This document shows, one piece after another, positions 1 to 64,000 of a DNA stretch of 64,000 bases (the first letter of the stretch is position 1; every line of letters begins with the position of its first letter). The stretch is taken from the NCBI RefSeq assembly GCF_018069865.1, contig NZ_JAGQDG010000006.1, forward strand, positions 310,001 through 374,000, read 5' to 3'. The stretch comes from Ideonella paludis. Its GTDB lineage: Bacteria > Pseudomonadota > Gammaproteobacteria > Burkholderiales > Burkholderiaceae_C. The notes under the pieces were generated by a model. The model was not told where the DNA came from, did not search any database, and saw nothing but the letters and a program-made list of their open reading frames with translations. Position numbers and translations under genes: made by a program.

Positions 1-1871
<1,871 letters not shown>

Positions 1872-2002
1872 TCATACAGTCTACGTCAGGAGCTCCCAAA
1901 GCCCGCGCCGAGCGCGCCACAAAGTGATCTCGACGGCCGCCTCCCGGGCGGCTGTCACCCGCGCAGCAGCGGCCGCGGCGCGCATGGGCTAAAGTGCCCG
2001 CG

Positions 2003-3226
2003 ATGCGCGCGACCTCTTCCCCCACCCCAGCCACGCTGTCGATGTTCCAAGTGCTGCTCTGCGGTGCGGCCATCGTGACGCTGTCCATGGGCATTCGCCA
2101 CGGCTTTGGCTTGTGGCTGGCCCCCATCACCACCGAGCGCGGCTGGACGCGCGAAACCTTTGCCTTTGCGCTGGCCATCCAAAACCTGGCCTGGGGCGCC
2201 GCAGGGCCGGTGGCGGGCATGTTGGCGGATCGCTTCGGCGCCTTCAGGGTCTTGATCATCGGCTCGCTGATGTATGCGGGCGGCCTGGTGCTGATGGGCT
2301 TGGCCACCTCGGGGCTGGCCTTCACCGGCAGCGCCGGGGTGTTGCTGGGCATGGCGCAGTCGGGCACCACGTATGCCGTGGTTTATGGCGTGATTGGCCG
2401 CAATGTGGCGCATGACAAGCGCTCTTGGGCCATGGGGGTAGCTGCCGCCGCCGGGTCTTTTGGTCAGTTTTTGATGGTGCCGGTGGAGAGCTGGTTGATT
2501 GGCTATGCCGGCTGGCAAAACGCGCTGTTTGTGCTGGGCTGCGCCGCGTTGTTCATCATCCCGCTGGCCTTTGGCCTGAAAGAGCCCGCGCTGGCCAGTG
2601 GCACGGGCCAGCCCAAGCAGAGTGTGGGCGCAGCGCTCAAGGAGGCCCTGGGCAACCCCAGCTACCGCTGGCTCACGGCCGGGTACTTTGTGTGCGGCTT
2701 TCAGGTCGTCTTCATTGCGATTCACATGCCCAGCTACCTCAAAGACAAAGGGCTTGGCCCTGAGGTCGCCACGGCTGCCTTGATGCTGATTGGCCTGTTC
2801 AATGTGTTTGGCACGTACATCGCCGGTAGCTTGGGCCAGCGCATGCCTAAAAAGTACATCCTGTCGACCATCTATGCCTTGCGCTCAGTCGCCATCATCA
2901 TCTTCTTGTTCGCCCCACTGACGCCTTGGAGCGTCTACCTGTTTGCCTCGGTGATGGGCTTTTTGTGGCTGTCCACCGTGCCGCCCACCAATGCCATCGT
3001 GGCGCAGATTTTTGGCGTGCAATACATGTCCATGCTGGGCGGCCTGGTGTTTTTCAGCCACCAAATCGGCTCCTTTGCGGGCGTCTGGTTGGGTGGTTTG
3101 CTCTATGACGCCACCGGCAGCTACGACATCGTCTGGTGGATCTCCGTCGCCTTGGGCGTGTTTGCCGCCTTGGCCAACTTGCCGGTGCGCGAGGCGGCCC
3201 TGCAGCGTGTTCCCGCCGCAGCATGA
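2003..3226 (+). CDS. MFS transporter
   Basis: Inner-membrane secondary transporter of the major facilitator superfamily, 407 residues with about 12 hydrophobic segments. It carries the loop 2-3 signature as AGMLADRFGAFRVL and begins with the GIRHGFGLWLAPIT segment common in betaproteobacterial MFS proteins that resemble monocarboxylate or oxalate/formate carriers. The substrate cannot be read from sequence. I chose ATG 2003; a GTG three codons upstream (1994) is possible. Its stop overlaps the ATG of a tiny membrane ORF (ATGA at 3223-3226), which suggests translational coupling. Confidence 0.88.
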   Translation: MRATSSPTPATLSMFQVLLCGAAIVTLSMGIRHGFGLWLAPITTERGWTRETFAFALAIQNLAWGAAGPVAGMLADRFGAFRVLIIGSLMYAGGLVLMGLATSGLAFTGSAGVLLGMAQSGTTYAVVYGVIGRNVAHDKRSWAMGVAAAAGSFGQFLMVPVESWLIGYAGWQNALFVLGCAALFIIPLAFGLKEPALASGTGQPKQSVGAALKEALGNPSYRWLTAGYFVCGFQVVFIAIHMPSYLKDKGLGPEVATAALMLIGLFNVFGTYIAGSLGQRMPKKYILSTIYALRSVAIIIFLFAPLTPWSVYLFASVMGFLWLSTVPPTNAIVAQIFGVQYMSMLGGLVFFSHQIGSFAGVWLGGLLYDATGSYDIVWWISVALGVFAALANLPVREAALQRVPAAA

Positions 3227-3384
3227 GCCCCACCATGGCCCACGACCCCACGCCCCAGCGCCGCCGATGGTTGGCGGTGCTGGTGTGGGCGGCCGTCGCG
3301 GCTGCCCTGCTGCTGGTGGCCCAGTCCTACCTGAGCCCTCACCTGGTGGTGGACTTGGCGAATCGAGTCTGGAGTTGCTTTTGA
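3223..3384 (+). CDS. tiny single-pass membrane protein, function unknown
   Basis: A 53-residue ORF whose ATG overlaps the stop of the MFS gene and whose own stop overlaps a plausible TTG start of the downstream methyltransferase. The protein has a basic N-terminal stretch (PQRRRW), one hydrophobic helix of about 20 residues (around residues 16-36), and a short tail. I recognise no family. Overlaps on both sides support a real coupled gene, but the length is short enough that chance cannot be ruled out. Confidence 0.5.
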   Translation: MSPTMAHDPTPQRRRWLAVLVWAAVAAALLLVAQSYLSPHLVVDLANRVWSCF

Positions 3385-3995
3385 GTCTGGTTCATGTGGT
3401 GCAGGCCGAGGGCCATGGCGCGGGCGCCGCGCCCTCACCCTGGGTGACGCGCTGGGCGCATTTGGCCCCGCCGGGCTGCCAGGTTTTGGATTTGGCCTGC
3501 GGCGCTGGCCGCCATCTGCGCTATTTCGCGGCGTTGGGCCACCCGGTTTTGGGGGTGGACCGCGACGAGATCGCGCTGGCCAGCCTAGCCCGCTTGCCCG
3601 AGTTACAAGGTCGCGCGCAGTTCTTGAGCGCTGACATTGAGAACGAGGCTTGGCCTTTGGCGGGCCAGCAGTTTGGTCTGGTGGTGGTCACCAATTACCT
3701 GTGGCGGCCCCTTTTGCCGGCCATCGTGGCGGCGGTTGCACCGGGCGGCGTGCTGCTTTACGAAACTTTTGCAATGGGTCACGAGCGGGTCGGCAGGCCC
3801 TCTCGGCCCGACTTTTTGCTGCAGCCCGGCGAGCTTTTGAGCGCCTGCGCCACCCTGCGCGTCATCGGCTACGAAGACGGCACCGTTGATCAGCCCTTGC
3901 GCGTCATCCAGCGCATCGCGGCGGTGCGCCAGCCCGAGTCTTCTTCTGGCACTCTGGGCTGGCCCCTGGCCAAAGAGGCCTCTGCTGCGGGCTAA
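3381..3995 (+). CDS. class I SAM-dependent methyltransferase
   Basis: Small soluble methyltransferase of about 204 residues with a Rossmann core. Motif I is [15 protein letters not shown], followed by the acidic end of strand 2 (VLGVDRDE) and a later [13 protein letters not shown] and [11 protein letters not shown] segment. The substrate is unknown. There is no good ATG at the front. The TTG at 3381 has GGAG at 3371-3374, six bases upstream, and overlaps the previous stop; a GTG at 3396 is the alternative. It ends about 25 bases before dapA. Confidence 0.75.
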
Positions 3996-4020
3996 AATCA
4001 GTGATCCCGAAGGAAACCCA

Positions 4021-4902
4021 ATGAACCGGATTAAAGGCAGCATCCCGGCGCTTGTGACGCCCATGCATGAAGACGGCAGCGTGGACTACACCACTCTGAA
4101 GTCCTTGATCGACTGGCACATCGCCGAAGGCACCGACACCATCTGCGTGGTCGGCACCACGGGCGAATCCGCCACCGTCAGTGTGGAAGAGCACTGCGAA
4201 ATCATCCGCGTGGCCGTGCAGCACGCCGCGGGCCGCCTGCCCATCATGGCGGGCGCCGGGGGCAACAGCACCGCCGAGGCCATCGAGCTGACCAAATTCG
4301 CCAAGCAAGTCGGCGCCGACGCTTCGCTGCAAGTCGTACCCTATTACAACAAGCCCTCGCAAGAAGGCATGTACCGCCACTTCAAGGCCATTGCCGAGGC
4401 GGTAGACCTGCCGGTCATGCTCTACAACGTGCCCGGTCGCACCGTGGCCGATATGCAGCACGACACCGTGATGCGCCTGACCCAAGTGCCCGGCATCTTT
4501 GGCATCAAAGAAGCCACCGGCAATATTGAACGCGCGGCCTGGCTGATCAAGCATGCGCCCAAGGGCTTCAAGATCTTCTCGGGCGATGACAACACCGCCG
4601 TCGCCTTGATGCTGCTGGGCGGCCACGGCAACATCAGCGTCACTGCCAACATCGCTCCGCGCCTGATGCATGAACTGTGCGTCGCCGCCACCAGCGGTGA
4701 GATCCAACGTGCCCGCGAGATCCACTTCAAGCTGCTCTCGCTGCACCGCGACCTCTTCTGTGAAGCCAGCCCCGCACCGGCCAAATGGGCCCTGCATCGG
4801 CTGGGCCGCTGCCGCCCCACCGTGCGCTTGCCCTTGGTGGAGCTGACCGCCGCCGGACAAGCCACTGTTGAGGCCGCCCTCAAAGATTGTGGTCTGATCT
4901 GA
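4021..4902 (+). CDS. dapA: 4-hydroxy-tetrahydrodipicolinate synthase
   Basis: First committed enzyme of the diaminopimelate/lysine branch: condenses pyruvate with aspartate semialdehyde in the cytoplasm. 293 residues, normal length. Visible are the GTTGES substrate loop (residues 45-50), the catalytic Tyr135 in LYNVPGR, Arg140, and the Schiff-base Lys163 in GIKEATG. The start has AAGGAAA upstream, and a TAAAAT box at 3993-3998 could be its promoter -10. The bamC start lies 65 bases downstream; dapA-bamC adjacency is classical (bamC was once named dapX). Confidence 0.96.
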
Positions 4903-4967
4903 CCTTTCTTTCTCTCTCTCGCCCATTCACGGCTGGGCACTGACCCGGCCTCTCGGAGACGCAACAA

Positions 4968-6107
4968 GTGACCCAACCGACCGCCAACAAGCCTGTGCGC
5001 ACCGCCCTTGTGGGCTTGACCCTGGCCCAGGCTCTGGCATTAGGGGGCTGCTCTGCCCTCAGCGATCTGACCTCGGGTGACCGCATCGATTACCGCAGCG
5101 GTGCAGCCAAGACCAACCCCTTGGAAGTGCCCCCGGACCTGACACCGCTGGCCAAAGACAGCCGCTATCTGCCGCAGGCAGGCGCCATCAGCGCCAATGC
5201 CTTGCAGCAAGGCGCTGGCAAGCCGGCCAACGCCAGTCAATCGGTGGCTTTGAACCAATCGTCCGATGTCCGCATCGAGCGTTCGGGCAGCCAGCGCTGG
5301 TTGGTCAGCAGCCGCACGCCAGAGCAACTCTGGCCCCTGGTCAAACAGTTTTGGCTGGACCGCGGCTTCACCCTCAGCACCGAAACCCCCGAAGCCGGCG
5401 TGATGGAAACCGACTGGGCCGAGAACCGCGCCAAGCTGCCGAATGACTTGATCCGCAACACCCTGGGCCGCTTGATCGACTCGCTCTACTCCACCGGCGA
5501 GCGCGACAAGTTCCGCGTGCGCCTGGAGCGCAGCAAGACCGGCACCGAGATCTACCTGAGCCATAAAGGCCTCGAGGAAGTCTTGACCGGCGACCGAGTG
5601 CGTGACGGCTCGACCGCTTGGACCCAGCGCGCCCCGGACGCCAACCTTGAAGCCGAAATGCTGACCCGGCTGATGATCAGCCTGGGCGTGCGTGAAGAAG
5701 CCGCTCGCACCGCCGTGGCAGCCACCACTGCTCCTGTGGTGGCCAAGGCCCGCGTGATTGCGGGCGACAGCGCGGCACTGCAAGTGGATGACACCATTGA
5801 GCGCGCATGGCGCCGTGTGGGCCTGGCCCTGGATCGTGGCGGCTTCACCGTGGAAGACCGCGATCGCGCTCAAGGCATTTACTTTGTGCGCTTTGTGGAC
5901 GCCAAGGAAGCCGCCAAGGACGACGGTTTCTTTGCCCGCCTCTTCAGCAGCAAAGACGCTGTCAACCCGCTGAGCCGCTACCGCATCGTGGTGACGGCCG
6001 ATGGCAGCAATACCCGCGTCAGTGTGCAAAACAGCCAGGGTCAACCCGATAACTCGGCCAACGCCCAAAAGATTGTGGCGCTGTTGGTTGAAGAGCTGAA
6101 GCTCTGA
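4968..6107 (+). CDS. bamC: outer membrane protein assembly factor BamC (lipoprotein)
   Basis: Accessory lipoprotein of the BAM complex that inserts beta-barrel proteins into the outer membrane. It starts at a GTG (4968) with GGAG at 4955-4958. The signal peptide ends in the lipobox LGGC with Cys28. The lipidated N-terminus is followed by the unstructured BamD-binding stretch (NPLEVPPDLTPL) and two helix-grip domains separated near residue 250. 379 residues. It follows dapA and is followed by a clear rho-independent terminator. Confidence 0.88.
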   Translation: MTQPTANKPVRTALVGLTLAQALALGGCSALSDLTSGDRIDYRSGAAKTNPLEVPPDLTPLAKDSRYLPQAGAISANALQQGAGKPANASQSVALNQSSDVRIERSGSQRWLVSSRTPEQLWPLVKQFWLDRGFTLSTETPEAGVMETDWAENRAKLPNDLIRNTLGRLIDSLYSTGERDKFRVRLERSKTGTEIYLSHKGLEEVLTGDRVRDGSTAWTQRAPDANLEAEMLTRLMISLGVREEAARTAVAATTAPVVAKARVIAGDSAALQVDDTIERAWRRVGLALDRGGFTVEDRDRAQGIYFVRFVDAKEAAKDDGFFARLFSSKDAVNPLSRYRIVVTADGSNTRVSVQNSQGQPDNSANAQKIVALLVEELKL

Positions 6108-6133
6108 CACCGGCGGTCTCGCACGATGCATCA

Positions 6134-6156
6134 GGGGCCTCTCGGGGCCCCTTTTT
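6134..6156 (+). terminator. rho-independent terminator after bamC
   Basis: GGGGCC and GGCCCC form a 6-bp GC stem with a 6-base loop, directly followed by TTTTT. It lies 27 bases beyond the bamC stop and should end the dapA-bamC transcript. Confidence 0.85.
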
Positions 6157-6223
6157 CATGCCCGCGCGTGAGGCCTCAGCCGCCGCATTGCGCGGGTCAG
6201 GCTACTGAGCGAAGGCCGGACGC

Positions 6224-6250
6224 AAAAAAGCCGCCCGAAGGCGGCTTTTT
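6224..6250 (-). terminator. bidirectional terminator, mainly for the alanine-rich lipoprotein
   Basis: GCCGCC-CGAA-GGCGGC hairpin flanked by six A on the left and five T on the right, so it has a U-tract in either direction. On the minus strand it sits about 40 bases beyond the stop of the lipoprotein gene. Confidence 0.82.
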
Positions 6251-6291
6251 GAGCCCGGTACAGCCTGGGCCGTACCGAAGTGCTGAGCAGC

Positions 6292-6534
6292 TTACTTGGA
6301 AGCAGCAGAAGCAGCAGCGTCAACCACGGCCGAAGCGGCAGCGGTAGCAGCAGAAGCAGCAGCGCCGACAGCGGTAGCAGCGGAAGCAGCAGCGTCAACA
6401 GCAGGAGCAGCAGCCGAAGCAGCCACGGCAGCAGCCGAAGCGGCCATGTCGGCAGCAGCAGCCTCAGGCTTCTTGCCGCAAGCGGCCAAAGAAGCAACAG
6501 CGATCAGGGAAGCCAACAGGAGCGACTTGTTCAT
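6292..6534 (-). CDS. small alanine-rich lipoprotein
   Basis: An 80-residue protein starting at ATG 6534 with a strong ribosome site (GAGGATTCCC) just upstream. The N-terminus is a lipoprotein signal (MNKSLLLASLIAVASLAAC, Cys19). The mature part is almost entirely Ala with Ser, Val, Thr and a few Asp, in near-repeats of the type AAASAATA. Such a sequence would form a long amphipathic or coiled helix, loosely like Lpp-type proteins, but I see no heptad pattern good enough to claim homology. The gene has its own terminator and a good -10 box, so it is probably well expressed. Function unknown. Confidence 0.75.
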   Translation of the reverse strand: MNKSLLLASLIAVASLAACGKKPEAAAADMAASAAAVAASAAAPAVDAAASAATAVGAAASAATAAASAVVDAAASAASK

Positions 6535-6841
6535 GGGAATCCTCAATATAGGTCGAACGAAATTACCAGTAATTTTGGAAGCCCGCTCTTTGGCGCGCCT
6601 CCTCCTCACAACTCACAGAGAACCAAAGACCAGAAACGACACTGATCACCAGAGTTAGTGTCTCCAGCGAGGTACTTTCCTGAGCCTAGCCTCTGATTAT
6701 AGCCACATTAGGGAACAACCCTATACAGCCATGAAACCCACGATCAAGGTGGTCTCTCTATGTTGCAAAACTGCGTCAAGAGAGCCACTCTCGTCGACAA
6801 AAGTCCCTCATTCAAAGGGTTTGGGCCTCAATCCCATAAGG
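6535..6841. other. intergenic region holding the lipoprotein promoter
   Basis: About 307 bases without a gene, more AT-rich than its surroundings. On the minus strand it holds a perfect TATAAT (6696-6701), which leaves a leader of roughly 155 bases before the lipoprotein start. I see no convincing -35 hexamer at the usual distance. No strong terminator is visible for the ribosomal oxygenase gene that ends at 6842. Confidence 0.5.
6696..6701 (-). promoter_or_regulatory. putative -10 box of the alanine-rich lipoprotein gene
   Basis: Perfect TATAAT on the minus strand (ATTATA on the plus strand), preceded by TGGC as in near-extended -10 promoters. The -35 is weak. Confidence 0.4.
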
Positions 6842-7972
6842 CTATTCAAGACCGTGTAGCCAACCACTGCAGGCCCAATCATTGAGCAACTCAAAGGCAT
6901 CGGGGCTCAATGCAGCCACTTCTTTGGCGCTGAGTCGCCGCTCATTGGCCAAGCGCTGCATCAAGCGGGCATCTTTGCCACCGGCGCGGAAGGACTCGCC
7001 GTTGATGTAGATGCAACGCGCATCAAACATCATCCGGGTTCGCGCGTCCAAGCGAGCGCCCTGACCCGGCTCCACCGGCTCACCGGAAGCAAACCAGACA
7101 ATGTCCTTGGGCTCGGTCAGCGTCTCGCCCAAGGCACAGTGCAGGCTGTGCATGTCGTTCAGCGCCTCGATCACCGCTTTGGCCGCAAAGGTCTGCAGCG
7201 CCTCTGGGATCAAGCCCGGCTGGTCGGTGGCGCTTTGAGCGGGGTCGCGATAGTGCGGCTCTTGCTCGGGCGCCTCTAGCGCATCAATCATGCGCTGCAA
7301 GACCTCACGCGCGGTTTGCGTGGGCGTGGGCGTGCGGAAGCCCACCGAGCAGGTCATGCAATCCTCGCTCTCGGCGATGCCGTCGTGGCCCCAGCGCGGC
7401 GGCACATAGAGCATGTCGCCCGGCTCCAGCACCCACTCTTCGGTCGGCTCAAACTGTGCGAGCAGCTTGACTGGCATGCCCGGCACCAGGCTGTGGTCCT
7501 TGACGGGCCCCACACGCCAGCGACGCCGGCCGCTGACCTGCAGCAAAAACACATCGTAGGAGTCGGTGTGCGGGCCCACGCCGCCGCCGGGCGTGGCATA
7601 GGAGATCATCACATCGTCGAGCCGTGCCTCGGGCACAAAGCGGAACTGCTGCAAGAGCTCATGCGCGGCGGGCACATGCAAATCCAAACCTTGCACCAGC
7701 AGGGTCCAATCCGCCTGCTTGGTCGAGGGCAATTGGCGCCGCCCAAACGGGCCGTGACGCAGCTTCCAAGCGCCGCCCTTGCGGGTGATCAGCCGAGACT
7801 CCACATCCTCGCTGCCGGCCAGGTCAAACAATGCGCTGCGCGCCAAAGGGGGCTGCACGCCGGGGATGGCTTGCCGGATGAGGCAAGGCTTTTTCTGCCA
7901 ATAGCGGCGCATGAACTGCGCGGGCGAGAGGCCCCCCAACAGGGGCAAAGTGCGTGTGGGATCGATGCTCAT
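6842..7972 (-). CDS. roxA: ribosomal protein uL16 3-hydroxylase-like cupin (RoxA/YcfD type)
   Basis: Fe(II)/2-oxoglutarate-dependent oxygenase of the JmjC/cupin family; YcfD/RoxA hydroxylates an arginine of ribosomal protein L16 in E. coli. 376 residues, as expected. The facial triad is visible as His135 and Asp137 in GPHTDSYDVF and His196 in RWGHDG; the N-terminal MRRYWQKKPCLIRQA segment is typical. The C-terminal part should be the winged-helix-like extension of the family. Divergent from the SlyD-like gene, with about 38 bases between the starts, so they share a promoter region. Confidence 0.85.
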   Translation of the reverse strand: MSIDPTRTLPLLGGLSPAQFMRRYWQKKPCLIRQAIPGVQPPLARSALFDLAGSEDVESRLITRKGGAWKLRHGPFGRRQLPSTKQADWTLLVQGLDLHVPAAHELLQQFRFVPEARLDDVMISYATPGGGVGPHTDSYDVFLLQVSGRRRWRVGPVKDHSLVPGMPVKLLAQFEPTEEWVLEPGDMLYVPPRWGHDGIAESEDCMTCSVGFRTPTPTQTAREVLQRMIDALEAPEQEPHYRDPAQSATDQPGLIPEALQTFAAKAVIEALNDMHSLHCALGETLTEPKDIVWFASGEPVEPGQGARLDARTRMMFDARCIYINGESFRAGGKDARLMQRLANERRLSAKEVAALSPDAFELLNDWACSGWLHGLE

Positions 7973-8010
7973 GGGCTCGATTGTCCACGGCCTTGTGCGA
8001 TCATCCCTGG

Positions 8011-8532
8011 ATGAACATCACTTCTCCTTGCGTGGTGACGCTCACTTGGGTACTTTCTGATGCCCAAGGCCAGCTCATCGATGAATTGACCGATCCCGTG
8101 GAGTTCTTCTACGGCGGCGAAGACCTGCTCCCCAAGGTCGAAGAGGTCCTGCTGGGCCAACACGAGGGCTTTGAAGCCCATCTGCACCTGGAGCCTGAGC
8201 ACGCCTTTGGCGACTACAACCCTGAGTTGGTGTGCTTTGAAGAGCGCGCTCTGTTCCCAGAACAGATCGAAGCCGGCATGCAGGTCGAAGGCCTGCCTGA
8301 AGGCGCGCAAAGCGCCGACATGCCGCAGGACCTGATCTACACCATCACCGAGGTCTACCCCACCCACGTGGTGCTGGACGCCAACCACCCGCTGGCCGGC
8401 ATGGCCCTGCGCATTGCCCTCAAGGTGGTCGATGTGCGTGAAGCCACCGAGGACGAGCAAAGCGCCGGCTCGGTCAGCGAAACACCGCTGTCCCTGATGC
8501 GTGGCGCACCACCCGACGCCTCACTACACTGA
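8011..8532 (+). CDS. FKBP-type peptidyl-prolyl isomerase, SlyD-like
   Basis: Cytoplasmic proline isomerase/chaperone of the SlyD branch of FKBPs, 173 residues. The FKBP core is interrupted by the insert-in-flap domain (HLHLEPEHAFGDYNPELV), and the conserved NHPLAGMAL motif closes the domain, as in SlyD. The metal-binding His-rich tail of E. coli SlyD is absent. ATG 8011 was chosen from the family alignment (VVTLTWVLSDAQGQLIDE follows at once). It sits just upstream of the protease-FHA pair. Confidence 0.85.
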   Translation: MNITSPCVVTLTWVLSDAQGQLIDELTDPVEFFYGGEDLLPKVEEVLLGQHEGFEAHLHLEPEHAFGDYNPELVCFEERALFPEQIEAGMQVEGLPEGAQSADMPQDLIYTITEVYPTHVVLDANHPLAGMALRIALKVVDVREATEDEQSAGSVSETPLSLMRGAPPDASLH

Positions 8533-8551
8533 GCCCCGATTGCGCCACTGC

Positions 8552-9991
8552 ATGACGCCCTCCTTCAAGACCCCTGCGCCCAAACTTCGGTGCCTGCGCT
8601 GGGCTGCGACCGCCCTTGCAACGGCCTGCGCTGCACTGGCGACGCAGGCCGCACCGCCCGCCTCTCCCACGCCCCTGGCGGCGGCTGATGCCGCCTCCAC
8701 CGCCGTGACGGAGATCGCCCCGCCCACCGACGCCGCACCGCCCTCGTCGCTGGGCCAGCGCATCTACAGCCAAACCAAGCCGCGCCTGCTGCAGGTGCGC
8801 ACCTTGCTCAAGACCCAAGACAGCCAGTCCTCAGTCGGTTCAGGCTTTTTGGTGAGCAATGACGGCCACCTGATCACCAACTACCACGTGGTCAGCCAGT
8901 ACGCGCTCAAGCCTGACCGACACCGCTTGGTCTATGTCTCGGCGGACGGCCAGCAAGGCGCGCTGGAGCTGCTGGCCGTGGATGTGATCCACGATTTGGC
9001 CCTGCTCAAGCCGGCCGACCCTAAGGCCTTGACGGGGCGTGGCGCGATCAGCTTCCGGCCCAGCAGCCTGCCACTGGAGCGTGGGGCGCGCATGTTCGCC
9101 TTGGGTAACCCGCTGGATGTGGGCTTTGCCGTCAACGAAGGCGCCTTTAACGGCCCTGTCGAGCGCAGCTTCACCGAAACCCTGTTCTTTGGCGGCGCCA
9201 TGAGCCCCGGCATGAGCGGCGGCCCGGCCCTGGACGAGCAAGGCCGCTTGGTGGGGGTGAACGTGGCCAAGCGCTTGGATGGCGAGCAGGTCAGCTTTTT
9301 GATCCCGGCCAAGTTCGCCGAGAGCCTGCTGAACAATGCCCGCAACGGCAAGCCGATCACGACACCGGCCTATCCGCAGCTCACCGAGCAAATCACCGCC
9401 CACCAGCAAAAGCTGACTGAACGCTTCATGGCCCAGCCGTGGCGCTCGGCCGGGCACAGCCGCTACACCATCCCAGTGCCTCAAGAAACCTTTATGCGCT
9501 GCTGGGGCCAAGGTGCGGGCAACAGTGGCAACCGTGGCCTGCAGTTTGAGCACACGAACTGCGAGATGGACAGCCGCTTGTTCATCAATGGCAGTTTGGA
9601 CATTGGCCACATTGGCGTGCGCCACGAGGTCTATGACGGCAAGCGTATTGGCCCGCTGCGCTTTGCCCAGCGGCACTCCGGCAGCTTTGGCAACGAGCAC
9701 TTTGGCTTTAAGTCCAGCCAAACCACGGCGCCCCAGTGCAAAGAACGGACCGTGCATGCGGGCGACAACGCCAGTGGCCTGCCACTGCGCGCGGTGGTCT
9801 GCATCTCGGCCTACAAAAAGCTGCCCGGTCTCTATCGCATGGGCGTGCTGGTGGCCACGCTCGACCAAAGCACAGGCGGCGTTCAAGGCCGCTTGGATGC
9901 GGTCGGTGTCAGCTTCGACAACGGCCTGAAACTGGCTCAACACTACATCAACGGATTCGGATGGATCGCCCCACAGAACGCGTCGCGCTGA
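8552..9991 (+). CDS. secreted trypsin-like (HtrA-type) serine protease with extra C-terminal domain
   Basis: 479 residues with a signal peptide (basic PKLRCLRW, then ATALATACAALATQAA) and a Pro/Ala linker, so a periplasmic or secreted enzyme. The chymotrypsin-fold triad is readable: His in ITNYHVV, Asp in IHDLALL, Ser in PGMSGGPA (the usual GNSGGP has Met here). There is no PDZ domain; instead about 170 residues follow with several Cys (RCWGQG, TNCEMD, QCKERT, VVCIS), which I do not recognise. Its last 31 bases overlap the FHA gene, so the two are probably co-translated. Confidence 0.8.
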   Translation: MTPSFKTPAPKLRCLRWAATALATACAALATQAAPPASPTPLAAADAASTAVTEIAPPTDAAPPSSLGQRIYSQTKPRLLQVRTLLKTQDSQSSVGSGFLVSNDGHLITNYHVVSQYALKPDRHRLVYVSADGQQGALELLAVDVIHDLALLKPADPKALTGRGAISFRPSSLPLERGARMFALGNPLDVGFAVNEGAFNGPVERSFTETLFFGGAMSPGMSGGPALDEQGRLVGVNVAKRLDGEQVSFLIPAKFAESLLNNARNGKPITTPAYPQLTEQITAHQQKLTERFMAQPWRSAGHSRYTIPVPQETFMRCWGQGAGNSGNRGLQFEHTNCEMDSRLFINGSLDIGHIGVRHEVYDGKRIGPLRFAQRHSGSFGNEHFGFKSSQTTAPQCKERTVHAGDNASGLPLRAVVCISAYKKLPGLYRMGVLVATLDQSTGGVQGRLDAVGVSFDNGLKLAQHYINGFGWIAPQNASR

Positions 9992-10959
9992 TCGAGGTGC
10001 TGGACCGTGACGGCCAAGTGCTGCGCACGGTGGATGTCCACACCTGGCCCATCAGCCTGGGCCGCAGCCTCAGCAACGTGGTGGTCTTGGACGACCCACA
10101 CGTTTCAGCCTCTCATGCGGTGTTGGAGCGTGCGGCTGACGGCACGGTGCTGCTGCGCGTGGGCGACACGCTCAACGGCGTGCAGGTCGGCCGCCGACGC
10201 CTGAGCGCAGGCAGCCAAGCCGCCTTGCAAGACGGTGTCGACACCTTCACGCTGGGCCAAAGCCGCATTCGCCTTCGTCTGGCCGAAACCCCGCTGGCGC
10301 CCGAGCAAGCGCTGACCACGGCCGAGACGCCGCTGGCCGTGATGACCGGCCTGATGCTGGCCCTGGTGCTGATGGCCGTGGCCGAGCATTGGGTGTCCAC
10401 CGACCCCGGCGGTGAATGGACGCAATGGCTGGGCGTGGTGCTGGGCTTGCCCCTGGCCCTGGCTGGCTGGTGCTTGATCTGGGCCTTGGCCTCCAAGCTC
10501 TTCAGGCACGGTTTTGACTTCCGCGGCCACATGGCCACGGTGCTCAAGGTGCTGGTGCCGGTGCAGGTGGCCGAGTTGTTGCTGCCCCAGTTGGCCGCCA
10601 GCCTGGACTGGCCGGTGCTGTGGCAAGCAGTGCACCTGATGGCGCCGCTGGCTTTAGCCGTCTTGGTGTGGCAGCACGGCCAGCGCGTGCTGCCCAGCCG
10701 TAGCCGCACCGTCAGCCTGACGGTAGGCGCCCTGACCCTGGCCGGTGTGGGTGTGACAGCCGTGATGCAGCACCAGCGCACTGAGAGCCTGAAGCAAGCG
10801 CCCTATATGAGCACCCTGCCCCTGCCCGCCTTGCGCTGGCATGCCAGCGTGCCCGCAGAGCAGTTCATGAACGAGGCCCGCAGCCTGGAAGAAGGCCTGA
10901 AGGCCCGGGTGGCAACGGCGCAAACCGACGACAGCGACGACGAGCTCGACGAAGAGTAA
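9961..10959 (+). CDS. FHA-domain integral membrane protein
   Basis: 332 residues. An N-terminal forkhead-associated domain (about residues 10-105) has the canonical GRSLSNVVVL (Gly-Arg), SASHAVL (Ser-x-x-His) and LNGVQV (Asn-Gly) loop residues that bind phosphothreonine peptides. It is followed by about four to five membrane helices (residues 115-270) and an acidic C-terminal tail ending DDSDDELDEE. ATG 9961 lies inside the protease gene, giving a 31-base overlap. FHA proteins read Ser/Thr phosphorylation, but no kinase is in this window. A link to control of the protease is inference from the overlap. Confidence 0.8.
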   Translation: MDRPTERVALIEVLDRDGQVLRTVDVHTWPISLGRSLSNVVVLDDPHVSASHAVLERAADGTVLLRVGDTLNGVQVGRRRLSAGSQAALQDGVDTFTLGQSRIRLRLAETPLAPEQALTTAETPLAVMTGLMLALVLMAVAEHWVSTDPGGEWTQWLGVVLGLPLALAGWCLIWALASKLFRHGFDFRGHMATVLKVLVPVQVAELLLPQLAASLDWPVLWQAVHLMAPLALAVLVWQHGQRVLPSRSRTVSLTVGALTLAGVGVTAVMQHQRTESLKQAPYMSTLPLPALRWHASVPAEQFMNEARSLEEGLKARVATAQTDDSDDELDEE

Positions 10960-10989
10960 GCACGCGCCCAGCGCGTACTCAGCGCCAGC

Positions 10990-11439
10990 TCAGCGCGTGC
11001 CCGTGGAGCCAAAGCCCCCCACGCCGCGCTCGCTCTCGCCAAAGGCCTCCACCCGCCGGAAGGCCACCTGCACCACCGGCACGATAACCATTTGCGCAAT
11101 GCGCTCCATGGGCTCGATGGTGAAGGCCGTGGAGCCACGGTTCCAGCAGCTCACCATCAACTGGCCTTGGTAATCGGAGTCGATCAAGCCGACCAAATTG
11201 CCCAGCACGATGCCGTGCTTATGGCCCAGGCCCGAGCGCGGCAAGATCATCGCCGCCAAGCCAGGATCGGCAATGTGCACGGCCAAGCCGGTGGGGATGA
11301 GCTGGGTTTGGCCCGGCTCTAGCACCAAGGGCGCATCCAGGCAGGCGCGCAGGTCCAGCCCCGCACTGCCAGGCGTGGCATAGGCGGGCAAATGGGCGTC
11401 CATGCGTGCGTCCAGCACGCGCAGGTCAACAGTGGTCAT
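10990..11439 (-). CDS. dut: deoxyuridine 5'-triphosphate nucleotidohydrolase (dUTPase)
   Basis: Trimeric dUTPase: dUTP to dUMP and pyrophosphate, keeping uracil out of DNA and supplying dTMP synthesis. 149 residues, normal length. The five family motifs are visible: [36 protein letters not shown] and the C-terminal arm [10 protein letters not shown]. Same strand as coaBC and about 30 bases from it; coaBC-dut is a common pair. Confidence 0.97.
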
Positions 11440-11469
11440 GGTTGGAATGAGGTTCAGGTCGGGTCAAGC

Positions 11470-12708
11470 TCAGGCCTTGGGCAGCCTGCGCGCAATGTCG
11501 GCCACCAGGGCGCGGGCCAGGGCCAGCTTGGGCGCACGGCTGCCATCAGCGGGCAAAGGCTGGTCGCCCTGGGCATCCACCAGCAGCAGTGCGTTATTGT
11601 CTTGGCCAAAGGTGGCGGGGCCGATGTTGCCCACCACGAGGGCCACTTTTTTGCGCTGTAGTTTCTGCCGGGCATGGTGGGCCACGTCTTGGCTCTCGGC
11701 CGCAAAGCCCACACACAGCGGCGGCTGGGGCAAGGCCGCCACGGTGGCCAGGATGTCGGGGTTCTCGCTCATCGCGATCTGCGGCACTTGGCCTGAGCCG
11801 TCTTTCTTGATCTTGTGCTCGGCCAGTTGTGCCGGCCGCCAATCGGCCACGGCTGCGGTGGCAATGAACACATCGTGGGCGGCGGCCAGGGGCAGCACGG
11901 CGTCCAGCATTTGTTGGGCGCTTTTCACGTTCAATCGGGTCACGCCTTGGGGCGTTTCCAGGTGCACCGGCCCGGCCACCAGGGTCACCCGGGCCCCGGC
12001 TTCAGCCGCCGCACGCGCCAGGGCGAAGCCCATCTTGCCGCTCGACAAATTGGTGATGCCGCGCACCGGGTCAATGGCCTCGTAGGTGGGGCCTGCGGTG
12101 ATCAACACCCGCCGCCCCGCCAAGACCTTGGGCTGAAAAAACGCCACCAAGCCCTGCAGCAGTTCTTCAGGCTCTTGCATGCGGCCTTCGCCCACTTCGC
12201 CGCAGGCTTGCGCGCCCGAGGCCGGGGCCAACACATGCGCGCCATCGGCCTGCACCTGGGCCATATTGCGCTGGGTGGCGGGGTGGCTCCACATCTCGCG
12301 GTTCATGGCCGGGGCCAACAGCAGGGGCACGGTGTCGCGCGGGCGGGCCAGGCACAGCAGGCTCAGCAGGTCGTCTGTCACGCCAGCCACCAGCCGCGCG
12401 ATGAAGTCGGCGCTGGCGGGGGCCACCACAATGGCATCTGCCTCTCGCGAGAGGTTGATGTGGGCCATGTTGTTGCCCTCGCGCGCATCCCAGGTGCTGG
12501 TGTAGACCGGCCGGTTGCTCAGTGCTTGCATCGTCACCGGCGTGATGAAGGCCTGCGCGCCTTCGGTCATCACCACCTGCACCGTGGCGCCGGCCTTGGT
12601 GAGCAGGCGCGTCAGCTCGGCCGCCTTGTAGCAGGCGATGCCGCCGGTCAGGCCCAGCACGATGTGGCGGCCGGCCAGGTCTTGAAGGTCTTGAAGGGGC
12701 TCGCTCAT
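11470..12708 (-). CDS. coaBC: bifunctional phosphopantothenoylcysteine decarboxylase/phosphopantothenate-cysteine ligase
   Basis: Two steps of coenzyme A synthesis in one cytoplasmic polypeptide of 412 residues. The N-terminal CoaC flavoprotein domain has GGIACYKAAEL, the catalytic His in NNMAHINLSR and the PAMNREMW substrate clamp. The C-terminal CoaB ligase begins near GRRVLITAGPTYEAIDPVR and includes the KIKKDGSG lysine loop. The ATG at 12708 was chosen because the 26 residues upstream in frame overlap the preceding gene and are unlike the family. Confidence 0.95.
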   Translation of the reverse strand: MSEPLQDLQDLAGRHIVLGLTGGIACYKAAELTRLLTKAGATVQVVMTEGAQAFITPVTMQALSNRPVYTSTWDAREGNNMAHINLSREADAIVVAPASADFIARLVAGVTDDLLSLLCLARPRDTVPLLLAPAMNREMWSHPATQRNMAQVQADGAHVLAPASGAQACGEVGEGRMQEPEELLQGLVAFFQPKVLAGRRVLITAGPTYEAIDPVRGITNLSSGKMGFALARAAAEAGARVTLVAGPVHLETPQGVTRLNVKSAQQMLDAVLPLAAAHDVFIATAAVADWRPAQLAEHKIKKDGSGQVPQIAMSENPDILATVAALPQPPLCVGFAAESQDVAHHARQKLQRKKVALVVGNIGPATFGQDNNALLLVDAQGDQPLPADGSRAPKLALARALVADIARRLPKA

Positions 12709-12728
12709 GCCTGCACTCTCTGGCTGCT

Positions 12729-13487
12729 TCACTGCATCTGTGCGCCGTGGCACTTCTTGAACTTTTTGCCGCTGCCGCAGGGGCAAGGGTCATTGCGGCC
12801 GGGCAGCTCACCCACCCGGCGCTGCGGCGGCTTGGGCTGGTGGCTCAGCCAATAAACGCGCAGGTCTTGGGCGCCGTAAAGCGCCTCCTCCACCCACTCA
12901 TCCCGGGTCAGTTCCTCGCCCTCGTAGAGGTCCTCGGCCACCTCTTTCAGCTCTTCAGCATTCAGGGTCAGCGAAATGATGCGCATCAGGCATTCATCGT
13001 AGAACTGGCCGTCTTCGGTCTCCACATCGGGCTCGGGCCAATCGGCGGGGAAGTCGCGCGTGGCCTCCATGAAGCCATAGGCCCAGACCTCGCCGGTGGG
13101 CTCCAGCAGGTCCAGCTCTTCGGGCTTGATATGGCCCTCGGCGACCAAGCGTTGTTTGTCTTCGTCGGTCAGCTCGATCATCAGCGGCGCCAGGCGCATC
13201 ACGTCTTCGTGCTCGACCAACTCTTCCGGGTCCATCTGCTCCAGGATGATCTCCCAGCGCTGCTCCAGGGCCGCGCGCGCGGGCACGGCCACTTCCGGGT
13301 CCGCAAAGGCGCGGGCAAACACGCCCCCGGCCATTTTTTCCAGCCACTCATCCACGGGGATGCGCCGCGGCCCCGCAGCCAGGGCCGTCATATAGCCGTC
13401 CAGCCACTCCACGGACACCGCCTCTTCAAACCCCGCCATTTGGCGGCAGACGTCGTCCAGGGCTTCGATCTCTTCGGGGGTGCTCAT
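12729..13487 (-). CDS. YecA/UPF0149 family protein with C-terminal SEC-C zinc motif
   Basis: 252-residue acidic cytoplasmic protein. The body matches the UPF0149/YecA-YgfB family ([19 protein letters not shown] near the N-terminus; [11 protein letters not shown] later). It ends in a SEC-C metal-binding motif, [16 protein letters not shown], as at the C-terminus of SecA, where it binds Zn and SecB or ribosomes. The function of YecA-type proteins is largely open; ribosome or nascent-chain binding has been reported for SEC-C proteins. ATG 13487 gives the family-like start [11 protein letters not shown]. 20 bases upstream of coaBC. Confidence 0.85.
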
Positions 13488-13592
13488 GCGGGGCTCGGCC
13501 ACGGGGTGCTCCAGGCGGTGGGGGAAGGCCGACAGTGTCTCATGGGCAGCAGGCCGGACACCCACCGGGGCACTTACAAGCCGCCACACACT

Positions 13593-13618
13593 TAATATTT
13601 CATTCAGTTCTAATATTT
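13593..13618. promoter_or_regulatory. AT-rich direct repeat upstream of fccAB (possible operator/promoter)
   Basis: TAATATTT occurs at 13593-13600 and again at 13611-13618, 18 bases apart, inside an AT-rich patch that is very unusual for this GC-rich window. Each copy contains the self-complementary AATATT. Spacing of nearly two helical turns upstream of a sulfide-oxidation operon suggests a regulator site, but no regulator gene is next to it. Confidence 0.35.
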
Positions 13619-13693
13619 ATCATGTGCAATATGCACTTTCTTGAAACTGACAGACCCGCTGCCAGCCGCCAAGACTTCACCGGAGACCCCCTC

Positions 13694-14026
13694 ATGCGTA
13701 TTCCTCAGCTCTTAGGCGCGGCATTGGCCAGCCTGACCCTCAGCACGGCCTTGCAGGCGGCCGGCGTGTCTGCCGTCCCGGCGGGCCGCCTCTTGGCCTC
13801 GAACTGCTTTCAGTGCCACGGCACCAACGGTGCTGGCCCGGGCTTTGACCGCCTGGCCGGCAAGTCGGCCAACGAGATTTTTGAAGAAATGAAAGACTTT
13901 CAGGCCGGCAAAGAGGGCAACGGCATCATGGCCAAGCACGCTTGGGGCTACACCGACGAGCAACTGCGCGCCCTCTCCACCTGGCTGTCGCAACAACCTA
14001 AAACCGCCTTGAGGAGCGCCCCATGA
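13694..14026 (+). CDS. fccA: cytochrome c subunit of flavocytochrome c sulfide dehydrogenase
   Basis: 110-residue periplasmic monoheme c-type cytochrome: signal peptide (residues 1-22), heme site CFQCH (Cys38, Cys41, His42), and a likely distal Met in GIMAKHAWGY. It accepts electrons from the flavoprotein encoded directly downstream (ATGA overlap), which together oxidise sulfide and pass electrons on to other cytochromes. ATG 13694 has GGAGAC at 13682. Only one heme motif is present; Allochromatium FccA has two. Confidence 0.85.
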   Translation: MRIPQLLGAALASLTLSTALQAAGVSAVPAGRLLASNCFQCHGTNGAGPGFDRLAGKSANEIFEEMKDFQAGKEGNGIMAKHAWGYTDEQLRALSTWLSQQPKTALRSAP

Positions 14027-15285
14027 GCCACCCGACCCTGAACCGCCGCCAATGGCTGATGGCCGCTGCCGCCGCTGGCCTGCTGCCCCTGAGCTATGCG
14101 CAAACCGGCCCGCTGAAGGCCAACGCCCGCGTCATCATCATCGGTGGCGGCATGGCCGGCACCACGCTGGCCAAGTACCTGCGCCTGTGGGGCACCAACA
14201 TTGATGTCACGCTGATCGACCGGAACGCCAAGTACACCAGCAACATCATGAGCAGCCTGGTGCTGACTGGGCAGCGCACGATCACCAGCCTGCAATACGC
14301 CTACACCACGCTGAAGCAAAAGTACGGCGTCAAGGTGCTGACCGATGAAGTGCTGGCCGTGGACCCTGCGGCCAAAAAAGTGACGCTGGCCAGCGGCAAA
14401 GTGCTGGTGGCTGACCGCATCGTCATGGCGCCCGGCATCAGCTTTGACCCCGTCCCCGGCCTCACCGACCCGCTGGCCATGCCCCACGCCTGGCAAGCCG
14501 GTGTGCAAACCACCACCCTGCGTAAGCAACTGCTGGCCATGCCCGCCAACGGCACCGTGGTGATGAGCATCCCCAAAGTGCCTTACCGCTGCCCCCCTGG
14601 GCCGTATGAGCGCGCCTGCCTGCTGGCCGACTGGCTGAAGAAAAACAAGCGCCAAGCCAAGCTCTTGGTGCTGGACGCCAACCCCGACTTTGTGACCGAG
14701 AAGGACAACTTCTCGAACGCCTTCTTCAACCTGCACGGCAGCGTCATTGAGTACCGCACCAGCACCGAGGTGCTCTCGGCCGACGCCGCCACCATGACGC
14801 TGCAAACCACCACCGGCGCGGTGGCAGGCCACGTGATCAACCTGATCCCGCGCCAGCGCTGCGGCCCCATCGTGGCGGCCACCGGCTTGGCCAATGCCAC
14901 CGAAGGCCGCTTTGCGGGTGTCAGCGTGCTGAACTATGAAAGCACCGTCAGCCCTGGCGTGCACATCATTGGCGACAGCAGCGCCACCACCCAGCCCAAG
15001 GCCGGCCACATTGCCAACCAAGAGGCCAAGGTCTGTGCAGACGCCATCGTGCGGGCCTTTGCGGGCGAGCAGCCTGACCCAGCACCCGTCACCAACTCGG
15101 CCTGCTTCTCCACCATCACCATGACGCAGGCCTCATGGCTGGAGGCGGTGTTCCAGTACGACCCGGTGACCCGCCTGATGACGCCGGTGGCCAACGCCAC
15201 GGGGGCCTCCATCGGCTGGAGTGGCGACAACTTTGACCAGATGAACACCTGGTTCAAAGCGCTGATGGCGGACAGCTTTGCCTAA
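14023..15285 (+). CDS. fccB: sulfide dehydrogenase flavoprotein subunit (FccB/SoxF-like)
   Basis: FAD-dependent pyridine nucleotide-disulfide-type oxidoreductase that takes electrons from sulfide. 420 residues. The N-terminus is a Tat-type signal (NRRQWLMAAAAAGLL), fitting export of a folded FAD protein. The dinucleotide motif is VIIIGGGMAGTTLAKYL (residues 37-53). YRCPPGPYERAC (Cys190, Cys199) matches one redox-active Cys region of FccB, and a second Cys lies near the C-terminal NSACFST. GVHIIGDSS is the second FAD motif. Overlaps fccA by four bases, so the subunits are made together. Confidence 0.88.
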   Translation: MSHPTLNRRQWLMAAAAAGLLPLSYAQTGPLKANARVIIIGGGMAGTTLAKYLRLWGTNIDVTLIDRNAKYTSNIMSSLVLTGQRTITSLQYAYTTLKQKYGVKVLTDEVLAVDPAAKKVTLASGKVLVADRIVMAPGISFDPVPGLTDPLAMPHAWQAGVQTTTLRKQLLAMPANGTVVMSIPKVPYRCPPGPYERACLLADWLKKNKRQAKLLVLDANPDFVTEKDNFSNAFFNLHGSVIEYRTSTEVLSADAATMTLQTTTGAVAGHVINLIPRQRCGPIVAATGLANATEGRFAGVSVLNYESTVSPGVHIIGDSSATTQPKAGHIANQEAKVCADAIVRAFAGEQPDPAPVTNSACFSTITMTQASWLEAVFQYDPVTRLMTPVANATGASIGWSGDNFDQMNTWFKALMADSFA

Positions 15286-15746
15286 GCCTTGGGCGGCTCG
15301 TCGTTGACCAGACGCTTGCCCAGGCTCACCACGCCGTCATTGGTAAAGCCAATGGCGGCGTAAAAGCCCAGCACCGGCTCATTGCCCTCGCGCACCTGCA
15401 GGTTGATCTTGGGGCAGCCGGCTTCGGCCAGGCGGGCCTCGGCCCAGTTCATCAGCGCCCGGCCCAGTCCGTGGCGCTGGGCGGCGGGGTCCACCGCCAG
15501 GTAGTTGATCCAACCCCGGTGGCCCTCATAACCGGCCATCACCGTGCCCAGCACCGCCGCTTCGCTGCCAGGGCGCGCGTCCACCATCACGCCAAACAGA
15601 TCAGGCTGCACCGCCAGCTTGCGGGCAATGTCCTTGGCCGGGTCGTTCCAGGCGCGCACCAAGCCGCAGCGGTGCCACAGGGCTATCACCGCCGCCTCAT
15701 CTTGGGGCTCAAAAGGCCGTATCAACGGGCCTGGGGCTTGGGGCAT
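15282..15746 (-). CDS. GNAT family acetyltransferase, YpeA-like
   Basis: 154-residue N-acetyltransferase. The acetyl-CoA loop is visible as VDPAAQRHGLGRALM, preceded by the INYLAVDP strand and followed by NLQVREGNEPVLGFYAAIGF. It begins IRPFEPQDEAAVIALWHRCG and has RAWNDPAKDIARKL, both hallmarks of the YpeA branch. Substrate unknown. ATG 15746 fits the family start. Convergent with fccB, stop codons overlapping. Confidence 0.85.
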   Translation of the reverse strand: MPQAPGPLIRPFEPQDEAAVIALWHRCGLVRAWNDPAKDIARKLAVQPDLFGVMVDARPGSEAAVLGTVMAGYEGHRGWINYLAVDPAAQRHGLGRALMNWAEARLAEAGCPKINLQVREGNEPVLGFYAAIGFTNDGVVSLGKRLVNDEPPKA

Positions 15747-15813
15747 GAGGGCTCCTTCACTTTTTCTGTGCTGTAGGCGGGCAATGCTCAAGCCTGGGGG
15801 GTGACCCGGCCAA

Positions 15814-16335
15814 TCAAGCCAGCGCCTGCGCACCGGCCAAATAGTCAGCCTTGCCCAAGTCCACCCCGTTGTGGCGCAGCAGCGCATAGGCCGTGGTGAC
15901 ATGGAAGTAGACATTGGGGATGGCCCAATGCTTCAGATAAGCCTCGCCCTTCATGGTGCGCGTGGCCTCTTTGCCCACCGGGAAGGTGATGTCCTGCTCT
16001 TCGCGCCCATCAAACGCATCAGCCGGCACGGTGTCCAGCCAAGCCAGCGTCTTAGCAATGCGCTCTTGCAGTTGCGCCAACGTGGTTTCGTCGTCCGCAA
16101 ACTTGGGTGCCGCCAGCCCACTCACCCGCGCCGTGCCGTTCTTGGCCGCATCGCACGCAATGCGCACTTGCGAGGCAAAGGGCAGCATGTCTGGCGCCAA
16201 GCGCAGCCCCACAAATACATCCGGGTTGAACTGCCGCATGTGGGCGTTGGCCTCGGCCTTGCTGAGGCAATGCGCCAGGTTGGCCAGGGCGGTTTTGAAA
16301 ACGGGCAAGGCGGCGGAGGTGAGGGTGATGGGCAT
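15814..16335 (-). CDS. DUF1993 family protein
   Basis: 173 residues, predicted soluble helical bundle. The sequence matches the DUF1993 pattern (ALANLAHCLSKAEANA near the start, LAPDMLPFASQVRIACDAAK in the middle, HWAIPNVYFHVTTAYALLRHNG near the end). The family resembles DinB-like four-helix bundles and has no assigned role. It is a stand-alone gene between the acetyltransferase and a non-coding stretch. Confidence 0.8.
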   Translation of the reverse strand: MPITLTSAALPVFKTALANLAHCLSKAEANAHMRQFNPDVFVGLRLAPDMLPFASQVRIACDAAKNGTARVSGLAAPKFADDETTLAQLQERIAKTLAWLDTVPADAFDGREEQDITFPVGKEATRTMKGEAYLKHWAIPNVYFHVTTAYALLRHNGVDLGKADYLAGAQALA

Positions 16336-16729
16336 GGGGGCAAGTTCCTTAGGTATGTCAGTGGTAACTGAGGGGCCATCTTAGTCAAGGACTGCACCGT
16401 TTGCTCAGTGAGGGCCAAGGCCGCTCTCAGAAAGACAATAGCGGTGCGTTCCTTCGCCCTTTAGGGCTGAGCCGCATAGCCGTGGCGTTCTAGTGCCTTG
16501 CTGATGGGCATTGCTGACCAGCGCACAAGAAACTTGAAAGCGAGCGCGCCATCCATGACGCCATGCATCGTCAAACGCACGCGGCCGAGCACAGGCCTCG
16601 ACGATGGAAGAACGATACATCCCGCCTAACTTTTCGGACTCGTCTTTGGCACAAATCCGATGCAGTCTGACCGCTGAGGAAAAGGGCTCCTCACGTGTTT
16701 GTTATGCCCTGTGTGACTAGCCGCAACGC
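16336..16729. other. gene-free stretch
   Basis: About 394 bases with no convincing gene. Short ORFs here have no family resemblance and poor codon use. Small hairpins are present (TGAGGA/TCCTCA at 16675-16693; GCCC-TTTA-GGGC near 16457). The base composition is less GC-skewed by codon than its neighbours, so it may be a remnant of past insertion, but I recognise nothing in it. Confidence 0.5.
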
Positions 16730-17593
16730 TCAGAGCCCTGCCCACTCCCTCACCACCCCCGGCAACTCCGCCGCCGCGCCCTCCACCGCCACGCCTTGCC
16801 CGCTGGCCCATTGGCGGGCGGTGTGGTGGCGGTCTTGGGTGTGGGGGTGGCTGTTCAGCCAGGCGGGGGCTTGGGGGGGGGGCGTGGTGGCCTGCTGGGT
16901 TTGCAGGGTGGTGAAGAGGCGCAGCACGCCGCCCACATGGCCATAGCGCTGGGCCACGGCGCGGGTGGCGTCGGCGTCGGCTTGGGCTTCTTGCTCGCGG
17001 CTATAGCCTTGCAGCAGCAGGCCTGCGCCTTGGCCCAAGGCGCCGCTGGCCACCTCGCTGCCGGCGCTGGCCGAGAACACGCTGAGCAGCAGGGCCACGC
17101 CCACGCCGCGGCCCATGCTGGCGGCCACGTGGCGGTGTTTGACATGGGCCATCTCGTGGGCCAGCAGGGCGGCCAGTTCGTCTTCGCGCTGCATCTTGGC
17201 CAGCAGGCCTTTGAAGACCACGATGCGCCCGCCCAGGGTGGCATAGGCGTTGACATGCGGCTCGTCTTGCACGCGCACCTGTATGGGCATGTCGGGCGGC
17301 ACGCCCAGGGGCTGGCGCAGGCTGTCGGCCAGGGCTTGCAGGGCCTGGTTGGCGGCTTGCTCTGGGGCCGGGCGGCTGGTGTCTGGGCCGGCGGGGCCCC
17401 AGAGTTGCTCGGCCAAGGCCACTTCATAGGCAAAGGGCACGCGGGGCGCCAGCCAGGTGGCGCCCACATGCAGCAGGCTCACCAGGGCCACCAGCACGCC
17501 CACCGTGCCCAGCACCAGCCACACGGCCTCGGGCAGCAGGCGCTCGGGTTGGGCGTTGATGCCTTCGGCCGGGGGGCGGTTTTCAAACTCCAT
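16730..17593 (-). CDS. M48 family metallopeptidase, membrane-anchored
   Basis: 287-residue zinc peptidase of the M48 (Ste24/HtpX/LoiP-like) family. One N-terminal membrane anchor (about residues 20-45, AVWLVLGTVGVLVALVSLL), then the active site HEMAHVKHRH with the two zinc His and the catalytic Glu, and the third-ligand region EQEAQADADATR. NAYATLGGRIVVFKGLL is the typical strand before the site. ATG 17593 was chosen because the in-frame extension overlaps the neighbouring gene. Last gene of a three-gene run behind two YbjQ proteins. Confidence 0.85.
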   Translation of the reverse strand: MEFENRPPAEGINAQPERLLPEAVWLVLGTVGVLVALVSLLHVGATWLAPRVPFAYEVALAEQLWGPAGPDTSRPAPEQAANQALQALADSLRQPLGVPPDMPIQVRVQDEPHVNAYATLGGRIVVFKGLLAKMQREDELAALLAHEMAHVKHRHVAASMGRGVGVALLLSVFSASAGSEVASGALGQGAGLLLQGYSREQEAQADADATRAVAQRYGHVGGVLRLFTTLQTQQATTPPPQAPAWLNSHPHTQDRHHTARQWASGQGVAVEGAAAELPGVVREWAGL

Positions 17594-17630
17594 GGGGGTG
17601 GTTGGTTGGGGGCTGAGCGGCTGGGCGCCT

Positions 17631-18080
17631 TCAAGGCTTGAGCGCGGTGCCGTAGGCCAGCACTTCCATGCAGGGGGTTTGGCTGCCCGCAATGCGCGAG
17701 CTCTCAAACCGCAGGCCAATGACCATGGTGGCGCCTTGGGCGGCGGCCTCGGCCTTGAGGCGCAGCAGGGCCTCGCGGCGGCCGCGCTCCATCAGCGTCT
17801 CATAGCTCTTGAAGTTGCCGCCCACCAGGTTGCGCAAGCCCGCGACAAAGGTCTTGAAGTAGTCCGAGGAGACCACCACGCTGCCTGTCACCAGGCTGCT
17901 GCGGTGCTGGGCCACGCCGGGCGGTGGCAAGCGGGTAGAAAACACCAGCACATGGGCCAGGGCTTGTTCGCGCTCTCGGATGGAGGCGTAGTGCCGCTTC
18001 TCCAAGATGCGGCCCACCACCCAGCCCAGTAACACCAGAATGAGCGGCAGAATGAACTGCGCAAAGTTGAGCCATTGCAT
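17631..18080 (-). CDS. membrane-anchored YbjQ/UPF0145 (heavy-metal-binding fold) protein
   Basis: 149 residues: one N-terminal membrane helix (NFAQFILPLILVLLGWVVG) followed by a YbjQ domain (SSLVTGSVVVSSDYFKTF, NLVGGNFKSYETLMERGRRE, ATMVIGLRFESSRI, EVLAYGTAL). YbjQ domains form pentameric rings; their role is not settled. The helix is an addition absent from the upstream paralogue. It lies between that paralogue (13 bases) and the M48 peptidase (37 bases). Confidence 0.82.
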   Translation of the reverse strand: MQWLNFAQFILPLILVLLGWVVGRILEKRHYASIREREQALAHVLVFSTRLPPPGVAQHRSSLVTGSVVVSSDYFKTFVAGLRNLVGGNFKSYETLMERGRREALLRLKAEAAAQGATMVIGLRFESSRIAGSQTPCMEVLAYGTALKP

Positions 18081-18093
18081 GAGCGGGCTCCGA

Positions 18094-18441
18094 TCAGGCT
18101 TGAGGCGGCTCGCCGCCTTCTGCCGCAGCCGCCACCACCACGGCCGAGCCATAGGCCAGGATCTCGGCCGCGCCCATGGTGATGGAGGTGCTGGCAAAGC
18201 GCACGTTCAGCACGGCGTTCGCCCCCATGGATTGCGCCTCGGCGACCATGCGGCGCACGGCTTCTTCGCGAGCGTCTTGCATCAGCTCTGTATAGGCCTT
18301 GAGCTCGCCGCCGACGATGTTCTTGAGCCCGGCCAAAAAGTCTTTACCCACATGCTTGGCCTTGACGGTGCTGCCTTGGGCCAGCCCCAGGTGTTTGACG
18401 ATGCGCTGGCCGGGCAAGGCTTCGAGGTTGGAGACAATCAT
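18094..18441 (-). CDS. YbjQ/UPF0145 family protein
   Basis: 115-residue soluble protein, the standard length for YbjQ. Family motifs are clear: IVGGELKAYTELMQDAREEA and GANAVLNVRFASTSI, ending EILAYGSAVVV. It is the first gene of the YbjQ-YbjQ-M48 set and paralogous to the next gene, which adds a membrane anchor. Confidence 0.88.
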   Translation of the reverse strand: MIVSNLEALPGQRIVKHLGLAQGSTVKAKHVGKDFLAGLKNIVGGELKAYTELMQDAREEAVRRMVAEAQSMGANAVLNVRFASTSITMGAAEILAYGSAVVVAAAAEGGEPPQA

Positions 18442-18549
18442 GGTGTTTGTGGCAGTTCAAATGCGTTAGAGAGGGGTGGGGCCAGTATGCCAGCGCCCTC
18501 CCCGGCGCTACTGCCCCCTCCAGAACAGCAGCCAGAAAGTCGTTGAACC

Positions 18550-19074
18550 ATGCACGCCCACACCACCACCCCGCCCTCCCCTGTTGAAGCCTGGGCCCAG
18601 CGCTTGGCCGGTGGGCCGCACATTGCGGGGGCGGTGTACGGCACCATCATTGCCATGGCGGTGATGGGCGCCTGGCTGGCGGACCCGACCTCTGGCGCCT
18701 GGGAGACCCTGGCCAGTGTGGCCGCCACCTTGGTGGTGTTTTGGATTGCCCACGTGTATGCCCATATGGTGGGCCAGGGCCTGAGTGGGCCGCAGGGCGT
18801 GGCGCATGAGTTGAAGCACGCGCTGCAGCATGACTGGCCCATTGTGCAAGCCGGCCTGCTGCCGGCGCTGGTGCTGACGGTGGGCGGGCTGGAATGGGTG
18901 GATGAACGCCTGGCCATGAAGGCCGCCATCGCCACCTCGGGCGCGGTGCTGCTGGCCATCAGCCTGGCCATGTCGCGCGCAGCGGGCCGCTCTTGGGGCA
19001 CCTCTGTGCTGTTGGCCCTGTTGCTGGTGGCCTTGGGTGTGTTGGTGGCAGTGTTGGAGGTGATGCTGGGTTGA
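18550..19074 (+). CDS. multi-pass membrane protein of unknown function
   Basis: 174 residues with about four to five hydrophobic segments (for example GAVYGTIIAMAVMGAWLA, ASVAATLVVFWIAHVYAHMV, LLPALVLTVGGL, AAIATSGAVLLAISLAM). The HVYAHMVG and HELKHALQHDW histidines are notable but I know no matching motif. Divergent from the YbjQ cluster and convergent with the following gene, five bases apart. Confidence 0.65.
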   Translation: MHAHTTTPPSPVEAWAQRLAGGPHIAGAVYGTIIAMAVMGAWLADPTSGAWETLASVAATLVVFWIAHVYAHMVGQGLSGPQGVAHELKHALQHDWPIVQAGLLPALVLTVGGLEWVDERLAMKAAIATSGAVLLAISLAMSRAAGRSWGTSVLLALLLVALGVLVAVLEVMLG

Positions 19075-19079
19075 GCCAC

Positions 19080-19625
19080 TCAGCGGTGGTCAAAGCTCAA
19101 GACCCGATACAGCTTCCAGCGCCCTTCCACCAACAGCCAGGTGTGCACAAAGCGCGCGCGTGAGCCATAGCGCGGCGCTTGGCCTTTGGTGGTTTCAAAA
19201 AACTCATGCTCGCCCATCTGCACGGCGCCATAGAGCTGACCATTGTTCTTGAGCGGATAGACCTGCATGCTGCCGGGAATGAGCCTGCGGGTGGATTGAT
19301 AGTCCGCGCGGCCACACAAGCCGGTGCTGAAAGACTGCAGAAAGTCATCGTGGCGGCTGGTGCCGCTGAGGTCGTGCATGAACTCCAGTTCGGGGTGCAG
19401 GGCGCTGGCCATGGCGGGGATGTTGCAGCGGTTGAAGCCTTGCTCAAACATCTGCTCGTCCATGGCTTGCAGGCTGGCGGCCAGGGCTGCGGGGGTGTTC
19501 AGGTCTGCTGCAGGCTGGAGCGCTGGCGATGCAGCGCTGGTTTGGGCATGGGCAGTGCTGACGGCGGCCGCTGCGGCCCACAGCAAGAGCACGATCCTCC
19601 AGGGGTCGATGGCCGGTGTCGTCAT
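19080..19625 (-). CDS. secreted NTF2-like (DUF4440-type) protein
   Basis: 181 residues. A signal peptide (PWRIVLLLWAAAAAVSTAHA) is followed by a SnoaL/NTF2-like domain of about 120 residues: FNRCNIPAMASALHPELEFMHD, QSFSTGLCG, then a closing strand set ARFVHTWLLVEGRWKLYRVL. NTF2-like folds are small cone-shaped barrels with very varied roles, so no function is assigned. ATG 19625 gives a clean signal peptide; an upstream in-frame extension does not. Confidence 0.75.
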   Translation of the reverse strand: MTTPAIDPWRIVLLLWAAAAAVSTAHAQTSAASPALQPAADLNTPAALAASLQAMDEQMFEQGFNRCNIPAMASALHPELEFMHDLSGTSRHDDFLQSFSTGLCGRADYQSTRRLIPGSMQVYPLKNNGQLYGAVQMGEHEFFETTKGQAPRYGSRARFVHTWLLVEGRWKLYRVLSFDHR

Positions 19626-19726
19626 GGGCTGGGGCTCCAGGCAGTGAGTGAACGCGCAGTGTGGCCCACAGCGCACGCCCCGTCTGCCCTGAGGCGACAG
19701 GACGGCGCTGGGGCCGATGGAGGGCC

Positions 19727-20278
19727 TTATTGCGGCAGTGCCATGGGCTCTGGCCGCCAACGCGCCATGTTCAGGCAGTCGGCATATTCACCGTGGCGGA
19801 TGGCATAGCCGCGCAGGCGGCCCTCTTCCACAAAGCCGTGGCGTCGGTAGAGCGCAATGGCGCGGGCGTTGTCGGCAAACACCGTCAGCTCAATGCGCTG
19901 CAGCGTCGTCCAGTGGTCCGCGTAGTCGGTCAGCGCAGCCATCAGCGCGTCGCCCACGCCTTTGCCTTGTGCGGGCACGGCCACGGAGATACCCAGGCCG
20001 ATGGCATGCCGGCGCCGCAGCAGGGGCGAGCTGCCAAACAAGCCCGCACTGGCCACCACCTGCCCGCCCAGTTCTGCCACCAGTGAGATATCCATGCTGC
20101 CCGGCGCCACCGGGGTGGACAGGCGCTCGCGCCACATCGCCTCGCTGGGGTGCGGCAGTTGCAGCAGTTGGCCAAACACCGCAGGGTCCGCCATGTAGGC
20201 GGCCAGGGCTGCGGCGTCGTCAGGGCGGCTGCGGCGGATGTTGATCTCAGAGGATGGGGCAGATCGGGCGGGTTTCAC
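19727..20278 (-). CDS. GNAT acetyltransferase, AaaT/YhhY-like
   Basis: 183 residues resembling E. coli YhhY (AaaT), an N-acetyltransferase acting on L-amino acids such as Met and Phe. The match covers the characteristic LQLPHPSEAMWRERLS segment, the acetyl-CoA loop VPAQGKGVGDALMAAL, IELTVFADNARAIALYRRHGF and the end GEYADCLNMARW. A small promoter-ORF-terminator unit lies directly upstream on the same strand and could affect its expression. Confidence 0.82.
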   Translation of the reverse strand: MKPARSAPSSEINIRRSRPDDAAALAAYMADPAVFGQLLQLPHPSEAMWRERLSTPVAPGSMDISLVAELGGQVVASAGLFGSSPLLRRRHAIGLGISVAVPAQGKGVGDALMAALTDYADHWTTLQRIELTVFADNARAIALYRRHGFVEEGRLRGYAIRHGEYADCLNMARWRPEPMALPQ

Positions 20279-20342
20279 ATCAAAGCTCCTTCAGGGTTTG
20301 GAGGCACAAACAAAAGGCTTGCTGGTTGGCGGGCAGAAAAAC

Positions 20343-20366
20343 AAAAGGCCCGCTGGTGAGCGGGCC
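20343..20366 (-). terminator. rho-independent terminator of the small transcription unit
   Basis: On the minus strand, an 8-bp stem (GGCCCGCT/AGCGGGCC, plus-strand 20347-20354 and 20359-20366) with a four-base loop is followed by TTTTG and more T. It lies about 43 bases after the stop of the 42-residue ORF and 65 bases before the YhhY-like start, so it ends a short transcript or acts as an attenuator. Confidence 0.8.
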
Positions 20367-20408
20367 TTGGTGGGTGGCAGGGTCACTGCCGGGAAAGCTG
20401 CGGGCTCG

Positions 20409-20537
20409 CTACGCGCTGGAGGGGCTTGGGGTGTGAAACATCGTCTGGGTGACGATGGCGCACACGTGCGCAAACACACCACCAAAGAGGTGGGCCGCTA
20501 GCAGGGCCAGACGGGGAGTGGTGTGCAGAGAGCTCAT
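20409..20537 (-). CDS. putative 42-residue membrane miniprotein or leader ORF (alternatively part of an sRNA)
   Basis: ATG at 20537, stop at 20409. The protein starts MSSLHTTPRLALLAAHLFGG and continues with a hydrophobic stretch to about residue 34, enough for one membrane helix. Most third positions are G or C, as in real genes here. A consensus-like promoter (TTGACA, 18 bases, CATACT) ends seven bases before the ATG, so the mRNA would be nearly leaderless; a strong terminator follows. No family recognised. The same unit could instead be a non-coding RNA of about 190 bases. Confidence 0.4.
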   Translation of the reverse strand: MSSLHTTPRLALLAAHLFGGVFAHVCAIVTQTMFHTPSPSSA

Positions 20538-20543
20538 CAGGCC

Positions 20544-20573
20544 AGTATGAGGGGCCGGCTGCGGGCTTGTCAA
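20544..20573 (-). promoter_or_regulatory. sigma-70-type promoter of the small unit
   Basis: Minus-strand TTGACA (20568-20573) and CATACT (20544-20549) separated by 18 bases. The -35 is perfect and lies over the end of the upstream hydrolase gene. The predicted transcription start is at or within a base or two of 20537, the A of the ORF start codon. Confidence 0.65.
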
Positions 20574-21553
20574 TGCGATGCGGTGCCAGGCACGGCCAAC
20601 GCGTTGCGCAGAACCTGCAGCAGCAACGCCTCTGAAGCTGCCAAGGCCGCAGGCTGGCCGCCCACATGCACGCCTTGGCCCGGTCGGGTGCCGTTGGGCA
20701 CATCGCGGCGCAGGCGCACTGGGGCGGTGCTGTCAAAGCCATGCACTGCGCCTTCAAACAACTGGGCTTGTACGGCATGGGGGCCTTGGGCTTCGCGGGC
20801 CAGGGCCACGCAGGGCTCGGGGGCGGTCCAGTCGTCGTCGGCGCCCAGCATCAGCCACAGCGGCGCACTGGGCTCAAAGCCGCGTTGGCGCTCAGCCTCG
20901 CAACCGGGGTAATAGGCCACGGCGGCGGCGGGGCGCACCGGGCTTTGGCGCACCTCTGGGTAGCGGGCGTTCAGCGAGGAGAGCACCGCACTGCCGCCAT
21001 GCGACCAGCCCATCAGCGCCAAGCGCTGTGGGTCCACCCCGGGCTGTTGGGCCGCCCAGCGCAGCGCCGCCAGCGCATCGGCCCGGCGGTGGCCTTGGTG
21101 CACACGGCGCTGGCTCAGGCGCTGAGTGCACAGCTCACGCTCGCCACGGGGTGTGAGCGAATCGACGATCAGCACCTGCCAACCTTGGGCATGCAGCAGC
21201 GCGGCATAGTGTTTGAAGCGCGTCGACAAAGCACGCTCACTGCCCACGCGCTGCTCGCCCCGCTCAGACCCGCTGAACATGCCCCCGCAGCCATGCAAGA
21301 GCACCACCAAGGGGCTGGGCTGCGCGCTGGACACCGGCCACCACCATGCAGGAAGCATCGGGGTGGTGGCGTCGCCCGAGGGCAGCTGAACCCATTGCGG
21401 CTCGAACGATGTGGGCGGCGCCGCGGCACTGGCGGGTGGCGCGCTGGTGCTGTCGTGTGGGGCGACTTCGGGCCAATGGCTGCATCCCACCAAGGTGGCC
21501 CCTAGAAGCAGCAAGCCCAGCACGGGCGTCAGACGAGAAGGCATGGAGCGCAT
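20570..21553 (-). CDS. lipoprotein alpha/beta hydrolase (dienelactone hydrolase-like)
   Basis: 327 residues. A lipoprotein signal ends in LVGCS (Cys24), followed by a Ser/Pro/Ala linker and an alpha/beta-hydrolase domain. The oxyanion region is VVLLHGCGGMFSG, the nucleophile elbow GWSHGG, the acid in LGADDDWTAPEPC and the catalytic His in AVHGFDS. The arrangement is like dienelactone hydrolase family proteins; the substrate is unknown. Last gene of the alaS-to-nadR run, nine bases after nadR. Confidence 0.82.
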   Translation of the reverse strand: MRSMPSRLTPVLGLLLLGATLVGCSHWPEVAPHDSTSAPPASAAAPPTSFEPQWVQLPSGDATTPMLPAWWWPVSSAQPSPLVVLLHGCGGMFSGSERGEQRVGSERALSTRFKHYAALLHAQGWQVLIVDSLTPRGERELCTQRLSQRRVHQGHRRADALAALRWAAQQPGVDPQRLALMGWSHGGSAVLSSLNARYPEVRQSPVRPAAAVAYYPGCEAERQRGFEPSAPLWLMLGADDDWTAPEPCVALAREAQGPHAVQAQLFEGAVHGFDSTAPVRLRRDVPNGTRPGQGVHVGGQPAALAASEALLLQVLRNALAVPGTASH

Positions 21554-21562
21554 GGGCCGATG

Positions 21563-22657
21563 CTACGCCGATGGGCCGGGCCGCTCACTCGGCTCCAGCG
21601 CTGCCAGCACCGCCGCCACACGGCCGGCCACAGGGCCTCGCACGTGCAGATAGGGCATGCCCCGCTGGGCCAGCGCCTGCAGCGTCCAAGCATGTTGGCC
21701 TTGCTGCCAGCTCAGGTCGCGCCGAGTGCCGTCTTGCACCAGGCCAAAGTCCGGCTCACACAGCACGTTGAGCGCATACGGGCGCAACGCCCAAGGCCGC
21801 AGTGCAGACGCTGCGGGGCTGCTGTCCAGCTCGGCATAGCCCAGTGTCGTCAAGGGCGAGGTGTCGCAGACCAGCACGCGCCCGCCCGCGCGGGCCACGC
21901 GCAGCGCGGCCTCGTCTTCCAGGCGGCATTGCTCCTGGGCAATTTGCAGCAGGTCGTCGGGGCCGAGTTGTCCGCCCCGCTGCTCCCACCACTGGCGGCC
22001 AAACTCGGGCACCCATTCGGTGTGCAGCGCCTGGGCCAAGGCCTGCGCCAAGGTGGTCTTGCCGCTGGACTCGCCGCTCAGCAACACCACACGAGGCAGC
22101 CAGTCGGCCCAGACTTCGGGGGCCAGGTGTTGGGCATGGGATGCGGGCTGGGCGCGAATGCGGCTGGCAGAGATCGGGTGGGCGCTTCGGGCTTCATCCA
22201 CAAGCACCGCCTGCATGGGCTGGCCCAAGGCGGCAGACAGCACGCGGGCGCAGGCCGGGCCCCAAGGCTCGCTGCAAAACAGGGCCTCGGGCGACGCGTA
22301 CAGCTCAGCCCTCAACACCGCCGTTATAAGCCATGCCAAATAGTGCTGATGACTGGCATCGTCGGCGTCATTTTCAGGCATGGGGCGACACGCCAAGCCC
22401 AGGGCTTGGCAGCGTTGGGCCACCCAGGCGTCGTCAAAGGCCAGTGCCCTCACGTTCGCGTGGCGCTGGGCCGCGCGGGCATCGAGCCAGCTTTGGCGCC
22501 GGGTTCGGCTGCAGCCGGCCTGCTCAGGTTGGCTGTAGCCCAACACCAGCAGGTGCTGGCAGGCCTGTGCGGCCTGCTCGATCAAGAACTCATGGCCCAA
22601 GTGCAGCGGAGAGAACTTGCCGACCACCAGGCCTTGCTTGAAGCGCGGTGGGATCAT
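21563..22657 (-). CDS. nadR: NadR-like bifunctional NMN adenylyltransferase/ribosylnicotinamide kinase
   Basis: 364 residues. The N-terminal nucleotidyltransferase has GKFSPLHLGHEFLI (the HxGH-type motif) and ISASRIR. The C-terminal kinase has the Walker A loop LSGESSGKTTLAQAL and CDTSPLTTLGYA. Phosphorylates nicotinamide riboside and adenylates NMN to NAD. The helix-turn-helix repressor domain of enterobacterial NadR is absent, so this is the enzyme-only form. ATGA overlap with pnuC upstream fits a vectorial uptake-phosphorylation pair. Confidence 0.9.
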   Translation of the reverse strand: MIPPRFKQGLVVGKFSPLHLGHEFLIEQAAQACQHLLVLGYSQPEQAGCSRTRRQSWLDARAAQRHANVRALAFDDAWVAQRCQALGLACRPMPENDADDASHQHYLAWLITAVLRAELYASPEALFCSEPWGPACARVLSAALGQPMQAVLVDEARSAHPISASRIRAQPASHAQHLAPEVWADWLPRVVLLSGESSGKTTLAQALAQALHTEWVPEFGRQWWEQRGGQLGPDDLLQIAQEQCRLEDEAALRVARAGGRVLVCDTSPLTTLGYAELDSSPAASALRPWALRPYALNVLCEPDFGLVQDGTRRDLSWQQGQHAWTLQALAQRGMPYLHVRGPVAGRVAAVLAALEPSERPGPSA

Positions 22658-23223
22658 GCGCCCTGCCCAGGCTGCAGGCGCCACTCGCGCCACCAACGCC
22701 ATCCCCCCCACCACGCATTGAGCCAATAGGCGGCATAGAGCACGGCGGTGAGGTGCAGCTCGCGCTGCCAAAACAGCGGCACGCTCAAGGTGTTGACCAG
22801 CAGCCAAAAGGCCCAAGTCTCCAGGCGGCGCGTCATCAGCAGGCCTTGGGCCACTAGCGAGAGGCTCATCACCGCCGCGTCTTGATACGGCAGGAAGGCC
22901 TGGGTGTGGTGAAACAGCAAGCTGCCATAGCCCCAGGTGAGCAAGCCTGCGGCCACCGCCAGGCCCAACAGCAAGGGCCAACGCGTGCGGGTGATGGGGC
23001 GCGGCGTGGCGGCCACCCCGCGCCAGTACCACCAGCCCCAGAGACTGCTCAGCAGAAACAAGCCTTGCAGCGTGGCATCGGCATAGAGTTGGTTTTGATA
23101 GAACAGCACCCCAAACAAAGCGCAGCCAACGACACCTGTCCACCAGGTCGCCACATGATTGCGCGCAGCCAGGAAAATCGACAAGGTGGTGACCGCGTTG
23201 GCGGTCATCTCCAAAGGGCTCAT
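22654..23223 (-). CDS. pnuC: nicotinamide riboside transporter PnuC
   Basis: 189-residue integral membrane transporter with about seven helices, which lets nicotinamide riboside enter by facilitated diffusion; NadR kinase then traps it. Family marks: ARNHVATWWTGVVGCALF, YADATLQGLFLLSSLWGWW and the C-terminal LYAAYWLNAWWGGWRWW. Overlaps by four bases both the ligase gene upstream and nadR downstream. Confidence 0.92.
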   Translation of the reverse strand: MSPLEMTANAVTTLSIFLAARNHVATWWTGVVGCALFGVLFYQNQLYADATLQGLFLLSSLWGWWYWRGVAATPRPITRTRWPLLLGLAVAAGLLTWGYGSLLFHHTQAFLPYQDAAVMSLSLVAQGLLMTRRLETWAFWLLVNTLSVPLFWQRELHLTAVLYAAYWLNAWWGGWRWWREWRLQPGQGA

Positions 23224-24626
23224 GTCTCGTCTCGCGTGTATTGGCGGACCTTGTCGTCTGCCGTCAAGGCGCTGGTGTGCAGCGGCCAAGGGCCTAGCAA
23301 ATGCCGCAGGCCCTGCTCAATCCCTTGCAGCGTGGGGCCGCTGGGCAGCGGGTCCAGCCGCAGGTGCAGGGCACCGCTGCTGGCCTGATGCACCGCCCAA
23401 CGGCGCAGGGGGTGGCGCTGCAGCAGGTGGGTCAGCTCGATGTTGTTGAGCCACTGGCCTTGGGTGGTGACAAAGCGCACCGGGCTGCGGCCGTGCAGGT
23501 CGGCCAGCATCCAGCCGCTGGGGCGGCGCACCCAGCGGGCATGGTCACCCGTACGGTAGCGCAACAGAGGCAGCAGCGGGTTGAAGCCGCCGGTCAGCGT
23601 GATCTCGCCCAGCTCGCCTTCGGGCAGTGCTTGGCCCCGCTCGTCGACGATCTCGATGAACAGGCCCGGCTGCAAGGGCTGCCAAGCCTGCTCTGCCGGG
23701 TGCCACACGGCCATGGGGCCGGCCTCGTTCATGGAATAGAGGTCCAGTACGGGGCAGGCCAAGCGCGCCTCCAGGTGCTGGCGCAGGCCCTGGCTCAGGG
23801 CCATGGAGGTGGAGAGCAGCGCGCGCGGCCGGTGCTGCAGGGGCAGCTGGGCCAGCTCGGCCAAAGACACCGGGTCGCCTGAGATCAGCTCCGGCGCCAA
23901 GGCGTCCAAATAAGCGGCGCGGTCCTCGGGCTGGCGCCACTCGTGCGGCGCCAGGTTGAGCTTGACCACGCCGCAATCGCCCTGCAGCGGGTTGACCGAG
24001 GCATAGGTGAAGCAGCGCTGCTGAAAGCCGGCCAGCACCACCCCCACCTGCCCTGCGCCCGCCCGCAGGTGGATGCCAAAGTGCGCCAGGGCCCGCTGGT
24101 GAAAGGCGCGGTAGTCGGCCGCCACGCTGGGCAGGGACGGCACTTTGAGCGGGTGGCCGGTGGCGCCCGAAGTGCTGAAACAGATCAGCGGCTCTTGCGC
24201 CGCGCGGGGGTGGGTGGCCCAAACATGGCGGGCCAGGTCGGCGCTCAGGTCGGCACGCTGATGGGTCGGCATTTGTGGCCACGGCAAGGGCCTAGGGGCC
24301 AAGCCCGCCCAGGCCGGGATGTGGCCCCAGCGGCGGGCCAGCCAGGCATGCAGCCACCAAGGCCGGCGGCCCGGCAGGCCGGGCGGTGGCAGCGGCGCGT
24401 GCCGCCACAGCACTTGGCGCCAGCGGCAAGCCTGCTGGGCCGCCGCCGAGAGGCGCGGCCCGCTTTGGTTGCGAAACAGCGGGGCCTGAGGGTGCTGGCA
24501 CATCCGGCGCCAAAGGGCCAGGCCTTGCGGGCTGAGCGTGGGGAACAGGGCCGCAGGCGGCTCGCCACTCAAGGCCGCCCAGGCGCCCTCATTCCCGGGT
24601 GTATTTGTCTGCGCCATCTTGGGCAT
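23220..24626 (-). CDS. adenylate-forming ligase, phenylacetate-CoA ligase (PaaK)-like, substrate unknown
   Basis: 468-residue ANL-superfamily enzyme closest in style to PaaK. ATP loop FSTSGATGHPLKV, the YSMNEAG adenine motif, LRYRTGDHARW near residue 375, and a C-terminal DDKVRQYT containing the likely catalytic Lys, so it looks active. Sequence elsewhere is divergent, rich in Trp and Arg. It overlaps both pnuC (4 bases) and the membrane-protein gene upstream (38 bases). There are no phenylacetate pathway genes nearby. A second start at 24617 is possible. A function in the cluster is inference only. Confidence 0.75.
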   Translation of the reverse strand: MPKMAQTNTPGNEGAWAALSGEPPAALFPTLSPQGLALWRRMCQHPQAPLFRNQSGPRLSAAAQQACRWRQVLWRHAPLPPPGLPGRRPWWLHAWLARRWGHIPAWAGLAPRPLPWPQMPTHQRADLSADLARHVWATHPRAAQEPLICFSTSGATGHPLKVPSLPSVAADYRAFHQRALAHFGIHLRAGAGQVGVVLAGFQQRCFTYASVNPLQGDCGVVKLNLAPHEWRQPEDRAAYLDALAPELISGDPVSLAELAQLPLQHRPRALLSTSMALSQGLRQHLEARLACPVLDLYSMNEAGPMAVWHPAEQAWQPLQPGLFIEIVDERGQALPEGELGEITLTGGFNPLLPLLRYRTGDHARWVRRPSGWMLADLHGRSPVRFVTTQGQWLNNIELTHLLQRHPLRRWAVHQASSGALHLRLDPLPSGPTLQGIEQGLRHLLGPWPLHTSALTADDKVRQYTRDET

Positions 24627-25098
24627 CGGGCTCGTCGAGGCGGGCCTGCCATTCAGCAGTCGTGCGGGCTAGAGGGGGCGGCGGCGCAGGCTTGGCACTG
24701 CTGCGCACCAAGCCCCACATCAGTGATCCGGCAGAGAGCCACAGCAACAGGCTGGCCAGTGGTGTCATCCAAGCGGTGCCAAGCTTGGCCAGCAGCATGC
24801 TGGCCCCCACCACCCCCATGACGAAGGCCCAACCCGCGCGGTTGGAGTCCAGCACCAGCATCACGGCCGCGACAGCCAACAGCAACCAGCCCATGCCGGG
24901 CGAAGCGCGCCACAGGCCCATCAGCCCGCCAGTCAGCGCCAAGACTACGGCCAAAAAGGTGGCCGAGATGGCGCAGGCCACGGGCCCTGTCGGCAAGACT
25001 CGGCGTTTCTCAGCCTGATGCACGGCAAAGCCCAGGCCCAAGACCCAGCAGAACCACATCCACCAGGGCATGTGGGCAAGGTTCAGCAGCTCAGCCAC
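24589..25098 (-). CDS. multi-pass membrane protein of unknown function
   Basis: 169 residues with about four to five hydrophobic segments (for example MWFCWVLGLGFAVH, ISATFLAVVLALTGGL, WLLLAVAAVMLVLDS, ASLLLWLSAGSLMWGLV) and a polar tail ending DEPDAQDGADKYTRE. Starts at a GTG (25098) with GGGG just upstream; ATG 25071 is the alternative. Nine bases after the preceding membrane protein and overlapping the ligase downstream. No family recognised. Confidence 0.65.
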   Translation of the reverse strand: MAELLNLAHMPWWMWFCWVLGLGFAVHQAEKRRVLPTGPVACAISATFLAVVLALTGGLMGLWRASPGMGWLLLAVAAVMLVLDSNRAGWAFVMGVVGASMLLAKLGTAWMTPLASLLLWLSAGSLMWGLVRSSAKPAPPPPLARTTAEWQARLDEPDAQDGADKYTRE

Positions 25099-25107
25099 AC
25101 CAGCCCC

Positions 25108-25746
25108 TTAGGCAGCGGGCGGATCGTCCTTGCCGCGGGTGGGGCTGGGCAGTGGCATCGCGGGCTCATCCACCGTGCGCGCCTCCACGTCCACCACCTC
25201 GCTGTCCACCGGCCCAGGGCCGGGGCGCTGCCAGGCAAAGCCGCCTCTGAAGCCGCCTTTGCCGCTGCCGAAGGCAAAACCGTTGGCGGCGGCCGGGTCG
25301 GGCTTGGTGAAGAAGCAGCCCCAGATCGTCAGGGCCAGCGCGATGAGCAACAGAATGCTGTTGATGGCGCGCAGATCGAGCAGCAGCCCGAAAAACGCCG
25401 TTAAGGCCACGAGGCCAAACAGCGGCCAGGAGATCAGCGCCAGCATCATCACGCCCCACCAGCCCTTGCGGGCGGCAAAGGCCGTCAGCACGGGGGCCAA
25501 GGCCACGCCGATGACCGCCGTGGCTTTGGGGCCGGGGTAGATGCCCACCAACTCACGGCCAAAGCTCAGCACGGCCGCAAAAACGAACAGTGCAAAGCCC
25601 GCGCCGCGCAGCTTGAGGGCCAAGGCTGAGCGCGGCATGCCGCTGCGGGCGTTGACCCAGAAAAAGGCGGCCAGCCAGACCAGCCACCAGACAAAGTGCA
25701 TGTCTGAGAGCTGGGCCAGGCTGCTCCAGGTGGAGGAATCAGGCAT
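25108..25746 (-). CDS. multi-pass membrane protein of unknown function
   Basis: 212 residues with about five hydrophobic segments (HFVWWLVWLAAFFWVNA, GFALFVFAAVLSFG, AVIGVALAPVLTAF, WGVMMLALISWPLFGLVAL, SILLLIALALTIWGCFF), then a Gly/Pro-rich hydrophilic tail of about 60 residues. It begins two bases after the alaS stop, so it is probably on the alaS transcript. A TTG at 25752 overlapping that stop is an alternative start. No family recognised. Confidence 0.65.
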   Translation of the reverse strand: MPDSSTWSSLAQLSDMHFVWWLVWLAAFFWVNARSGMPRSALALKLRGAGFALFVFAAVLSFGRELVGIYPGPKATAVIGVALAPVLTAFAARKGWWGVMMLALISWPLFGLVALTAFFGLLLDLRAINSILLLIALALTIWGCFFTKPDPAAANGFAFGSGKGGFRGGFAWQRPGPGPVDSEVVDVEARTVDEPAMPLPSPTRGKDDPPAA

Positions 25747-25748
25747 GC

Positions 25749-28391
25749 TCAAACGCGCTCGGCCACCCAGCCACGCACCGAGGCCAGGGCCTCAGGCAGC
25801 TTGCTGGCATCGGTGCCGCCGGCCATGGCCATGTCAGGCTTGCCGCCGCCCTTGCCGCCCACTTGCTGGGCCACAAAGTTGACCAACTCACCGGCCTTGA
25901 CCTTGCCCAAGGCGTCGGCCGTCACGCCGGCAGCGATCTGCACCTTGGCGCCGTCCACGGCCGCCAGCACGATGGCCGCCGTCTTGAGCTTGTTCTTCAA
26001 CTGGTCCATGGTGGTGCGCAGCGTGGCGGCATCCGCGCCTTGCAGCGTGGCGGCCAGCACTTTCAGGCCGTTCACATCGACAGCTTGGTTCACCAGCTCG
26101 TCGCCCTGGGCCGAGGCCAGCTTGCCCTTGAGCGCGGCCACTTCCTTTTCCAGGGCGCGCACTTGGTCTTGCAGGCTGCCAATGCGCTGGGCCACTTCGG
26201 CCGGAGCGGCTTTCAGGGCGCCGGCCACGTCGTTGACGGTGGCTTCCAAGTTTTGCAGATAGGCCAAGGCGTTGTCGCCGGTGACGGCTTCGACACGGCG
26301 GATGCCGGCGGCCACGCCGCTCTCGGCCACGATCTTGAACAGGCCGATGTCGCCCGTCGCCTTGACGTGCGTGCCGCCGCACAGCTCTTTGGAGCTACCG
26401 ATGGACAGCACGCGCACGGTCTCGCCGTACTTCTCGCCAAACAGCATCATCGCGCCGCTCTTTTGCGCGTCGTCCAGGGCCATCACCTGGGCCTGGGCTT
26501 GGGCATTGGCCAGCACTTCAGCGTTCACCAAGGCCTCCACCTGGGCGATCTGGGCCGCGGTCATCGGGGCGGTGTGGGCAAAGTCAAAACGGGTGCGGTC
26601 GGCGTTGACCAAGCTGCCCTTTTGCTGCACATGGCCGCCCAGCACTTCGCGCAGGGCTTTGTGCATCAGGTGGGTGGCGCTGTGGTTGCGCACGGTCTTG
26701 GCGCGTTGCTCGACATTGACCTTGGCGGTGAAGACATCACCCACCTTGACGCTGCCTTCGGCAATGTGGCCATGGTGGCCAAACACATCGGCCTGGATCT
26801 TGAAGGTGTCGCTCACCTCGACCTTGGTGGAGGCATTGCGCAGCTCGCCCGCGTCACCCGCCTGGCCGCCGCTCTCGGCATAGAAAGGCGTGTGGTCCAG
26901 CACGATGACGGCATCGTCACCGGCCTGGGCCTCGGCCACGGGGCTGCCGTCCACATAGACGGCCACGACCTTGGAGGTCTCGCACACCAAGTGCTCATAG
27001 CCATGGAAGGCGGTGGCGACACCGCTGTACTCCAGGCCTGCCGCCATCTTGAATTTGCCGGCGGCGCGGGCTTGCTCGCGCTGGCGGTTCATGGCCACTT
27101 CAAACCCGGCTTGGTCCACCGTCACGCCGCGCTCGCGGCAGACATCGGCCGTCAAATCGACCGGGAAGCCATAGGTGTCGTGCAGCTTGAAGGCGGTTTC
27201 GCCGTCGATCTGCTGGGCGCCGGTGTTCAGGGCGTCTTCCAGAATTTCCATGCCGCGGGCGATGGTCTGGAAGAAGCGCTCTTCTTCTTGCTTCAGCACC
27301 TCAAAAATGCGGTTAGCGCCTTGTTTAAGCTCAGGATAGGCCTCGCCCATCTCCACGGCCAAGGGGTGCACCAGGGTGTGGAAGAACGGGGCGCGCGCGC
27401 CCAGCTTGTAGCCATGGCGAATGGCGCGGCGGGCAATGCGGCGCAGCACAAAGCCACGGCCAGCGTTGCCGGGGATCACGCCGTCGGCCACCGTGAAGGA
27501 GCAGGCGCGGATGTGGTCGGCAATGACCTTGAGGCTCGGGCTGTCGGCGTCGCAACCCGCCTCGCCGGGCTTCACGCCTGACGCGAAGTCCACCGCGTTC
27601 TTGGCGGCGGCCAGCAGCTTGACGAAGAGGTCGATCTCGTAATTGCTGTGCACATGCTGCAGCACCGCGGTGATGCGCTCCAGGCCCATGCCCGTGTCCA
27701 CGCTGGGCTTGGGCAGCTTGTGCATCACACCGTCTTCGGTGCGGTTGAACTGCATGAAGACGTTGTTCCAGATCTCGATGTAGCGGTCGCCGTCTTCGTT
27801 GGGGCTGCCCGGGGGGCCGCCGGCCACATCGGGGCCGTGGTCGTAGAAGATTTCGGTGCAGGGGCCGCAGGGGCCGGTGTCGCCCATCATCCAGAAGTTG
27901 TCGGACATGTAGCGGCCGCCCTTGTTGTCGCCGATGCGCACAATGCGCTCGGCGGGCACGCCCACCACCTTGTTCCAAATCTCATAGGCCTCATCGTCTT
28001 CGGAGTAGACGGTGACCCACAGCTTCTCGGCCGGCAGCTTGAACTCTTTGGTCAGCAGCTCCCAGGCATATTGAATGGCGTCATGCTTGAAGTAGTCGCC
28101 GAAGCTGAAGTTACCCAGCATCTCAAAGAAGGTGTGGTGCCGCGCGGTGTAGCCCACGTTGTCCAGGTCGTTGTGCTTGCCGCCAGCGCGGATGCACTTC
28201 TGGCTGGTGGTAGCCCGGCTGTAGGGCCGCTTGTCAAAGCCCAGGAACACATCCTTGAACTGGTTCATGCCCGCGTTGGTGAACAACAGCGTCGGGTCGT
28301 CCCCCGGCACCACGGGGCTGGAGCCCACAATGGTGTGGCCCTTGGACTCGAAGTACTTCAGGAACGTGTTGCGGATCTCGGAGGCTTTCAT
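25749..28391 (-). CDS. alaS: alanine-tRNA ligase
   Basis: Class II synthetase charging tRNA-Ala; 880 residues, the usual length. The N-terminal catalytic core starts [19 protein letters not shown] with motif 2/3 regions [18 protein letters not shown] and [12 protein letters not shown]. The editing domain has [14 protein letters not shown] and the zinc motif [13 protein letters not shown]. The C-Ala domain ends the protein. ATG 28391 begins the conserved sequence; the 30 in-frame residues upstream are not family-like. Head of a long minus-strand run of overlapping genes. Confidence 0.97.
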
Positions 28392-28498
28392 CCGGCAGTC
28401 TTTCAGCGCTGTGCCACCACGCGCAGCGCAGCAGGCATTTGAGAGGTTGGACGGGGCCTGACACGAAGGCCGAGAGGCCACCGTGAGGCGAAGCGACG

Positions 28499-28504
28499 AT
28501 TATA
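28499..28504 (-). promoter_or_regulatory. putative -10 box upstream of alaS
   Basis: TATAAT on the minus strand, giving an alaS leader of about 100 bases. No good -35 hexamer is seen at 16-18 bases, so the assignment is tentative. Confidence 0.35.
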
Positions 28505-28631
28505 GGGAGCGGCCCCACGGCCCCCTTGTTTGATGCCCTGAGCACCGGTGCTTTGGCGCGCCGCTGCAACGAGAATCAAGGCTATCGGGGCACAGACCCC
28601 AAGAAGCGAGTTGATATTGAGGAGGTTCCCC

Positions 28632-30518
28632 ATGGAGATGGCGCAGTTTGAGCGCATGGTTGCGCGCCTAGAAACCAGCAGCCAGCAGCGGCCCTGGCTG
28701 TATATCGCCCAGGTGATGGGCCTGGTGCTGCTGGGTTTTGTGATTCTGCTGGCCATGACCGGCTTGGCCGGGCTGGTGCTGCTGGCTGCGGTGGGCGGCT
28801 TGATCTGGGTGCTGGCTGTCGGGCCCGGGGCTGTGTGGCTGCTGGTGGCCAAGCTCGGTAAGTTGCTGATTTTTGCGCTGATTCCCTTGTGGATGCTGCT
28901 TCAGAACTCCTTCAAGGCGCTGCTCATCCGCCTGCCTGCCCCCCAGGGCCGTGCGCTGAGCCGCCAAGAAGCACCCGCCCTGTTTCAAGCCTTGGACGAT
29001 ATGCGCCAGCGCATGAAGGGCCCGCGCTTTCACCATGTGCTCTTGGTGGACGACGTGAACGCCGCCGTGGTGCAACGCCCGGCTTTTGGTTTGATGGGCT
29101 TTCCGCGCAATTACCTGCTGCTGGGCCTGCCCCTGCTGGAGGCCATGACCCCCGATGAGGCCTTGGCAGTGGTCGCCCATGAGTATGGCCACCTGAGCGG
29201 CGCACATGGCCGCTTCGGGGCCTTCATCTACCGCTTGCGCCTGACCTGGTCCACCGTCCAAGCCCATGTCGACGCTTGGCAAGGCCGGATGGGCAAGCTG
29301 CCCAGCCGCTTGGTGGGGTGGTACGCCCCCTACTTCAACGCCTACACCTACGTGCTGGCCCGGCAACAGGAATACCAAGCCGATGCCGCTGCGGCTGAGC
29401 TGGTGGGCCTGCCCGCAGCCCAAAGCGCACTGAAGCGCAGCAATGTGGCGATGGCCTGCCATTCCGCCTTCATGGACAAAACCATTGAAACAGTGCGCCT
29501 GCAGGCCCTGCCGCCCAGCGACTTGGCCGTGCGCTGGGCCCAAGAAGCTGCTGCCGAGCAGGCGGCCAGCCCCCGCTGGCTGAACGATGCGCTGGACCGC
29601 CAAGCCAACCCGCTGGACACCCACCCGACTTTGCGGCAGCGCTTGCGTGCACTGGGCGTGCCCGACGAAGACCTGAGCCACAGCCCGGACACCTTGACCG
29701 GCCCCTCTGCCGCCCAAGCCTGGCTGGGTGAACAACTGCCGCAGTTGCGAGAGGCCCAGCAGACGGCTTGGCGGGATGCTGTGAACGAAGGCTGGGCCCA
29801 GCAACACCAAAGCTGGGTAGAGCGCCGCAAAGCCTTGGCCGACCTGCTGGCCTTGGACGAGCGCAACAGCGACCAAGCGCTGGAGGTGCTGCGCCTTCAG
29901 CTGAACCTGGAGCCAGAGGCCGACCATCGCGAGGGCCTGGCCGCCTTCAATTCGGCCCACCCTGACCATGCGCTGGGGCAGTTTCTGGAAGGTGTGGCCC
30001 GCCTGGACCAAGAGGACGACAGCGGCTTGGCCAATCTGGAGCGCGCCATCGCCTTGGATGCCGACGCCACCAAGGGCGCCAGCGAAAAAGCATGGCGCTA
30101 CCTGCTGAGCCGAGACGCCGCCGCCGCCGAGGCCTGGGCCCAGCGCTGGCGCGACCGCGACGCCTGGGAACAGGAGCGTGCACGCCAGGTGGACACCCTC
30201 AGCGACCAAGAAGTGCTGTTGGCGCCCACGCTGAGCGCTGAAGCCCGCGCCCAAGCCGCCACCCTGATGTCCCGCCACACCCAAGGCGTGAAGCGGGCCT
30301 GGCTGGCCCGCCGCCAGATTGCCGCAGACCCGAACGTTGAGACCTATGTCATCGTGTTGGAGCTGACGGCCTGGGCCTCATTCCGCAGCAAAGGCCCGGA
30401 GATCGTGCAGGCTTTGGCGAAAGAAGAATGGCCTTTTGTCACTCACCTCTGCCTGCTGAAGTCCTTCCCTGGCTACAAAGCCAAGGTGAACTTGGTGGGT
30501 GACCCTCTGCTGCGCTAA
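28632..30518 (+). CDS. large M48 family metalloprotease with helical C-terminal region
   Basis: 628 residues. The N-terminus has two to three membrane helices (residues 20-95), then an M48 peptidase domain with the zinc site VVAHEYGHLSGAHGRF and the downstream Glu ligand region RQQEYQADAAAAEL. The last 250 residues are soluble, mostly helical, and look like TPR-type repeats (for example LLALDERNSDQALEVLRLQL, LANLERAIALDADATKGAS). The combination suggests a membrane protease with a partner-binding tail. ATG 28632 has GGAGG eleven bases upstream. Stop overlaps that of the MocR gene. Confidence 0.82.
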   Translation: MEMAQFERMVARLETSSQQRPWLYIAQVMGLVLLGFVILLAMTGLAGLVLLAAVGGLIWVLAVGPGAVWLLVAKLGKLLIFALIPLWMLLQNSFKALLIRLPAPQGRALSRQEAPALFQALDDMRQRMKGPRFHHVLLVDDVNAAVVQRPAFGLMGFPRNYLLLGLPLLEAMTPDEALAVVAHEYGHLSGAHGRFGAFIYRLRLTWSTVQAHVDAWQGRMGKLPSRLVGWYAPYFNAYTYVLARQQEYQADAAAAELVGLPAAQSALKRSNVAMACHSAFMDKTIETVRLQALPPSDLAVRWAQEAAAEQAASPRWLNDALDRQANPLDTHPTLRQRLRALGVPDEDLSHSPDTLTGPSAAQAWLGEQLPQLREAQQTAWRDAVNEGWAQQHQSWVERRKALADLLALDERNSDQALEVLRLQLNLEPEADHREGLAAFNSAHPDHALGQFLEGVARLDQEDDSGLANLERAIALDADATKGASEKAWRYLLSRDAAAAEAWAQRWRDRDAWEQERARQVDTLSDQEVLLAPTLSAEARAQAATLMSRHTQGVKRAWLARRQIAADPNVETYVIVLELTAWASFRSKGPEIVQALAKEEWPFVTHLCLLKSFPGYKAKVNLVGDPLLR

Positions 30519-31909
30519 CGCGAGAGATTGGCCCCCAGGAACTCCCACAGCTTGGGCTCCTGGGCAAAAGCCACGTTGAAGCGCATCCAGGGCGTGGGTG
30601 CCAAGTCTGCGGTGAAGAGGTGGCCGGGGCCGAGCATGATGTCTTGCTCGCTGGCTTGGTTGGACAGCGGCAGTGAGTCGGCCAGCGCCGGGTGGCGGGC
30701 CCAGAGGAACATGCCGGCCTTGGGCTCGGCAAACAGCTCAAAGCCCTGGGTTTGCAAATGCCCCGCCACCTGCTGGTGAGCCTGGGCCAAGCGCTCGCGC
30801 AGCGCCTTGAGGTGCTTGCGCCAGCGCCCTTCGGTGAGCGCGCCATGGGCCACGCGCTCGCCGAACTCGGCGCTGGTCAGGCCCGAGATCATCTTGAGCT
30901 GCGCCAAATCCTCGATCAAGTCGGGGTGAGCCACGGCATAGCCCACGCGGATATTGGGCGAGATGGTCTTGGAGAAGCTGCCGATGGTGATGACCCGGGC
31001 AAGTTGATCCAGGCTGGCCAGCGAGGGCCGGGGCTCCGGGTCCAGGTCAGCGTAGATGTCGTTCTCGACAATGATGATGTCGTGCTTCTCGGCCAGTTGC
31101 AGCACCCGGTGCAGATGCGCCAATTGCGCCACCGAGCCCGTCGGGCTTTGCAAGCGCGGCTGGGTGAAGAAGACCTTGGGCCGGTGCGCCACGATGCGCG
31201 CCTCCAGCGCGGCCAGGTCCCAGCCCTGGGGCGTGCGCGGCGCGCCCACCAACTCTGCCCCCTGAAAACGCAGGCTGAACAGCAGGTTGGCATAGCCGGG
31301 GTCGTCCACCAACACTGCATCACCGGGCCGCACCAAGCGGCGCACGGCCAGGTCCAGCGCCTGGCTGGAGCCCTGGGTCAGCAGCACCTGGGCCGGCTGC
31401 ACGGCCACCTCTTGTTCGGCCAGGGTCTCGCAGATCAAGGCGCGCAGCGGCGGGTAGCCTTTGGGGTCACCATAGCCGCCCAGGTCGGCGTCGTCAGCCG
31501 CCAAAGCACGCAGAGCGCGGCGCACGCCGTCTTCAAACAGCCAGTCGCTGGGCAGCCAGCCGCAGCCGGCCTTCACGCTCAGGTGGCGGTGCTCAAAAAT
31601 CTTGCGCAAGTACCACATGGCATCAAAGCCCTGGCCCACGGCGGGCAGGGCTTGCGGGGCCGCGTTGGCCACCACTCGCTTGCGCACAAAAAAGCCGGAA
31701 TGCGGACGCGAGACCAAAAAGCCCTGGGCCACCAGCCGGTCGTAGGCCTCGACCACGGTGAACACGCTGACCTGGTGCGCGTGGGCAAACTGCCGGATGG
31801 ACGGCAGCTTGGTGCCCGAGCGCAGCGCGCCGCTGGCGATCTGGCTGGCCAAGCCGTCCACGATCTGGGCCACCAGCGGGGTGGCGGATTGGGGCTGGAG
31901 TTGGAGCAT
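30515..31909 (-). CDS. MocR-type GntR regulator with aminotransferase domain
   Basis: 464 residues: N-terminal winged helix of the GntR type (LASQIASGALRSGTKLPSIR, VSVFTVVEAYDRLVAQGFL) fused to a fold-type I aminotransferase-like domain with the PLP lysine in GSFSKTISPNIRVGY. MocR proteins sense PLP-linked amines; GabR of Bacillus senses GABA. It is divergent from gabT-gabD, so a GabR-like activator role is the natural inference. A GTG one codon upstream (31912) is possible. Four CTGTACAG-like boxes lie in the shared promoter region. Confidence 0.88.
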   Translation of the reverse strand: MLQLQPQSATPLVAQIVDGLASQIASGALRSGTKLPSIRQFAHAHQVSVFTVVEAYDRLVAQGFLVSRPHSGFFVRKRVVANAAPQALPAVGQGFDAMWYLRKIFEHRHLSVKAGCGWLPSDWLFEDGVRRALRALAADDADLGGYGDPKGYPPLRALICETLAEQEVAVQPAQVLLTQGSSQALDLAVRRLVRPGDAVLVDDPGYANLLFSLRFQGAELVGAPRTPQGWDLAALEARIVAHRPKVFFTQPRLQSPTGSVAQLAHLHRVLQLAEKHDIIIVENDIYADLDPEPRPSLASLDQLARVITIGSFSKTISPNIRVGYAVAHPDLIEDLAQLKMISGLTSAEFGERVAHGALTEGRWRKHLKALRERLAQAHQQVAGHLQTQGFELFAEPKAGMFLWARHPALADSLPLSNQASEQDIMLGPGHLFTADLAPTPWMRFNVAFAQEPKLWEFLGANLSR

Positions 31910-31932
31910 CACGCCAGCATCTTAGGGCAAGG

Positions 31933-32014
31933 CTGTACAGGGTCTCGGGCCTGTACAGTCTTTGCGCTGTTGGGCTGGGCTGTACATGGCTGCGGGGCTG
32001 CGCTGGCCGTACAG
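31933..32014. promoter_or_regulatory. four CTGTACAG-type boxes between the MocR gene and gabT
   Basis: CTGTACAG at 31933-31940 and 31951-31958, CTGTACAT at 31980-31987 and CCGTACAG at 32007-32014. The full box is self-complementary. The starts are 18, 29 and 27 bases apart. Their confinement to this 110-base divergent promoter region makes them the best candidate operators for the MocR regulator. Confidence 0.6.
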
Positions 32015-32041
32015 TCGAGCGAACCCATCCTGGAGATTGAC

Positions 32042-33346
32042 ATGCCGCTTGACCCCAAGACCCCTGCTCAGACCAACGCCGCCCTGATGGCCCGCCGCAA
32101 GGCCGCCCTGCCCTCGGGCCTGGGCCAGACCTATGAGGTGTTTGCCGCCCGTGCCGAAGGCGCTGAGATTTGGGACGTGGAAGGCAAGCGCTACATCGAC
32201 TTTGCCGGGGGCATTGCGGTGCTGAACACCGGCCACCGCCACCCCAAGATTGTGGAAGCGGTGAAGCAGCAGCTCGACCAGTATCACCACACCTGCTTCC
32301 AGGTGCTGGCCTATGAGCCCTACGTAGAGTTGGCTGAGCGGCTGATTGCCAAGACCCCAGGCAATTTCGCCAAGAAGGCCTTTTTCCTCTCGAGTGGCGC
32401 CGAAGCCGTGGAGAACGCCATCAAGATCGCCCGCGCCGCCACCAAGCGCCAGGGCGTGATCGCCTTTGGCGGTGGCTTCCATGGCCGCACGCTGATGGGC
32501 ATGGCGCTGACCGGCAAGGTCGCGCCCTACAAGGCCGGCTTCGGCCCCTTCCCGGCCGAGATCTACCACGCCGAGTTCCCCAATGCGCTGCATGGCGTGA
32601 GCGTGGCCGACGCGCTGAAGTCGCTGGAGCATTTGTTCAAGTACGACATCGAGCCCGAGCGCGTCGCGGCCATCATCTTGGAGCCAGTACAGGGCGAAGG
32701 CGGCTTTTATGTGGCGCCGCCTGAGTTTGCCCAGGCGCTGCGCGCCTTGTGCGACAAGCACGGCATCGTGCTGATCGCCGACGAGGTGCAAACCGGCGCC
32801 GGCCGCACCGGCACCTGGCTGGCCTGCGAGCAATGGGACGTGGCGCCGGACCTCATCACCATGGCCAAGTCCATGGCCGGTGGCTTCCCCCTCTCGGCCG
32901 TGATTGGCAAAGCCGAGATCATGGACAAACCCGGCCCCGGCGGCCTGGGGGGCACTTATGCCGGCAACCCGCTGGCCTGCGCTGCGGCGCTGGCGGTGCT
33001 GGACGTGTTTGAGGAAGAAAAGCTGCTCGACCGCTCCAAGGCCGTGGGCGAGCGCCTTCGCAAGGGCCTGACCGCCCTGGCCAGCCAGCACAAGAGCATT
33101 CTGGATGTGCGCGGCCTGGGCGCGATGATCGCCATCGAGCTGTTCAAGGGCGGCGACATCACCCAGCCCGATGCTGACCTGACCAAGCGCGTCTGCGCCG
33201 AGGCGATCCAACGCGGATTGGTGCTGTTGTCATGTGGCGTCTATGCCAACGTCATCCGGGTGCTGGTGCCGCTGACGGCGTCAGATGCCATTTTGGATGA
33301 AGGTTTGGCGGTGCTTGGGGAATCCCTCAAGGCGGCGGGCGCCTGA
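32042..33346 (+). CDS. gabT: 4-aminobutyrate aminotransferase
   Basis: PLP enzyme transferring the amino group of GABA to 2-oxoglutarate, giving succinate semialdehyde. 434 residues. Class III aminotransferase marks: FAGGIAVLNTGHRHPKIVEA, SSGAEAVENAIKIAR, GGFHGRT, the Asp in LIADEVQTGAGRTG and the PLP lysine in MAKSMAGGFPLSAV. ATG 32042 has GGAG upstream. gabD follows after 20 bases; the two encode the full path from GABA to succinate. Family members can also act on 5-aminovalerate, so the natural substrate may be broader. Confidence 0.92.
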   Translation: MPLDPKTPAQTNAALMARRKAALPSGLGQTYEVFAARAEGAEIWDVEGKRYIDFAGGIAVLNTGHRHPKIVEAVKQQLDQYHHTCFQVLAYEPYVELAERLIAKTPGNFAKKAFFLSSGAEAVENAIKIARAATKRQGVIAFGGGFHGRTLMGMALTGKVAPYKAGFGPFPAEIYHAEFPNALHGVSVADALKSLEHLFKYDIEPERVAAIILEPVQGEGGFYVAPPEFAQALRALCDKHGIVLIADEVQTGAGRTGTWLACEQWDVAPDLITMAKSMAGGFPLSAVIGKAEIMDKPGPGGLGGTYAGNPLACAAALAVLDVFEEEKLLDRSKAVGERLRKGLTALASQHKSILDVRGLGAMIAIELFKGGDITQPDADLTKRVCAEAIQRGLVLLSCGVYANVIRVLVPLTASDAILDEGLAVLGESLKAAGA

Positions 33347-33366
33347 AGCCACGGTAGAGTGCAGCC

Positions 33367-34845
33367 ATGACCACCTCTTCCTCACCACTCTCCCAGCTCA
33401 ACGACCCCAGCTTGCTCAAGACCGACGCCCTGATCGGCGGCGAGTGGGTGGCGTCTTCCAACCGCTTTGCCGTGACGGACCCAGCCACCGGCGAGCACCT
33501 GGCCGATGTGGCCAACCTGGGGGCCACCGACGCACACAACGCCATCGTCGCGGCCAACAAGGCTTGGCCTGCTTGGCGCGCCAAGCCCGCCAAGGAGCGC
33601 GCCGCTATCTTGATGCGCTGGTTTGCCCTGCTGCACGCCAACGCCGACGACCTGGCCCGCCTGATGACGGCCGAGCAAGGCAAGCCCCTGGCGGAAGCGC
33701 GCGGTGAGGTCACCTATGGCGCGAGCTTTGTCGAGTGGTTTGCCGAAGAGGCCAAGCGCGTCTATGGCGAGACTATTCCCACCACCGACAACAACAAGCG
33801 TTATCTTGTCGTCAAGCAGCCCATCGGCGTGTGCGCGGCCATCACGCCTTGGAACTTCCCCATCGCCATGATCACCCGCAAAGTGGCCCCAGCCCTGGCT
33901 GCCGGCTGCCCAGTGGTGATCAAGCCCGCCGAGCAAACGCCGCTCTCCGCCCTGGCCGTGGCCGAGCTGGCCCAGCGGGCCGGCATGCCTGCGGGCGTGC
34001 TGAACATCTTGACGGCCGATGGCGACAACTCGATTGAGATTGGCAAAGTGCTGTGCAGCTCCGACGTGGTGCGGCACTTGTCCTTCACCGGCTCCACCGA
34101 AGTCGGCCGCATCTTGGCCGCGCAATGCGCGCCCACCATCAAGAAGATCTCGCTAGAGTTGGGCGGCAATGCACCCTTCATCGTGTTTGACGACGCAGAC
34201 CTGGACTCTGCCGTCGAAGGCGCCATGGTCAGCAAATACCGCAATGCCGGACAAACCTGCGTGTGCGCCAACCGCTTTTACGTGCAGAGCAGCGTGTACG
34301 ACGCCTTTGTGGCCAAGCTGGCCGAGAAGGCGGCCGCCATCAAGGTGGGCAATGGCTTTGAGCCCGGCATCAACCAAGGCCCGCAGATCGACGAGCCGTC
34401 GATGCAGAAGATCGAAACCCTGGTGGCCGACGCGCTGGACAAGGGCGCCAAAGTGGTGGTGGGCGGCGAGCGCATTGGGGAGCGTTTCTACACACCCACG
34501 GTGCTCTCAGGCGTGACGCCCGAGATGCGCGTGGCCCGCGAAGAAATCTTTGGCCCAGTCGCACCGATCTTCCGCTTCGACACAGAAGCCGAAGCCATCG
34601 AGTTGGCCAATGCCACCGAGTTCGGCCTGGCCAGTTATTTCTATAGCCGCGACATCGGCCGCATCTTCCGCGTGGGCGAAGGCCTGGAGTACGGCATGGT
34701 GGGCGTGAACACCGGTCTGATCTCCACCGCCGAAGTGCCCTTCGGCGGCGTCAAGCAATCCGGCCTGGGCCGCGAAGGTGCACGCCAGGGCATGGATGAC
34801 TATGTAGAGGTCAAGTACCTCTGCTTGGGTGATATTCAGAAGTAA
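33367..34845 (+). CDS. gabD: succinate-semialdehyde dehydrogenase
   Basis: NAD(P)-dependent aldehyde dehydrogenase, 492 residues, oxidising succinate semialdehyde to succinate. Visible: AITPWNFPIAMITRK (cofactor site), FTGSTEVGR, the catalytic Glu in LELGGNAPFIVFDDADLD and the catalytic Cys in NAGQTCVCANRF. The end PFGGVKQSGLGREG is typical of the GabD subgroup. Part of the gabTD unit; a structured repeat element begins 39 bases after its stop. Confidence 0.94.
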   Translation: MTTSSSPLSQLNDPSLLKTDALIGGEWVASSNRFAVTDPATGEHLADVANLGATDAHNAIVAANKAWPAWRAKPAKERAAILMRWFALLHANADDLARLMTAEQGKPLAEARGEVTYGASFVEWFAEEAKRVYGETIPTTDNNKRYLVVKQPIGVCAAITPWNFPIAMITRKVAPALAAGCPVVIKPAEQTPLSALAVAELAQRAGMPAGVLNILTADGDNSIEIGKVLCSSDVVRHLSFTGSTEVGRILAAQCAPTIKKISLELGGNAPFIVFDDADLDSAVEGAMVSKYRNAGQTCVCANRFYVQSSVYDAFVAKLAEKAAAIKVGNGFEPGINQGPQIDEPSMQKIETLVADALDKGAKVVVGGERIGERFYTPTVLSGVTPEMRVAREEIFGPVAPIFRFDTEAEAIELANATEFGLASYFYSRDIGRIFRVGEGLEYGMVGVNTGLISTAEVPFGGVKQSGLGREGARQGMDDYVEVKYLCLGDIQK

Positions 34846-35513
34846 ATCAGCGGCTTGGCAGTAACGCGCGGCGGTTTGAGCGTGCGCTGCCACAAGCCAT
34901 GGCCCGGGGCTCATGCATCGGCGGTCGGCTGAAGCCGACTCCCTTCGGTGCTCGGTCAAGGGCGTGCGCCGTCAAACTCCCTCCGCTCGCCTTCGGCTCG
35001 CTATGGTCAAACAGTGACGGCGAGTATGTTCTTGAAGCGCGCGAATACGCGCGCCACGCCCTTGCCCTGCGCGCCTCAGCGCCGAAGAAATCGCCCCGGG
35101 CCATGGCCTGCGGCAGCGCGGTGAGGGCGGGGGTGGCTTGCGGACGGGACACGATGTGTCGATGCCGTCCGTCTTAGTGGTTCGCCGAGCCAGTAGTGCC
35201 GTGTTCTCTGCAGTGCTGGGCTGATCTCTCGGGAAAGCGTCATCAGTAGCAAACTCATGAGGACGTTTATGTAGGTGCCCGCTTGAGTAGATCTTTGACA
35301 CCCTTCCCCCTGCCGAATTCGCCCAAACGGTCTAACCGACTAATGACGCCAAAGGACATGGGGAAGAAGACTGACGGGATCGCTATGGGCTAGGCTAAAG
35401 AGAGCTAGATTTGAGACACAGCCCTGATTTCCAAAACATCAAGTCTCATGCAGCAATGTGGACAAGGCCTAAAACCTTGCTACTGAGTTCGGCGCGAAAA
35501 TGGGAGGTCTTCG
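34846..35513. other. gene-free stretch: repeat element A plus AT-richer spacer
   Basis: Holds the structured element at 34885-35118. The following roughly 395 bases are clearly lower in GC than the rest of the window and contain no gene I can support. The short ORFs in the repeat are conserved with the other copy only because the repeat is conserved. Confidence 0.6.
34885..35118 (+). repeat. structured repeat element, copy A (26-bp inverted ends, conserved core)
   Basis: 234 bases. The ends 34885-34910 and 35093-35118 are inverted repeats pairing at 24 of 26 positions; both mismatches would be G-U pairs in a minus-strand transcript. The 182-base core (34911-35092) matches the reverse complement of copy B at most positions. 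Inside are a GTCGGC-TGAA-GCCGAC hairpin (34924-34939), an inner pair CAAGGGCGTG (34957-34966)/CACGCCCTTG (35055-35064) and CGTCA/TGACG (34970-34974, 35015-35019). It lies 39 bases after gabD. Confidence 0.75.
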
Positions 35514-35996
35514 GTGACAGCTTGGGCTCGCCTCAGTGATGTCGGTTTTCTCGGCGTCGATTTTGAATTCGAAAGCTCGGTTCCGGCCCTGGCCGCAACC
35601 CGATTCGTATACGAGCAGCATCGCCTCTCAGCCTCGCTCAACGGTCAACTTCTAGCCGTTAGCGATGGTGCAAGGCGGCTTCAATTGGGATCAGAAATTT
35701 ACAAGCCAGTGCGAAAGTGGTTTCGCGTCGTTGCATGGACTGGCTCGGACGGAAGGACTCTGGATCTAGCGTGGAGGCGCGACCAGCTCTTGGGGCCAGA
35801 ACTGCTCTTGCTCATCGAGCCTGGGTCCCGCCGCTACTCGATCGGCAGCGATCAATTGCAGAGATTTAGGATCGGAACGTCTGTGAGTATCGTGAGCTCC
35901 GATCCACATGCAACCGATCATTTCGGGGCTGAGATGATTGGTTTGCTGACCTATGCGTGGGCCATGTTCGAACGGGACCGGCGCGCGACAGCATGA
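35514..35996 (+). CDS. hypothetical protein in the low-GC island
   Basis: 160 residues from GTG 35514, with GGGAGG at 35502-35507, six bases upstream. The protein is soluble, without signal or membrane helix, rich in beta-prone stretches (LSASLNGQLLAVSDGARRLQL, KWFRVVAWTGSDGRTLDLAW) and ends in ERDRRATA. Codon use is markedly less GC-biased at third positions than in the flanking genes, which points to transfer. I recognise no family. It lies between the inverted copies A and B of the repeat element. Confidence 0.6.
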   Translation: MTAWARLSDVGFLGVDFEFESSVPALAATRFVYEQHRLSASLNGQLLAVSDGARRLQLGSEIYKPVRKWFRVVAWTGSDGRTLDLAWRRDQLLGPELLLLIEPGSRRYSIGSDQLQRFRIGTSVSIVSSDPHATDHFGAEMIGLLTYAWAMFERDRRATA

Positions 35997-36099
35997 ATGT
36001 GGGTACTAGGACTTCACCGCATTGACTGGCAGAGGACCTGAAGCCGTCTCGCGACGGCTAGCCTCGAAACCCCACGCCTCGTCAACTCAGCACGCCGCC

Positions 36100-36540
36100 A
36101 TGCCCACGACATCCAAGAAACTCACCCTCCGCCTCGTTTGCCAGTCGATGCCCGAAACACCGTCTGAAGAAGGCCCACTGGACGTCGGCATTCAAGACAA
36201 AAAGCAGGCTGTGCACGCCGGGCGAAAGGGCCAAGACGGTGAGATGTGCTTTGAGTGCTCAGCCGAGGCACGCATCGATGCCTTGAGCGGGGACATCGAT
36301 TTTCGGGGTCCGTTTGTCCACGGTACGCCCCAAGCTCGCTTCCTGTACCTGAGCTGGAAGCGCACAGGTGCCAGCGCCACGCCTTGGTACTGGCGGCTGA
36401 AGATTCCGCTCGCCGGCATCGGTGCTCAAAACATTGCCACGCTGCGGGGTGGCGAGTGGCTTGTCGCAGACATCACGGGTCGGCGCCCACATGCGTCCGA
36501 GCCGATTATTTGGAAGCGCGTCGCTGACGAGAAAGCGTGA
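36100..36540 (+). CDS. DUF5990 family protein
   Basis: 146 residues. The pattern fits DUF5990: LTLRLVCQSMPETP at the start, GIQDKKQAVHAGRKGQDGEM, FRGPFVHGTPQARFLYLSW and the closing RLKIPLAGIG. The family is small, soluble and of unknown function, found patchily in many bacteria. ATG 36100 was chosen from the family-like start; 26 in-frame residues upstream look non-coding. It is 103 bases after the preceding ORF and 29 bases before repeat copy B. Identification is from memory of the family pattern. Confidence 0.65.
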   Translation: MPTTSKKLTLRLVCQSMPETPSEEGPLDVGIQDKKQAVHAGRKGQDGEMCFECSAEARIDALSGDIDFRGPFVHGTPQARFLYLSWKRTGASATPWYWRLKIPLAGIGAQNIATLRGGEWLVADITGRRPHASEPIIWKRVADEKA

Positions 36541-36569
36541 AGCGCTCGCTCGCGCCACCACGCCAACCG

Positions 36570-36804
36570 CCCTGGCGCGGGGTAGGCCCCAGGGCGATTT
36601 GAGAGGCGCTGAGGCGCGCAGGGCAAGGGCGTGGCGAGCGTAATCGCGCGCTTCAAGAACATACTCGCCGTCATTGTTTGACCATAGCGAGCCGAAGGCG
36701 AGCGGAGGGAGTTTGACGGCGCACGGCCTTGCCCGAGCACCGAAGGGAGTCGGCTTTAGCCGACCGTCTCTCGCATGAGCCCTGGGGCCTACCCCGCGCC
36801 TGGG
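36570..36804 (-). repeat. structured repeat element, copy B (inverted relative to copy A)
   Basis: 235 bases. The ends 36570-36595 and 36779-36804 are inverted repeats with 25 of 26 positions paired. Their sequence differs from the ends of copy A, while the 183-base core (36596-36778) is the reverse complement of A's core with about a dozen or so differences and one indel. The hairpin GTCGGC-TAAA-GCCGAC (read on the minus strand) is kept with a changed loop base. It lies 29 bases after the DUF5990 gene. Confidence 0.75.
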
Positions 36805-36848
36805 CTAGCAGGCCACCACCTGAAAGCGGCATCGAACTGGCAGAGCGG

Positions 36849-36874
36849 CCCTTCGACAGGCTCAGGGCGAACGG
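36849..36874. repeat. dispersed 26-bp extragenic repeat (the source of PFALSLSKG/PFDRLRANG artefact ORFs)
   Basis: CCCTTCGACAGGCTCAGGGC followed by GAACGG. Translated, it gives PFDRLRANG on one strand and PFALSLSKG on the other, peptides that turn up in many spurious bacterial ORFs, so this is a known kind of widespread short intergenic repeat. One copy is seen in this window. Confidence 0.7.
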
Positions 36875-36960
36875 TGGGGAAGCTTGGCTCCACACATGCC
36901 GCTATGAACGCTCAGGCAGGCCGAGTGCGAACAATTCAAAACCGTGGCGTCAAGACCAGC

Positions 36961-37851
36961 TCAATCGTCATTCGCCGCCGCATCCGCCGCCAGCAAGCGG
37001 CCGAGCTGGCCGACTGAGGCTTGGGTGGCCGCATGGCGCAGCAGAGATTGCGCGTCGCGGCCATGGGCGGGGTACTGGCCCACGCCGGCGCGGGCGGTGA
37101 TGGGCACGGCTTGGCCGCCGACTTGGAAGGGCTGCATCACGGTTTGCACCAGCTTTTGGGCCACGCGCTGGCCATCGTCTTCGGCGTCTATCCAGGCCAG
37201 GAGCACGGCAAACATGTCGCTGCCTAAGGACGCCACCACGTCGCTGGCGCGCAAAGAGGCGCGCAGGCGCACGGCGGCTTTGCGGCGCAGCACGTTGGCG
37301 GCTTCAACGCCGTAGGCCGACTCGACCGGACGGAAGCCGTCGAGCTGCAGCACGATCAAGGCCATGGAGGCGGGCTCGCGCTCGCGCAGGGCCAGCAGAT
37401 GGGTCATGTGCTCCATCAACTGGCTGTGGTTGGGCAGGCCAGTCGCCAGGTCGCTGCTCAAGGCACGGCGGGCGATGTCGTCGGTGCGCTTGCGCTCAAT
37501 GGCCAGGCGCAACACGCGGCCCAGCATCTCGGGGTTGACCTCGCGGGTGGAGATGATTTCGCGCACGCCTAACTGCACCAATCGCTGGCAGAGGGGCCAA
37601 GAGGGCTCCAGCGCCATCACCACCACCGTGGTGTCCAGCAGAGCACTGGGCAAGCCCGTCCAGCCGGCCAAGGTCTCAACGCCGCCGATCAGGTTGAGGT
37701 CAATCAGCAGAGCGTGATGGCTCTCCTGGTGCAAACGCGCTGAGGCCTCTTCCAGCGACGGGCAGGCCTGGGTCACAAACGGCCCAAAGGCCGAGGTGAA
37801 CAAGTCGGGGGTCTTGGTGGAAAGGCAGAGAACCTGGAGCGGGCTGGACAT
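36961..37851 (-). CDS. response-regulator-like protein with degenerate GGDEF domain
   Basis: 296 residues. The N-terminal part (1-120) resembles a receiver domain (HALLIDLNLIGG with the Asp at the phospho-acceptor place, then VVVMALEPSW and VREIISTREV). The C-terminal part is a GGDEF fold (ATGLPNHSQLMEHM, VLQLDGFRPVESAYG), but the active-site loop reads LGSDMF instead of GGDEF, so cyclase activity is unlikely. The inhibitory-site RxxD is kept (RASD just before), so it may bind c-di-GMP. ATG 37851 gives the start MSSPLQVLCLS. Confidence 0.78.
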   Translation of the reverse strand: MSSPLQVLCLSTKTPDLFTSAFGPFVTQACPSLEEASARLHQESHHALLIDLNLIGGVETLAGWTGLPSALLDTTVVVMALEPSWPLCQRLVQLGVREIISTREVNPEMLGRVLRLAIERKRTDDIARRALSSDLATGLPNHSQLMEHMTHLLALREREPASMALIVLQLDGFRPVESAYGVEAANVLRRKAAVRLRASLRASDVVASLGSDMFAVLLAWIDAEDDGQRVAQKLVQTVMQPFQVGGQAVPITARAGVGQYPAHGRDAQSLLRHAATQASVGQLGRLLAADAAANDD

Positions 37852-38046
37852 GATGACAACGGCGGATTTTGTTTGCAACCATGATGCCTAAGCGTGCTGA
37901 CGCGCACCAGCGCGAAAACACCCAGAGACACAGTGTCAAGCTGTCAGGACTGCGTCAGACATGACCATACGGTGGTGTATGCAGCAAGCTTCGTGCCCAG
38001 TGCTAACGGGCCGGCGCCTTTGCAGCACGGCCCAAGCAAGCCGTCT

Positions 38047-40839
<2,793 letters not shown>

Positions 40840-40891
40840 GCTGCCATTGTGGCGCGGACTCGGGTTTGTCGCCCCGGGTACACTGCGCGAC

Positions 40892-41209
40892 ATGCTCAAA
40901 ATCAGTCAGCCCTTCGCCCTTGCTTTGGCACTGTCCTGCGCCGCTGTGCTGCCTGTGCAGGCCGCCGAGCCCACCCCCGCCGAGTCTGGCGTGCGCGGCG
41001 GCGAGGCCGCGGTAGAGCGCAGCGTGATTGAAGACGATCAAAACCGCATTGAGTCGCTCAAGGTGCGTGGCCAGACCGTGCGCATCACAGTGCAATCCAA
41101 GGTGCCTGGCGCCAAGGCCTACGACATCACCGTGCCGGACACCACCGGCCGGGCCGCGGAAGCCGACCCTAAGGCGGGCAAGCGGGTCTGGTGGGCCCTG
41201 AACTTTTAA
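40892..41209 (+). CDS. DUF2782 family periplasmic protein
   Basis: 105 residues with a signal peptide (FALALALSCAAVLPVQAAEP) and a small beta-rich domain containing ENRIESLKVRGQTVRITVQ-like sequence (here DQNRIESLKVRG), KAYDITVPD and the end KRVWWALNF. DUF2782 proteins are found almost only in beta- and gammaproteobacteria, commonly next to polA and thrB as here. Function unknown. Starts 52 bases from the polA start, sharing its promoter region. Confidence 0.82.
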   Translation: MLKISQPFALALALSCAAVLPVQAAEPTPAESGVRGGEAAVERSVIEDDQNRIESLKVRGQTVRITVQSKVPGAKAYDITVPDTTGRAAEADPKAGKRVWWALNF

Positions 41210-41255
41210 TTTTTGGTGGTCGCCGCTGGGCGGCTGCTCACACTGATCTTTTGCC

Positions 41256-42227
41256 ATGGCCGTCTACACCGACGTTCAGCCCGAGGCTGCCCAGACATTG
41301 CTGGCGCAGCTGAGCCTAGGGCCACTGGAATCCTTGACACCCATCGGCGCCGGGATTGAAAACACCAATTACTTCGTCCGCACGCCTGAAGCCGTGTGGG
41401 TGCTGACGCTGTTCGAGCGTCTCTCTACCGCCGAGCTGCCGTTTTATCTGCAGCTCATGCGGCACTTGGCCGACCGGGGCCTGCCGGTGCCCGCGCCCGT
41501 GGCGGGGCCTGAAGGCGGCTTGATCCACGAAGTCTGCGGCAAGCCTGCGGCCCTGGTGAATTGCCTGAGTGGCCGCGATGTGGTCGCCCCCTCCTTGGCG
41601 CAAATTCGCCAGGCTGGCGAGCTCTCAGCCCGCCTGCACGTGGCGGCGGCAGACGCCCCGCTGCGCCAACCCAATTTGCGCGGGCCGGCGTGGCGGGAGC
41701 AGGCCGCCCAGGTGGTTGCCCCGTATCTGCAAGGCACCCAAGCCGTGCTGCTGCAAGAAGAGTTGGCCCACCAGCACCTGAGCTTGGCCTCGGCAGATGC
41801 CCAACATGCGCCGCAAGGCCCGGTGCACGCGGATATGTTCCGCGACAACGTGCTGTTTGACGGCGAGTCCCTCAGCGGCGTGATCGACTTCTACTTCGCA
41901 GGGGTCGACCATTGGGTGTTTGACTTAGCGGTCACCCTCAATGACTGGTGCGTGGACTTGAGCAGCGGCCACCTGGTGCCCGAGGCCGCACAAGCCTTGT
42001 GCGAAGGCTATGCCCAAGCCCGCACGCAAGCGGGGCAGCCGGTGACGGCGGCAGAATGGCGCTTGCTACCCGCCATGCGCCGTATGGCCGCCTTGCGGTT
42101 TTGGTTGTCGCGCTTGGCTGATTGGCACCTGCCTCGGGCCGCCTCGCTGCTGACCCCCAAAGACCCGGCGCATCTGGAGCGCGTGCTGCAGGACTGCCGC
42201 GCCCAGCCTTGGCGACCTGCTCTTTGA
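41256..42227 (+). CDS. thrB: homoserine kinase (choline-kinase-fold ThrB)
   Basis: Phosphorylates homoserine on the way to threonine. 323 residues of the APH/ChoK-like type used by proteobacteria outside the enterics, not the GHMP type. Visible: GIENTNYFVRT (ATP loop), GPVHADMFRDNVLF (catalytic HxD and Asn) and VIDFYFAGVDHWVFDLAV (metal Asp). ATG 41256 is directly family-like (MAVYTDVQPEAAQTLL). It follows DUF2782 by 46 bases. Confidence 0.92.
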   Translation: MAVYTDVQPEAAQTLLAQLSLGPLESLTPIGAGIENTNYFVRTPEAVWVLTLFERLSTAELPFYLQLMRHLADRGLPVPAPVAGPEGGLIHEVCGKPAALVNCLSGRDVVAPSLAQIRQAGELSARLHVAAADAPLRQPNLRGPAWREQAAQVVAPYLQGTQAVLLQEELAHQHLSLASADAQHAPQGPVHADMFRDNVLFDGESLSGVIDFYFAGVDHWVFDLAVTLNDWCVDLSSGHLVPEAAQALCEGYAQARTQAGQPVTAAEWRLLPAMRRMAALRFWLSRLADWHLPRAASLLTPKDPAHLERVLQDCRAQPWRPAL

Positions 42228-42264
42228 CATGCCCTTACCCTGACCGTACAGCACACACACCACC

Positions 42265-43059
42265 ATGGGACTCCGACTGTTGACTCCACCAGCCTCTGCC
42301 GGCGTGCAGTGGGTGCGTGAAGGGCTGGCCAACTTTTTCAAGCAACCGATGGGCTTTGCGAGTTTGTTCGTGATGTTCCTGCTCGCGGCCCAGTTGCTAG
42401 GCCTGGTCCCGGTCGTGGGCAGCCCCCTGGCACTGATGATGGTGCCACTGCTGGGTCTGGCCTATATGTGCGCGGGGCTGCGCACAGCGCGGGGCCAACT
42501 GGTGCAGCCCCAGGTCTTTGCCGAGCCTTGGCGCCAAGGCCCGGTGGTGCGCCGCAACCTGCTGCAGCTTTGTGCCCTCTACATGCTGGCGTGCGTGCTG
42601 TCTATTTTGATGTGCGATGTGCTGGACGGCGGCGAGTTCAACCGCCAGTTGGGCCTGCTGTCGGACGCGATGGCCAAGTCTCAAGACATGGAGCAGTTGG
42701 CGATCTCGCCCGCGATTGCGCAAGGCATGTTCATGCGTCTGGTGGCCACCACGCTGGTAGGCCTGCCCTTTTGGCATGCCCCAGCCCTGGTCATGTGGGG
42801 CCAGCAAAGCGTGGCCCAGGCCCTGTTCTCCAGCACCATTGCCTTGTGGCGCGCCAAGGCGGCGTTCACGGTGTTCGGCTTGGCCTGGGCCGGCGTGATG
42901 GTGGGCGCGATGGCTGTCGTCGCAGTGCTCTCAGGCCTCTTGGGCGGCGGCCTGACCATGCTGGCCGTGGTGCCGCTGGGCATCGCGATGATCGGGGCCT
43001 TCCAAGCCTCGCTCTACCCCACTTATCGCGACTGCTTCGGCGAACCGGAATCCGCTTGA
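42265..43059 (+). CDS. BPSS1780-type integral membrane protein
   Basis: 264 residues with about six hydrophobic segments. Family-like start (ASAGVQWVREGLANFFKQP) and end (PLGIAMIGAFQASLYPTYRDCFGE), as in the BPSS1780 family of betaproteobacterial membrane proteins that often follow thrB. Function unknown; the general layout resembles DUF975/YciC-like stress membrane proteins. Its last 37 bases overlap the convergent diguanylate cyclase gene. Confidence 0.78.
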   Translation: MGLRLLTPPASAGVQWVREGLANFFKQPMGFASLFVMFLLAAQLLGLVPVVGSPLALMMVPLLGLAYMCAGLRTARGQLVQPQVFAEPWRQGPVVRRNLLQLCALYMLACVLSILMCDVLDGGEFNRQLGLLSDAMAKSQDMEQLAISPAIAQGMFMRLVATTLVGLPFWHAPALVMWGQQSVAQALFSSTIALWRAKAAFTVFGLAWAGVMVGAMAVVAVLSGLLGGGLTMLAVVPLGIAMIGAFQASLYPTYRDCFGEPESA

Positions 43060-45188
43060 TCCCGCGCCTGCACGGCCAAGCCCACTTGGCCACGGTTCAG
43101 CGCAGCTTCAAAATCTTGCTCCACCACATGGAGCTCAGCGACGTCTGAGACGTCCAAGGCTGTCAGGCCAGCAGCGCAGTCACGGCCACGGCCTTTGGCT
43201 GAATAGAGCGCCATGTCGACCAGGTTCACCGCCTGCTCCCAGTCCAGCGAAACCATCTGCCGAGGCAAAGGGAAGCGCGCGTAGCCCAAGGATGCGGTGA
43301 CGGGAAGCTGCCGGCCATCGGGCAGCACCACCGGGTGGTCGCCCACCACGGCCAACAAACGGCGCGCCTGAATGTCCAGGCTCTCGGCGGCCAAACCGGG
43401 CACGAAGATCAAAAACTCCTCGCCACCCCAACGGCACACCAAATCATCGCTGCGCACGGTGCCACCCAGGCGGCGCGATAGCTCCACCAGCACCGCGTCG
43501 CCGGCCGCATGGCCGTACTCGTCGTTGATGCGCTTGAAGTGATCCACGTCCACCAGCAGCAGCCCCCCCTCAAAGCCCGCACCGGAAGAACCCGGCGCAC
43601 TGCCGCCTCCGCGGGCCCGCAAGAACGAAGAGGCCGCCCCCGGCAGCGCGGGCGCAGCCTGCACCGCCAAGACATCACGGAAATGCCGTCGATTCGCGAG
43701 GCCAGTCAACGGGTCGCGCTCGCTTTGAACCCGCAAAAACGCCTCGCTGCGGCGCAACTGCAGATTGGCCTTGCGGGTGCGCTGCACCAGCACCACCACG
43801 CCCGCCAATGCGGCCACCAGCAGGCCTGCGGCCACGGCCCAAATGCGCTGTTGAAGGCGTTGGTTTTCCAGGCGCGCCGCCTTCACTGCGTTGTCACGCT
43901 CCAAGAGCGCCAACTCTTGCTGCTCGGCCTCGGTCCGGTAGCGCGCTCTCAGCTCTCTCAAACTGGCTTCTCGGTTGGCCTCGTGCATTTCATCGCGCAG
44001 CGCTTGCTCACGGTGGTAGAGCGCCAAGGCCGCTCGCGCTTCGCCACGCTCGGCCAGGGCATCGGCATACTCCCGCAGCCCAGCCAGCATGGCCCCTTGC
44101 GCACCCCCCTCACGCCACAGCGTCTGCGCAGCTTCCAATTCTTGGGTGGCCACACTCACTTGACCCAAGGCCAGGCGCGCCAAGCCACCGTTGTGAAGCA
44201 GCGGTGCGACGAAGTGCAAATCGTTGAACTGCCGCACCACAGGCAGCGCATCCAACACCACCGCCAAAGCATCCTTGGGCTTGCCTTCGTGGAGGTAGTT
44301 GGCACTGAACTCCACCGCCATTTGCGCCTCCATGCGCGACGAGCCAAACTGCCGGGCCAGGCGGCGCGCCTCCTGCAGCAGCAGCTGAGCGCCGTGGCTG
44401 TCTCCCTGCGCTGTGCGCAGGGCCGCTTGCTCCACGCGCAAGCGAGCCAGTGCGTCCAAGGCATTGGCCTGCCGAGCCATGGCTTCGGCCCGCTGCAAGT
44501 AGTGCTGGCTGCGATCGGGCTCCGCCAATCGTTGCGAGATCACGGCCAGCAGTGTGGCCGCCCGGACCTTGAGGCGGCCGTCGCCGGATCGCTCAGCCCA
44601 GCGCTCAGCATCCTGACCAAACCCACGAGCCTCCACGAAGAGGCCCTGCCCCATCGCGGCCACGCTACGGACATGTGCAGCTCGCCACCCGGACCGTGCG
44701 TCACAGAACAAGGGCTGGGGCGTACCGCCACAGGCGGACTCATAGCCCAGCACCGCCTTTTGGGCCAGGTCGCCAGCCTGAACAGATTGCGCGCGATAGG
44801 CGTGCATCACCGCCAACGCCAGGGCGCGATCGACAGCGGCCAATCCCCCGGTTTCCGTGGTCAAGGACTCCAGTTGCCTCAGCGCCGATTGGTGTGTCGC
44901 AGCATCTCCCACGGCGGCAGCCACCATGGCGCGGCTGTGCCAGATCATGCGCTGCCACTGCGCAGCCGGCATTCCTGCAGGCGGCTGGGCCAGGGCCAGC
45001 TCCAAGGCTTGTTGGGCACGTTCAGGCGCATCAAAACCGTAGCTCTGCCACTCATGCACCCAGCTCATGGCCTCTGCGGCTTGGGCATTGGCCGCCAAAG
45101 GGGCAGGCTCAGGCCTGGAGGCCCAGGCCAAGTCGGCTGCCGCCAGCACACTGACGACGACGAAGAGCAGCCGTTGCCATGTCCTCAT
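43023..45188 (-). CDS. TPR-containing diguanylate cyclase (first of a tandem pair)
   Basis: 721 residues. Signal peptide or anchor (RLLFVVVSVLAAADLAWA), about 400 periplasmic residues of helical TPR-like repeats, a coiled stretch, one membrane helix (IWAVAAGLLVAALAGVVVLV near residue 480) and a cytoplasmic GGDEF domain. The active site reads RWGGEEFLIF and the inhibitory RxxD (RSDD) is present, so it should make c-di-GMP. ATG 45188 overlaps the stop of the paralogue upstream (ATGA). The convergent overlap with the membrane-protein gene at the 3' end is 37 bases. Confidence 0.88.
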   Translation of the reverse strand: MRTWQRLLFVVVSVLAAADLAWASRPEPAPLAANAQAAEAMSWVHEWQSYGFDAPERAQQALELALAQPPAGMPAAQWQRMIWHSRAMVAAAVGDAATHQSALRQLESLTTETGGLAAVDRALALAVMHAYRAQSVQAGDLAQKAVLGYESACGGTPQPLFCDARSGWRAAHVRSVAAMGQGLFVEARGFGQDAERWAERSGDGRLKVRAATLLAVISQRLAEPDRSQHYLQRAEAMARQANALDALARLRVEQAALRTAQGDSHGAQLLLQEARRLARQFGSSRMEAQMAVEFSANYLHEGKPKDALAVVLDALPVVRQFNDLHFVAPLLHNGGLARLALGQVSVATQELEAAQTLWREGGAQGAMLAGLREYADALAERGEARAALALYHREQALRDEMHEANREASLRELRARYRTEAEQQELALLERDNAVKAARLENQRLQQRIWAVAAGLLVAALAGVVVLVQRTRKANLQLRRSEAFLRVQSERDPLTGLANRRHFRDVLAVQAAPALPGAASSFLRARGGGSAPGSSGAGFEGGLLLVDVDHFKRINDEYGHAAGDAVLVELSRRLGGTVRSDDLVCRWGGEEFLIFVPGLAAESLDIQARRLLAVVGDHPVVLPDGRQLPVTASLGYARFPLPRQMVSLDWEQAVNLVDMALYSAKGRGRDCAAGLTALDVSDVAELHVVEQDFEAALNRGQVGLAVQARDQADSGSPKQSR

Positions 45189-47233
45189 GAGGCACTTCCC
45201 ATGGGGGGCAGACCGGCCGTTTCGATCAGGGTCATGCCGCCGCGCCGCCAAGCGCCCTCAAAGTCCTGCATCAAAGCCTGCAACTCCTGCGTGTTGTGGG
45301 CGGAGAGATGTCGGATGCCGCAAGCCCGGTTACGACCTTGGGTTTTGGCCAGATACATGGCCGCGTCCACCAAGTCCAGGGCTTGATCCCATTGCAGTTC
45401 AAGCGGCCCAGGCGCCAAGGGAAAATCGGCGTAACCGATGGAGGCAGTGACCGCCAAATGGCGCTGCTCAATCACCACCGGCAAGGCCGCTAAAGATTGC
45501 AGCAAGCGCTGAGCCAGCAAGTCAGTTTGCTCGGGCGTGCTGGAGCGCACCAGGATCAGGAACTCCTCACCGCCCCAACGATAGACGCGATCGTTCTCTC
45601 GCAACACAGCCTTGAGCCGGCGCGCCACCTCGATCAGCACCACGTCGCCCGCCGCATGGCCATAGGTGTCGTTGATTTGCTTGAAGTGATCAAGGTCCAG
45701 CAGATACAGGGTGCCGCGCGCCACCACACTGCTGGCCATCAAGGCCTGGCCATGTCGCCGGTTGGCCAGGCCCGTCAATGGGTCTTGCTCCCCTTGAACC
45801 TTGAGCTTCTCGTTATTGCTGCGCAGCGCCAGTTGCAAGCGGCGCATGCGCCCATAAAAGAACACCGCCAAGGCGAGCAAGACCAAGGCCAAGGCAGACA
45901 CCAAGACCCAGAGCCTGAACATCAGGGTGGAGCGCGTCAAGGCTTCTTCCTTGAGGTGGTTCTCATCGGCCAACAAGGCGCGCTCACGGTGCCGGCGCTC
46001 GGCGTCAAAGCTCTCTTGCAGCTCCAAGACCGCATGCAATCGAGCCTGCCGCGAGACCTCGTCGGCATAGTGACGGTACTCACGATAAGCCGTGTAGGCA
46101 TCCGCCCAATGGCCGCCCTCTTCCAACAAGCCTCCGAGCTCAAACATGACCTCGGCCATCTCCACCACCTCATTGGAGCGGCGGTAACCTTCCACCACCG
46201 ACCGAATGGCGGCCACACCCTCCGCCTTACGGTCCAGCCCAATCAAGGCAAAGCCTTTGTTGAGCTGCGCCAAGATTTCAGCCTCGCGGTAGTGCGCTTG
46301 CTGCGCCAAGGGCAGCGCCTTTTCTGCCGTACGAAGAGCTTGCGCGTAGTCCTTTCGCTGAAGATAAGCGTCGGACAGATTACCCGTGGCCAGGGCCTCA
46401 TCCCGCACCGAGCCGCCTCGCTTGGCAAAGCCAATGGCTTGCTGAAGAGCTTCCATCTCGGCTTTCTGGTCACCTCGGGCCGTGGCCAAAATGGACTCGA
46501 CCAGCAAGACCTCGGTCAATGAGCGCCAATCCCCCTGCTGCGTGGCCAAGGCTCGCGCTTCATTGTTGGTGGCCTGTGCTTTGTCGAGGTGGCCGGCGCG
46601 CCGGTAGGCATCGGCCATCAAGCTGCGAACGCTGCTGGAAGCCCAGTGCTGCGGCAGCGCATCAGCAAGCCGCAAAGCCTCTTGGCGGCGGGCAATGGCT
46701 TGCTCCAAATTGCCCAGGCTTTCTTTGATCCCCGCGCTGGTCAGTAGACAGGCGAGATGAACACCCAGGCGGCTGTCCGCATTCAAGGTGGGCAGGACGT
46801 CGTCGATCAAGGTATCCAACTGACCCAAGGGCGTCTTGTTGCGGCTCAACTCCGCGCGCAAGCAAGCCGCTGCGGCGCGTGCATCCTCGCGGGCCCGCGC
46901 CGGCGCCAAACGCAAGCCGCGTTGGTCCAGCTCCATGGCATAGCGTTCGGCCTGCTCGGTCTGCCCAAGGTCATGGGACACCTCACCCAGCACTCTCAGC
47001 AGGTCGATCTGCTCTGGGTCATCGGGGGACATGCCCGCACGCATCATCAAGAGCTTGTCGCGAGCCAAGTCAGGGCGCGATCGGGCCTCGTCTTCAATGG
47101 CCAGGATACGACTGAGGGGCTGGCTGTGCGCCGCCAGAGGGAGGCCCACCAGCACGAGCCAAAGAGCTTGGCACACCGCAAACGCCAGCCCGCCACAGGC
47201 GGCAGCCGGGTGAAGGCGGTGCGCAGCAGCCAA
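45185..47233 (-). CDS. TPR-containing diguanylate cyclase (second of a tandem pair)
   Basis: 682 residues. Hydrophobic N-terminal signal (LAFAVCQALWLVLVGLPLAA), TPR-like repeats in the periplasm (LAEQMQ-type helices; ATGNLSDAYLQRKDYAQALR), a membrane helix (LWVLVSALALVLLALAVFFY near 430) and a GGDEF domain with YRWGGEEFLIL and RxxD (REND). Active cyclase expected. No ATG at the front: TTG 47233 has GGAG seven bases upstream, from the end of uvrD; GTG 47266 inside uvrD is the alternative. Paralogue of the next gene. Confidence 0.85.
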   Translation of the reverse strand: MAAAHRLHPAAACGGLAFAVCQALWLVLVGLPLAAHSQPLSRILAIEDEARSRPDLARDKLLMMRAGMSPDDPEQIDLLRVLGEVSHDLGQTEQAERYAMELDQRGLRLAPARAREDARAAAACLRAELSRNKTPLGQLDTLIDDVLPTLNADSRLGVHLACLLTSAGIKESLGNLEQAIARRQEALRLADALPQHWASSSVRSLMADAYRRAGHLDKAQATNNEARALATQQGDWRSLTEVLLVESILATARGDQKAEMEALQQAIGFAKRGGSVRDEALATGNLSDAYLQRKDYAQALRTAEKALPLAQQAHYREAEILAQLNKGFALIGLDRKAEGVAAIRSVVEGYRRSNEVVEMAEVMFELGGLLEEGGHWADAYTAYREYRHYADEVSRQARLHAVLELQESFDAERRHRERALLADENHLKEEALTRSTLMFRLWVLVSALALVLLALAVFFYGRMRRLQLALRSNNEKLKVQGEQDPLTGLANRRHGQALMASSVVARGTLYLLDLDHFKQINDTYGHAAGDVVLIEVARRLKAVLRENDRVYRWGGEEFLILVRSSTPEQTDLLAQRLLQSLAALPVVIEQRHLAVTASIGYADFPLAPGPLELQWDQALDLVDAAMYLAKTQGRNRACGIRHLSAHNTQELQALMQDFEGAWRRGGMTLIETAGLPPMGSAS

Positions 47234-47237
47234 GGGC

Positions 47238-49634
47238 TTACTCCACGATGGTGAGCTTGGCCACACTCAGCGCCAGCCATTTAGGGCCGTGGCGGCCGAA
47301 GTTGACCTGGGCACGGGCCTCGGTGCCGCTGCCCTCCAGCGTCACGATCACCCCTTCACCGAACTTGGTGTGGAAGACCGACATGCCGGCCTTGAAGCGC
47401 TGCCCGCCCACTTCCGTGGGGCTGCGCGTGGGCATGGGCGGTGGGGGAGCAGGCGTCCGATATGGCTGCTGACCCGCGCCCACCATGGACTGCAAGCCAC
47501 TGCCGCGCTGCCAAGCGGCTTGATAGTCGCGTGCGAAACCACTGCCGAAGCCTTGGGTGCGCGGCGTGAGCCACTTCAGCGCGGTCTCGGGCAGCTCATC
47601 AAAGAAGCGGCTCTTGATGTGATAGCGCGTCTGGCCGTGCAGCATGCGGGTTTGGCTGAAGCTAAGGTAAAGCCGTTGGCGCGCCCGGGTGATGGCCACA
47701 TACATCAGGCGGCGCTCTTCCTCCAAACCATCGGGCTCATTGGCCGAGTTCTCGTGCGGAAACAGCCCCTCTTCCAAGCCAGTGATGAAGACCGCGTCGA
47801 ACTCCAGGCCCTTGGCCGAATGCACCGTCATCAACTGGATCGCGTCTTGGCCGGCTTGCGCCTGGTTGTCGCCGGCCTCCAGCGCAGCATGCGTCAAGAA
47901 GGCCGCCAGCGGGCTCATGATCTCACCGGTTTCAGCGTCAGGTTTCAGGTCCACCGCCGCGACGGCACGCGGCAGGCCTTCGGCCATGCTGCCCGGGGCC
48001 AGCTCATCCACGGGCAAAGCCACCGCGTCTTTGCCAAAGCCCTCTTGGGTGACAAAGGCCTCGGCCGCGTTGACCAGTTCTTCCAAGTTCTCGATGCGGT
48101 CGGCGCCTTCCTTTTCGGTGCGATAAAAATCGACCAGGCCACTGCGTTGCAGCATCACCTCAATGATCTCGCGCAGCGTCAAGCCGCGCGTCTCGTTGCG
48201 CATGCTGTCGATCAGTTGGTTGAAGGCCACCAAATTGCCGCCACCCTTGCCGCCCACTGCGCCCACGCTCTGCCACAGGCTGCGGCCACTGCTGCGGGCA
48301 GCGTCTTGCAACTGCTCCAGCGTGCGAGCGCCAATGCCCCGCGTCGGGAAGTTGACCACCCGCAGGTAACTGGTGTCGTCGTTGCAGTTTTCGATCAGGC
48401 GCAGATAGGCCAAGGCATGCTTGACCTCAGCCCGCTCGAAGAAGCGCAGGCCGCCATACACCCGGTACGGAATGCCCGCATTGAAGAGGGCCGACTCGAT
48501 GACACGGGACTGGGCATTGCTGCGATAGAGGATGGCGATCTCGCGACGCGCCATGCCTTGGCGGTGCAGTTGCTGGGCTTCTTCCAGAATCCATTGCGCC
48601 TCTGAGTAGTCGCTGGCCGACTCCTGCACGCGCACCGGCTCGCCTGGCCCCGCCTCGGTGCGCAGGTTCTTGCCCAAGCGGCGACTGTTGTGGCCAATCA
48701 GATGGTTGGCCGCGTCCAGAATATTGCCGCAGGAGCGGTAGTTGCGCTCCAGCTTGATGATGTGCTGGACGCGGAACTCGCGCTCGAAGTCGGCCATATT
48801 GCCCACCTGCGCGCCACGGAAGGCATAGATGCTCTGGTCATCGTCGCCCACGGCCAGCACCGAACACTGCGGCCCGGCAAACATCTTCAGCCAGGCATAT
48901 TGCAGGCGGTTGGTGTCCTGGAACTCATCCACCAAGATGTGGCCAAAGCGGCGTTGGTAATGCTCGCGCAAGGGGGCGTTGTCGCGCATCAGCTCATAGG
49001 TCCGCAACATCAACTCGGCAAAGTCCACCACGCCCTCGCGCTGGCATTGGTCTTCATAGGCTTGGTAGATCTCCACCAGCTTCTGCGTCTGCCCGTCGTG
49101 GATGGCCACATCACCCGGGCGCTTGCCGTCTTCTTTGGCCCCCGCGATGAACCAGCTCACCTGCTTGGGCACAAAGCGCTCTTCATCCAGGTTCATGCCC
49201 TTGATGACACGCTTGACGGCGGAAAGCTGGTCACTGCTGTCCAAGATCTGAAAGGCCTGAGGCAAACCTGCCACCTTCCAGTGGGCCCGCAAAAAGCGGT
49301 TGCACAGGCCGTGAAAGGTGCCGATCCACATGCCCCGCACGTTCACCGGCAGCATGGCCGACAAGCGGGTCAGCATTTCTTTGGCGGCCTTGTTGGTGAA
49401 GGTCACCGCCATCACGCCACCAGGAGACATTTGGCCGGTCTGCAGCAACCAAGCGATGCGCGTGGTCAGGACGCGGGTCTTGCCAGAGCCGGCACCGGCG
49501 AGGATCAGGGCCGGCACATGCGGCAAGGTGACGGCTTCGTACTGCTCAGGGTTCAAGCCCCGCAACAAGCTGCCTGCAGGCACAGAGGACGGGTCAGAAA
49601 CTGGCGCTGGCGCCGAGGGGGGATGGATCTCCAT
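47238..49634 (-). CDS. uvrD: ATP-dependent DNA helicase UvrD/Rep type
   Basis: 798-residue superfamily 1 helicase acting 3'-5' in nucleotide-excision and mismatch repair. Motifs in order: Q motif LNPEQYEAV, Walker [14 protein letters not shown], Ia [60 protein letters not shown] and [12 protein letters not shown]. The C-terminus has the Gly/Pro linker and Tudor-like end ([20 protein letters not shown]) typical of UvrD. It overlaps or abuts the tandem cyclase genes downstream. Confidence 0.93.
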
Positions 49635-49726
49635 CGGTGGATTGTAGAGACGGTGTTCGCCGCTTTGAGACGACGGGTTGTGACAGGGTGCATACACCCC
49701 ACGCAACGCGGCGGCCAGAGCCTGCG

Positions 49727-49768
49727 TACAATCGATCACCGGGCCCAAATTCTGGCGCCCGGTTTTTT
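49727..49768 (+). terminator. strong hairpin with T-tract at the head of the guaC leader
   Basis: ACCGGGC (49738-49744) pairs with GCCCGGT (49757-49763), followed by a T-run to 49768. A TACAAT box at 49727-49732 would start transcription at about 49739, just at the hairpin. It therefore looks either like the terminator of an unseen upstream RNA or like a 5'-terminal hairpin/attenuator of the guaC mRNA, whose start codon is about 140 bases on. Confidence 0.55.
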
Positions 49769-49906
49769 GTGCCCACCGCCCTGCCCTCAGGCGTGTGCAC
49801 AGCCCTGGCGCCCTGCCAGGTGAGCCGGGTCTCCAGGTCAAGCGCTCGCAGCCCTTTGCCGGCGCACTGCTTCTCAACGCGCCGCATCCTCAATGGAGCC
49901 TGTGAG

Positions 49907-50884
49907 ATGGAAATTTTTGACTATGACAACGTCCTGCTCTTGCCCCGCAAGTGCCGGGTAGAAAGCCGCGCGGAGTGTGACACCAGCGTCGAGTTTGGTG
50001 GGCGGCGCTTCAAGCTGCCGGTGGTGCCGGCCAATATGAAGACCGTGTTGGACGAGCGCATTGCCGAGTTCTTGGCCGCGAATGGCTTTTTCTACGTCAT
50101 GCACCGCTTTGACCTGGACAACGTCTGCTTTGCCAAGCAGATGCGCGACAAGGGCTTGATGGTGTCCATCAGCTCCGGCGTGAAGCCGGCCGATCGTGAC
50201 GTCATCGACCGCTTGGCGGCTGAGGGCGTCGGCGCGGACTACATCACCATTGACATTGCCCACGGCCACGCCGAGAGCGTGCGCCAGATGATCGAGTACA
50301 TCAAAGCCAAGCTGCCGCAGGCTTTCATCATCGCCGGGAACGTGGGCACACCGGAAGGCGTGATCGACCTGGAAAACTGGGGCGCCGACGCCACCAAAGT
50401 GGGCATCGGCCCCGGCAAGGTGTGCATCACCCGCCTGAAAACCGGTTTTGGCACCGGTGGCTGGCAGCTCAGCGCGCTGAAGTGGTGCGCCCGCGTGGCC
50501 ACCAAGCCCATCATTGCCGACGGCGGCATTCGCCACCACGGCGACATTGCCAAGAGCGTGCGCTTCGGTGCGGCCATGGTGATGGTGGGCTCGCTCTTTG
50601 CCGGCCATGAGGAGTCCCCCGGCGCCACCGTCGAGGTGGATGGCAAGCTCTACAAGGAGTACTACGGCTCAGCCAGCGACTTCAACAAAGGCGAGTACAA
50701 GCACGTGGAAGGCAAGCGCATCTTGGAGCCGGTCAAAGGCAAGCTGGCAGACACTTTGCGCGAGATGCAAGAAGACCTGCAAAGCTCCATCTCCTATGCC
50801 GGCGGCCGCGCCCTGCACGACCTGCGCCGGGTCAACTATGTGATCTTGGGCGGCGAGAACGCGGGCGAGCACCTGCTGATGTAA
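49907..50884 (+). CDS. guaC: GMP reductase
   Basis: Converts GMP to IMP with NADPH, returning guanine nucleotides to the adenine branch. 325 residues, TIM-barrel of the IMPDH/GMPR family without the CBS domains of IMPDH. The catalytic Cys loop reads [18 protein letters not shown], and [20 protein letters not shown] is the phosphate-binding region. The sequence is closer to the Firmicutes-type GuaC than to the E. coli one, which is usual in betaproteobacteria. ATG 49907 fits the family start [13 protein letters not shown]. Confidence 0.93.
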
Positions 50885-50929
50885 ACCCCGGAGCCAGCGC
50901 GGACTTGCGCTGCGGGGCTTCACCATGAA

Positions 50930-50955
50930 AAAGGGCCTGCACGTGCAGGCCCTTT
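50930..50955. terminator. bidirectional terminator between guaC and the S41 protease gene
   Basis: A perfect 26-base palindrome (AAAGGGCCTGC and its complement around a central CACGTG-like centre) flanked by A on one side and TTT on the other. It lies between two convergent genes and can serve both. Confidence 0.78.
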
Positions 50956-50972
50956 GCGTTGGAGCGCATGAA

Positions 50973-52364
50973 TCAGCGCGCCACCATGCCCCCAAAGCGG
51001 TCGCCGGGCTCGCCCTGCCAAGACTTCAAGAGCTTGGACGAAGCCGACTGCGGCTGGACCCGATCATTGGTCACAGCGGGGCAGCCCAGACCATCCGCAT
51101 GGTTGGCCGCAGCCACCAGCAAGGGCTCGCTGACCGAGCCCAGCGGCTTGGTGAAGTCTTCGGCCACCGGGCAGGTGGCGGCAAAACCGTTGAAGTAGCG
51201 GCCCTCATTGCGCGCATTCACCGATTCGAAGTTGACCACGCTGTAGGTGGTGCCGCAGCCATCCGCCTGCGGCAAAAAGCCGACCGGCTTGCCACAGGTG
51301 GTGTTGCCAATGGTGACCACGCTGACAAAAGGCGACAAGGCGTTGATGAGTTGCTCGCTGGCCGAACAGGTGCGCGAGCCGGTCAGCACATACACCCGGC
51401 TCATGGCCAAAGCGTTGATCGGATTACCGAAGGTGAAGGTTTGGTTGGACGACGAGTGCTTGTCGTTGTAGAGCAAGCTGGCAAACGCAGCGCCTGAGGT
51501 GCGATGAGACGCAGGGTAGGACGCGATCTTGCTGGCCGTGTCCACCAAGCCGCCCCCGTTGTAGCGCAAGTCAATCATGACTTCAGACACACCGTCGCGC
51601 TTGAACTGTGCAAAGGCCGCATCCAGCGGATTGATGGCCTGGCTGATCATGTCCTTGACCATCACATAACCCATCTTGCGCCCTCCTGCGGAGAGAACCG
51701 TCGTGCTGGTCGGGACAGGCACCAAGCTGTAAACCGCTGAGGTCAAGGTCACCAAGCGCGCTTCAACGCTTCCGGATTTGCCGACCATGAGGTTCAGAGT
51801 TTGGCCCGCAGCGGTGGCGCTGAGCGCCGCATAGTTGTCTGTGCTGATGACGGTGGAGGACGGGACACCGTTGACGGCCAAGACCACATCGCCGCGCACC
51901 AAACCCGCTGCAGCGGCTGGAGAGCCAGGCTCCACATAGCGAACGTAGAGCGGTGAATTGGGCTGCCCAGTGACTTCGCGACCGGCCACCATCACGCCAT
52001 AACCCATGGTTTGGCCAGCGCCGAAGAAGCGCTCATAGTCGGCTGTGGGGATGGAATAGCTCCAGCGATCCGCCGGGAACACTGAATTGCCGCCTTGATA
52101 CAGCTTGGCCTTGAAATAGCTGTCCACGGTGCTGTAGCCCACAGGGCTCGGATCTGGGCTCAGTGCGTACCAGTAGTACCAATCGTTCATATAGCTGCGC
52201 AACCAGGTGTTCTGGTCGGCCACCGAGCAAGACTGGGGCGGAGGAACATAAGTACCGTCATCTCCGCCCCCGCAAGCCGTCAAGGCGGCCGTAGCCGCCA
52301 AGGTCAGGCCCAGTGCCACACGGCGCACTGCGCCAGTCTGAAAAGCAGTTGCTTGAACACGCAT
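50973..52364 (-). CDS. S41 family peptidase lipoprotein (C-terminal processing protease-like)
   Basis: 463 residues. The signal ends in the lipobox LTACGGG (Cys31), so it is a lipoprotein of the cell envelope. A PDZ-like domain (SPLYVRYVEPGSPAAAAGLVRGDVVLAVNGV) is followed by the tail-specific protease fold with MIDLRYNGGG and the likely nucleophile Ser in SRTCSASEQLINAL; the family's catalytic Lys lies in NTTCGKPVGF. Stand-alone gene. The substrate is unknown. Confidence 0.85.
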   Translation of the reverse strand: MRVQATAFQTGAVRRVALGLTLAATAALTACGGGDDGTYVPPPQSCSVADQNTWLRSYMNDWYYWYALSPDPSPVGYSTVDSYFKAKLYQGGNSVFPADRWSYSIPTADYERFFGAGQTMGYGVMVAGREVTGQPNSPLYVRYVEPGSPAAAAGLVRGDVVLAVNGVPSSTVISTDNYAALSATAAGQTLNLMVGKSGSVEARLVTLTSAVYSLVPVPTSTTVLSAGGRKMGYVMVKDMISQAINPLDAAFAQFKRDGVSEVMIDLRYNGGGLVDTASKIASYPASHRTSGAAFASLLYNDKHSSSNQTFTFGNPINALAMSRVYVLTGSRTCSASEQLINALSPFVSVVTIGNTTCGKPVGFLPQADGCGTTYSVVNFESVNARNEGRYFNGFAATCPVAEDFTKPLGSVSEPLLVAAANHADGLGCPAVTNDRVQPQSASSKLLKSWQGEPGDRFGGMVAR

Positions 52365-52542
52365 TTTGATTCTTCCTTTTTGGGGGCAGCAATATCAAAA
52401 ACAACGGTAACACGGCAGCCTCAAGGTTCAGTCAGCGCCGCAGCCCGACACCCTAGACCACCACCTACAATTGAGCAACTCCCTAACTCGGTTTGGCGTT
52501 GACCGTGGCTTCACGTAAAGCTAGGTAATGCCTGGATGTGCC

Positions 52543-55416
52543 ATGACTGAACTCGCGAAATCCTTCGACCCCTCCCAACTTGAGCGCCACTGGGCCAGCT
52601 TGTGGGAGCAAAGCGGCCTCTACCGGCCGACCCTGGATGCCTCCAAGCCCTCTTTTTGCGTGCAGTTGCCTCCGCCCAATGTGACGGGCACCCTGCACAT
52701 GGGCCATGCCTTCAATCAAACCATCATGGACTCGCTCACGCGCTATCACCGCATGAGTGGCTTCAACACCTTGTGGGTGCCGGGCACCGACCATGCGGGC
52801 ATTGCCACCCAGATCGTGGTGGAGCGCCAGTTGCAAGAAAAGGGCATCAGCCGCTACGACATGGGCCCGACCCCGGAAGAAGCGCGCAAAAACTTTGTCG
52901 CCAAGGTCTGGGAGTGGAAGGAGCAAAGCGGCTCGACCATCACTGGCCAAATGCGCCGCATGGGCGCTTCAGTGAGCTGGGACCATGAGTACTTCACCAT
53001 GGACGAGAAGCTCTCCAAGGTGGTGACCGAGACCTTTGTGCGCCTCTACGAAGAAGGCCTGATCTACCGCGGCAAGCGCCTGGTGAGTTGGGACCCGATC
53101 TTGAAGTCCGCCGTCTCTGACCTGGAAGTTGAAAACGAAGAGGCCGACGGATCGCTGTGGCACATCCGCTATCCCGTCGAGGGCAGCACGGAATCCTTGG
53201 TGGTCGCCACCACCCGGCCCGAGACCATGCTGGGCGACACCGCCGTCATGGTTCACCCCGAAGATGAGCGTTATACCCACCTGATTGGCCAGCAAGTGCG
53301 CCTGCCCATCACCGGCCGCTTGGTGCCGGTGATTGCCGACGATTATGTGGACAAAGCCTTTGGCACCGGCGTGGTCAAAGTCACCCCGGCGCATGACCAG
53401 AACGACTACCAAGTCGGCCTGCGCCACAGCTTGCCCATGCTGACCATCTTCAACCTGGAGGCCAAGGTCAGCGCCCATGAGGCAACGGACATCCCCGCGG
53501 CCTATGTGGGCCTGGACCGTTTCGTGGCCCGCAAGCAGATCGTGGCCCAACTGGAGGCCGAAGGCCTGCTGGTGGAAGTCAAGAAGCACAAGCTGATGGT
53601 GCCCAAGTGCGCGCGCACCGGGCAGATCATCGAGCCCATGCTGACCGACCAGTGGTTCGTGGCCATGACGAAGGCCGGCGCCAGCGGCCAAAGCATTGCG
53701 GAAGAAGCCATCGAGGCGGTGGATTCAGGGGCGGTCAAGTTTGTGCCCGAGAACTGGGTCAACACCTACAACCAGTGGATGAAAAACATCCAAGACTGGT
53801 GCATTTCGCGCCAGCTTTGGTGGGGCCATCAGATCCCGGCCTGGCATGGCGAAGGCGGCGAAGTCTTTGTCGCTCGCAATGAGGCTGATGCCCGCGCCCA
53901 GGCCGCCGCCGCAGGCTATGCCGGCGCCCTGACCCGCGACCCCGACGTGCTGGACACCTGGTATTCCTCCGCTTTGGTGCCCTTCTCCACCCTGGGCTGG
54001 CCTGAAAAGACCATCGAGCAAGACCTCTTCTTGCCCAGCCAAGTGCTGGTGACGGGCCACGACATCATCTTCTTCTGGGTCGCCCGGATGATCATGATGA
54101 CCAAGCACTTCACTGGCAAAGTACCTTTCAAGGATGTCTACATCCACGGCCTGGTGCTGGACGCTCAAGGCCACAAGATGAGCAAGTCCGAGGGCAATGT
54201 GCTGGACCCGGTCGACCTGATTGACGGCATCGCGCTGGCCCCCCTGCTGGACAAGCGCGTGGTGGGCCTGCGCAAGCCCGAGACCGCACCCAAGGTGCGC
54301 AAGAACACCGAGAAGGAGTTCCCAGAAGGCATTCCCGCCTATGGCGCCGACGCACTGCGCTTCACCTTTGCGGCCATGGCCACGCTGGGCCGCACCGTCA
54401 ACTTTGACTCCAAGCGCTGCGAGGGCTATCGCAACTTCTGCAACAAGCTCTGGAACGCCACCAAGTTTGCGCTGATGAATTGCGAGGGCCAAGACTGCGG
54501 CCTGATGGAGCACACCAAAGACGAGTGCTCGGTGGGCGGCGCGGCCCACGGCTATATGAGCTTCAGCCCTGCCGACCGCTGGATCGCCAGCGAGCTGCAG
54601 CGCGTGGAGCAAGCCGTGCACCAAGGCTTTGCCGAGTACCGCTTGGACAACGTGGCCAACACCATCTACCAGTTCGTGTGGGACGAATACTGCGACTGGT
54701 ACCTGGAAATCGCCAAGGTGCAGATCCAAACCGGCAGCGAAGCCCAGCAGCGCGCCACCCGCCGCACGCTGATCCGCACCCTGGAGACCGTGCTGCGCCT
54801 GCTGCACCCCATTGCGCCCTTCATCACCGCCGAGCTGTGGAACACCGTGGCGGTGGTGGCCGGCCGCAAAGCCGAGGGTGACAGCAGCACCGTGGCCGCG
54901 GCACGCTACCCGCAGCCTGAGCTGGGCAAGATCGACCCCGTCAGCGATGCTTGGGTGGCACAGCTCAAGTCGCTGGTGGGCGTGTGCCGCGCGCTGCGCA
55001 GCGAAATGGGTCTCTCGCCCGCCGAGCGTGTGCCCTTGGTGGCGCATGGCGATGCCGAGTTCTTGACGGCTGCCGCACCGCTGCTCAAAGCCTTGGCCAA
55101 GCTCAGCGAGGTGCAAGTCATGAACGACGCCGCCGAGTTTGCCGCCGCCACTGAGCTGGCCCCGGTGGCCGTGCACGGCCAGGCCCGCTTGGCCCTGAAG
55201 GTGGAAATTGATGTGGCCGCTGAGCGCGAGCGCATCGGCAAGGAGATCAAGCGCATTGAAGGCGAGGTCACCAAGGCGGAGGGCAAGCTGGGTAACGAAA
55301 GCTTTGTGGCGCGCGCTCCAGCGGCCGTGGTGGAGCAAGAACGCGCACGTCTGGCGGAGTTCAGCCGCACCTTGGAAGGCTTGCGCAGCCAATTGAACAA
55401 ATTGCCCAACGCTTGA
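52543..55416 (+). CDS. valS: valine-tRNA ligase
   Basis: Class I synthetase for tRNA-Val, 957 residues. HIGH motif as LHMGH in [20 protein letters not shown] at [16 protein letters not shown]1 editing domain with [13 protein letters not shown], and the C-terminal coiled coil ([20 protein letters not shown]-like region) typical of ValRS. ATG 52543 gives the family start [10 protein letters not shown]; the ATG at 52528 is an alternative with poor ribosome-site spacing. A TACAAT box at 52466-52471 may be the -10. Confidence 0.97.
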
Positions 55417-55511
55417 TGGATCCCGTCGATCTGGCCACCGCCTTGTCATCGGCGGGTGCCAGAATCGGCCACAGCATGAGCGCTGTTCAAAAAAAGACAG
55501 GAGTGGAACGC

Positions 55512-56384
55512 ATGAAATCCAAGATCAACAAGGCCATCTTTCCGGTGGCAGGCCTGGGCACGCGGTTTTTGCCCGCTACCAAAGCTCAGCCCAAAGAAAT
55601 GCTGCCGGTGGTGGACAAGCCCCTGATCCAGTACGCCGTCGAGGAAGCCTACGCCGCAGGCATCCGGCAGATGATTTTTGTGAATGGCCGCCACAAGCGC
55701 GCCATTGAAGACCATTTCGACTCCGCCTTCGAGCTGGAAAACGAGCTGGAGACCCAAAACAAGCGCGAATTGCTGTCGCTGGTGCACTCCATCAAGCCCG
55801 ATGACATGGAGTGCATCTACATCCGCCAGCCCAAGGCTTTGGGGCTGGGCCACGCCGTGCTGTGCGGCCAGTGTGTGGTGGTGAATGAGCCCTTCGCCGT
55901 GCTGTTGGCCGATGACCTGATGGTGGGCCAGCCGCCAGTGCTCAAGCAGATGGTGGATCAGTTTGAAGAGTGGCAAGCTTCCATCTTGGCCGTGCAAGAA
56001 GTGCCCCCCGAACACACCAAGCGCTACGGCATTGTGGCCGGCACCTCGGTGAACGATCGGATGATGGACCTGACTCACATCGTCGAAAAGCCCTCTCCCG
56101 AGAACGCCCCCTCACGCTTGGGCGTGGCAGGACGCTACATCTTGACGCCAGGCGTGTTCCGCGAAATTGCCAACCAACCCCGCGGCGTGGGCGGCGAGAT
56201 CCAGCTCACCGATGGCATTGCCGCGCTGATGCGCCGCGAAAAGGTGTTTGCCTATCAGTACGAAGGCAAGCGCTATGACTGCGGCAGCAAAGAGGGCTTT
56301 TTGGAAGCCAATGTGGAGTTGGCCCTGGCGCACCCGCAATTGGGCGCGTCGTTCAGGCACTACCTGAAAGGCCTGACGCTCTGA
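55512..56384 (+). CDS. galU: UTP-glucose-1-phosphate uridylyltransferase
   Basis: Makes UDP-glucose for envelope polysaccharides. 290 residues. The nucleotide loop is [19 protein letters not shown], followed by LADDLMVG (metal Asp), [19 protein letters not shown] and the C-terminal [15 protein letters not shown], all GalU marks. ATG 55512 has GGAG about eight bases upstream. It lies 95 bases after valS and is followed by a terminator. Confidence 0.95.
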
Positions 56385-56412
56385 CGCTCACGCGCCAGAC
56401 TCCCACCACTCA

Positions 56413-56435
56413 AAGGGCTGCTTCGCGCAGCCCTT
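56413..56435. terminator. terminator after galU, also usable by tusA
   Basis: AAGGGCTGC pairs with GCAGCCCTT around a five-base loop, with A at the left and TT at the right, between two convergent genes. The T-tracts are short. Confidence 0.65.
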
Positions 56436-56441
56436 GGTCAT

Positions 56442-56669
56442 TCAACGGCGGCGCAGGTAGTGGACGAACTCTTCGCCCACGGTGTCTTGCTGCAGCAAGT
56501 CATTGCCGGTCTGCCGCGCAAAGGCTTGAAAGTCACGCGCCGAACCAGGATCGGTCGCGATGACCTTCAGAACCTCACCACTGCTCATCTCTGCCAAGGC
56601 CTTCTTGGCCTTCAAGATGGGCAAGGGGCAATTCAGCCCGCGGGTGTCGATTTCCTTGTGCGCGTCCAT
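56442..56669 (-). CDS. TusA/SirA-like sulfurtransferase
   Basis: 75 residues, the full length of the family. The sulfur-carrying Cys is in LNCPLPILKAKKAL, the CPxP motif near the N-terminus, and the rest matches the TusA two-layer fold (VLKVIATDPGSARDFQAF). Members pass persulfide sulfur to tRNA thiolation, molybdopterin or oxidation routes. Upstream lie nudix and cysM on the same strand, which fits a link to cysteine/sulfur metabolism, though a tRNA role is equally possible. Confidence 0.88.
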   Translation of the reverse strand: MDAHKEIDTRGLNCPLPILKAKKALAEMSSGEVLKVIATDPGSARDFQAFARQTGNDLLQQDTVGEEFVHYLRRR

Positions 56670-56698
56670 GCGTGTCCTCTGATGCTTGAAGCCTGATT

Positions 56699-57235
56699 TT
56701 AGGCTTTGAATTCCATGAAACGAGGCGTGATACCCCGCCCCCTCAACCAGTCCGCCATGGCCAAGCCTGTTCCGGCCGGCCAGCAGATGATGTCTTCGGG
56801 CTTGAACAGCTTGTATTCGGCCAATTCGGGGGACAGCGAGATCTCACCCCGGGCCTGCACATGGTAGGCGATGATCACCTGGTTCATGCGCAGGAATTCA
56901 TACACCCCAATGAGTTTGACGGACTCGGCCACCAAAGAGGTCTCTTCCAGCACTTCGCGCGCGATACCGGCCTCGGGGCTTTCGCCCGCCTCCATGAACC
57001 CCGTGATGTGCGCAAACATCCGCCCCTGCCACGCCGCATTGCGGGCCAGCAGCACCAAGCCCTCGCGGTCTACGCATTCCACCACCGCCGCCAGCACCGG
57101 CGTCGGGTTATTCCAATGGGTGAAGCCGCAGGCTGCACAGCGCAATCGCGTCTTGGGGCCGCCGTCCTCCTGGGCCTCTACCCAGGCCAGCGTCGCCGCA
57201 CACCGCGGGCAGTAGGTGAAGGCCGTGCCACTCAT
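56699..57235 (-). CDS. Nudix hydrolase with N-terminal zinc ribbon
   Basis: 178 residues. A zinc ribbon (YCPRC and CAACGF, four Cys) precedes the Nudix box GFMEAGESPEAGIAREVLEE. This layout resembles NADH pyrophosphatase NudC, but the protein is shorter, so the substrate is open. The last Nudix residue pattern has EETSL in place of EExGU. ATG 57235 was taken over an 18-residue upstream extension. It starts six bases after the cysM stop. Confidence 0.82.
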   Translation of the reverse strand: MSGTAFTYCPRCAATLAWVEAQEDGGPKTRLRCAACGFTHWNNPTPVLAAVVECVDREGLVLLARNAAWQGRMFAHITGFMEAGESPEAGIAREVLEETSLVAESVKLIGVYEFLRMNQVIIAYHVQARGEISLSPELAEYKLFKPEDIICWPAGTGLAMADWLRGRGITPRFMEFKA

Positions 57236-57240
57236 GGCCG

Positions 57241-58146
57241 TCAGGCCGGAAACACGCCGGTGGAGAGATATCGGTCGCCCCGGTCGCACACCACAAACAC
57301 GATGGTGGCGTTGCTGACCGTCTTGGCCACCTGCAAGGCGGCCCAGCAGGCTCCGGCGGCGGAGATGCCGACAAACAAGCCTTCTTCAGCAGCCAATCGC
57401 CGTGCCATGTCTTCAGCGTCACTCTGGCTCACATAGACCAGTTCATCGACAGCCTTGGGGTCAAAGATCTTGGGCAAATAGGCCTCGGGCCACTTGCGGA
57501 TGCCGGGGATCCGGGAGCCTTCAGAGGGCTGGGCGCCAATCACGCGCACCGCATTGCTCTTTTCTTTGAGGAAGCGCGACACGCCGGTGATGGTGCCCGT
57601 CGTGCCCATCGCGCTCACAAAGTGGGTGATCTGGCCTTCAGTGTCGGCCCAGATCTCCGGCCCGGTGGTTTCGTAGTGCACCAGCGGGTTGTCCGCATTG
57701 GCGAATTGATCCAGCACTCGGCCCTTGCCATCGCGCTGCATTTGCTCGGCCAAGTCGCGTGCCAGCTCCATGCCGCCGGACTTGGGTGTCAGGATCAACT
57801 CCGCGCCAAAGGCCTTCATGGTCTGGGCGCGTTCAATGGAGAGATCCTCCGGCATGATCAAGACCATGCGGTAGCCCCGGATGGCCGCAGCCATGGCCAA
57901 GGCAATGCCGGTATTGCCCGAGGTCGCTTCAATCAGCGTGTCGCCGGGCTTGATCTCGCCGCGCAACTCAGCACGTCGGATCATGTGAATGGCAGGCCGG
58001 TCTTTGACCGAGCCTGCCGGATTGTTGCCTTCAAGCTTGCCAAGGATGATGTTGCCGCGCTGGGCGAGCTCAGCACCGGGCAGGCGTTGCAACCGTACCA
58101 AGGGCGTGCGGCCGATGGCGTCTTCGAGCGTCAGGTAGGGGGGCAT
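57241..58146 (-). CDS. cysM: cysteine synthase B (O-acetylserine sulfhydrylase)
   Basis: PLP enzyme making cysteine from O-acetylserine and sulfide or thiosulfate. 301 residues. The PLP lysine is in NPAGSVKDRPA, the substrate loop is EATSGNTGIALAMA, and the phosphate-binding loop is GTTGTITGVSRFL. CysM rather than CysK is indicated by the length and by the KWPEAYLPKIFDP segment. Head gene of cysM-nudix-tusA. A minus-strand GATAAT (58174-58179) may be its -10. Confidence 0.93.
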   Translation of the reverse strand: MPPYLTLEDAIGRTPLVRLQRLPGAELAQRGNIILGKLEGNNPAGSVKDRPAIHMIRRAELRGEIKPGDTLIEATSGNTGIALAMAAAIRGYRMVLIMPEDLSIERAQTMKAFGAELILTPKSGGMELARDLAEQMQRDGKGRVLDQFANADNPLVHYETTGPEIWADTEGQITHFVSAMGTTGTITGVSRFLKEKSNAVRVIGAQPSEGSRIPGIRKWPEAYLPKIFDPKAVDELVYVSQSDAEDMARRLAAEEGLFVGISAAGACWAALQVAKTVSNATIVFVVCDRGDRYLSTGVFPA

Positions 58147-58281
58147 GGCTGGTGAGCGAGGTGATGCCGTGTGATTATCACGGCACCGCCTGCTCTGTGC
58201 TGCGGCCCCGGCCTAAAGCCCGAGGCGCCTGAGGCCCCAGCGCCCAAGCCAGCGCGACACCGCCTGGGCCTTTCAAGCGCC

Positions 58282-59280
58282 TCAGGGCTGGTTGATCCAG
58301 GTTTGAAGGTTGTTGTTCACGGCCTGGGTGATGCGTGTGCCGCTGTTGTTGCCGCCCGATGCCGCATACGCATGGATCGCAATACCGCAGTCGCCCTGGC
58401 AGGTGCCCGGGCCAGTGCCATCGGCCTGCACCACAGGCGCACCGCTTTGACCCCCTGCGGTGTCAATCGGGTAGCGCGTCTTGCGGGCTTCGGAGACCGC
58501 AACTGCGCCAGCACCGCCCCACTGCGTACCGCTGAGCTTGTCGCCGGGGTAGCCGAAGATACCGATCGGCACGCCCACTTGGGAGGCCGTGGTCCAAGCC
58601 CGGCCCAGCCAACCCGTTGTGTTGCCAACGGTGCAGTTCAGGCGCGCAGCGCCGTAGTCATACTCTGGGTTGGCGCTTGAGGTCCAGCCGGTGACGGAAT
58701 GCAAGCGAGTGGCAGTGCAGGAGCCATAAGGAGAGAGGCCACCATTGCGAGCCGGGTAGAACACCACGTTGGTGGACCACACCCCCGTGCTGCCGCCAGA
58801 GTGCACGCAGTGGCCTGCCGTGGCCACCGTGTTGTTGCTGATGAGCCAGGCGGTGCAAGAGAAGCTGCCAGAGCCTTGGTTGAAGGTCAGCAAGCCCACC
58901 GCACGATAGGGATAACCAGACTCTTGAGGATAGACGCGGAAGCGACGATCCGAGTTGATGACCGACTCCGGGTCCAGCGCTTCCGCCGCAGAAGCATAGG
59001 GCGCCATCTTGGGCTTGAAGGTCGCGGCAAACACCGCTTGCTCTGCCGCCGTCAGGCGCGAAGCCGGGAACTCAGCCTCGGCATCCAGAGCGACACCGCG
59101 CTTGTTGTGGCCCGCAAATGCGCCGCCCGGCACCGTGCTGGTCACCACCAGCGAAGGCATGGTGCCATCGCTGGCCACGGGCAGGTTCTTGTTGTCAGCC
59201 TGCGCGGCAGAGGCCAGGCCCAGAGCAGCCGTGGCCAAAGCCAGGGTGGTCAGACGACGGGATGTGAAAGCAAATGACAT
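58282..59280 (-). CDS. secreted trypsin-like serine protease (glutamyl endopeptidase-like, S1B)
   Basis: 332 residues with a signal peptide (LTTLALATAALGLASAAQA) and a propeptide-like stretch of about 80 residues, then a chymotrypsin-fold domain. The triad: His in VATAGHCVHSGG, Asp in EYDYGAARL, Ser in AGGQSGAPVV. SCTAW and TCQGDCG suggest disulfides. The order resembles V8-like glutamyl endopeptidases. Probably an exported digestive enzyme; specificity cannot be read from sequence. Confidence 0.85.
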   Translation of the reverse strand: MSFAFTSRRLTTLALATAALGLASAAQADNKNLPVASDGTMPSLVVTSTVPGGAFAGHNKRGVALDAEAEFPASRLTAAEQAVFAATFKPKMAPYASAAEALDPESVINSDRRFRVYPQESGYPYRAVGLLTFNQGSGSFSCTAWLISNNTVATAGHCVHSGGSTGVWSTNVVFYPARNGGLSPYGSCTATRLHSVTGWTSSANPEYDYGAARLNCTVGNTTGWLGRAWTTASQVGVPIGIFGYPGDKLSGTQWGGAGAVAVSEARKTRYPIDTAGGQSGAPVVQADGTGPGTCQGDCGIAIHAYAASGGNNSGTRITQAVNNNLQTWINQP

Positions 59281-59469
59281 GACATCTCTCCTGTGTGTTT
59301 GAGGGTGTTGCCAGTGTTGGCGGGCGGATCATGGGCGCGGCTGGCCCCGCTCGCAATGGGCTGGCAGCCCGCTCCCCCGCGTGTGCCAGGGGGACTCCCC
59401 CTAGGGATGGGGACGAAGACTTTGCGGCCCCCTAATCACTCAATTTTCAAAATCGCCCAAAGCTTGTGT

Positions 59470-59475
59470 CATAAT
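59470..59475 (+). promoter_or_regulatory. putative -10 box of the tRNA-Leu gene
   Basis: CATAAT, about 55 bases before the tRNA, within an AT-richer patch that includes CAATTTTCAAAATC as a possible weak -35 region. No other promoter candidate lies nearer. Confidence 0.4.
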
Positions 59476-59530
59476 GGCGGACTACGTGATGCACAGCAGA
59501 GTTCTCAACTCAGCAAAGCCCACACACCGT

Positions 59531-59615
59531 GCCCGGGTGGCGAAATCGGTAGACGCAAGGGATTCAAAATCCCTCGCCGCAAGGCGTGTCGGTTCGAGTC
59601 CGACCCCGGGCACCA
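59531..59615 (+). tRNA. tRNA-Leu (anticodon CAA), CCA encoded
   Basis: Folds as a class II tRNA: acceptor GCCCGGG/CCCGGGC, D arm with GGCGAAATCGGTAGAC, anticodon stem AGGGA/TCCCT with loop TTCAAAA (anticodon CAA), long variable arm CGCC-GCAA-GGCG, T arm with GGTTCGAGTCC. The 3' ACCA is genome-encoded. Reads UUG leucine codons. Confidence 0.96.
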
Positions 59616-59676
59616 CCCCTCAGTCGGCCCCTTCGCGGATCCTCCGACTTCGCGACAAAAGCTCCTGCGAGTGACT

Positions 59677-60387
59677 ATGCCGCCTCTTCCCCGCCTCACC
59701 AAGATCTTGCTGCTGACCTGCGGCGCCTTGTTTCTCATCGAGTCTTTGCTCGGTAGCAGTTTGGCGCTCGACCGCTGGTTTGGCCTGTGGTCACTCAACT
59801 CCGGCCACTTCATGCCCTGGCAGTTGCTGAGCTATGGGCTGCTGCACAACAGCATCAGCCATTTGGTCTTCAACATGCTGGCGCTGTGGATGTTCGGCTC
59901 TGAGCTGGAGCGCCTGTGGGGCGACCGCCGTTACGGCCAACTGCTGCTGGCCGCCACCTTCACGGCCGGCCTGGCCCAGCTCGGCATGGGTTTCTTGTCG
60001 CCAGGCGCCAGCGTCACGGTGGGCGCCTCTGGCGCCACTTACGGCCTGCTGTTGGCCTACGCCTTGACCTTCCCACGCAAGCAGTTCGACTTGGTTGGCT
60101 TCTTGCCCATGGTATTGATGATCCTGCCAGGCCAGTTGTTCTACACCCTGGGCCTGATTCTGTTCGTGGTGCTGTTCACCAACCGCGCCATGGTGCCCAT
60201 CCCTCCCCTGCCCATTCCGGCGCTGCAGATGGTCATGGTCTTCGGTGGCTTGGAGCTGCTGATGGGCGTGATGTTCTCGCGCTCCGGCATTGCCCACTTC
60301 GCCCACCTGGGCGGCATGTTGGGGGCCTGGCTGATGCTGCGCTACTGGCGCGGCCAGCCGCCCTTCAGCGCCAAGAAACGCTGGTAA
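59677..60387 (+). CDS. rhomboid family intramembrane serine protease
   Basis: 236 residues with six membrane helices. The catalytic Ser lies in VGASGATYGLLLAY (GxSG motif) and the catalytic His in AHFAHLGGMLGAW; HLVFNMLALWMFG is the usual helix 2 motif with His and Asn of the oxyanion region. Cleaves membrane segments of unknown substrates. ATG 59677 follows the tRNA by 61 bases; GTG 59671 is also possible. Confidence 0.88.
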   Translation: MPPLPRLTKILLLTCGALFLIESLLGSSLALDRWFGLWSLNSGHFMPWQLLSYGLLHNSISHLVFNMLALWMFGSELERLWGDRRYGQLLLAATFTAGLAQLGMGFLSPGASVTVGASGATYGLLLAYALTFPRKQFDLVGFLPMVLMILPGQLFYTLGLILFVVLFTNRAMVPIPPLPIPALQMVMVFGGLELLMGVMFSRSGIAHFAHLGGMLGAWLMLRYWRGQPPFSAKKRW

Positions 60388-60432
60388 GGCCTTCGGGGGC
60401 CAGCGCGCACAAGTTCGCGCTTGAGTTTGCGC

Positions 60433-61335
60433 CTAACGCCCCGCCTTCAACGCCGCTTGAACGGTGGGATAGCGCAGCGCCACACGCAGCTCTTGCTTCA
60501 GGCGTGCATTGCGCAGGCGGCGTGACTCACTCAAAAAGCTCATCTGCATGGGCGACAGCGCCGCTTGCGCCTCTGTACGGCTGAGCCTGGGTGGACGCGG
60601 CAGGCCATGGTGGTCGGCCACAGCATCGAAGTGATCCCCCATGGTCAGGGTGCTGTCGTCGCACACATTGACCACGCGCTGCGGCAAGCCCCGCCACAGC
60701 GCCGCCACACAGGCCCGTGCCAAGTCATCTGCATGGATGTGGTTGGTGTAGACATCATCCTCCGCGCGCATCACGGGCGCCCCCCGCAGCACCCGGTCCT
60801 TGGGGTCGCCGCCCTCGCGGTCTGCCGCATAGATGCCGGGGATGCGCAACACACAGGCCCGCAGGCCCAGCGCCCTGCCAGCCCAGCGCACGCGGCGCTC
60901 GGCATCCACCCGACGCCAAGCGCGGTCGGTGCTGGGGTTCACCGTGCGGGCTTCATCCAGCCAAGCGCCTCGGGCATCGCCGTAGACGCCACTGGTGCTG
61001 CCGTAGACCAAGACTCTGGGCTTGCACCGCCTGGCCAAGGCTTGCACCAAGCGCTGGGTGCGGCCATCGGCGTGGCCCTGCGAAGGCGGCGGCGCCAAAT
61101 GCAGCACCGCATCGGCCAAGCCGCCCAAGCGGGCCAGGCTCGCGGCGTCATCTAGATTGCCGATCAAAGGCGTGGCCCCGGCAGCGCGCAGCTCTGCCAC
61201 CCGGTCTGCCGAGGAGGTCAGCGCCAGCACGCGCCAGCGGCCCTGCAGCAAGCGCAGCACGCGCAGGCCGACATCGCCGCAGCCAACGATCAACAACACC
61301 GGTTTGCGGTGCCGGGACGAGCGCATCAGGGACAT
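60433..61335 (-). CDS. NAD(P)-binding epimerase/SDR-like protein, YeeZ type
   Basis: 300 residues, extended SDR/Rossmann fold. The N-terminal motif is LLIVGCGDVGLRVLRLL (GxGxxG variant) and the active-site-like YGSTSGVYGDARGAW contains Ser and Tyr with unusual spacing, as in the YeeZ group. IHADDLARACVAAL is the typical downstream helix. The reaction is unknown. A second ATG three codons in (61326) is possible. Convergent with the rhomboid gene. Confidence 0.8.
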   Translation of the reverse strand: MSLMRSSRHRKPVLLIVGCGDVGLRVLRLLQGRWRVLALTSSADRVAELRAAGATPLIGNLDDAASLARLGGLADAVLHLAPPPSQGHADGRTQRLVQALARRCKPRVLVYGSTSGVYGDARGAWLDEARTVNPSTDRAWRRVDAERRVRWAGRALGLRACVLRIPGIYAADREGGDPKDRVLRGAPVMRAEDDVYTNHIHADDLARACVAALWRGLPQRVVNVCDDSTLTMGDHFDAVADHHGLPRPPRLSRTEAQAALSPMQMSFLSESRRLRNARLKQELRVALRYPTVQAALKAGR

Positions 61336-61433
61336 GACGGGATGGGGGACAATTCCGAGCTGTTGAACGAGAGGCCCAGTGTACGGGCCACCCCTCTTGT
61401 CTTGCCTTGTCCGACACAGCCCGCCGCACCATC

Positions 61434-62465
61434 ATGACGTTTCGCATCACCCTCACCCCTTCCGAGCGCAGCTTTGACGTGGCCCGCGACGAGCCCATCT
61501 TGAATGCCGCCATCCGCCAAGGCATTGGCCTGCCCTATGGCTGCAAGGACGGGGCATGTGGCTCCTGCAAGAGCCGCCTGCTGGACGGCCGCGTGATCCA
61601 CGGCGCCCACCAAGAAAAGGCGCTCTCTGCCGCCGAAGAAGCGGCCGGGCTGATCTTGACCTGCTGCGCCACGCCCACCACCGACTGCACGGTAGAAGCC
61701 AAGAGCGTGCCGGGCCTGGGCGAGCACCCTATCCTCAAGATGCCGGGCCGCATCCTGAGCTTGAGCAAGGCCGCCCCGGATGTGATGCTGATGCGGGTGC
61801 AACTGCCGGCGAATCAAAACTTCAGCTTTCATGCCGGGCAATACGTGGAGTTCATCTTGCGCGACGGCAGCCGCCGTAGCTACTCCATGGCCAATGCGCC
61901 GCACAACCTGGGCACACCACCGGCCATCGAGCTGCACATCCGCCACATGCCCGGCGGCAAGTTCACCGACCAAGTCTTCAGCACCCTGAAGGAAAAAGAC
62001 ATCGTTCGCATGGAGGGCCCGTTTGGCAGTTTCTTCCTGCGTGAAGAGTCCGACAAGCCCATCATCCTGCTGGCATCGGGCACCGGCTTTGCCCCGATCA
62101 AAGCCTTGATTGAGCGCATGCAACAACAAGGCATCACCCGCCCCACCAGCCTGTACTGGGGCTGCCGCAGCCAGGCTGACCTCTACCTCTTGGACTGGGC
62201 CACCCAAGCCGCCGCCAACATGCCGCACCTGACCTTCCACCCCGTGCTCTCCGAGCCGGGCGCTGGCTGGAGCGGCCGCACCGGTTTTGTCCACCAAGCC
62301 GTGATGGCCGACTGGCCCAGCCTCAAAGGCCATCAGGTCTATGCCTGCGGCGCCCCCGTGATGGTGGACAGCGCCCAGCGCGATTTCACCGCGCAATGTG
62401 GGCTGCCTTCGGAAGAGTTCTACGCCGACAGCTTTACGTCGGAGGCAGATAAGGCGAAGGCCTGA
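61434..62465 (+). CDS. 2Fe-2S/FAD/NAD(P)H reductase (annotated elsewhere as CDP-6-deoxy-3,4-glucoseen reductase-like)
   Basis: 343 residues. N-terminal plant-type ferredoxin domain with YGCKDGACGSCKSRL and a later Cys in LTCCATP (2Fe-2S ligands), then an FAD-binding domain (RSYSMANAP) and an NAD(P)-binding domain (LLASGTGFAPIKALIE, WGCRSQADLYL). The layout equals electron-transfer reductases of ring dioxygenases or AscD/RfbI. There are no oxygenase or deoxysugar genes here, so the partner is unknown; a common Burkholderiales annotation is misleadingly specific. Confidence 0.82.
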   Translation: MTFRITLTPSERSFDVARDEPILNAAIRQGIGLPYGCKDGACGSCKSRLLDGRVIHGAHQEKALSAAEEAAGLILTCCATPTTDCTVEAKSVPGLGEHPILKMPGRILSLSKAAPDVMLMRVQLPANQNFSFHAGQYVEFILRDGSRRSYSMANAPHNLGTPPAIELHIRHMPGGKFTDQVFSTLKEKDIVRMEGPFGSFFLREESDKPIILLASGTGFAPIKALIERMQQQGITRPTSLYWGCRSQADLYLLDWATQAAANMPHLTFHPVLSEPGAGWSGRTGFVHQAVMADWPSLKGHQVYACGAPVMVDSAQRDFTAQCGLPSEEFYADSFTSEADKAKA

Positions 62466-62470
62466 AGTTC

Positions 62471-62821
62471 ATGCGCCGAAGCCAAGGTGACATCGACTTG
62501 AGCTATCGCATTGGTGCTGGCTCGGTCGGCATGTTCGCGGGCGGCGCATTCGGCTTGTGCTTGGCTTTCGCCCTGATGGCCGCAGGCTTGGCCGATGTCG
62601 ATCTCGCCAAACCCGTGATAGGTGGCGCGTTGGCGGGCGCCATCAGCGGACTGCTGATGCCCAGCGACACCATGGATGCAGCGGAGTCATTGCTCCATGT
62701 CCTTTTCGGCTATGTCCTTGAGCGAACGGACCTCATCGACCCCCAAGCGCCGCGCCATTTGCGCCTCGCCTTTCTCTTCGGGTCCTTGACCGCCCTGCTC
62801 ACCTATCTGTTGACGGGCTAG
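62471..62821 (+). CDS. small membrane protein of unknown function
   Basis: 116 residues with about three hydrophobic segments (AGSVGMFAGGAFGLCLAFAL, VIGGALAGAISGLLM, LAFLFGSLTALLTYLL) separated by polar stretches. No family recognised. It begins six bases after the reductase stop and overlaps the convergent LysR gene by 23 bases at its end. Confidence 0.6.
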   Translation: MRRSQGDIDLSYRIGAGSVGMFAGGAFGLCLAFALMAAGLADVDLAKPVIGGALAGAISGLLMPSDTMDAAESLLHVLFGYVLERTDLIDPQAPRHLRLAFLFGSLTALLTYLLTG

Positions 62822-63743
62822 CAGCGGCGGCCATGGTGAGCCAGGCCTGAAACGTGATCAAGCCCGGCGTCTCCGCTTTGTGCGCCGGGTAGATCAGCCG
62901 ATAGGCCCGCCCGCTGTCTTGCGAGTGCGGCAGCAGTTGCACCAGCCGCCCGCTGGCCAGCTCTCGCTCAATCAGCAGGCTGGGCACCAGGGCCGCGCCC
63001 AGGCCTTGCGCGGCCGCTTCGGTGAGCATGGAGAACAGCTCCATCCGGGCCCCGGCCATGTCATGCTCGACCTTCAGGCCTTGCGACTCAAACCACTGGC
63101 GCCAGGCATAAGGACGCGTGCTGGCTTGTAGCAGGGGTAAGCGGGCGACATCTTCTGCGCTCTGGCAGGGCTGGCCTGCCAGATGCCGCTGGACCAAGCT
63201 GGGCGCAGCCACCGCAATCAGGTGCTCGGACATCAGCACCTGGCCGGTGGTGCCGGGCCAAAACGATTCACCGGGGTGGATGGCGGCATCCAGTGGCGTG
63301 TCTTCAAACAAAAAGGGCCGCGTGCGCGGCGTCAGGTGCACGGTGATGCCCGGATGCAGGGCCTGAAACTCGGTCAAGCGTGGGATCAGCCATTGGGTGG
63401 CGAAGGTGGGCACCACGGCCAACTCCAACGCGCCCAGGGCCTCGCCCAGGCCCGCTTGGGACATCAGGTCCAGGGTGTCGCGCTCAACTTCATCCAAACG
63501 CGTGGCCACGCTGCGGGCATAGCGCTGGCCAGCCTCGGTCAGCAACACGCCACGTTGGCCTCGCCGAAACAAGGCTACGCCTAAGAACTCTTCCAGGCTG
63601 GCGATTTGGCGGCACACCGCGCTTTGGGTCACGGCCAATTCATGCGCCGCCTTGGTGTAGCTCTGGTGCCGGGCGGCAGCTTCAAAGGCGGCGAGTGCCG
63701 CGGTGGACGGGATTTTGCGGCGCACGGGGCCTCCGAAGTGCAT
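62799..63743 (-). CDS. LysR family transcriptional regulator (likely regulator of gcdH)
   Basis: 314 residues. N-terminal LysR helix-turn-helix (FEAAARHQSYTKAAHELAVTQSAVCRQIASLEE pattern at residues 20-55) and a periplasmic-binding-like sensor domain (LELAVVPTFATQWLIPRLTE and so on). The family is of the GcvA/GcdR type by its start (RRKIPSTAALAAFEAAAR). It is divergent from gcdH with about 92 bases between, so control of gcdH is the natural inference. A GTG at 63752 is an alternative start to ATG 63743. Confidence 0.88.
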   Translation of the reverse strand: MHFGGPVRRKIPSTAALAAFEAAARHQSYTKAAHELAVTQSAVCRQIASLEEFLGVALFRRGQRGVLLTEAGQRYARSVATRLDEVERDTLDLMSQAGLGEALGALELAVVPTFATQWLIPRLTEFQALHPGITVHLTPRTRPFLFEDTPLDAAIHPGESFWPGTTGQVLMSEHLIAVAAPSLVQRHLAGQPCQSAEDVARLPLLQASTRPYAWRQWFESQGLKVEHDMAGARMELFSMLTEAAAQGLGAALVPSLLIERELASGRLVQLLPHSQDSGRAYRLIYPAHKAETPGLITFQAWLTMAAAASPSTDR

Positions 63744-63761
63744 TGATCGCACACATGGGTG

Positions 63762-63772
63762 CGAAATTTTCG
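63762..63772. promoter_or_regulatory. palindromic CGAAATTTTCG between LysR gene and gcdH
   Basis: CGAAA-T-TTTCG, a perfect short palindrome 64 bases before gcdH and 19 bases before the LysR start. It could be the core of a LysR operator; the general T-N11-A form is only loosely met. Confidence 0.3.
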
Positions 63773-63835
63773 TTTGCTACCGGGTAGGCTCTGATTCTAA
63801 GATGCAGGAATCGAACTTGTCGGAGACACACACTC

Positions 63836-64000
63836 ATGAACGCCAGCGCCACCAAAGCCCGATTCAACTGGGAAGACCCCTTGCTGCTGGACAGCCAGCT
63901 CACCGATGACGAGCGCCAGGTGCGCGACGCCGCTCGGGCCTATTGCCAAGACAAGCTGGCGCCCCGGGTATTGAATGCGTTTCGCCATGAGCAAACCGAT
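63836..64000 (+). CDS. gcdH: glutaryl-CoA dehydrogenase (partial, cut by window edge)
   Basis: Only the first 55 residues are in the window. They read [20 protein letters not shown], then [20 protein letters not shown] and [15 protein letters not shown], the conserved acyl-CoA dehydrogenase N-terminus of glutaryl-CoA dehydrogenase, which converts glutaryl-CoA to crotonyl-CoA in lysine and aromatic degradation. GGAGAC lies eight bases before the ATG. The LysR regulator is divergent, as commonly seen. Confidence 0.85.

What the first reader, a model, noticed from the sequence alone, without database searches (positions are those of the whole stretch)
34885..36804. Paired 235-bp structured elements with co-varying 26-bp inverted ends flank a two-gene island
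Seen in sequence: element A (34885-35118) and element B (36570-36804) carry a conserved core of about 182 bases in opposite orientation. Each element has its own 26-bp terminal inverted repeat (24/26 and 25/26 paired), yet the end sequences differ between A and B. Just inside, a conserved internal loop (TCATGC on one side, AAATC on the other) is followed by a second short stem that again differs but pairs: CGGC/GCCG in A, GAGA/TCTC in B. Changed sequence with kept pairing is the signature of selection for structure, as RNA or folded single-stranded DNA. Internal hairpins keep their stems with changed loop bases (TGAA/TAAA). A's two end mismatches would be G-U pairs in minus-strand RNA. Both copies sit 29-39 bases beyond a stop codon. 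I know of no named element of this layout; it could be a non-coding RNA, a substrate of a transposase acting on single strands, or a recombination site.
Basis: partly seen in the sequence, partly recalled or inferred. Interest (0 to 1): 0.82.

Follow-up and report, generated by a model that had tools for sequence, protein, structure and literature searches.

The report
Twin-hairpin DNA units carrying swapped genes
Some bacteria of the order Burkholderiales carry a so far unnamed genetic unit, two large hairpin-forming sequences placed back to back, of which one DNA strand seems built to fold; in two Ideonella-lineage genomes the pair encloses small accessory genes that differ between the species at the same chromosomal sites.

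Summary
The two elements are the ends of one 1.9-kb stretch that related genomes lack at this site. The window genome holds 15 such hairpins plus one end remnant. Neighbouring hairpins are inverted and point outward (64 '-+', 4 '++', 2 '+-', 0 '--' without duplicate loci). The two hairpins of a unit share a core but have unrelated outer arms, each self-paired. Covariation is strong (97.4% of cells paired, 87.0% after shuffling). One strand is the folder: G·T outnumbers A·C 145 to 43 inside outer stems, and that strand folds more stably in 118 (DNA parameters) and 111 (RNA) of 123 hairpins. In two Ideonella-lineage genomes units hold passenger genes, mostly reading A to B; at six shared sites the passengers differ wholly or partly. 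Known families tested do not fit; no enzyme was found. I read it as a REPIN-like, structure-recognised mobile unit that became a gene-exchange platform. Movement, exchange route, and RNA versus single-stranded DNA action are unproven.

The parts
34885..35118 (-). Hairpin element A (left hairpin of the unit; folding strand is minus, outer end to the left)
   Evidence: A-class ends shared with 13 other Ideonella-lineage copies listed
35119..35138 (-). Inner flank of A, about 20 nt partly conserved among A copies (by eye)
35119..36569 (.). Cargo interval between the two hairpins
35514..35996 (+). Cargo gene 1, 160 aa, no Pfam match at E 0.01, no match in the plasmid collection
36100..36540 (+). 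Cargo gene 2, DUF5990 (PF19452, E 5.8e-26); the longest reading frame starts at 36022
36550..36569 (+). Inner flank of B, conserved among B copies (CGCCACCACGCCAACCG here; commonly GTGCCACCCCACCACCCG)
36570..36804 (+). Hairpin element B (right hairpin; folding strand is plus, outer end to the right)
   Evidence: B-class ends shared with 13 other Ideonella-lineage copies listed
36805..36830 (+). Outer flank of B with a CCACC-type motif (by eye)
33367..34845 (+). Flanking gene, aldehyde dehydrogenase, gabD-like (name recalled); in relatives followed directly by the gene below
36961..37878 (-). Flanking convergent gene, GGDEF-type regulator (name recalled)

Best explanation
The pair is one copy of a family of twin-hairpin units of Burkholderiales. 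SHOWN: a unit is two hairpins of about 235 nt in inverted, outward-pointing orientation, with a spacer (33-90 nt in many units, longer in others) or genes between them; each hairpin has its own self-paired outer arms around a shared core; one particular strand (inner 5' to outer 3') is the one whose fold is kept; units lie between genes, almost never between two divergent ones; at the window site several related genomes lack the unit. SHOWN for six sites in two Ideonella-lineage genomes: the same chromosomal place, passengers differing wholly or in part. INFERRED: (1) the unit spread, or once spread, as a whole by an enzyme that recognises the folded single strand rather than its sequence, as REPINs are thought to; (2) in the Ideonella lineage units came to enclose passenger genes; (3) passengers are exchanged at fixed sites by recombination in the conserved hairpins, for which the mixing of two core variants between A- and B-ended hairpins is a trace.
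For: Copies: 15 hairpins plus an end remnant in the own genome, six paired places (one with only the remnant of B) and four unpaired. Neighbouring hairpins: 67 '-+', 5 '++', 2 '+-', 0 '--' over 109 loci with a hit; without duplicate loci 64, 4, 2, 0; in the 71 non-duplicate pattern-scan loci alone 46 '-+' and 2 '+-' (keeping only core scores of 40 or more there gives 37 '-+', 1 '--', 1 '++'). Outer stems in 123 of 135 hairpins, 5.3% for mixed halves, 0.1% for shuffled flanks; left and right arms of a unit share a median 50% at the best offset, 47 units. Covariation: 71 pairs, 97.4% of cells paired versus 87.0 (0 of 500 shuffles), 197 double-change cells versus 67.8. Strand: G·T 145, A·C 43, same direction in all seven taxon groups; folding strand more stable in 118/123 (DNA) and 111/123 (RNA). 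Unit-less sites in relatives. Cargo differences at shared sites. Core mixing. Flanking genes: convergent 16, tandem 17, divergent 1 of 34 classified units.
Against: No transposase or recombinase found: none of 30 cargo proteins scanned with Pfam is one, and inner sides of single hairpins show no recurrent protein, judged by eye and by blastp among themselves. No target-site duplication shown: mean longest direct repeat 4.7 nt versus 4.2 in swapped controls, 38 units. In Pseudacidovorax two sites carry the unit in 5 of 6 and 6 of 6 genomes, so they are old; at a third, one genome lacks it between matching flanks, which may be an empty site or a deletion. Singles have stems as good as paired hairpins, whereas REP singlets are reported as more diverged (another measure). 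The passenger difference rests on two genomes, one (G004) a metagenome assembly with visible artefacts. A toxin-antitoxin pair in L059 reads B to A. The further-pair-types measure is not above shuffles.
Confidence: 0.5

Rival explanations
1. The hairpins are structured non-coding RNAs (or 3' UTR structures) transcribed outward from the middle of each unit; the pair is a divergent pair of RNA genes and mobility is secondary.
For: Strong covariation and G·U use on one strand; unpaired positions on that strand are purine-rich, A 703, G 654, T 469, C 375; the folding strand of B is the sense strand of the cargo genes.
Against: No sigma-70-like promoter on either strand in window 34780-36980 (0 found, 0.4 expected); spacers of 33-45 nt in nine units leave little room for two opposed promoters; strand preference is at least as consistent with DNA as with RNA parameters (118 versus 111 of 123); no Rfam match at gathering score and only chance-level ones at E up to 10.
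Confidence: 0.27
2. Passive long repeats: relics of a dead mobile element. Passenger turnover is ordinary hot-spot exchange through flanking genes, and the hairpins do nothing now.
For: No enzyme, no target duplications, units shared at orthologous sites across Pseudacidovorax.
Against: Orthologous hairpins keep about 84-94% identity while adjacent intergenic flanks no longer align; stems keep strand-specific pairing in seven taxon groups, which relics should lose.
Confidence: 0.15
3. Giant REPIN/BIME: palindromes moved by the RAYT (TnpA-REP) transposase.
For: Same layout as REPINs as described in PMC3116915 (passages seen): inverted doublets with a spacer, folding in single-stranded DNA, in extragenic space.
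Against: REP elements are 20-40 bp (PMC3733652, abstract start), these about 235. Y1 transposase matches do not follow the units: one match in most of 21 genomes, two in the window genome, twenty in G030 (no unit), none in G003, G004 and G008. Singles are not decayed in stem score.
Confidence: 0.06
4. Derivative of an integron: hairpins are overgrown attC-like sites and the cargo are cassettes.
For: Cargo types resemble cassette genes as I recall them (toxin-antitoxin, GFA); one attC-like site in a cargo (L024 7545-7601); the integron integrase is in one piece over the cut-off in nine same-genus genomes with no or only weak hairpin matches, but split between frames in G000 and lacking its middle in G004.
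Against: attC-like hits in 18 cargo stretches are 4 versus 2.4 expected; many units of other genera hold no genes; G020, a carrier, has a long integrase match over the cut-off, and the four Pseudacidovorax carriers tested have none over it, so integrase state does not follow the units.
Confidence: 0.05
5. Neutral upkeep: long palindromes are corrected to perfection by template switching, which makes covariation without selection.
For: Would give self-paired arms of arbitrary sequence.
Against: It predicts no strand preference; G·T versus A·C is 145 to 43 and folding energy is strand-biased in 118 of 123. Strand-biased C-to-T deamination could mimic the first; A rather than T dominates unpaired positions, which speaks against it.
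Confidence: 0.03

Closest known systems
REPIN / BIME (REP doublets)
   Same: Two palindromes in inverted orientation with a short spacer, dispersed between genes, thought to move as a doublet through folded single-stranded DNA
   Different: About 235-nt multi-helix hairpins instead of 20-40 bp; unrelated outer arms within a unit; enclose genes in some lineages; no link to a RAYT gene found
MITEs and gene-carrying composites of MITEs
   Same: Non-coding, multi-copy, inverted ends, can enclose genes
   Different: The outer arms are the most variable part and only their pairing is kept; no target-site duplication shown
Integron cassettes and attC sites
   Same: Variable small genes mostly in one direction; a recombination site recognised as a folded single strand (recalled)
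   Different: attC-like sites not above background, one convincing; hairpins in inverted pairs, not direct arrays; integrase state does not follow the units
STAXI and other Weinberg 2010 motifs (PMC2864571, passages seen)
   Same: Covarying structure that might act as RNA or single-stranded DNA
   Different: STAXI is a repeated pseudoknot listed for Enterobacteriales.

Membership tests
REPIN / REP | Inverted palindrome doublets with a short spacer | tested here: met
   64 of 70 neighbouring hairpin pairs in non-duplicate loci are '-+'; 34 of these 64 have 150 nt or less between cores
REPIN / REP | Palindromes of about 20-40 bp | tested here: not met
   Hairpins with both arms resolved are about 228-258 nt
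REPIN / REP | Associated RAYT transposase | tested here: not met
   PF01797 matches do not follow the units: none in the carrier G004, twenty in G030 without units; none among 30 cargo proteins
REPIN / REP | Singlets more diverged than doublets | tested here: not met
   Stem score median 22.9 paired (103), 20.95 single (32), p 0.60; a different measure from the published one
MITE | Sequence-conserved terminal inverted repeats | tested here: not met
   Left and right outer arms of a unit share a median 50% at best offset, 47 units; only weak composition bias outside the feet
MITE | Target-site duplication | tested here: inconclusive
   Longest direct repeat 4.7 versus 4.2 nt in swapped controls, 38 units
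MITE | Related autonomous element | tested here: inconclusive
   None seen in the loci read; whole genomes were not searched protein by protein
Integron cassette array | attC sites between cargo genes | tested here: not met
   4 hits versus 2.4 expected over 18 stretches, one convincing
Integron cassette array | Complete integron integrase in the genome | tested here: not met
   Split between two frames in G000; one 251-aa frame lacking the middle in G004
Rfam families | Covariance-model match | tested here: not met
   Only a tRNA at gathering score in the window; best E-value over a whole hairpin 2.3, a microRNA family far below its cut-off
Burkholderiales-1 motif (Weinberg 2010) | Published alignment | not testable with these tools
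   Only its name in a table of PMC2864571 was seen; one paper of the library holds the name

The most novel reading that the evidence does not exclude
A new kind of gene-exchange platform: pairs of strand-specific folding hairpins, recognised by structure and not by sequence, mark fixed chromosomal sites at which accessory genes are swapped in a preferred direction, a role like that of integrons but with other parts.
Probability: 0.3. Interest if true: 0.92.

Novelty: new variant of a known kind. Interest (0 to 1): 0.78.

Why it matters
It adds a family of large, strikingly covarying structured elements that was not met in Rfam or in the listings of the papers searched, found by a strict pattern in 16 of 141 sampled genera of one bacterial family (own genus included). 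If the single strand is the active form, it is a natural test system for structure-only recognition of DNA ends, and the units give a concrete, testable route by which accessory genes may change at fixed sites between species.

Tried and rejected
Integron attC sites as cargo borders: simple scans with box motifs from memory found one convincing site only. RAYT/Y1 transposase as driver: no correlation. IntI as driver: its state does not follow the units. Plasmids and phages as carriers of B: no match; viral contigs: no pattern match. An autonomous relative inside larger units or beside single hairpins: none seen, by eye and by Pfam for 30 cargo proteins. The 30-kb stretch between a B- and an A-hairpin on contig C18 looked like a giant unit but by eye reads as ordinary genes (not family-tested). 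Precise recent insertion sites in Pseudacidovorax: two of three sites carry the unit in nearly all genomes; at the third (L167) it is whole or partial in three genomes, missing between matching flanks in L261, and undecided in two. A repeat next to two Methylibium units reaches a contig end and may be an assembly matter. 'Neutral palindrome correction' was dropped. The first mismatch count, which included the internal loop, gave 150 G·T to 97 A·C with no bias in Methylibium (22:21) and Pseudacidovorax (16:18); one search counts inside helices only, a stricter definition chosen. One search, which needs no such choice, agrees.

Dropped rows: hairpins with core score under 80, those cut by locus ends, and duplicate records were left out; stems scoring under 12 (12 of 135) were left out of 76 and 95. 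In one search, 34 of 67 pairs were classified, 10 had a neighbour gene more than 700 bp away, and the others failed score or gene filters; its gene calls are heuristic (for L023 it says convergent where I read tandem by eye). Raw pair counts include duplicate loci; one search recounts. About 30 of the loci were fetched around matches already seen in G000, G004 and G020; the 80 pattern-scan loci were not picked for pairing. The frame calls miss some family-supported genes (the L059 toxin pair, the L061 HTH gene) in favour of overlapping frames.

Full report
WHAT IS THERE. The two elements were confirmed at the stated coordinates. Both fold far better than shuffled sequence (z -9.66 and -8.87). 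They match no Rfam family at its gathering score; at E up to 10 only chance-level hits appear.

COPIES IN THE OWN GENOME. A search of the window's own assembly with B gave 21 matches, amounting to 15 hairpins and one 27-bp end remnant. Aligned, they fall into two classes by their ends, A and B, each repeated in many copies. So the window's A/B difference is not drift between two copies. Six places hold an A end and a B end in inverted, outward-pointing orientation around a cargo of about 1.0 to 3.2 kb (in one of the six only the remnant of B is left); four places hold an unpaired hairpin. Some B-ended hairpins carry the same core as A, others a second core variant, which points to recombination between hairpins with the ends kept.

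OTHER GENOMES. Of 60 genomes searched with B, 9 had matches, the window genome included; after it, G004 (same genus) and G020 (another genus) had the most. Of the 80 listed and read, 71 have titles naming Burkholderiales taxa (Rubrivivax, Pseudacidovorax, Xenophilus, Ideonella, Methylibium, Variovorax, Piscinibacter, Aquabacterium, Rhodoferax, Albitalea, Aquincola and unnamed members; their order is recalled); the others are eight Pseudomonadota, Proteobacteria or beta-proteobacterium records and one Chloroflexi metagenome bin with only a weak hit. In drawn samples the same strict pattern occurs in 26 of 399 genomes of the family (16 of 141 genera, own included) and in 1 of 369 of the class, the window genome itself. 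It is a lower bound: G022, with three weak matches, has none. No match to B was found in plasmids or phages, and no pattern match in viral contigs.

LAYOUT. In 99 non-duplicate loci neighbouring hairpins are ordered '-+' 64 times, '++' 4, '+-' 2 and '--' 0; in the 71 non-duplicate pattern-scan loci alone 46 '-+' and 2 '+-' (raw count). Of the 64 pairs, 34 have 150 nt or less between cores, two of them overlapping fragments. Outside Ideonella many units are about 500-590 bp with a 33-90 nt spacer, longer in Pseudacidovorax; a few loci hold 0.4-1.9 kb between hairpins. In Methylibium the whole unit, with a partly conserved spacer, is the repeated entity. Outer stems are found in 123 of 135 hairpins tested, against 5.3% when 5' and 3' halves of different hairpins are combined and 0.1% with shuffled flanks; the two outer arms of one unit are unrelated, median identity 50% at the best offset in 47 units.

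STRUCTURE AND STRAND. On 24 Ideonella-lineage hairpins, 97.4% of cells in 71 pairs are paired against 87.0% after shuffling (0 of 500), with 197 double-change cells against 67.8, and sliding the partners by one to three columns drops pairing to 32-44%; the number of further pair types (57) is not above shuffled (57.4). In outer stems read from the inner to the outer side, G·T outnumbers A·C 145 to 43, in the same direction in all seven taxon groups: G000 15:3, G004 18:2, Methylibium 20:9, Pseudacidovorax 16:7, Xenophilus 10:4, Variovorax 7:0, others 59:18. The looser first count was 150 to 97 with no bias in two groups. The same strand folds more stably than its complement in 118 of 123 hairpins with DNA and 111 of 123 with RNA parameters, median difference -6.5 and -8.6 kcal/mol. 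Copies are related, so p-values overstate the evidence, but the agreement across genera stands. Because the two hairpins are inverted, either strand of a unit has its folding-type hairpin at the 3' end.

INSERTION. In seven same-genus genomes (loci L078-L083 and L085) the gabD-like gene is followed within about 100 nt by the convergent GGDEF-type gene, and in two more (L084, L087) within about 300 nt, with no unit between; four further loci show no downstream match. No target duplication could be shown. Units are flanked by convergent (16) or tandem (17) genes, once by divergent ones, among 34 classified. In Pseudacidovorax two sites carry the unit in 5 of 6 and 6 of 6 genomes; at a third it is whole or partial in three and missing between matching flanks in one. 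Orthologous hairpins keep about 84-94% identity while immediate flanks do not align.

CARGO. Of 24 reading frames called in 12 intervals between A and B in G000 and G004, 22 read from A to B; the calling is crude. Among 11 genes of these intervals with a Pfam match at E 0.01, 9 read A to B (DUF5990, GFA, DUF7674, DUF2971, TonB_C, a nucleotidyltransferase, a RelE-like gene below its cut-off, two HTH genes), while a ParE toxin and its addiction-module partner in L059 read B to A. None of 30 cargo proteins scanned is a transposase or recombinase. Two families of leader sequence follow A at several sites. At six sites the outer flanks match between G000 and G004 (about 79-93% identity). In L024/L060, L026/L059, L025/L058 and L023/L061 the cargo shows no blastn match outside the hairpins and A-side leaders (for L023/L061 the right flank found no match in the stretch fetched). 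L022/L064 share part of the cargo and L064 lacks A; L030/L065 differ inside the one hairpin present. Arrays such as A- cargo B+ cargo B+ (L060) also occur.

READING. The layout is that of REPINs, inverted palindrome doublets (PMC3116915, passages seen), but the size, the lack of a RAYT link and the good state of single hairpins speak against membership. I think most likely that a structure-specific enzyme spread the units and that the Ideonella lineage turned them into places where passengers are exchanged through the hairpins. Only the anatomy, the strand preference, the absence at the window site in relatives and the cargo difference are shown; enzyme, movement and exchange route are inferred. 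An RNA role remains a serious rival.

LITERATURE. Eight searches of open-access papers showed no title or abstract start that describes this element; several listings were capped (for example 15 of 198), so this is not proof of absence in print. Passages of PMC2864571, PMC3116915 and PMC10969869 were seen. The 2010 'Burkholderiales-1' motif is only named there, so a prior sighting cannot be excluded.

Noticed in passing
G000 C18:86214-87157 (also C17:201385, C18:181200, C20:117188); G004 C2:1288268-1288942 (loci L237-L240, L244): The integron integrase is in one piece over the cut-off in nine same-genus genomes (G001, G003, G005-G008, G011, G013, G014) but split between frames in G000 and lacking its middle in G004, the two carriers of gene-filled units; G020 has a long match.
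   Followed up: partly
L024 7545-7601: One convincing attC-like site lies between two cargo genes, so part of that cargo may descend from an integron.
   Followed up: partly
L058 (G004 C5), about 7156-8077: Reading frames contain VSYTHLDVYKRQ, which I recall as a translated sequencing-adapter artefact; this part of the assembly should be distrusted.
   Followed up: no
L247 1401-5509 and L248 1-4096: A block beginning exactly at the outer foot of a Methylibium unit recurs at 98-99.9% identity at a contig end: duplication or assembly matter.
   Followed up: partly
outer flanks of 38 units: Read outward on the folding strand, the first 20 nt beyond the hairpins are C-rich with A over T, reminiscent of Rho-use sites; not tested.
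   Followed up: no
window 36849-36874: CCCTTCGACAGGCTCAGGGCGAACGG just outside B looks like a common proteobacterial intergenic repeat (recalled).
   Followed up: no
G000 C18:113166 (B, -) and C18:143318 (A, +): Two unpaired hairpins 30 kb apart have the orientation of a unit but enclose what by eye look like ordinary chromosomal genes.
   Followed up: partly
L060 4098-4379 and L061 3905-4192: HTH antitoxin-like genes 73% identical in two different units of the same genome.
   Followed up: no
L261 1271-1501 (Pseudacidovorax, G064): At a site that holds the unit in other species this genome has about 230 bp between matching flanks and no unit: an empty site or a clean loss.
   Followed up: no
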